DNA of 26,239 nucleotides from a virus. Position 1 is the first letter of the stretch, and the number at the start of each line of letters is the position of its first letter. Made by a program: the position numbers and the translations under genes. The DNA lies in the IMG/VR virus record IMGVR_UViG_3300032893_000252, positions 1-26,239 of that record. One strand, written 5' to 3'. Shown piece by piece: positions 1 through 26,239 of this stretch. The notes beneath the pieces are model-generated. The model was not told where the DNA came from, ran no database searches, and was given only the letters and a program-made list of their open reading frames with translations.

Positions 1-103
1 GCACGAGGCGCTGGCGCATTTGATGCCGGCGGTAGGCGCGCGAGTGGTCCCATAACCAAGCATCGAGCGCGGCCGGCACGCGCAATTTGAGTTTTAGTTT
101 CAT
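1..103 (-). CDS. partial small protein, N-terminus only
   Basis: An open frame starts at the ATG at 103 and runs off the left edge (34 codons visible). The start is well supported: minus-strand GGAGG at 111-115 lies seven bases upstream of the ATG. The visible N-terminus is basic and begins MKLKLKLRVPAALDAWLWDH, then continues rich in Arg and Gln. It is the last visible gene of the leftward operon and starts 47 bases after the stop of the dipeptide-repeat gene. I do not recognise the family; a small DNA-binding or structural phage protein is possible, but nothing visible decides it. Confidence 0.6.
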   Translation of the reverse strand, partial: MKLKLKLRVPAALDAWLWDHSRAYRRHQMRQRLV

Positions 104-149
104 TTGGAAACCTCCGAAGGATTCATTTTTGCGCTGGATCAGCTTCAGT

Positions 150-986
150 TCACTTCACTTCCCCGAGGATCTCCCTGCATAGCGCAGCAGACTTATCTTC
201 GTGGTGCTCCATCTCCCCAGAGAGAGCCACGAGCCACAAGCGCTCGCCTTTCCACTTTTCTGGGGTGAGCGTAGAATGCAGCGCATTAGCGGTACAGATT
301 TTAAGCGGTCCCTTGATCTCTTGAACAAGTCCAGGTCGCGCTGCTTCTTCTGACCTTCCGCCGTTGTACGGCAGGCCCCTGGAATCGGATTTCCAGAACG
401 ATAAAAAGACGTTCGGATCAGAGCATAGATGCTTCCAGCGCGATTGCTGTTCTCTCGTCCATTTGGCGATTCCTGATATGGCGATCGACAACCAATAGCC
501 GTAGCCGGAGCCGTCGCCGGAGCCGTCGCCGGAGCCGTCGCCGTAGCCGTAGCCGTAGCCGGAGCCGTAGCCGTAGCCGTAGCCGTAGCCGTCGCCGGAG
601 CCGTCGCCGGAGCCGTCGCCGTAGCCGGAGCCGTCGTCGTAGCCGGAGCCGTAGCCGTCGCCGGAGCCGTAGCCGTAGCCGTAGCCGGAGCCGTAGCCGT
701 AGCCGTCGCCGGAGCCGTCGCCGGAGCCGTCGCCGTAGCCGGAGCCGTCGTCGTAGCCGGAGCCGTAGCCGTCGCCGGAGCCGTAGCCGTAGCCGTAGCC
801 GGAGCCGTAGCCGTAGCCGTAGCCGGAGCCGTAGCCGTAGCCGGAGCCGTCGCCGTAGCCGGAGCCGTAGCCGTAGCCGTCGCCGGAGCCGGAGCCGTCG
901 CCGTAGCCGTAGCCGTAGCCGTCGCCGTAGCCGTCGCCGTAGAATGCTTCAGTCCATTCCGGCAGTTTGCCGAATACTACGCCCAC
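150..986 (-). CDS. Tyr/Asp/Ser-Gly dipeptide-repeat phage protein (DUF7666-like C-terminus)
   Basis: A 278-aa protein with three parts. Residues 1-15 are a short lead (MGVVFGKLPEWTEAF). Residues 16-164 are an almost unbroken array of XG dipeptides with X = Tyr, Asp or Ser. Residues 165-278 form a normal globular tail, beginning YWLSIAISGIAKW and containing ANALHSTLTPEKWKG, WLVALSGEME and a final EILGEVK. The tail resembles the small phage domain annotated as DUF7666 (a 'GxHas' turn, then a 'vxlsGe' strand); this is from memory and unverified. The start is GTG at 986, overlapping the stop of the DUF6948-like gene by ten bases, which suggests translational coupling. Function is unknown. The array is probably flexible or self-associating (inference) and may vary in length between strains. 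Confidence 0.75.
   Translation of the reverse strand: MGVVFGKLPEWTEAFYGDGYGDGYGYGYGDGSGSGDGYGYGSGYGDGSGYGYGSGYGYGYGSGYGYGYGSGDGYGSGYDDGSGYGDGSGDGSGDGYGYGSGYGYGYGSGDGYGSGYDDGSGYGDGSGDGSGDGYGYGYGYGSGYGYGYGDGSGDGSGDGSGYGYWLSIAISGIAKWTREQQSRWKHLCSDPNVFLSFWKSDSRGLPYNGGRSEEAARPGLVQEIKGPLKICTANALHSTLTPEKWKGERLWLVALSGEMEHHEDKSAALCREILGEVK
495..941 (-). repeat. in-frame hexanucleotide tandem array (GCCGTA / GCCGTC / GCCGGA)
   Basis: 447 bp of 6-bp units; on the plus strand they read GCCGTA, GCCGTC or GCCGGA, giving Tyr-Gly, Asp-Gly and Ser-Gly on the minus strand. One C-to-T change (GTCGTCGTA, giving Asp-Asp) appears twice, near 631 and 745, exactly 114 bp apart within the same surrounding unit order. 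This marks a 114-bp (38-residue) segmental duplication laid over the short repeat. Confidence 0.9.
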
Positions 987-1258
987 GGAGCCTTCTCCCA
1001 GCGCTCGATTGCCTCGGGGCTAACCTCAGACACGGACGTAATGCTCCGCAATTCAATATCGGCAGCGGGTCCGATCTTGCAATTATCGTTCGGGCCTACT
1101 GATGCCAGTCCCATGAATCCGCGTAGATCGGCAGACCAATATACGCACAGTCGTGCCGCCCGCAATTTGATCGTTTCTCCTCCCGTCTCCGACGCATAGC
1201 CGAAGAAGATGCCCCGATGGGCCGTCGTCACGAGTACTGCTCTTTCCTTCTTTTTCAT
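977..1258 (-). CDS. DUF6948-like small phage protein
   Basis: A 93-aa protein. The pattern VTTAHRGIFFGYASE, then an 'I-LR-ARLCVYWSAD' segment and a late 'SVSEVSPEAIERW' segment match my memory of the short phage/bacterial family annotated DUF6948; no biochemical role is known to me. The ATG at 1258 overlaps the upstream stop as ATGA, and a good ribosome site (GGAAGGA, nine bases upstream) lies inside the end of the upstream gene. Its own 3' end overlaps the dipeptide-repeat gene by ten bases, so the three genes form one coupled translation unit. A host-takeover or accessory role is only a guess from position. Confidence 0.75.
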   Translation of the reverse strand: MKKKERAVLVTTAHRGIFFGYASETGGETIKLRAARLCVYWSADLRGFMGLASVGPNDNCKIGPAADIELRSITSVSEVSPEAIERWEKAPWA

Positions 1259-1297
1259 TGTTTTGGTCCTTCCCCTTTTTCAAAAAATCTTTCCAGA
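1253..1297. repeat. 45-bp direct repeat, copy 1 (gene end plus ribosome site)
   Basis: Matches 4861-4906 base for base except for one extra T in the second copy (a run of four versus five T on the plus strand). On the minus strand it encodes ERFFEKGEGPK and carries the GGAAGGA ribosome site plus the ATG of the next gene. In this copy the upstream gene stops in an ATGA overlap. Confidence 0.9.
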
Positions 1298-1500
1298 TTC
1301 CTTTCGTAATCCGTTTCGGTCATCCTACTTCCTTGCGCTTCGCGGATCGTAAACCGCTTCCGCATATCCTCAACGAGCGGCGTCCCTTCAGAGGCCGCTC
1401 GTTTACAGTCCGAAATTACCGTATGTCCGCCGCTAAACTTGTTGCGAAGTTCGGCGACATATCCAGCGAAATCACTATGCGGCTTCCGGGCTGTAGGCAT
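1255..1500 (-). CDS. small hypothetical protein
   Basis: An 81-aa soluble protein. The ATG at 1500 has a good ribosome site (GAGG, seven bases upstream). The sequence is charged, with a central CKRAASEGTPLVEDMRKRF stretch and a helical C-terminus ending LERFFEKGEGPKQ. That last stretch is almost repeated at the start of the frame at 4917, through the 45-bp DNA repeat. It ends in an ATGA overlap with the DUF6948-like gene, so the two are probably translated together. I do not recognise the family. Confidence 0.65.
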   Translation of the reverse strand: MPTARKPHSDFAGYVAELRNKFSGGHTVISDCKRAASEGTPLVEDMRKRFTIREAQGSRMTETDYERNLERFFEKGEGPKQ

Positions 1501-1540
1501 TTATGCAACCTCAGTCGCCCATCGAACGGGACATTTTTGG

Positions 1541-1831
1541 TTAGTCCCCTTTGCTCCGGTACATCCCCTCAAGACACACAGCGCAATGGCCGTTCTTGTC
1601 GAGGGCACGGACATCCCCGCAAAACTTGCACTTATCGTGGTTTCTCCACATTCCACTAATGCATTCAGCCGTCGTCCTTGGCTCAAATGCAATCACACGG
1701 AACAACGCCCCATCAATCAGATTCCGCTGACCAGCATCCATCGCAGCCGTTGCCGTATCGTAAAACCCGTGGAAGGTGGCCCACTTTCCGAAATCGGTCA
1801 GAAACTCCACAAAGTATTTGGTATCAGCCAT
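1541..1831 (-). CDS. small protein with C-terminal zinc-ribbon
   Basis: A 96-aa protein. Residues 1-60 look like a compact alpha/beta domain (KYFVEFLTDFGKWATFHGFY at the front). The C-terminal third carries CKFCGDVRALDKNGHCAVC, two CxxC pairs spaced as in a zinc ribbon. The ATG at 1831 directly follows the TAG of the upstream gene (TAGATG), so it is translationally coupled. Function is not recognised; zinc binding is inferred from the cysteine pattern. Such small ribbon proteins are common in phage early operons. Confidence 0.7.
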   Translation of the reverse strand: MADTKYFVEFLTDFGKWATFHGFYDTATAAMDAGQRNLIDGALFRVIAFEPRTTAECISGMWRNHDKCKFCGDVRALDKNGHCAVCLEGMYRSKGD

Positions 1832-1987
1832 CTATCTGCCCTCCGCTTTTGCAATCGAAGCATTCAGATCATTGCAGGCGGTCGAATGGAACCGGGCGTC
1901 CTTCAGGTGCTTCACCGGGCATGGACAGAAGCAAAGGCGACCGTACTCTTCGATGTAGAGATCCCCGCCGCCCGCCATTTTTGGCAT
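1832..1987 (-). CDS. small Cys-rich protein (51 aa)
   Basis: A short frame starting at the ATG at 1987 (MPKMAGGGDLYIEEYGRLCF). Its core, CFCPCPVKHLKDARFHSTAC, has four Cys and two His and looks like a small metal-binding fold. It ends in TAG immediately before the ATG of the zinc-ribbon gene. The 5' three quarters lie inside the 3' end of the 1869-2171 frame in another phase, so one region appears to encode two proteins. The composition looks more protein-like than the overlapping end of the longer frame. The ribosome site is modest (AGGA about ten bases upstream). Confidence 0.6.
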   Translation of the reverse strand: MPKMAGGGDLYIEEYGRLCFCPCPVKHLKDARFHSTACNDLNASIAKAEGR

Positions 1988-2171
1988 TCAGGAGAAGTTC
2001 CTGCGCCGTGGCGTAAAGCGGCCAGTTATCAACGTGATCGTCCAAGCTGTGTTGCCGATCACAGGCAAACGCAACCCGATTCAGCGACATGGGCGATGGA
2101 GTCTTATCCGGGAAATGGTCAACACGCAGTTGGCATTCAGGAACGTGGTGGATTTGTTGTTTGGTCTGCAT
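1869..2171 (-). CDS. small hypothetical protein (100 aa), 3' end overlaps next gene
   Basis: The ATG at 2171 has a strong ribosome site (AGGAG, seven bases upstream) and starts 14 bases after the stop of the 35-aa frame, so the start is well supported. Residues 1-65 look like a real soluble protein (FACDRQHSLDDHVDNWPLYA, then AQELLLNA). The last 35 or so residues are low-complexity Arg/Pro/Leu and overlap the 51-aa gene by 119 bases. A frameshift may have lengthened the natural C-terminus. The family is not recognised. Confidence 0.5.
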   Translation of the reverse strand: MQTKQQIHHVPECQLRVDHFPDKTPSPMSLNRVAFACDRQHSLDDHVDNWPLYATAQELLLNAKNGGRRGSLHRRVRSPLLLSMPGEAPEGRPVPFDRLQ

Positions 2172-2185
2172 GGCGTAGCTCCTAA

Positions 2186-2293
2186 CTACATCACCGTTGT
2201 ATTTGAATCCCGCACGGTAGTCAAGTATATAATTCCCATTTCAATAACGGCATCGCAAATATGTTTCAAGGCTTTTGCTTGTTCTAGTGTCAT
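2186..2293 (-). CDS. putative 35-aa leader-proximal peptide
   Basis: A short frame (MTLEQAKALKHICDAVIEMG...) starts at the ATG at 2293, twelve bases after the AGGAG that ends the 138-bp leader repeat. It stops 14 bases before the next ATG. The N-terminus is a plausible amphipathic helix. Its last third overlaps the 19-bp motif that is also found at the right end of the window. The position, first behind the promoter/leader, favours a real gene, but the length makes it uncertain. Confidence 0.4.
   Translation of the reverse strand: MTLEQAKALKHICDAVIEMGIIYLTTVRDSNTTVM
2219..2237 (-). promoter_or_regulatory. third copy of the right-end inverted-repeat motif
   Basis: On the minus strand this reads GGGAATTATATACTTGACT. 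It matches 18 of 19 bases of the inverted repeats at 25796-25820 and 26088-26112. It contains TATACT, close to a sigma70 -10 element. It lies 47 bases upstream of the ATG at 2171, in the same orientation as the right copy has to the ATG at 26065. A shared promoter or operator core is one reading; a solitary element end is the other. Confidence 0.5.
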
Positions 2294-2303
2294 ACTCTGT
2301 TAG

Positions 2304-2441
2304 GGCTCCTATTCCCTGATCTATACTTGCACGTTGTTTTGTATTTCGATCCTAGGATTTTGAGGGTATCATGCGGAACTTTTGCGGGTAGAACGATAGG
2401 CGAAACCAGTACCACGAAGCGAACGAAGAACCACTCCTCCC
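2304..2441 (-). promoter_or_regulatory. 138-bp promoter/leader repeat, copy A
   Basis: Nearly identical to 5038-5175 (two differences, at 2333 and 2437). Read leftwards it contains, in order, a perfect palindrome ATCCTAGGAT (2349-2358), TCGAAA as a possible -35, an 18-bp spacer, TATAGA as a possible -10, and AGGAG as ribosome site for the next gene. Both copies head a leftward operon of small genes, so this is probably a duplicated promoter-operator. The -35 is weak, so the promoter itself is inferred. Confidence 0.6.
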
Positions 2442-2744
2442 GTGCCCGTGTTTGGTCCCGTGGCCGAGATTGTCGCTTAGGCAGCGGGTAGAACTCTCGG
2501 GACGCGCTGAGCCGCCGGAGGCGTAAGGCAAAGAATCCTCAAATGTTAGAGAGGAAACCGCCTTGCACGGCACGATGCAGAGGGGTACTATACTCAAGGT
2601 GGATCGGTATCGAATGCGCACAGCATTGTTTTCCATGGTTATCGTTTTGGCATGCTCATGCCCCGGCCAGGCCGAGACGCTGAATAGCACCTCTGCCCCA
2701 CCGCCGGCCCAAGTCCAGCCCAGTCCAACCAATTGTTCGTCCGC
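2442..2744. other. ambiguous stretch between operons
   Basis: No gene is convincing here. On the minus strand a 30-aa frame (ATG at 2748, MSGRTIGWTGLDLGRRWGRG, stop near 2656) follows the protease fragment in an ATGA overlap. A longer TTG-started frame (2732 to 2352) runs into the leader repeat. On the plus strand a frame from the ATG at 2614 begins with a convincing secretion signal (MRTALFSMVIVLACSCPGQA) but then becomes the antisense of the protease and its upstream gene. GCGGGTAGAAC occurs both in the leader repeat and again near 2484. The stretch may be a rearrangement scar. Confidence 0.4.
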
Positions 2745-3026
2745 TCATTTCTCCAACGATTCCACCAGTCTTTTCACGTGCACGATTTCCACAGCTCTCG
2801 CCAAACCAGAGTGCGCGGGCTGCGGGTTGAACGGCAGCGATACGGGCACGATGGCGGTGAGGACACCAACCATTCGGCCAGTATCTCCAGACATGAGTGG
2901 GCTACCACTTTGCCCAGGCACCACCGGCAACACGATGAGCAACTCCTGCACCAACGACGGCCCCAGACCAGTTGTGCCGGCTGTCGTGCCTCTCAAGAAC
3001 AAAGGGAAATCATCGGTACCTCTCAT
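2745..3026 (-). pseudogene. trypsin-like serine protease, C-terminal fragment
   Basis: A 93-aa frame carrying the serine-site half of a chymotrypsin-fold protease. VLPVVPGQSGSPLMSGDTGR is followed by MVGVLTA, the usual GxSGSP nucleophile loop (Ser about residue 40) and the next strand. A closing helix (ARAVEIVHVKRLVESLE) resembles the end of S1-type domains. The His and Asp of the triad, normally 100 or more residues upstream, are absent, so catalysis is not expected. The ATG at 3026 overlaps the upstream stop as ATGA, so the fragment is placed as a coupled operon gene. It may be a decayed gene or a domesticated half-domain. Confidence 0.55.
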
Positions 3027-3250
3027 TCGGAACTTCGGTGTGGAATGCAGGTGTGCTGTGCGCCTCCGTCGCCGAAACAGGCGTGACAATACTCCTGTTC
3101 CGACTCCTCTTTCAGGAGCGCACAGAGCGCCTTCATTATGCGTTCAGCCCCCGGTGACTCCAGTTCTCGGTAGTCAATATGAACTGCTTGTCCCTTGTTC
3201 CGCACTCGGATGTATGCGTGGCCGCGTGGCAGTTTGTCGTCGCTCGCCAT
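3023..3250 (-). CDS. small hypothetical protein with Cys/His cluster
   Basis: A 75-aa protein starting MASDDKLPRGHAYIRVRNKG. The ATG at 3250 is preferred over the one at 3259 because AGGA (3260-3263) sits nine bases before it. The middle has a strand-helix pattern (VHIDYRELESPGAERIMKAL). The tail has CHAC and a later HTC, a possible metal site. It follows the 98-aa gene by about 60 bases and ends in ATGA with the protease fragment. The family is not recognised. Confidence 0.6.
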   Translation of the reverse strand: MASDDKLPRGHAYIRVRNKGQAVHIDYRELESPGAERIMKALCALLKEESEQEYCHACFGDGGAQHTCIPHRSSE

Positions 3251-3310
3251 ATTTGTCATTCCTTTCGTGACATCACGAACCTGATCGAACTTCCGGAAGC
3301 GAACGCTGAA

Positions 3311-3607
3311 TCAAACGGATCGTACGTCACATAGCCCCGCTTGCGCTTCGAGTCGTTCAGCTTCGCGCGTAAAGATTCGCCTAGACATTCCCTTCGCAGC
3401 AAGTTCGCGGAGTTCTTTCGCGCGCCGAATAAGAGACTCCTTCGGATCGGCCTTTGGCCGTTCGGTTGGCACCAATCCTTCTCCGAAAAGCGCTAAAGCC
3501 AAACGCCGTTCAGCAAGCTTTCGCGCGCGCTTAGACATTCGCCCAGATGGAGATGAAAGGGCAATCGCGTCCACCATGGTGTCGGAAGTACGAGGCGGGA
3601 GATTCAT
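3311..3607 (-). CDS. basic small hypothetical protein
   Basis: A 98-aa, Arg/Lys/Ala-rich protein with long predicted helices (SKRARKLAERRLALALFGEG; then SLIRRAKELRELAAKG and TREAERLEAQ). The ATG at 3607 is preferred over an in-frame GTG at 3616 because AGGTGG lies just upstream and because the ATG overlaps the stop of the preceding frame as ATGA. A nucleic-acid-binding or scaffold role would fit the charge, but no family was recognised. Confidence 0.55.
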   Translation of the reverse strand: MNLPPRTSDTMVDAIALSSPSGRMSKRARKLAERRLALALFGEGLVPTERPKADPKESLIRRAKELRELAAKGMSRRIFTREAERLEAQAGLCDVRSV

Positions 3608-3696
3608 GCCGGCCACCTATCAAGTCGCGAACCAGCGGGAGAAATCATCATACGCTGATGCTTCCGTGCGTCCCAGATGGCCTTGACCTCCGGCAA
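3604..3696 (-). CDS. possible short or truncated frame behind the strong promoter
   Basis: An open frame ends in an ATGA overlap with the 98-aa gene and reads LPEVKAIWDARKHQRMMISP in its conserved-looking part. No ATG with a ribosome site is available. TTG at 3696 is the only start downstream of the predicted transcription start, although the frame stays open upstream to 3804. It may be the C-terminus of a gene cut by the rearrangement that left the transposase fragment. Confidence 0.35.
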   Translation of the reverse strand: MPEVKAIWDARKHQRMMISPAGSRLDRWPA

Positions 3697-3724
3697 CGTG
3701 CAGCCAAGGCTAGCGCGTAGTGGA

Positions 3725-3753
3725 GTTATATCGGATTCCAGTGTGGTTGTCAA
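3725..3753 (-). promoter_or_regulatory. near-consensus sigma70-type promoter (leftward)
   Basis: TTGACA (3748-3753) and TATAAC (3725-3730) are separated by exactly 17 bp: a perfect -35 and a five-of-six -10. It would start transcription near 3718 and drive 3696 through 2745. Part of it (3731-3744) is one arm of an imperfect inverted repeat whose other arm (about 3808-3824) covers the end of the transposase fragment. Confidence 0.7.
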
Positions 3754-3801
3754 CAGCAAAGTCCGAATGTTGCGAATTATTTTCTTGCGCCTGGAACCGC
3801 A

Positions 3802-4314
3802 TCATTCTACACTGGATTCCGGATAGCCCTTTTTGTGCTCGTGCTTGTTGGCTTCCAGTCCGCCGACAAAGCACTCATCAACTTCGACCGTGCCGCGCAG
3901 TTTGTCCATTCCGCCGCCGGGTCCGTCGCCGCCGCAAGCCTCGCGGAGCCGACCGAGGATGAACCACGCGGTTTTTTGAGTCACGCCGATTTCTTTCGCC
4001 AGTTGCAGGCTGGAGATGCCCTTGCGGGCGGTAACGAGCAAATACATGGCGTACAGCCACTTGTCCAATGGAACCTTCGAGCGTTCCATGACGGTGTTGG
4101 TCCGGACGGTGAAGTCAAAGCCGCACGGCAGGCAGCGATAGAAGCCCGCCTTGCGCGTGGCACAGGTGCCCAGGGCGCTGATGTGTTCGCCCGATCCGCA
4201 AGCCGGACAGACGGGGCCGGAGGGCCAGATGCGGCCCTCCAGGTAAATGCGGGCGGACTCTTCATCGGGAAACATCTGGAAGAGTTGGAAGGTGCTGATG
4301 GTGGAGCGGGACAT
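3802..4314 (-). pseudogene. IS1595-family (ISXO2-like) transposase, N-terminal half
   Basis: 170 aa out of a usual 300 or so. In order: a short lead (MSRSTISTFQLFQMFPDEES), a zinc ribbon (CPACGSG ... YRCLPCG, residues 35-65), a helix-turn-helix (SLQLAKEIGVTQKTAWFILG, about 100-120), and the first strand of the DDE/DDD nuclease (VEVDECFVGG, first catalytic Asp). It stops in KGYPESSVE, so the other catalytic residues are missing and it cannot transpose by itself. The ATG lies only three bases after the stop of the upstream phage gene, with no room for an element end, so it sits like an operon gene. It could be a scar or a retained DNA-binding domain. Confidence 0.8.
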
Positions 4315-4317
4315 GGC

Positions 4318-4866
4318 CTAATAACTCCCCGCGTAGGTGGAAATCTCAATGCTTTGATTAGGGCGGAACCATGCAAGATGAAGATCTTCGATGCCTCCGT
4401 TTCGATCCAGAAACGCAGGGGGAACGAGAAAGTATCCATACCGCTCGTTCTTGTAAGCCAAGGGGTTGGCATGCCCTTCGCGCGCATCTCGGTTCCAGCG
4501 CGTGAGCGAGTCGATGATATCCTGTCCGAGCGCCTTGCGCACGTCTTTGACGCGGGTATAAGCCGTCACGTGCCGGTTGCCATTGCCGTCCCAGAATCCG
4601 ACGCCTACAGCGTCGGTGTCGAGGAGCGGCAATTCAAGGTTGTGGCGATCAGCCATGGCAACAGCCATTGCTTTCGTGATCGTCCGGCCGGAGCACGAAA
4701 CAACGTCGCCGCCTTCGCGGTCCAGCCACGTATGCCAATGGTAGCCACCGTTGCTATTGCAGTGAGCGATACGGCGAAGCAGCCCGTTCTTGAGTGTGAT
4801 GTCCAAGCGGGCATCGATGGATTCTTGCGAGCACTGAATCATGTCTTTCATGTCTCTATATTTCAT
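4318..4866 (-). CDS. hypothetical phage protein, unknown fold
   Basis: A 182-aa protein if started at the ATG at 4866 (MKYRDMKDMIQCSQESIDAR). I chose this start because GGAAGGA lies about nine bases upstream, as in the matching repeat at 1258. The same frame continues upstream to an ATG at 4917 with its own AGGAG, adding MTATLERFFEKGEGPKT, an echo of the 81-aa gene's tail. Recognisable chunks are GYHWHTWLDREGGDVVSCSG, VGVGFWDGNGNRHVTAYTRV and YGYFLVPPAFLDRNGGIEDL. It is soluble, with no signal or membrane segment. It precedes the transposase fragment by three bases. Family unknown. Confidence 0.65.
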   Translation of the reverse strand: MKYRDMKDMIQCSQESIDARLDITLKNGLLRRIAHCNSNGGYHWHTWLDREGGDVVSCSGRTITKAMAVAMADRHNLELPLLDTDAVGVGFWDGNGNRHVTAYTRVKDVRKALGQDIIDSLTRWNRDAREGHANPLAYKNERYGYFLVPPAFLDRNGGIEDLHLAWFRPNQSIEISTYAGSY

Positions 4867-4906
4867 TGTTTTTGGTCCTTCCCCTTTTTCAAAAAATCTT
4901 TCCAGA
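4861..4906. repeat. 46-bp direct repeat, copy 2
   Basis: Counterpart of 1253-1297 with one extra T. Because of that base the minus-strand upstream frame does not stop but runs in phase into the 182-aa gene, creating a 17-residue N-terminal extension. This looks like a recombination joint between paralogous gene boundaries. Confidence 0.9.
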
Positions 4907-4931
4907 GTTGCAGTCATAACAGAGAGCGCTC

Positions 4932-5030
4932 CTATACGCTCATTAGCTCGACTCTCTCGAATCGAGCTAATGAGCGGGCCACGTTCCAGCGTAGCCCGCA
5001 CTGCTTTTGTTCAGCTTGTTTGCGTGCCAT
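4932..5030 (-). CDS. tiny basic protein (32 aa)
   Basis: Starts at the ATG at 5030 (MARKQAEQKQCGLRWNVARS), nine bases after the AGGAG that ends leader repeat copy B, and stops at 4932. It is strongly basic and probably helical. Its coding sequence contains an inverted repeat (TTAGCTCGATTCGAG / GAGTCGAGCTAA on the minus strand) that could fold in mRNA ahead of the next gene. The position parallels the 35-aa frame behind copy A, but the peptides are not alike. Confidence 0.45.
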   Translation of the reverse strand: MARKQAEQKQCGLRWNVARSLARFERVELMSV

Positions 5031-5037
5031 TTCTCAA

Positions 5038-5175
5038 GGCTCCTATTCCCTGATCTATACTTGCACATTGTTTTGTATTTCGATCCTAGGATTTTGAGGG
5101 TATCATGCGGAACTTTTGCGGGTAGAACGATAGGCGAAACCAGTACCACGAAGCGAACGAAGAACCACTCTTCCC
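5038..5175 (-). promoter_or_regulatory. 138-bp promoter/leader repeat, copy B
   Basis: Second copy of the promoter/leader described at 2304-2441, with the palindrome at 5083-5092 and the ribosome site AGGAG at its left end. It heads the operon 5030 to 3802. The two copies differ at only two positions although the genes behind them are unrelated, which suggests recent duplication or gene conversion, or strong constraint. Confidence 0.6.
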
Positions 5176-5264
5176 ACTAGTCTAACCCTGTCGAACGGAC
5201 AGAACTGCTATTGCAAACCAGAGCCGATAGAGGCGAAAATAAGACGAGTAAACTACAATTAACT

Positions 5265-5534
5265 ATGGAACGTGAATCAGACTGGCGTTGCATTTGTAAA
5301 CACTGGTGTAGATCTGAAACCCAACAGTGCTTAAAGTGCAAAAGACTACGACCACGACGCATCATCACCAGGCGATCCCTCAGAATCAAACGCCTCGAAG
5401 CTATCAATCAACGCTGCCTCATCAGAAATGGCATTGAACCGCGGCCTGACTACCAGAAGAAAGCCGTGCCAGAACATTCCAGAACTGGCGCGCGCACCGA
5501 CGCGCTGCCTGCAGCTGACTCAATCGATGGCTGA
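5265..5534 (+). CDS. possible Cys-rich basic small protein
   Basis: An 89-aa frame from the ATG at 5265 (MERESDWRCICKHWCRSETQ). The N-terminal half has CIC, then a single C, then CLKC, a possible zinc knuckle followed by a very basic stretch (RLRPRRIITRRSLRIKR). No ribosome site is visible, but the region before it is A-rich and a weak hairpin with a T tract follows at 5563-5584. The minus strand is also open here but gives a less protein-like sequence. Tentative. Confidence 0.4.
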   Translation: MERESDWRCICKHWCRSETQQCLKCKRLRPRRIITRRSLRIKRLEAINQRCLIRNGIEPRPDYQKKAVPEHSRTGARTDALPAADSIDG

Positions 5535-5562
5535 GCACTAGAGCGAAGTGTACATGCTAATC

Positions 5563-5584
5563 AGGCCCATTTCAAGGCCTTTTT
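5563..5584 (+). terminator. weak rho-independent terminator
   Basis: AGGCC (5563-5567), an eight-base loop, GGCCT (5576-5580), then more T. The stem is only five base pairs, so the call is low confidence. It would close the 5265-5534 gene. Confidence 0.35.
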
Positions 5585-5872
5585 CCTCGATCTCGAGACG
5601 CATTGCAAACAAAGCCACTTACAGCACAATTAGTTTACATAATCTCCAATTCTCGGAAGCTGGCTATGAGCGCACCAGGCGCAGAGATGGTCAGTCGGCG
5701 GAGGGTCAGTCAGTCGGCTGGCCGCCGATCGCACCAAGAGCGTTTTCTACGCTTAGAATCATAGCTTTAATACTGCTGATTCATTGTTTCAGGGGTACCG
5801 GGAGGGGCTTGCCGGCGCCGCGCTGGTCCTACATATCTCTCAAAAAAAATGCTTAGGGTGTAAATGTAAACA
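5585..5872. other. intergenic region, no supported gene
   Basis: The plus-strand open frame across this stretch (from 5548) has no ribosome site and a composition unlike a protein. A short GTCAGTCGG repeat lies near 5690-5720, and an A-rich run precedes TGTAAATGTAAACATTG, two direct TGTAAA units just upstream of the promoter at 5873. These could bind a regulator. Nothing else is seen. Confidence 0.5.
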
Positions 5873-5900
5873 TTGACTTTGATGGATATGGTGGTAGGAT
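5873..5900 (+). promoter_or_regulatory. sigma70-type promoter for the muramidase gene
   Basis: TTGACT (5873-5878) and TAGGAT (5895-5900) with a 16-bp spacer. The transcript would start near 5907, placing AAAGGAG (5910-5916) in a short leader before the ATG at 5926. Confidence 0.55.
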
Positions 5901-5925
5901 GTTAAGTAGAAAGGAGTTAGACTGT

Positions 5926-6354
5926 ATGAAGCCAAGGCATCCAGTGGAGTTGTTGGCGTGTGCGATTGCGTGTCAGGAGGGATGGTTTGTGCCTGGGACG
6001 GTGCCTGTTACGCATAACAATCCAGGGGATTTGAAGTACGCGGGGCAGAGGGGAGCGACGGGGAATACGGGGGCGATTGCTTCGTTTGCGAGCGTACCGT
6101 TGGGGATAACTGCTTTGTTTCGGCAGATTTGGTTGCAGGCGTCGATGGGACAGACGGTGCGGCAGATCATAGAGGCATGGGCTCCGGTTACGGAGAACGA
6201 TACGGAGAAGTACGTGGAGAATGTGCTGGCGTGGACGGGGTTGCCGGGGGATGTGGTGGTGCTGGAGTTGTTGCCGCCGCTGGTGGATTTGAGGACGTTC
6301 GTGAACACAGATCCAGATGCGGGCAGGATGGAGTACGAGACAGGGGTGAAGTGA
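5926..6354 (+). CDS. lysozyme-like muramidase / lytic transglycosylase
   Basis: A 142-aa protein. ACQEGWFVPGTVP (with Glu18 as likely catalytic acid), THNNPGDLKY (residues 29-37), a Gly-rich FASVPLGITALFRQI segment and TVRQIIEAWAPVTENDT followed by KYVENV match the small lysozyme-fold proteins of phages ('NNPGNL ... wAP..eN.t..Y', as in the P5-like virion lysozymes). It would cut peptidoglycan during entry or lysis. There is no signal peptide, so it is either virion-borne or needs a holin, and none is seen nearby. ATG 5926 is chosen over the upstream ATG 5899 because AAAGGAG lies nine bases before it. Codons are strongly G-ending, unlike the neighbours. Confidence 0.75.
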   Translation: MKPRHPVELLACAIACQEGWFVPGTVPVTHNNPGDLKYAGQRGATGNTGAIASFASVPLGITALFRQIWLQASMGQTVRQIIEAWAPVTENDTEKYVENVLAWTGLPGDVVVLELLPPLVDLRTFVNTDPDAGRMEYETGVK

Positions 6355-6355
6355 C

Positions 6356-6421
6356 CGTTTAACGAAAATGGTTGCTTCGTTTAACGAAAAAGGGTATGTT
6401 GTTAAACGGAGGCGTTAAACG
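6356..6421 (+). promoter_or_regulatory. four CGTT(T/A)AACG operator boxes
   Basis: Near-identical 9-bp boxes begin at 6356, 6378, 6400 and 6413 (the third is TGTTAAACG). Spacings are 22, 22 and 13 bp, so the first three lie on one face of the helix. The first two are followed by AAAA. The GGAGG ribosome site (6408-6412) sits between boxes 3 and 4, and box 4 touches the ATG at 6422. This is a textbook position for autoregulation by the ribbon-helix-helix protein that follows. Confidence 0.75.
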
Positions 6422-6850
6422 ATGGCGAAGCAGAGGATTATCGGAGTGAGGGTAGACGAGGAGCAGAGTGCTCAGTTCGAGCGGGCGGCGAAGGCCGTAG
6501 GGAAGTCGGTATCGGAGTGGATGAGGGGATTAGGGGCGCGGGAGATTGCGCCACCCGATGAGTACGAAGTATCTCCGGTCCTGGAGCACGCTGCGAAAGC
6601 GGAGCCGGGATTCGGAAAGAGCGTGACGGAGTTTCTGCTGGAGAAAGAAGAAACAATACGGGTTCCAGGTTCAGGTGGGCTAACGGGCGTATACGTCACA
6701 GAACCAGACAGCGCTGAAGAACAGTGCCTCAGAGTATTCGGAGAGTTCGCCGTTCTTAAGCAAGCTCCTAAGTACATTCCGAAGTGGGCGCAAATGACCT
6801 GGGAACAGCGCTACGAGGCTCTTAAGTCACGGAAAGAGGCAGAGGCTTGA
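6422..6850 (+). CDS. ribbon-helix-helix (CopG/Arc-type) DNA-binding protein
   Basis: A 142-aa protein. Residues 4-42 form a ribbon-helix-helix motif: a strand RIIGVRVDEEQ, helix SAQFERAAKAVG, the turn K-S, and helix VSEWMRGLGAR. Residues 43-142 are an acidic tail with a Trp-rich end (YIPKWAQMTWEQRYEAL), perhaps for oligomerisation. These proteins bind repeated short operators as dimers, and four such boxes lie directly upstream, so it is probably an autorepressor that also controls a neighbour. A partition-type role is possible but no ParA is visible. ATG 6422 follows GGAGG by nine bases. Confidence 0.75.
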   Translation: MAKQRIIGVRVDEEQSAQFERAAKAVGKSVSEWMRGLGAREIAPPDEYEVSPVLEHAAKAEPGFGKSVTEFLLEKEETIRVPGSGGLTGVYVTEPDSAEEQCLRVFGEFAVLKQAPKYIPKWAQMTWEQRYEALKSRKEAEA

Positions 6851-6930
6851 CGAAACCATCAATGCCTAGTAGATTGAAAACAGGGAAACAAACGGGGCGG
6901 ATCGTTCCCAGTCCGCTTACCGTTTCAGAC

Positions 6931-6964
6931 AAAGAGCCGCGCTCGGAAGGCAGCGGCTCTTTTC
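6931..6964. terminator. bidirectional rho-independent terminator
   Basis: AGAGCCGC (6933-6940) pairs with GCGGCTCT (6953-6960) over a 12-base loop, with TTTT on the right and AAA on the left. It lies between the converging ribbon-helix-helix gene and the portal gene and can serve both. Confidence 0.8.
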
Positions 6965-6966
6965 GT

Positions 6967-8913
6967 TTAGCTTGTCTGAATGGTCGGGCCTTCGGCGTTT
7001 TGGCCCATCGTGGGCGGCGCCGAGTCGGTGGCTTTTCGTCCTTGAGCGTTGGCGATCATCCCGATCCCTAGCGCCTGCTGCAACTTCAACCGGGAGATTT
7101 CATCATCCGGAATCGCTAGGTCGGGCGGCGCGAAGTTCTGTACGCCCATCTTGTCAAGTAACGTAAACACCGAGACATAGCCCATCTTAGCTAACAGGAA
7201 GTACTTCATGAGTTCCTGCTGCGCCGCGGAGTTCAACAAACTGGACGGGTCAAACTTGCACTCAGCCGCCAGCAGCATTGCCTTGCATCGTTCATAGGGC
7301 TGACGCGGAAGGTCCGCGAAGGCGTCCTCGGTGGCCGCGATGTCTCCGGGACTCCCATCTGGAACGTCGTCTGGAACCATCGTGTTCGGGTCGTAATCGA
7401 AATCTTCGTTGGTCGCTCCCATTGGGCCGAACTGCGCGAGACGCTTGGTGAGCGAATCGAACTCCATCGAGTCATAGAGGTACTGCATCGCAAACTCAGT
7501 ATAGAACTGCTCAAGGATGCGCGAGCGCAGACGGATGCCGGGCGTCATGGCCTTCATGAGCGTGTCAATGGTATCGTCGGAGGGAATCTGCGCGAGTCCC
7601 GCCATCGCCGAAGGATCGGCGGTGCCGGCGAGTTTCTGCATTGTCTCCATGTCGAACTTGATGACTTCCCAGATCAACTGGTCAAGAGGAGGGGGATTGA
7701 CGACGTTCAGGCCCTTTCCAGAGGCGAGGTTGGTTTTAATCTTATAGCCCGGCGCGCGGGAGTCGAATTTGTTCAGTTCCGCTTTTGAGACGTTGCGGTC
7801 TGCAATGACTCCGGGCTGCGCGACCTGTTGGGAATGATCGTCGATCACCCGCAGATTCATGTTGATCGAATGCTGTAGGGGAAGGCAATCCCAGAGCGGG
7901 GCCTTTCCGAACCAGGAGCCAGGCCAGGGATTCAATGTCAGCTTAATGAGAGGGAACTGCCCGTGCCAGTACGGAGAAGGTCCATCGTAGCCAAGAACCC
8001 CGTTCGCCCAGACGATCAGCCGTCCAAAGGGATAGAGAGGCTTATCCTTCGGGACAGCGTAGGACCAAGGGGTTAAAGGCTTTCCATCCTCCCATTTGCC
8101 CATGTATACGGTTTTCCCGGTTTTGTTCATCCGTCCGTCTTTGAGATACATCGTATTGACGAAGATTGTCGGGGTAAAGGGAATCTTGGCGTCTGCCTTG
8201 GACCGCTTTGACAGTGGCCCTCCGACCTGTCCGGGTCCGTCGATGATGCGTGTCAGCCATCCAAACATCCCTGTTCCTGGAGTAGATGCGATCGGCTTAA
8301 CGACCTTGTTGAACTCCTGCTTGAACCACTCTGGGGTTCTGGCCTGACGGATGATGACGCCGGCCGACTCTTGAACCGTATGGTAGGAAATCGGATCGAT
8401 GGGGAAAACGTTTCTGGGATCAGGCGATTCGACTACCATGTCGTCCAGGCGGCGCGAGTAATGAAGATGAGCGTATCCCGTACCGGCAACGGTGTAATAG
8501 CGGATCACGTCTCCGATACGAAGCGCAATCTGCCGGTCGGCGTACCATCGTTCCGCCCGCTTGTTGGACAAACGGAACTGCGCCTGATATTTGGGATTCT
8601 GTGTCGAGTAGTTCCAGAAGTACCGGGTATCGGTCAATTCCGCGGTCAGGTCCTCGGCAATCTTGGAAACGAGGTTTACCCGCGTCTGGGAATAGTGACG
8701 CGCGTTCGGATAGTAGGAAACCTCTGTGGACTTCTCATAATGGAAGATTTCGTTTAAAGCCTTGTCAATCTTGTCATAGCCAACCTGGGACTCGACGAAC
8801 CGGATTCCCCGTCTGAGCCGCTCCTCGCACCATTCCAGGATATCGTAATCCCTGGTTCCCGCTTCCGCTTCGTCAACGGTGGCCGGCGGCAGATCAAGGT
8901 AGTCATCGTTCAT
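6967..8913 (-). CDS. phage portal protein
   Basis: A 648-aa protein, usual portal size. Features: an acidic N-terminus; NLVSKIAEDLTAELTDTRYF (about 80-100); SPDPRNVFPIDP; a middle beta region with GRLIVWANGVLGYDG and FPLIKLTLNPWPGSWFG; the stem-like 'LQHSINMNLRVIDDH' helix; and a long C-terminal clip/crown with PDDEISRLKLQQALG. These are hallmarks of portals that form the dodecameric DNA channel at the capsid vertex. Terminase lies upstream in the same operon. It is the last gene before the bidirectional terminator; the capsid protein expected next is absent. The start at 8913 has no strong ribosome site. Family assigned by eye. Confidence 0.85.
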   Translation of the reverse strand: MNDDYLDLPPATVDEAEAGTRDYDILEWCEERLRRGIRFVESQVGYDKIDKALNEIFHYEKSTEVSYYPNARHYSQTRVNLVSKIAEDLTAELTDTRYFWNYSTQNPKYQAQFRLSNKRAERWYADRQIALRIGDVIRYYTVAGTGYAHLHYSRRLDDMVVESPDPRNVFPIDPISYHTVQESAGVIIRQARTPEWFKQEFNKVVKPIASTPGTGMFGWLTRIIDGPGQVGGPLSKRSKADAKIPFTPTIFVNTMYLKDGRMNKTGKTVYMGKWEDGKPLTPWSYAVPKDKPLYPFGRLIVWANGVLGYDGPSPYWHGQFPLIKLTLNPWPGSWFGKAPLWDCLPLQHSINMNLRVIDDHSQQVAQPGVIADRNVSKAELNKFDSRAPGYKIKTNLASGKGLNVVNPPPLDQLIWEVIKFDMETMQKLAGTADPSAMAGLAQIPSDDTIDTLMKAMTPGIRLRSRILEQFYTEFAMQYLYDSMEFDSLTKRLAQFGPMGATNEDFDYDPNTMVPDDVPDGSPGDIAATEDAFADLPRQPYERCKAMLLAAECKFDPSSLLNSAAQQELMKYFLLAKMGYVSVFTLLDKMGVQNFAPPDLAIPDDEISRLKLQQALGIGMIANAQGRKATDSAPPTMGQNAEGPTIQTS

Positions 8914-8943
8914 GGATTCAGTCTACGGCATTCCCGAGGGAAC

Positions 8944-9402
8944 TTAAATGGGTGCCGGTATATTGAACTTGATCGGATCGGGAAGACTGCTTTCCGTCCA
9001 GGGACCGGATGCCGCTCCCTCCGCCACGTCGAGCGCGAGTTTTTCGAGAACTTCCTTGGGAGCGCGGGGAAGTTCTGGTTCCCGGTAGGCCATTTCTTCA
9101 TTCCCCGAAACGAAGTTGGAAGCCTCGTGAACGAGTCCCGTCTCTTTCTCGAACTTCGACATGGACATGATCTCAACGCGCTCAAATCCCTGGCGGGCAT
9201 AAACCTCTGGCATCGGTTGATCGTTTCGCATTGGCGTCCTGCGTTCTCCCGTGACAGGATGAACATAGACAACCGCTCGCTCTGACGAGTGAACCTGCGC
9301 CCGCCTCTCAAAGCGTGTATGATAGCACTGCGAACACTGATTCCCTGATTCGTTCTTGTGGCCGTTGCCGCAGATCCAGAATTGGAAAGTTTCTCTCCGC
9401 AT
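8944..9402 (-). CDS. zinc-ribbon phage protein next to portal
   Basis: A 152-aa protein. The N-terminus contains FWICGNGHKNESGNQCSQCY: Cys/His ligands of a zinc ribbon. The middle is charged, with VVYVHPVTGERRTPMRNDQP, an 'ARQGFERVEIMS' segment and a Pro-rich end. The ATG at 9402 directly follows the TAG of the 73-aa gene (TAGATG), so it is coupled. Small ribbon proteins between terminase and portal are common in phages; the role is unknown (assembly or regulation). Confidence 0.7.
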   Translation of the reverse strand: MRRETFQFWICGNGHKNESGNQCSQCYHTRFERRAQVHSSERAVVYVHPVTGERRTPMRNDQPMPEVYARQGFERVEIMSMSKFEKETGLVHEASNFVSGNEEMAYREPELPRAPKEVLEKLALDVAEGAASGPWTESSLPDPIKFNIPAPI

Positions 9403-9624
9403 CTACCATACCGCTCCCTCAAGCGCCGGCCTGAGAACATCCTGCCAGAAGTAATCAGCCGGGTCCTGTCTTCCTGCACAGCGGCTTAGGTGGCGCTTGG
9501 CTGTGTTCGGATCTACCCTGACATGAAGAATCAGAGATCCGTCAGGCTCTTTCTCTACTGCGCAGTTCAGGCCCGAGGATAGCGTGACTCTCGGTGTCGA
9601 AGGTTTCTTGGTTCCGTCCGTCAT
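9403..9624 (-). CDS. small hypothetical protein (73 aa)
   Basis: Starts at the ATG at 9624 (MTDGTKKPSTPRVTLSSGLN), with a strand-rich middle (GSLILHVRVDPNT) and a helical Cys-containing end (RHLSRCAGRQDPADYFWQDV). It sits 31 bases after the terminase nuclease frame and is coupled to the zinc-ribbon gene by TAGATG. The family is not recognised. No clear ribosome site. Confidence 0.6.
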   Translation of the reverse strand: MTDGTKKPSTPRVTLSSGLNCAVEKEPDGSLILHVRVDPNTAKRHLSRCAGRQDPADYFWQDVLRPALEGAVW

Positions 9625-9655
9625 GGTTTAACACTACAACGTTGATTTCCTAACG

Positions 9656-10579
9656 TCAAGACTCGTCCCAGAAATCCGTTACGGTGGAGCGCCAGTCCTG
9701 GAACGACGGAATCGACTCTCCTAGAACCGGTGCGTAGCGCTGGTAGTCAATGTGAGGAACGCTCGTGACGATATCGGAAGTGCGCTCCGGATTCATGTCC
9801 CACTTGTGTCCTCCCCAAAAACAAAGGTTCGCCGCCATGAACAGATCATCATGATAGCCATAGGCAGCACGCGCCCGCATCTTGTCCAGATCGATTTCTG
9901 CATTCGCGTATTCGGATTTCAGCCATTTTGATCGGATGAGCGCATTCGACTGCATCAGGTGGCGCCGAGCCCTATACCACAGCAGTTTCATCGATTCGCG
10001 CGAGGACCACCAACCTAAACGATTCGTCTCCTCCGCGACATCCGTGATATACTCCCAATGCCATAGATTTCCGTATCCCAAACGGAGGAGTTCCTGGGTC
10101 GCCATCATCCCGCAACCAGGCCATGCTTCCCAAATCAATTGGCACTGATCCTCATCCTTGCCGGCATAGATCCGGCCCAACGTATTCGCCACTCGCGCGA
10201 TTTCGACGGCATCGCAGGGTGCGAAGTATTCCGCGACCTGTACATCCCGGTAGTGAATCTTCTGCCGATCCGTCGTCGGATCGATCTCTGGAACTCTTCG
10301 CCCCTTGAGGTCGGTGGTCCATAGTTTTTCTTCAAGGGCATCAACGGCAAAGATTTCAATGGCTCCGTTATCCGTCTTCTTCTGGTTGTCGGTGCGAATC
10401 GCTCTTGTCCATCCCGTAATCCCCTCGGCGGTGTCCATGCCCATGATATAGGTGAGTTTGGGATTCGGAGGTTCCCACATCAGCAAGAGTCCGCGAGGAT
10501 CGTCGAGCGCTTCGTCCCTCGATTCCCGGCATGGTTCTACCTTGGAACCGGAAACGTAAAACGCTTCGGGGAATTTCAC
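9656..10579 (-). CDS. terminase large subunit, nuclease part (split gene)
   Basis: 307 aa if started at the GTG at 10579. It carries the RNase H-like nuclease of a large terminase: YIMGMDTAEG (first Asp), LIWEAWPGCG (acidic residue on the next strand) and the late YGYHDDLFMAANLCFWGG (paired Asp, residues about 244-245). It cuts concatemeric DNA during packaging. The GTG overlaps the stop of the ATPase frame as GTGA and is preceded by GGAGG seven bases upstream, so it can be translated by re-initiation. An alternative GTG at 10603 gives eight more residues. Continuity of sequence with the upstream frame shows that the two were once one gene. Confidence 0.8.
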   Translation of the reverse strand: MKFPEAFYVSGSKVEPCRESRDEALDDPRGLLLMWEPPNPKLTYIMGMDTAEGITGWTRAIRTDNQKKTDNGAIEIFAVDALEEKLWTTDLKGRRVPEIDPTTDRQKIHYRDVQVAEYFAPCDAVEIARVANTLGRIYAGKDEDQCQLIWEAWPGCGMMATQELLRLGYGNLWHWEYITDVAEETNRLGWWSSRESMKLLWYRARRHLMQSNALIRSKWLKSEYANAEIDLDKMRARAAYGYHDDLFMAANLCFWGGHKWDMNPERTSDIVTSVPHIDYQRYAPVLGESIPSFQDWRSTVTDFWDES

Positions 10580-11826
10580 CCTGCCGCCTCCACTTCGTAA
10601 CACATAGGATCACGGAGATCGAGTTCCATCTTCTCCAGGAGTTCGACGGGCAACGCTCCTTGACTCCAGTTGACGAAGGACTGTTCTGGAGTCGCCGGAT
10701 AGGAAGCAAGGAAAGAAGCGAGTTTATCGTCGCGGCTGTATTTGGCTCTTTCGGTCTGCCACCAGTAGAGTTGCGCCTTTGAAGGATGAATGGTCATTCC
10801 CTCGCAGAACTCAGGAGAGGTTCTCTCGATCAGATGGAGATGCTCGACCGTATGCTCATCCGGTTCCCATCCCTCGGGAGCATTTGCTCGGTACTTGAGC
10901 CGGTTCATGTACCACGGAACAAAAATGTAGATCCAGGATTCGTAGCCCGTTAGTTTCTTGCGGCAAGCCTCTGTGACTTCTTGCCAGTAATTTCCCTTTC
11001 CGGCCGAAGTCGCTTCCTGGACGTGCAGCGTCATTCTTCCCTTGGGAAGCGCGGGCGCGAACGAGAATCCGATCTGATGCGGAGAAGCCCACATGGAAAC
11101 CTCGGTGAGATGAGATACGTCACATTGGGTTCCCACGGCAATCCAGGTCTTCTGATTCTCAGGCTGGTAGCGAAGCCGCGAGGAGATCGGAGAAGGAAAC
11201 CCGATTTCCTGATCTTTCACGTCAGGATAAATTTCTCCAGGATGAAGCCAGAATGGAAGATGATCGAGCGTGATCTTGTCGCGCTTATACAGTTCTCCGC
11301 ATCCGTCTGGATCAAGTGCTCCCGCAAAGGCTCTGGTTCCCGGCCAGAGTAACATCCGGTGAAGCGTCAACGCCCGGATCAGGGAAGTGAACGCGACCTG
11401 CCGGCACTTGTGTGCGTAGGCCCGGATTCCCTCCGTGTGCTTGAACTGAATCCACTCCTGATGGACCGCTTCCTCGCGTCTCCCGATAGCCCGAAGAAAC
11501 GCCCGCTGCGATTCAAGAAGTTTTGAAACACCGATTCCCGAGTCCGTGCCCACGCCTGGATCACGCTCGACCGAATGATAGCGAACCGCATAGTATTCAA
11601 AATCGAGCTTACACATCGCCCGCTCTGACTCTATGAACGCGCGTTCCTCGTCGAGCAAAGGCCGTTGTAATTGTCCATCGGGAAGTAGTTCACCCTTGGG
11701 GGAATACCGGAGATCGTTCAGCCGCTTTGATATTTCGATGGATTCATCCCGGGGTCGCCGTCTGATCGGAATGCCCGCTTTCCTCGCTTGGGCGATACGC
11801 TTCTCAATGATGTTCGGAGAGTACAT
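10576..11826 (-). CDS. terminase large subunit, ATPase part (split gene)
   Basis: 416 aa. In order: a basic N-terminal region; DFEYYAVRYHSV (adenine-side region, about 75-87); a Walker A-like HKCRQVAFTSLI (about 139-150, with Ala where the family usually has Gly); a Walker B-like HLTEVSMW (239-246, Glu242 likely catalytic); HVQEATSAGKGNYW as coupling motif; and a 'YPATPEQSFV' segment (376-385). It powers DNA translocation into the capsid. The frame ends in EVEAAG, immediately before the nuclease frame. A full large terminase is 500-750 aa, which matches the sum of the two parts. Its ATG follows the TAG of the membrane micro-gene (TAGATG). Confidence 0.8.
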   Translation of the reverse strand: MYSPNIIEKRIAQARKAGIPIRRRPRDESIEISKRLNDLRYSPKGELLPDGQLQRPLLDEERAFIESERAMCKLDFEYYAVRYHSVERDPGVGTDSGIGVSKLLESQRAFLRAIGRREEAVHQEWIQFKHTEGIRAYAHKCRQVAFTSLIRALTLHRMLLWPGTRAFAGALDPDGCGELYKRDKITLDHLPFWLHPGEIYPDVKDQEIGFPSPISSRLRYQPENQKTWIAVGTQCDVSHLTEVSMWASPHQIGFSFAPALPKGRMTLHVQEATSAGKGNYWQEVTEACRKKLTGYESWIYIFVPWYMNRLKYRANAPEGWEPDEHTVEHLHLIERTSPEFCEGMTIHPSKAQLYWWQTERAKYSRDDKLASFLASYPATPEQSFVNWSQGALPVELLEKMELDLRDPMCYEVEAAG

Positions 11827-11898
11827 CTACTTTCTGGTCCTGACGATATACACGACCAGAGCAACGCAGGCGAGAATCAGGATGATGTCGGAAATCAT
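11827..11898 (-). CDS. 23-aa single-helix membrane micro-protein
   Basis: Sequence MISDIILILACVALVVYIVR plus TRK: one hydrophobic helix with a basic C-terminus. The ATG at 11898 overlaps the upstream stop as ATGA and has GAGG seven bases upstream; the TAG touches the ATG of the terminase (TAGATG). The tight coupling on both sides and a good ribosome site argue that it is translated. Role unknown; a holin-like or membrane-tethering peptide is possible. Confidence 0.6.
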   Translation of the reverse strand: MISDIILILACVALVVYIVRTRK

Positions 11899-12146
11899 TC
11901 TTCTACCTCATTCAACCATTCTTCGAGAACACTCGGCTTCTTCGGAGTATCTCCCATATAGGAAATCTCCGTATCGGTCTTCGAGGGCATCTCTGTAAGA
12001 CGGATGATCGGAGCAGGATTTCCCAGATGGTCTTTTCGTTCGGACAGTTCCAGTTCATAAAGTTCGCGGATAATCCGTAGTTCCTCTGCAATGACGGAGA
12101 AAGGCGCGAGCAGTTCCTTGAGACGCTGATAGATTCTAGGAATCAT
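11895..12146 (-). CDS. small hypothetical protein (83 aa)
   Basis: Starts MIPRIYQRLKELLAPFSVIA, a helix-rich protein continuing with EELRIIRELYELELSERKDH (probable coiled coil) and an acidic end (EEWLNEVEE). The start overlaps the end of the small-terminase-like gene by 11 bases and the stop overlaps the micro-protein ATG. The family is not recognised; an assembly or terminase-accessory role is suggested only by its place. Confidence 0.65.
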   Translation of the reverse strand: MIPRIYQRLKELLAPFSVIAEELRIIRELYELELSERKDHLGNPAPIIRLTEMPSKTDTEISYMGDTPKKPSVLEEWLNEVEE

Positions 12147-12789
12147 GATCTACATCCACCGTGATTGCATCCAGTCTGCGGATGGCGCTTGGCAATGCCT
12201 GACCGCCAAAGTTCTGGATGATGGCGATGCCCGCGCCTTTCTTGTTGATGAGTCCTGCCATTTCCAGGGACTTGGATCGTGACGAATCATCTCCGGGCGT
12301 CCTGACGAATCCCTTGGCCCGGCAGACCGGACAATCCCTGATCCACCCCTCACCCATTGGACGATAGCCTGGAGTTTCCGGTGGAAGATCCTTGACGGCT
12401 GCGATCCAGGTCAGACCATCGCAGCGGTGGCACGCGACGAACTTTGAACGTGCGTCCTCAAGCGTATCCTGAACAATGGCGGGAGAATGGGTTTGCACAA
12501 TTGCGATCGCCCGTTGATTGGAAGCTCGCGAGAACCACTCCATGAACTCATCGAGCGGAATGTTGCAGGACTTGGCGATGGTTTGCAGTTTGGTTCCCGG
12601 CTGAGTTGGATCACTCATCCTTTCAAGGAATGCTCGGAATCTCGGGTCGGGAGACGAAGCCAGGGCTAAGCGAACCTCTTCGCGTTGCGGGTCGATGTGC
12701 TTTAAATACTCCTCGTACTCTTTGTCTTTATAGCCATTAACCCTGGCCGGCACGGTTCCGCGTAACTTCTCCTTGATGGTTCGCCGCAT
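12136..12789 (-). CDS. terminase small subunit-like protein with zinc-ribbon
   Basis: 217 aa. The N-terminus is basic (MRRTIKEKLRGTVPARVNGY). Residues 75-110 contain a helix-turn-helix-like segment (KLQTIAKSCNIPLDEFMEWF), as in small terminases that recognise the packaging site. Residues about 137-180 hold CHRC and, after a 30-residue loop, CPVC, a zinc ribbon. It is the first gene of the packaging operon, directly upstream of the large-terminase cluster, which supports the call. ATG 12789 has AGGA seven bases upstream. A transcription factor is the main alternative. Confidence 0.55.
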   Translation of the reverse strand: MRRTIKEKLRGTVPARVNGYKDKEYEEYLKHIDPQREEVRLALASSPDPRFRAFLERMSDPTQPGTKLQTIAKSCNIPLDEFMEWFSRASNQRAIAIVQTHSPAIVQDTLEDARSKFVACHRCDGLTWIAAVKDLPPETPGYRPMGEGWIRDCPVCRAKGFVRTPGDDSSRSKSLEMAGLINKKGAGIAIIQNFGGQALPSAIRRLDAITVDVDHDS

Positions 12790-12806
12790 CTTTCCGTCCT
12801 GCGGGT

Positions 12807-12819
12807 ATTATGCCATAAT
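12807..12819. promoter_or_regulatory. divergent promoter core / palindrome
   Basis: ATTATGCCATAAT is a perfect inverted repeat with a one-base centre and gives a CATAAT -10 element on both strands. Leftward, the start would fall near 12800, eleven bases before the ATG at 12789. Rightward, it would fall at about 12826, the ATG itself, implying a leaderless mRNA; no ribosome site exists before that ATG. The -35 regions are poor, so an activator or phage factor may be needed. Confidence 0.5.
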
Positions 12820-12825
12820 CCTCTC

Positions 12826-15800
12826 ATGAACACGATAAAGATGTTCGCGGCCTTCCTGTCAGCCGCGGCGTCCCTGTTCGCAAACCAAAAAGCGCAAGGC
12901 TGGTGCGAGATCGGGGCGGCGGTCGTTTCCTCCAGCTCAACCGGAGGCATTGTCGCTCCCTACGGTCCATTTTCCTTCACGGGAACATCCTCGGGTGCCA
13001 TTCTTCCCACGGTTCATAAGCAAGGTGCGAATCCTTTTGTCGTGGTGCTCGATTCGGCTGGAAATAATGTTTCGGGCAACATCGCCATCAATATCACCAG
13101 TTCCGGAGTCGTGACCATCGGTGGAACGGGAACAGCTTCCGATACTTACACCTACACTATCTACGGAGGTTCCGGGAATCCGACGGGTCCAGTCTACAAT
13201 CGCTACTTCATGCAGAGTTTTCCGAAGTGTACTGTGACTGTCTACCAGACGGGCACGGGAGGCTTGAAAGCAACTATTTACTCGACCAACACGAATACGC
13301 CTCTTGCCAACCCGTTTTCGGCGGACCAATTCGGACGATGGGGCTTCTATGCCACCAATGGAACCTATGATGTGCAAATTTCCGGTGGCGGACTTGCCAC
13401 GCCTTATACCTTCGGCGGAATCATGCTGTTCGACGTTTCGAGCGCCGTCGCTCCTAGTGGAGACACGCAAGTCATCTATAACAAAATGGGTACGTTCGGC
13501 TACGACTCGAATTTGACTTGGAACTACAACAGCCAGAATCTAACGATCTCGGGAGTCTCCGCCGGCCAACAGTTGATCATCAACTCCAGTAGCGCCGCAG
13601 CGCAGTCCGCCATGTTATTTTCCGTAGGAGGTCTCGAAAAGTGGCAACTGGGAGCGCAGAACGCCGCTAACAGCAATGCTTTCTTTCTCTGGGATAACGT
13701 CGCCAGCAAGAACATTATCAGTGTGACTCCTGGAGCGTCCCAGAATATCTTTTTTTCTCCTACTTCGGGAAATGTAACAATCAATGGCATTTCGGGAGAT
13801 CCAGCGCTCACCACGACGAACAATTCCTACATCTTTTCGAGCGGCGGCTTCTTGTCAAATGCGAATCTTTGGAATGCGTACAACACTATCGATGATGGGG
13901 CCTATATGCGCGCCTATGCTCTGGGACAGGCTACAAATTACCCTAGGGGCGGTTACATCGATATTGCGCCAATTACCTATAACCCTTACGGATCGGCGAC
14001 GACCTGCTATGACGTAAATGGAAATCCGGTTCAGCAGCCGCAACCGTTGAATGGCATCAGCAATTTTGGAACAAACGATGCGATCCTCTGGGTCGGATTG
14101 TCGCCGGAAATGCCCGCCACGGGCTGCGGTGCTCCTTTGCCCGTCAATCTGAACTACGGCCTTTTCACGAACTCCTATTTTTACTCCCGCGGAGGATTGG
14201 CTACGGATCAGCCGCGCTATAACGCGATCAACACGATCTATCCGGGCGGCGGTGTTCCTGCCGGCGGTTTGACCGTAGGAGCGGGCGTATTCTCCACCCT
14301 TTATCCGGTAGGAACGGTGACGACTACAGGAACGCTTACACTCGCGCAATGTCCCGCCGGCGGCTGCTACCTGGGAGGGTATCTTTTCCCTGGAAGTTCA
14401 ACGGGAGATCCTGCGGCCGGAACGATTGCGACGACTTCAAATCCGTGGGTGACGGGAACAACCGGAACACTTCCAGGGATGATGTACTACAACACCGTCA
14501 ACGATTGCCTGAAGGTCGCCAACAATGCGCTGACGTACAACTGCGTGGGCACCGGAGGCGGGGGCGGAGCTTCTCCCGGAGGCGTTCATTACTCCATACA
14601 GATCAATAACGGCTCTGGAGGCTTCGGGGGAGACGCCAACCTGGTTTATCAGACGGGAAATGTAGTCCTGGGAGGAACGGGGTTCTTTCAGGATGTTGGC
14701 GGATTCAATGCCACTGGATCGGCCGGTAACGTGATTCAGGCCCTTAATGGCGGCGCATTGGTGAAACTGTTCACTCTCGTAGAATCGGCGGCGCCAGCAG
14801 TCAGCAATTCAGGACAGGTGAGTTTCTACGGAGATTCCACCCTGAACTGGCCCTTGCTTAGCGCCAATGGAGGAACTTACAATCCGATTGCCGTCAGTGC
14901 GGCGTACTCGACATTCACGAGCGGCCATTGCGTAGACGCTGTGATCTCTTCAGGCGTGCTTTTGTTCAGCGATGCGGGAGGAGCCTGTACGACGGGCGGT
15001 GCCAGCGGAACGGTCGTTGCCTCTCCTCAATATCAGATTCCCTATTACTCTTCCGCTGGAACGACGGCTACCGTCACGGGAACTTCCGGATTAACGTTCA
15101 ATCCGGCTGTCGGGACATTCAATATCTCAGGCGGAAGCGCTACAGGGATTACGATGACGAGTTTCTCGTTGACCGCTGCGGGTGTGATGCAGTTAACCGC
15201 TGTAGGAAGCAACGTCGATCTGACGGCGGCAACAGCCTACAATGCGGTTCAGATTCCCGCAGGCGGCGTGGGGAACACGCTTTCCGGAACATTCGTAAAC
15301 TATATTCAGCCAGGAAGTTACTCAACGACTCTTTCGGCTGGTCCTCCTCGCACGACTTCGGATACCTTCCATGCGGGAGCGCTTTCTTATTACTCTGGGT
15401 CCTCGGGCGGTCCGTGCCTGGCGATGTACTCAGGTTCTACATGGGCCTGCTACGGCGGCGGCAGCGGTTCTGGGACGGTTTCTCCCGCAGTCACGAATGA
15501 TGTAGCCTATTACACCGGAACCACGACCGTGGGCGGAAGTTCTTCCTTTACGTTTAATCCGGGGAGCAACCTTCTCACGGTGACGGGTGCCGTTCCGGGA
15601 GCGGGCTTCACCACCAATTATATTTTCCAATCCACCGTAACTTCTGGAGCTGGAAACTATGCCTTTGAACTCGCCAACAGTTTAGGAACTCCTTTCCTGG
15701 TTAACGGAAATGGAGATGTTAGTGCCTACGGCGTGTTCTCGTCCACAGGAGCCTCTGGGGGATTCAACGTAACAACGGATACCTCTGCTAATTCGATCCA

Positions 15801-16320
15801 GACGATCGGCGGAATCAATGCCTGTAACTCTGGAACGTGTTCCGGCGCTCAAGCGATTCAGGTAGCCGGTACGACCATCGTGAACTCCTCGCGCCAGGCT
15901 ACGTTCTCAACAGTCGTCGCCAATACAGTGTTCAATTCTCAGGCGACGAACAGCACGATCGCCTTTCAGACATCTTCCGGATCGTTTCAGGTAGACGGTT
16001 ATGGAGACGTTTCGGCTGGCGGCAGTATCAACTCCACCGGAAACTCCACACTTTCGTTGGCTCCTTATCGGGTCAGCGGAACCGCAATCGTGGATTCCAG
16101 CCGGAACCTTGTCAACATTGGAAACATCACTGCAAGCGGTACGCTGAACATCACCACCGGGATCATCAGCGGCGGCGGCATTCAGGCCGCAGGGTACAAT
16201 GTGACGGGCGGTTATATCGGGCAAACTTGGTCGGTCTTCTTTCCTGGAGGCTTTACAGGAATCGCGGGCTGTTCCAACACTTTGATTTTCGTTCATGGCA
16301 TTTTAGTCAGTTGTTCGTAG
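12826..16320 (+). CDS. tail-fibre-like protein with N-terminal signal-like segment
   Basis: 1164 aa, Gly/Ser/Thr-rich. Residues 1-25 look like a signal peptide (MNTIKMFAAFLSAAASLFAN). Residues 45-122 are a beta domain with ANPFVVVLDSAGNNV and the ending 'TYTYTIYGGSG', of a kind seen in phage tail proteins. Residues 126-210 (CTVTVYQTGTGGLKATIYS; ADQFGRWGFYATNGTYDVQI) are the common fibre module. Four or more degenerate modules follow (near 213, 585, 733 and 885), each with an Ile-Pro-Tyr-Tyr-like front and a LTF-to-LTVTG end. The tip ends NTLIFVHGILVSCS. It is probably a receptor-binding or structural fibre. It diverges from the packaging operon and has no ribosome site. Confidence 0.75.
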   Translation: MNTIKMFAAFLSAAASLFANQKAQGWCEIGAAVVSSSSTGGIVAPYGPFSFTGTSSGAILPTVHKQGANPFVVVLDSAGNNVSGNIAINITSSGVVTIGGTGTASDTYTYTIYGGSGNPTGPVYNRYFMQSFPKCTVTVYQTGTGGLKATIYSTNTNTPLANPFSADQFGRWGFYATNGTYDVQISGGGLATPYTFGGIMLFDVSSAVAPSGDTQVIYNKMGTFGYDSNLTWNYNSQNLTISGVSAGQQLIINSSSAAAQSAMLFSVGGLEKWQLGAQNAANSNAFFLWDNVASKNIISVTPGASQNIFFSPTSGNVTINGISGDPALTTTNNSYIFSSGGFLSNANLWNAYNTIDDGAYMRAYALGQATNYPRGGYIDIAPITYNPYGSATTCYDVNGNPVQQPQPLNGISNFGTNDAILWVGLSPEMPATGCGAPLPVNLNYGLFTNSYFYSRGGLATDQPRYNAINTIYPGGGVPAGGLTVGAGVFSTLYPVGTVTTTGTLTLAQCPAGGCYLGGYLFPGSSTGDPAAGTIATTSNPWVTGTTGTLPGMMYYNTVNDCLKVANNALTYNCVGTGGGGGASPGGVHYSIQINNGSGGFGGDANLVYQTGNVVLGGTGFFQDVGGFNATGSAGNVIQALNGGALVKLFTLVESAAPAVSNSGQVSFYGDSTLNWPLLSANGGTYNPIAVSAAYSTFTSGHCVDAVISSGVLLFSDAGGACTTGGASGTVVASPQYQIPYYSSAGTTATVTGTSGLTFNPAVGTFNISGGSATGITMTSFSLTAAGVMQLTAVGSNVDLTAATAYNAVQIPAGGVGNTLSGTFVNYIQPGSYSTTLSAGPPRTTSDTFHAGALSYYSGSSGGPCLAMYSGSTWACYGGGSGSGTVSPAVTNDVAYYTGTTTVGGSSSFTFNPGSNLLTVTGAVPGAGFTTNYIFQSTVTSGAGNYAFELANSLGTPFLVNGNGDVSAYGVFSSTGASGGFNVTTDTSANSIQTIGGINACNSGTCSGAQAIQVAGTTIVNSSRQATFSTVVANTVFNSQATNSTIAFQTSSGSFQVDGYGDVSAGGSINSTGNSTLSLAPYRVSGTAIVDSSRNLVNIGNITASGTLNITTGIISGGGIQAAGYNVTGGYIGQTWSVFFPGGFTGIAGCSNTLIFVHGILVSCS

Positions 16321-16333
16321 AATGGAGGGAAAG

Positions 16334-16633
16334 ATGAAAGTGATCGTTTTAGCAGCAGTAATGGCTCTTGGCCTCAGCGCTCAGGAGTCGGAGAAACTGA
16401 AGACGGCGGAGAAGAAAGCGGATATGGAGTTGCTCAAGAGGGTCGATGCGCAAATGCAGGTGATTCAGGCTCAGATTGAGCGGACCGTGCAGCCAATCCT
16501 CGCCGAAAAAGAAGAGGCGATGAAGCGTCTTTGCGCTTCGGCGGGAATTGACCGCAAAGAATGCGAAGTCGATGCAAACGCGGGAACCGTATCCAAGGCC
16601 AAAAAACCGGAACCGAAGCCTTCAAAGGAGTAA
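16334..16633 (+). CDS. small exported coiled-coil protein
   Basis: 99 aa. Residues 1-16 (MKVIVLAAVMALGLSAQE) form a clear signal peptide. Residues 20-66 are a long heptad-like helix (MELLKRVDAQMQVIQAQIER, then PILAEKEEAMKRL), followed by two Cys (CASAGIDRKEC) and a Lys/Pro tail. ATG 16334 is chosen over 16322 because GGAGG precedes it by five bases. It lies 14 bases after the first fibre gene and its stop sits inside the ribosome site of the next. A periplasmic adaptor, fibre chaperone or spanin-like role is possible; there is no lipobox. Confidence 0.6.
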   Translation: MKVIVLAAVMALGLSAQESEKLKTAEKKADMELLKRVDAQMQVIQAQIERTVQPILAEKEEAMKRLCASAGIDRKECEVDANAGTVSKAKKPEPKPSKE

Positions 16634-16636
16634 GCA

Positions 16637-19600
16637 ATGTTCAAGTGCGAGAAGTGCGGCCGGGAGATTCCCGAAGACCGGGAATGTCCTTGCAGGACTA
16701 GCCTATGGGATGCCGCTCTGGGTCTTTTTGCTCTTTGGCTCGCCAGCGTTCTATTGACGGGGGCGATCCTCAAGGGACAGAATACCGGAGTCGTATCTCC
16801 GCAAATCGGCAAAGCGCCCATCAACTTCTCCGCTTCTCCTTCAACCATTCCTAACACCGTGGGAGCGGCTTTGCCTGCAAGTTGCTCCACCGGTCAGACA
16901 TATTTTCTCACTTCGGCTACGTTGGGAAAGAACATCTACGGATGCGCGAGTGGAGCGTGGTACCTCCAGGGCGGCAGCGGCGGCGCGGGTGGATGTTCCA
17001 CGACCGGATCTTCGATCCTCTATGGAGACGGGGCTGGAGGGTGCGCTAACGTCACTGTTGGTTCAAACCTGACATTCGCGGGAGGCACTCTCTCTGCTTC
17101 GGCGTCCTCAAGTTTCACCTGCCAAGGCGTTACCCCGAGCGGCGGAGCGGTTTCTCTGTCGCTGACGGGAACGGTCAACTGCAACACGATGACGATTGTG
17201 GTGGCGACCGCCATCACCTTGCCCAATAGTCCTCCGAGTGACGGACCCTATCTTGTGCAGATCACCAATTCAGGGCCGGTGGCGAATCCTGCGATCTCTT
17301 GGGTTGGCACACAAACGGGCCTTTGCACAAGCATCGATTCTTCCTCAAGCAACGCGATCACGAACATCCTCTTGTGGAACGTCAGCAGCACTTGGTTTGG
17401 GCCGGCGTCGTGCGATTCCGCGACAGCGGCTCCACTGAGTCCCTATCAGATTCCGGTAGCGTCTGTGAATGGACCGTTTGTGGCTTCGAGCATCACCGAC
17501 AACGCAGTGGTTGTGGCAACGACGGAGCCCTTCAGCAGTGCGACTGTTGGAACCTTTACGGATACGGTATGGAGTTCCGCTGCTGCTGGATCGACCAACA
17601 GCGCCAGCGCCCAGACAGTCTATCAATTGGTGAATCCAACTCATTACGCCGCGAACGGAAGTACCGGAGCGGTCATCGTCCCGCCTGGATCTACCGTTCA
17701 GGGAGCTAATGGATTATTCGGGGGAATTATCACGAATGCAACCGGAACGAACGCCATAGCAGTTCAAGGCTTTGCTTACGCCAATGTTACTGGATCTTCG
17801 GTGTGGGGCGGAAATTTTCTCGCACAATCGCTTCCTGGTCTAGCCGTAGGTGCCACGATGAAAGGAATCGAAGTCGATGTAGATTCCTTCAATGCAAATG
17901 ATACCCCTGTGGGCATTCTGGTCGTGGGAGCATCGGCGAACGGATCTTCGAGAGGAACGGCTTATCAGGTCAGCGCCTTGGGAGCAAGCCTTACATGGTT
18001 GCAAGGATTCAGTTGCGTAGACGGAGCTTCAAGCACCTGCGTGGCGATTGGAGCACAGACGACCGCGAATAATGTGAGCAGTCAGATCCTTCAGTTTGGA
18101 AGCCGGGATTCTGGAGCCGCAAATCATTACGCGCAATTCTATACATCTCCGAACGGAACAGTTGTGATCAAGCCCGATGCTGTGAACAACGCTAATACTC
18201 TTCAGATTAGCCCGACAGCCGTAGTGATCTCACCAGTCATAAGCAACCCAAAGATTCTAGGGATATCCTCTGGTGGAGCGACAATCACTAGTGGGCTAAG
18301 TGGCGCCGTATCATATACTTATATGATACCATCTACTGCGGCGAATGATACTTTCTGTCTCGTCACGCTGGCTAATTGCGGAGGAGGGGGAGGAAGCATC
18401 TTCTCCTCCTATCAATTCGGAGTCCAAATGGCTATTACAGGAGCCGGAAATTATATCCAGACAACCTATCCGAATATCTTTACGCTTTCTCAGACCGGCT
18501 CTGGAACCGCTGGTTCTCCCTATGTTGATTCGATCACTTTAGCGAGTCAGACCCAGAATTATTTTTTTGCTGCTCCAAACGGATTTTCAGGTACTCCATC
18601 ATTTCGAGCAATCGTCGTAGCCGATGTTCCGACCCTGAATCAGAATACTACGGGATACGCAGCGGCTCTAGCGGGAGGAGCGGCCGGATCGCTTCCTTAC
18701 CAGACGAGTGCTAACGCGACTACATTCCTTGCTTCAACTGGATATAGCATTCTTGGTTCTGGAGCAACAAATCCGATTTGGGTCACGCCGGGCGCAAACA
18801 GCCAATGCTTGATGAGCGGAGCATCGAGCTACGCAACAACCATACCTAGCTTCCAGACTTGTCCGGCAGGCTCCCTATCTTCGTTGACTGCTGCGACAAC
18901 ATCGAATACAATCTTGAATGGAAATAATCCGCAGACTTGGAAGTGGGCGCAGACAACCGTATCCCAAGCTGCGATGACATTTACCGAAAGCGCGGCTTCG
19001 ACTGGTTCTGGAGATATTCTGGTCCAGATAGGAACATTCGGCAGCTCGACGGCAATTCCTCTGGTTGTCTACAACGTTCTGACGGGATCACAAACGCTCC
19101 CGGCGCTTGAAATCATTCCTTCGTGGAATACGACTGGAGTGGTTGACGCCGCCCTTCTCATCAATCCTACGAATATTGCATCGGGAACGGGTTCTCTCCT
19201 GATCGACGCTCAACTTGGTGGGACTAGCCAATGGAAAGCAGATAAGGCTGGAAACTCAACGCAACTAGGAACTTCTACGGCCATTGGTTTTGTGGGATCA
19301 GGAAGCAATGCCTATTTGAACTTGCCATCCAATACATCACATACCAGCGCGGTAATCTCAGGGACTTATACGAGCGGCGGTTCGATCACAGGTACTAACT
19401 CACAGACCTGTACGGTCACTTTCACGGCTCCCGCTGGAGGGACTGCCGCAAGTGGAACCGTAGCGTTGACGGGAACGAATACGATTGCCGGGGGAACTTC
19501 GCTGACCATCTCAGTGAATGGCTCCAACTACACATCGGCTCCTACCGCGGCGACTCTTGGGAACGGCACGGCGACATGCTCCGGCACGGCGACGGTATCC

Positions 19601-20215
19601 ACAACGCTTGGAACGGGTGTGGGGGATCTCTGGAACAACAATGGAGTCCTAACCTTTGATCCGACGACGGCAGGAACGACCACGCAAGTAGTTCAGGAAA
19701 CCACCACCGATACCACGACAACGCATGTTCTACATGCAACGGCCACGGGCGGAACTGGAACGTTTAGCGCGATTGCAACGGGCGACCTTCCAGGGTCTGG
19801 TTCCACGACGGTAAGCGGACAGACTTGTACGCTTGGATCATCCTGTTCTATTCCTCGTGGCATCTCCTTCAGCATCGGTGATCCGAACGGCTCTGCGCTT
19901 TCGACGGGCAGCACTTATACCGATTACGTCACGGTTCCCTTCGCATGCACCATCGCGGCCTATAACCTCCTGGTGGACGCTGGCACAATCACGGTGAAGT
20001 TTCTTAAAGTGGCAACGGGGACGGCAATTCCGACTCTTGGATCGAACTCGATCAGCACTAGCGGCGTGTCGATCTCAAGTGGAACGGCGATTCATTCGAC
20101 AACAGTGACGGACTTTACCACGACGGCGGTGTCAGCCAACGACATTATGGCAATGCAGATCACGGCGGTTTCGACGGCTAAATTCGTAAACGGAGTGCTT
20201 CAATGCAATCAGTGA
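16637..20215 (+). CDS. fibre-like protein with zinc-ribbon and membrane helix at N-terminus
   Basis: 1192 aa. Residues 3-19 are a miniature zinc ribbon (CEKCGREIPEDRECPC). Residues 23-45 form a membrane helix (LWDAALGLFALWLASVLLTG). The rest is fibre-like: PASCSTGQTYFLTSATLGKN (about 80-100), a LSPYQIPVASVNG module (about 268), and a long beta-rich region with GIEVDVDSFNANDTPVGILV. Near 685 is SLPYQTSANATTFLASTGY, and a terminal head (YTDYVTVPFACTIAAYNLLV ... AKFVNGVLQCNQ) resembles phage fibre heads. ATG 16637 has AAGGAG six bases upstream. The ribbon plus membrane anchor is unusual for a fibre. An in-frame fusion to a small membrane protein is possible, but no internal restart is obvious. 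Confidence 0.7.
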   Translation: MFKCEKCGREIPEDRECPCRTSLWDAALGLFALWLASVLLTGAILKGQNTGVVSPQIGKAPINFSASPSTIPNTVGAALPASCSTGQTYFLTSATLGKNIYGCASGAWYLQGGSGGAGGCSTTGSSILYGDGAGGCANVTVGSNLTFAGGTLSASASSSFTCQGVTPSGGAVSLSLTGTVNCNTMTIVVATAITLPNSPPSDGPYLVQITNSGPVANPAISWVGTQTGLCTSIDSSSSNAITNILLWNVSSTWFGPASCDSATAAPLSPYQIPVASVNGPFVASSITDNAVVVATTEPFSSATVGTFTDTVWSSAAAGSTNSASAQTVYQLVNPTHYAANGSTGAVIVPPGSTVQGANGLFGGIITNATGTNAIAVQGFAYANVTGSSVWGGNFLAQSLPGLAVGATMKGIEVDVDSFNANDTPVGILVVGASANGSSRGTAYQVSALGASLTWLQGFSCVDGASSTCVAIGAQTTANNVSSQILQFGSRDSGAANHYAQFYTSPNGTVVIKPDAVNNANTLQISPTAVVISPVISNPKILGISSGGATITSGLSGAVSYTYMIPSTAANDTFCLVTLANCGGGGGSIFSSYQFGVQMAITGAGNYIQTTYPNIFTLSQTGSGTAGSPYVDSITLASQTQNYFFAAPNGFSGTPSFRAIVVADVPTLNQNTTGYAAALAGGAAGSLPYQTSANATTFLASTGYSILGSGATNPIWVTPGANSQCLMSGASSYATTIPSFQTCPAGSLSSLTAATTSNTILNGNNPQTWKWAQTTVSQAAMTFTESAASTGSGDILVQIGTFGSSTAIPLVVYNVLTGSQTLPALEIIPSWNTTGVVDAALLINPTNIASGTGSLLIDAQLGGTSQWKADKAGNSTQLGTSTAIGFVGSGSNAYLNLPSNTSHTSAVISGTYTSGGSITGTNSQTCTVTFTAPAGGTAASGTVALTGTNTIAGGTSLTISVNGSNYTSAPTAATLGNGTATCSGTATVSTTLGTGVGDLWNNNGVLTFDPTTAGTTTQVVQETTTDTTTTHVLHATATGGTGTFSAIATGDLPGSGSTTVSGQTCTLGSSCSIPRGISFSIGDPNGSALSTGSTYTDYVTVPFACTIAAYNLLVDAGTITVKFLKVATGTAIPTLGSNSISTSGVSISSGTAIHSTTVTDFTTTAVSANDIMAMQITAVSTAKFVNGVLQCNQ

Positions 20216-20937
20216 AACTAGCGATACTGGTGCTGCTGTTTTCTGCTTTTTCATTGGCCTCAATTGCGAGGGTGCAGCATACTTCCGTAATAAATCAGAA
20301 TTGCAGCCCTACATGCACTTTATCCATTTCTAGTACCGGATCGGGGCATCTCCTTGTTCTGGTTTATGCTACAGGATATAGTCCTGGTACCAGTATAAGC
20401 AGCGTAACTGGTGGGGGAACATGGGTTGCATCGGGGGCATGTGTCTCACAAGATACTACCGGCGGATCTGGAATAGACATTGCATACGTCCTCAGTTCGT
20501 CGTCGGGGACCACATCTCTAAGCATTACTGTTTCCCATAGCGATACACTTGCAGCCTTCGCCTTTGCAGAATACTCTGGTGGAACAGCCAGCCTAGATGG
20601 TTCGTGCCAAACAATCAGCAATCAGTCGGCGTCAACACATCCACTAAGCGCCGCGATAACCACCGCTGGCACAAATGATCTGATAGTAACGGGTGTCGAG
20701 CAGACTGGGTTTCACTATGGAACCACCACCGTAACAAACCAGCAAGGGACAGGATGGACGACGCCGATAGTTGAACTCAATGGCGTATTAGGATTTGACG
20801 ATGATCTGAATGTCTCAGCATCAACATACCAGGCCAGCTTTACCGGATCAGGATCTTATACATATTGCTCGTCTACATTTGCCTTCACTTTTTCTAGTGG
20901 CTCATCATCAATAAAACACAGAGGGCAGATTCTATGA
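20203..20937 (+). CDS. secreted beta-sandwich protein
   Basis: 244 aa. Residues 1-22 are a signal peptide (MQSVKLAILVLLFSAFSLAS). The mature part is beta-rich: GHLLVLVYATGYSPGTSISS, GGTWVASG, GIDIAYVLSSSSGTTSLSIT and AFAEYSGGTASLDG. This 'GxTW ... EYSG' layout is one I associate with secreted and phage adhesion domains of uncertain role. It overlaps the upstream gene by 13 bases, with GGAG seven bases before the ATG, and overlaps the next as ATGA. A small adhesin or fibre accessory is likely. Confidence 0.6.
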   Translation: MQSVKLAILVLLFSAFSLASIARVQHTSVINQNCSPTCTLSISSTGSGHLLVLVYATGYSPGTSISSVTGGGTWVASGACVSQDTTGGSGIDIAYVLSSSSGTTSLSITVSHSDTLAAFAFAEYSGGTASLDGSCQTISNQSASTHPLSAAITTAGTNDLIVTGVEQTGFHYGTTTVTNQQGTGWTTPIVELNGVLGFDDDLNVSASTYQASFTGSGSYTYCSSTFAFTFSSGSSSIKHRGQIL

Positions 20938-22532
20938 ATCATTCTAATAGAATAGCTTTCTTTCTGGCAGTATCGGCGTTTGGCTTTGGTCAAGCCACCC
21001 TTGAGGATTTTCAAAGCACACGTTTTGGATACAGTAGTTCTTATCCGCTATGGAGTGCCTATACTGGACCTGGCGCGGGCGATAACCTCTGCACGACCCA
21101 GACGTGGACGATCACGGGGGGATTCGGAGTTGATGCGTTCCCGGCGACATATTGCCCCTACGTGTACTTCAATGCTGGCGCTCCTGGAGGATGGCCGACC
21201 AAATATGCGTGGCCAAATGGCTATACGCAGACTTTCATCAAGAGCGGAACCTGGAATGCAAACTTTAATCGCTTTGCGTTCTCAATCACTTGTACCGGAA
21301 ATAATTGGCCCGTTCAAAACACTAGCGCCTCTGTCGGAACCTTTGTTCGACCCTTTTCGGAAACTGATACCGGGGTACAGGGCCAGCATTATTATCACTA
21401 TCTTCCAAGTGCGTTCAATTCCGGCCAAACGTACTATTACACACTGAACAGGCATCCGCAGCACCAAAGATCGGGAGGTGGCGGAATAAATTGGCCTAAC
21501 GACCCAGAATGGGTTGATCCATCCGACTCGTTTGGGCCAGTTCACTATTTTGATGGATGGACTCCGTTTTACATTGTCCCAACAGACTTGCACGCCACCA
21601 ATGCTGGTCAGTGCTCCTACGGCCCAATGACGTTTAGCCTTAGCACTCAACAGGAGCCCGACGAGGACGTCTCCACTGTCGCAATCAGTTATGACGGGTC
21701 CAACTATCACGTGGATTGGGCCGGCCCCAAGAATGTTACGGAAAGTTATACCGTCGTAACGGCCACGGCATCGATGCACGCAAACGGCTTTTCCACCGGA
21801 AGCGCATGTGCTGGTGCGGGAACTCCAACCACACCGGGAGACGCTTATACCCCAGTCAATTGGACCTGCGCGAAAGCTCAGGTCCCGACGCTTTATGTTG
21901 CGATTAGGCCGAATCCCGTCGTAATCGGAGCTACGGGGAATGGAGTGTCCCCGATCCGTCTCAGCTTTGCCGTTGATCCGATGTGGTCCACGAACGATCA
22001 GGTTGTAGTCAGTGGAGTCGCCGGAAATACTGCGGCGAATGGAACCTATCTGGTTACGCCGCATACTTGGCAAATTTGGAATTTTGGTTATACCGGAGGA
22101 CTTAGCCAGATAGTCGTTTCCGGAGGAACGGGAACTGCGACCACTACTTCGGCGCATAATCTTCAAGCCGGGCAGGTGGTGCAGGTCTACAATTATGAGG
22201 ACAGCAGCGAGTGGGCCTACGGCTTAACATATAAGATCCTGACTGTACCGAGCGGAACTACGTTCACTTTTTCCACCGGAGAAACAGCCGGAACCTATAA
22301 CAGTGGCACCGCCCCAAACCTCCAGATATGGGGCCTTCCATCAGTTGATCTCCAGAGCACCACGGGAAACGGGTCTTATACCAGCGGGGGAACCGCTGTT
22401 GCGACTTCAAATACGACAAATTTTACCGAAGTCGTGATTGGTTATGCCGCTCCTTCACCTGGAGCCGGATCTTCCATCTTCGGAGCAGTTAAAACCTTCG
22501 GTCCCATCCGGATCAATGAGGAACAAAAGTAA
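20934..22532 (+). CDS. secreted protein with fibre-type FCCH-like modules
   Basis: 532 aa. Residues 1-21 are a signal peptide (MNHSNRIAFFLAVSAFGFGQ). Residues 22-300 are a Trp/Tyr-rich beta domain with YYHYLPSAFNSGQTYYYTLN, PEWVDPSDSFGPVHYFDGW and several Cys, perhaps a carbohydrate-binding or jelly-roll fold. Residues about 325-470 hold two modules (QVVVSGVAGNTAANGTYLV; TATTTSAHNLQAGQVVQVY) of the small beta-barrel type often auto-annotated as ubiquitin-activating E1 FCCH in phage tails. The end is charged (PIRINEEQK). Coupled to both neighbours. Function not recognised. Confidence 0.6.
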   Translation: MNHSNRIAFFLAVSAFGFGQATLEDFQSTRFGYSSSYPLWSAYTGPGAGDNLCTTQTWTITGGFGVDAFPATYCPYVYFNAGAPGGWPTKYAWPNGYTQTFIKSGTWNANFNRFAFSITCTGNNWPVQNTSASVGTFVRPFSETDTGVQGQHYYHYLPSAFNSGQTYYYTLNRHPQHQRSGGGGINWPNDPEWVDPSDSFGPVHYFDGWTPFYIVPTDLHATNAGQCSYGPMTFSLSTQQEPDEDVSTVAISYDGSNYHVDWAGPKNVTESYTVVTATASMHANGFSTGSACAGAGTPTTPGDAYTPVNWTCAKAQVPTLYVAIRPNPVVIGATGNGVSPIRLSFAVDPMWSTNDQVVVSGVAGNTAANGTYLVTPHTWQIWNFGYTGGLSQIVVSGGTGTATTTSAHNLQAGQVVQVYNYEDSSEWAYGLTYKILTVPSGTTFTFSTGETAGTYNSGTAPNLQIWGLPSVDLQSTTGNGSYTSGGTAVATSNTTNFTEVVIGYAAPSPGAGSSIFGAVKTFGPIRINEEQK

Positions 22533-25500
22533 ATGAGATATCTTATATTCCTTCTTACTTCATCGGCGTTCGCGGCGCAATCCGTGGTTATGAACGGAAG
22601 CTACACCGGTTCATTTACTGTTACGAACAGCTTACCTTTCAGTAGTTTGACTTCGATGGTGTGGGATTTTAGATTCACAAATTTCACCTATCCCTTATCC
22701 TGTACGATCATCAATCAATACGGCGGACAACTGAGAATCTGCCCGTCCTCTACGTTCGGGAAAACGCTGGTATGGTTCGGCCCGGACACAACTGCTGGAG
22801 GCGTACCTGGATTGATCGAACCCCCAAGCGTGGTTATTACGGCCATCAGCGCTACGAATCCGACCGTGCTTACCGTGGCATCTGCGCCATTGACAAACAC
22901 GATGATTGTTGGATCTTCGGTAGCAATCGGCAACGTAGCCGGAACGGGATGCACCGGAATCAATGGCAACCAGACGATCACCGCCGTCACTACGACGTAT
23001 CCCTATACGATCACCGTCAGTTACAATTCCACTGGTTGCTCTGGGTACACAGCTTCCAGCGGAAGCGTCTATTCGCGGGAGTTTCTCCTTCGTGTTCACC
23101 GAGACTTACTTGCAAATGCAGTTACGATGGAATCTTGGAACGTCGATGGAACAGGATATATAAGTTCTTCGGTCGGCATAACCGCTACGGGAAGTCTTGG
23201 TGGACTGCCGACATCGGAGCAGATTGGAGATTCCAACTCCACCTACGCTCTAGCCTATCTACGATGGTATAAGGGAGTTCTATCATCTGGCGCCAAGCCT
23301 CCCTGGGGAAGTTCCTGTAATATCACTGGACTAAGTTGTTTAGGAGACTGGGAGTTCGAAGGAAACGGCAATGATTCATCTGGGTACGGTCTGAATGTGA
23401 CTTTTACGAGTTCAGCATCTTATGTAACAACGCCGATTTACAATCCAGCCTGTCCTAGCCTTCCTCAGTTAACCGTTCTAGCGGGAACTTCCATGAAATT
23501 CGATTGGTCTTCTTGCTTTCCTCTGGACGGAGGATCATCGCTAACTTATTCGGCGACTCAGGATACATATACGGCTAATGGAGTAATTGCGCAGGCTCCT
23601 GCATGGTCAGGAGCGACTACAGCCACTCCGACCGTGACTGGACTGAAATCATCGTTCGGCAGGTCAATTATTGGGCCTTTCAATGTAATGCTGACAGTAA
23701 CGGATGGCAGCGCCAATTCAAGCACTTTTCACAATCACAACGGCGTAGTAAATGCGGATGTCTTTGGACACATTCAATATCCTGATTCTCGCTTCGGAAC
23801 AATTATTGGACCACAGGTCGCCTCCGTCTCTTACGTTACTTGGCCTTGGTACCAGACGATCAGTACGCTATGGGGACAGCGCCTTGGTGGATTCCAAGGA
23901 ACGATCCAGGCTCCCACTTATGTTTACGTCTTCCAGCCTACTTGGAACACGGCCGTAGCTGCTGCCACAATGACGGCTACGAATGGCTCCGCCACGGTAT
24001 CATTCTCAGGCTATAATCCGCAGAGTGCTTTGCCGGGATGTACAAACTCTACCGCTCCCTCTGCAAACAGTTATCTCGTCGGATGGTATGCCTTCCCTTC
24101 TGCATTTGGTCTTTCCGGAGGCACAACCGGTCGGCGCATTTACCAGATATCGACTTGTCCGTCCACGTCCAGCGTCACGATTGCTCAGAATTGGAGTCCG
24201 CCCTCGCAGAGTGGGATGCAGTTTGCCATCATCTATGATTCCACCGTAGGATCGTGGATAAATGGAAGCGCCAACATAAACTACTATGATGATGTGCTGG
24301 CATTTTACACTCAGTTCTTTGGTAGCGGAATTGAAGATTATCTTAACTGGGCCAGGTATCTTGCAGACGCATGGTGGGCTTCTCCGTGGATCGACAAGGG
24401 CAATCCGAATGATTGCGGATCGAACCTCTCGCTATGTGAAAACTTCGGAGTGTTTCCGCGGTTGATGTCGTTTACGGGGATGTATCTTCGTGCAATCGAC
24501 CAGGATTTGATTTCTGGGACTCCCGGATCAAGCCCTATGTGGCTTGGTTTGCAAAGCATCGTGGTAGGCGGCGGAGTGGTTTCTGGAAGTACCACAGGAG
24601 CACTTGGTTATACGATGAACGCCCGAGTCTCGGGTCCTTACCTGGCGGGCGATATGCGGGAAAATTCTTATAACGATATGTTCGTGGCGTTAGAGACGTG
24701 GCTTGATCCTACTCTTTCGATCGGAAATAGATCCACTTGGCTATCAAATCTCTCCGCGGCGCTTTCGTTATGGGGATCTGGGAGACAGTCTGACGGACAT
24801 TGGCAATCTTTCGCGGGGACGTATAGCAACGTCAATGCAACATGGTCAGATATCAGCAATACCTGGCCTTCGGCTTGTAGCGTCACTGCGACAAATGGAA
24901 CTACGACAGTTACGCTCGCAAGTTGCGCGAATACTTTTTCGAGCGGTATGTTCACCGATACCTGCTCAGGATCTCCGTGTGCTGAGATATTCATGTTCGG
25001 TTCTCCCTACAGTACGAACCAGCGCGATTCTCAGTACTACTTATGTACTTACGTCAATTCAACCACCTGTACGCTCAACACGAATTACTTGGGAACCACC
25101 GGAAGCGGAAAGAATTGGGTACTATCTAGCAATTCAACTACAGGAAGTAACGGGGCATGGATAGGTTTCGGAACGCAGCCCTTCACACAGGGCATCAATG
25201 GGTGGATGTATTACTTCATGGCCCAAGCCTTTCTCTCTGGATCTGGTTATGGAGCGCCGGCGGCAACTGCTCTAGGTTACGTCTATGATGCCGCAAACTG
25301 GATCAGCACGAGCACGCTGACTGGAGCGGGAGGGACAGACCCGGCCACCCGTGGAGCATTATATGGCGTGGGATTTGGAATCTGTACGCCTGGATCATCG
25401 ACCGGCTCCGATGGTTGTAGATGTGCAAGCCTGAATGCCTCTTGCAGCACCATACAGGCAAGCCGTGAAAACATAGGAGAGGCCCTTGGGGAACTCGCAA

Positions 25501-25790
25501 TTGGATACACAGTAAAGCCCAATGTCGCTCTGGCGTCACAGATCAATAACGTCTACAGTGCGTGTTTTGCTAAGTATCCCGCCAACAGTGGATACGATGG
25601 TAGCTACTGTTGGGACTATGATCCAAATGGCCCAGGTGGATCTGGATCATTCTGGCTGACCAACAGCGGCAAATGGTATGGATTCCTAAGTGGAATGGGA
25701 CGCAACGAACTGTGGCAGGGAGTTTATTTTTCTTCTGGAGGAGTAACTTCCTCTAAAGGTATTGGTATTTCTGGGCAGGTCGTGAAGTAA
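22533..25790 (+). CDS. large secreted tailspike/depolymerase-like protein
   Basis: 1085 aa. Residues 1-15 are a signal peptide (MRYLIFLLTSSAFAAQS). Residues 18-260 resemble a LamG/concanavalin domain (LLRVHRDLLANAVTMESWNV; closing GDWEFEGNGNDSSGYGLNVT), interrupted near 95-180 by an FCCH-like module (VAIGNVAGTGCTGINGNQTI). Residues about 310-395 look like a PKD domain. Residues about 560-1000 are largely helical with many aromatic residues (YYDDVLAFYTQFFGSGIEDY; YLADAWWASPW; GWMYYFMAQAFLSGSGYG), suggesting an alpha/alpha-toroid of the kind found in polysaccharide lyases. The catalytic role is inferred, with no motif identified. Its TAA lies inside the left 8-bp direct repeat. Confidence 0.6.
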   Translation: MRYLIFLLTSSAFAAQSVVMNGSYTGSFTVTNSLPFSSLTSMVWDFRFTNFTYPLSCTIINQYGGQLRICPSSTFGKTLVWFGPDTTAGGVPGLIEPPSVVITAISATNPTVLTVASAPLTNTMIVGSSVAIGNVAGTGCTGINGNQTITAVTTTYPYTITVSYNSTGCSGYTASSGSVYSREFLLRVHRDLLANAVTMESWNVDGTGYISSSVGITATGSLGGLPTSEQIGDSNSTYALAYLRWYKGVLSSGAKPPWGSSCNITGLSCLGDWEFEGNGNDSSGYGLNVTFTSSASYVTTPIYNPACPSLPQLTVLAGTSMKFDWSSCFPLDGGSSLTYSATQDTYTANGVIAQAPAWSGATTATPTVTGLKSSFGRSIIGPFNVMLTVTDGSANSSTFHNHNGVVNADVFGHIQYPDSRFGTIIGPQVASVSYVTWPWYQTISTLWGQRLGGFQGTIQAPTYVYVFQPTWNTAVAAATMTATNGSATVSFSGYNPQSALPGCTNSTAPSANSYLVGWYAFPSAFGLSGGTTGRRIYQISTCPSTSSVTIAQNWSPPSQSGMQFAIIYDSTVGSWINGSANINYYDDVLAFYTQFFGSGIEDYLNWARYLADAWWASPWIDKGNPNDCGSNLSLCENFGVFPRLMSFTGMYLRAIDQDLISGTPGSSPMWLGLQSIVVGGGVVSGSTTGALGYTMNARVSGPYLAGDMRENSYNDMFVALETWLDPTLSIGNRSTWLSNLSAALSLWGSGRQSDGHWQSFAGTYSNVNATWSDISNTWPSACSVTATNGTTTVTLASCANTFSSGMFTDTCSGSPCAEIFMFGSPYSTNQRDSQYYLCTYVNSTTCTLNTNYLGTTGSGKNWVLSSNSTTGSNGAWIGFGTQPFTQGINGWMYYFMAQAFLSGSGYGAPAATALGYVYDAANWISTSTLTGAGGTDPATRGALYGVGFGICTPGSSTGSDGCRCASLNASCSTIQASRENIGEALGELAIGYTVKPNVALASQINNVYSACFAKYPANSGYDGSYCWDYDPNGPGGSGSFWLTNSGKWYGFLSGMGRNELWQGVYFSSGGVTSSKGIGISGQVVK

Positions 25791-25795
25791 AAAAG

Positions 25796-25820
25796 GGGAT
25801 TTATATACTTGACTCCCCAA
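25796..25820 (+). repeat. 25-bp inverted repeat, left arm
   Basis: Starts GGGATTTATATACTTGACTC and ends CCCAA. It is the exact reverse complement of 26088-26112. It is immediately preceded by TAAAAAAG (25788-25795), which also follows the right arm. Read on the minus strand, GGGGA and TCCCC within it can pair and are followed by six T, so it can also act as a terminator for the 79-aa gene. Confidence 0.9.
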
Positions 25821-25825
25821 AGGGA

Positions 25826-26065
25826 TCAATTCTTCGGAGGGTCAGCCTCCGTTATGTCGAAGTAGTAACTCTTCCCGATTACCAACTGCTCAAGGGCTTT
25901 CGGGTTATCAATCTGAAATTCGGCCTGTCCAGACGGTGTTGCCTTCTGGAATCCAGCGTCCTCTTCGCAGATTTTCGGGTCATACTGGCAGGAGAAAATA
26001 GCCTTGAATCCTCCCCACGTCTGCCCGAACACTCCCTGCAGGGTCATCTTTGCTCGAATCGCCAT
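25826..26065 (-). CDS. conserved small phage protein (79 aa)
   Basis: The pattern MAIRAKMTLQGVFGQTWGGF, then 'FQKATPSGQAEFQIDNPKAL' and 'QLVIGKSYYFDITEADPP', matches a widespread small phage protein of unknown function that I remember with the form MRAKF...ATPsGxIEMxIDNPaA...pGKxYYVDFTPA. It is soluble and strand-rich. ATG 26065 has AAGGAG nine bases upstream. The gene is the only content between the two 25-bp inverted repeats and has its own terminator-like arm, so it is a self-contained cassette read against the fibre operon. Confidence 0.75.
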   Translation of the reverse strand: MAIRAKMTLQGVFGQTWGGFKAIFSCQYDPKICEEDAGFQKATPSGQAEFQIDNPKALEQLVIGKSYYFDITEADPPKN

Positions 26066-26087
26066 AAATTCACTCTCCTTTCGCCCC

Positions 26088-26112
26088 TTGGGGAGTCAAG
26101 TATATAAATCCC
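26088..26112 (-). repeat. 25-bp inverted repeat, right arm (possible promoter)
   Basis: Exact reverse complement of 25796-25820. It is followed at once by TAAAAAAG (26113-26120). In the minus direction it carries TATACT, a possible -10, 23 bases before the ATG at 26065 and directly after an upstream terminator, so it is a good promoter position. Confidence 0.85.
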
Positions 26113-26113
26113 T

Positions 26114-26167
26114 AAAAAAGGTGCGACGTTTCCTGAGTCAGCGACCCGGAGGCTTTCGCGCCGCACC
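26114..26167 (-). terminator. rho-independent terminator (leftward)
   Basis: On the minus strand GGTGCGGCG (26159-26167) pairs with CGTCGCACC (26120-26128), with one G-T pair, and is followed by six T (26114-26119). The loop of about 30 bases may fold further. It closes the partial gene at the right edge and isolates the 79-aa cassette. Confidence 0.6.
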
Positions 26168-26175
26168 CACAGACG

Positions 26176-26239
26176 TTAGATCCCGTCCGGGATCGCGCCC
26201 ACCAGCACCGTGGCTTTGCTGATCAACTCCGCGAGCGTC
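26176..26239 (-). CDS. partial gene, C-terminus only
   Basis: The last 20 codons of a minus-strand frame that enters from the right edge. The end reads TLAELISKATVLVGAIPDGI and is followed eight bases later by the terminator stem. The composition is protein-like, but too little is visible to name it. Confidence 0.5.
   Translation of the reverse strand, partial: TLAELISKATVLVGAIPDGI

Follow-up and report, generated by a model that had tools for sequence, protein, structure and literature searches.

A 317-bp segment of viral DNA that is very probably an IS1595-type mobile insertion cassette around one captured phage gene

Introduction

How single accessory genes move between phages is a long-standing question. 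The usual explanation is homologous or illegitimate recombination, of which a clear trace is rare. The usual definition of a phage moron gives the extra gene its own promoter and terminator, and provides no mechanism for its transfer. In the IS1595 family, passenger genes are reportedly known, an observation said to go back to Siguier et al. in 2009. Members of this family have 8-bp, AT-rich target-site duplications (TSDs), and the ends of one of them, ISApl4, start with GGGG (PMC8101967, PMC12561309). MIC231 is a mobile insertion cassette that is moved by the IS231 transposase in trans (PMC1196294).

The window analysed here is a stretch of viral DNA of 26,239 bases that carries portal, terminase and endolysin-like genes. 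It contains a segment that measures 317 bp from arm to arm and that is, with high probability, a non-autonomous member of the IS1595 family, of the mobile-insertion-cassette type, built around one captured phage gene and moved in trans. Like MIC231, it has IS-type inverted repeats on both sides of a cargo gene and no transposase gene of its own, which is the structure of a mobile insertion cassette; MIC231 has IS231 ends and belongs to Bacillus, whereas the ends here are of the IS1595 type and the carriers are phages. The cassettes described below also differ from MIC231 in holding many different single genes in compact units, one or two per phage. The element resembles MITEs in being short, bounded by terminal inverted repeats (TIRs), flanked by TSDs and non-autonomous, but MITEs have no coding capacity, whereas one conserved coding gene fills this element, which thus falls outside that class. 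As with a phage moron, an extra gene stands between two phage genes and leaves both undisturbed; it differs from a moron in that the machinery for its transfer can be seen. Integron gene cassettes, too, are small mobile units that each hold one gene and hardly any non-coding DNA, a likeness that extends to a tandem pair in one contig (L287), but the cassettes here have TIR ends, TSDs and a DDE-type transposase, and no incidental sign of attC sites or integron integrases was noticed. No report of phage-borne single-gene IS1595 cassettes was found in the open-access literature searched.

Boundaries of the element

The preliminary description of this DNA had placed the arms at 25796-25820 and 26088-26112 as exact reverse complements, each abutted on its outer side by the same 8-mer. 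Both statements proved correct: the arms form a perfect inverted repeat of 25 nt, and TAAAAAAG occurs exactly twice in the window, directly outside the two arms. The inverted match reaches 29 nt if one mismatch is allowed, and the features of the locus are as follows.

25788..25795, no strand: left TSD, TAAAAAAG; exact 8-bp TSDs are the norm with TIRs of this family
25796..25824, plus strand: left TIR, which fits the family TIR consensus
25826..26065, minus strand: cargo gene of 79 aa, a small conserved phage protein matching the C-terminal region of phrog_6978, with an SD-like AAAGGAG just upstream
26084..26112, minus strand: right TIR, the inverted-repeat match to the left arm
26113..26120, no strand: right TSD, TAAAAAAG; on the minus strand, the T tract of the convergent gene's hairpin terminator
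26120..26166, minus strand: terminator hairpin of the convergent minus-strand gene (RNA fold of the right flank, -28.6 kcal/mol), followed by TTTTTTA

The 8-bp target of the insertion is thus the T tract of a terminator that lies between two convergent genes. The left TSD takes in the TAA stop of the tail-like gene upstream (22533-25790), so that neither neighbouring gene is broken. A consensus scan of the element for sigma-70 promoters and terminators found no promoter-like or terminator-like site; the hairpin at 26120-26166 is missing from its list because the scan had a loop limit of 8 nt. Whereas a composite transposon has two full IS copies around its cargo, the element in the window has ends of only 25-29 nt.

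Membership of the IS1595 family

The arms are the TIRs of a large group of IS1595-type transposons with the consensus GGGAATTATATACTTGACTCCC. Searching the arm against phage contigs had been proposed at the outset, and a scan of viral contigs with GGGNNTTATATACTTGACT located the motif in at least 119 stretches, with many convergent pairs 300-3500 bp apart; among the matches listed, it was likewise present in bacterial genome contigs. An exact 8-bp TSD flanked 90 of 130 candidate TIR pairs (fetched loci, among the matches listed), against a mean of 0.96 and a maximum of 4 when the right flanks were shuffled among the 130 pairs. None of the pairs had a direct repeat at an offset of 1-3 bp, and in none did the repeat extend to 9 bp. 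The 8-mers of the family are 84% A+T.

Since TAAAAAAG is of low complexity, one might suspect that an accidental inverted repeat coincides here with an accidental direct repeat in a T-rich terminator. In 60 Markov-shuffled windows, however, perfect inverted repeats within 400 bp reached at most 15 nt, as against 25 nt in the window, and the recurrence of the arm motif across viral contigs also speaks against coincidence, which we regard as having a negligible probability. As the exact direct repeats of the family are 8 bp long and abut the arms (offset 0), with essentially none of another size or position, the TAAAAAAG pair is a TSD and chance is ruled out for it. The preliminary description was therefore right in noting that this 8-mer serves as a terminator T tract, which it does because that tract was the insertion target, but not in its concern that the direct repeat could be accidental.

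The longer elements of the group encode a transposase of ~305 aa with Zn_ribbon_IS1595 and DDE_Tnp_IS1595 domains, and NCBIfam assigned all 14 of the 14 transposases tested to the IS1595 family. Among the matches listed, 41 viral and 28 genomic elements with this TIR consensus have internal frames that fit the IS1595 transposase profile, and in many of these autonomous relatives passenger genes stand beside the transposase. In INPHARED, the transposase has only three remote matches, at up to 37%. The element in the window shares with the family its TIR consensus, the GGG start of its TIRs and the 8-bp, AT-rich TSD, present on both sides as TAAAAAAG; unlike an autonomous IS it has no transposase, the 79-aa phage gene being the only ORF of note inside it, and it is hence a derivative and not an IS. 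The first reading offered for this segment, a small transposon-like element with a TSD, is supported by these data: a further 122 elements with exact 8-bp TSDs have these arms as their ends (among the matches listed), many of them with an IS1595 transposase.

The cargo gene

Judged from its sequence, the 79-aa ORF is a real gene, because it matches the C-terminal 73 residues of PHROG phrog_6978 (E=1e-10), has relatives in six viral contigs (39-81% identity) and shows saturated synonymous change relative to the nearest of these, L006 (81%; about 78% amino-acid and 64% nucleotide identity in the comparison of synonymous change). Its earlier designation as a conserved phage gene is thereby upheld. 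The gene, which is coding, conserved and under purifying selection, fills 75% of the 317-bp element, and its start and stop codons lie 47 nt and 30 nt from the element's ends, as in other cassettes of the family. Its homologues in L006-L011 are part of ordinary phage operons with TIRs absent nearby, and therefore the gene was most likely captured from a phage. It had been argued that a mobile origin would fail if related phages always carried the gene at this place with diverged arms; the relatives instead carry it elsewhere, without the arms.

Among the isolated phages of INPHARED, the protein matches one genome, which is present under two accessions. Rhizobium phage PPF1 has a homologue (37.5%) in its baseplate cluster, with baseplate genes on both sides. 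The AlphaFold model of the protein is of moderate confidence (pLDDT 75); the predicted fold has no significant match in the PDB, and in BFVD it matches only uncharacterised phage proteins.

Single-gene cassettes in other viral contigs

After a second viral scan had added loci, a set of 123 unique elements with exact TSDs was compiled, 84 from viral contigs and 39 from GTDB genomes (among the matches listed); as a sample, it is biased towards exact TIR variants. Among these matches, an IS1595 transposase is encoded by 41 of the 84 viral elements, leaving 43 without one, and by 28 of the 39 elements from GTDB genomes, four others of which are empty MITEs of 170-181 bp. The difference between viral and genome elements (Fisher p=0.02; with the empty MITEs excluded, 0.002) likewise applies to the matches listed, and its proportions are indicative only.

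Most of the 43 transposase-less viral elements measure 277-1300 bp, each filled by one ORF. The longest ORF covers a median of 85% of these elements, compared with 49% in control windows of the same length from the same contigs, with the start codon usually 22-53 nt inside one end and the stop codon 5-35 nt inside the opposite end. Forty cargoes were tested for family membership, yielding (raw counts) six N4/N6 DNA methyltransferases, one C5 methyltransferase, one methyltransferase of the D12/Dam type, two Mom-like DNA-modification proteins by PHROGs, two PAPS-reductase-like proteins and a TnpB, together with many small proteins without a family. The GC content of the cassettes is barely correlated with that of their flanks (r=0.17), which is in line with a foreign origin. 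Terminase, portal, head maturation protease and primase genes are among the neighbours, which makes at least some of the carriers phages. By a crude ORF criterion, the insertions showed no clear depletion within genes (10 of 19 short viral elements, against 197 of 311 AT-matched control sites).

A typical cassette record has one pair of TIR ends. In L287 (477-1956), two transposase-less cassettes stand in tandem with the TSD CTATATTG in three copies, forming an array of cassettes at one site, and in L025 one cassette lies inside the TIR of another. Contig L059 has two separate cassettes (1658-2462 and 11961-12588), one with an N4/N6 DNA methyltransferase and the other with a Mom-like DNA modification gene. 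In L334 (2001-3178), an IS1595-ended element has as its only large ORF a TnpB-like gene (OrfB_IS605/Cas12f1-like), an accessory nuclease of one transposon that is borne by the ends of another. Identical empty MITEs of 170 bp with the same TIRs occur at different sites in one Oligoflexia MAG (L135, L180 and L203).

The presence of single-gene cassettes in dozens of uncultivated phages suggests a concrete way in which accessory genes are swapped. The trace of gene movement is visible here in defined ends, 8-bp target duplications, empty sites and one gene per unit, and cassettes that move in trans would let phages exchange genes, those for anti-restriction among them, with neither sequence similarity nor a transposase of their own. 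A broader proposal is that IS1595 transposases act as the shared carrier for a pool of compact single-gene phage cassettes, enriched in DNA-modification (anti-restriction) and small phage genes and able to accumulate in tandem with a single TSD between them (as in L287), and so constitute a general route of accessory-gene exchange; we consider the case for it evenly balanced. The TIR can serve as a search key for new accessory phage genes, and the short, well-defined ends of the cassettes make cassette movement directly testable in the laboratory.

Evidence for mobility

Comparison of contigs supports mobility of the family through near-identical dispersed copies, two empty sites and one cassette-free relative. 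Elements that are 99.7-99.9% identical occupy three unrelated sites (L072, L313 and L326), 96% identical elements occupy unrelated sites in L112 and L130, and a transposase-less methyltransferase cassette, 91% identical between L102 and L109, is likewise found at unrelated sites. The empty site of L358 is present in L070, gap-free and with one target copy that has one substitution, and that of L283 in L330, gap-free and with a single target copy. L066 carries a transposase-less methyltransferase cassette, and L362, its 70%-identical relative, has the same two neighbour genes without that cassette, a comparison made at the level of genes and not of the nucleotide junction.

The preliminary description had also proposed looking for empty sites. 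This succeeded for the family, in the two pairs above, but not for the insertion in the window, whose empty site would read GTCGTGAAGTAAAAAAGGTGCGACG with a single TAAAAAAG: the flanking tail gene has no relatives in IMG/VR through which it could be found. A further search for an empty site, made through the L105 neighbour, led only to the same virus, with the cassette present. No second TIR-bound copy of the 317-bp cassette was found.

These comparisons bear on three further readings that had been raised for the segment. The arms might belong to a regulatory arrangement, either a moron whose promoter and terminator share a sequence or a duplicated operator that binds a factor, and this would suit both the TATATA and TTGACT within the arms and the right TSD's role as a T tract. 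The same arms, however, enclose unrelated contents, always with exact 8-bp duplications, and are thus not specific to one gene; empty sites do occur, and the consensus scan of the element was negative. We therefore regard this as very unlikely. Pairing of the two ends of an mRNA leaves identical arms around unrelated genes unexplained. One gene between inverted arms would also be expected of a segment flipped by a site-specific recombinase, but the element has no recombinase and involves no invertase, inversion would not make duplications outside the arms, and the outside TSDs, empty sites and dispersed copies are marks of transposition; the probability of inversion is accordingly minute.

Source of the transposase

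The transposase profile was compared with the 38 viral records that hold a transposase-less cassette: 31 gave no match, and two contain a full-length gene. Because cassette contigs mostly have no transposase, movement in trans would be the likeliest mode, although most contigs are incomplete, so that a transposase could sit off-contig. Two traces of IS1595-type elements lie in the window outside the cassette.

3802..4314, minus strand: truncated IS1595 transposase, N-terminal half with the zinc ribbon and the region of the first catalytic Asp (model positions 1-151 of 305)
2219..2237, minus strand: lone right end belonging to this TIR family, GGGAATTATATACTTGACT, whose partner is absent from the contig

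The fragment is the only IS1595 transposase sequence on the contig, where no full-length gene was found, and it indicates that the phage has met an IS1595-type IS. Lying 1.6 kb apart, the solitary end and the half-length transposase are the remains of at least one autonomous element in the same phage.

Such remains, together with the passenger genes that adjoin the transposase in many autonomous relatives, would fit a different history, in which an autonomous IS1595 element with its passenger gene entered the phage and later lost the transposase by internal deletion, leaving a fossil. On the other hand, the transposase-less cassettes are compact, with a single ORF about equally far from both ends, and the cassette shared by L102 and L109 is found at two unrelated sites without a transposase, which fits movement in the reduced state. 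We hold such a deletion to be rather unlikely. A gene held between TIRs may nonetheless have lost the ability to move and persist as a fossil.

Under the preferred reading of a cassette moved in trans, the IS1595 transposase would come from a copy in the host, from a co-infecting phage or from an element that this phage formerly carried. It would recognise the TIRs and place the cassette, which in the window probably arrived from elsewhere, into the AT-rich 8-bp T tract of the terminator, duplicating TAAAAAAG and leaving both neighbour genes intact. As only ~25 nt separate the TIR from the start codon, expression of the cargo gene would probably depend on read-through or on a promoter arising at the TIR.

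Two repeats were also observed in the window, a direct repeat of 138 bp (2304-2441 and 5038-5175, 98.6% identical), which brackets the region of the truncated transposase, and a repeat of 46 bp (1253-1297 and 4861-4906); duplication, a recombination scar or an assembly artefact are possible origins. A 278-aa ORF at 150-986 on the minus strand consists largely of Gly/Tyr/Asp/Ser repeats, with a period of 6/12 bp in the DNA.
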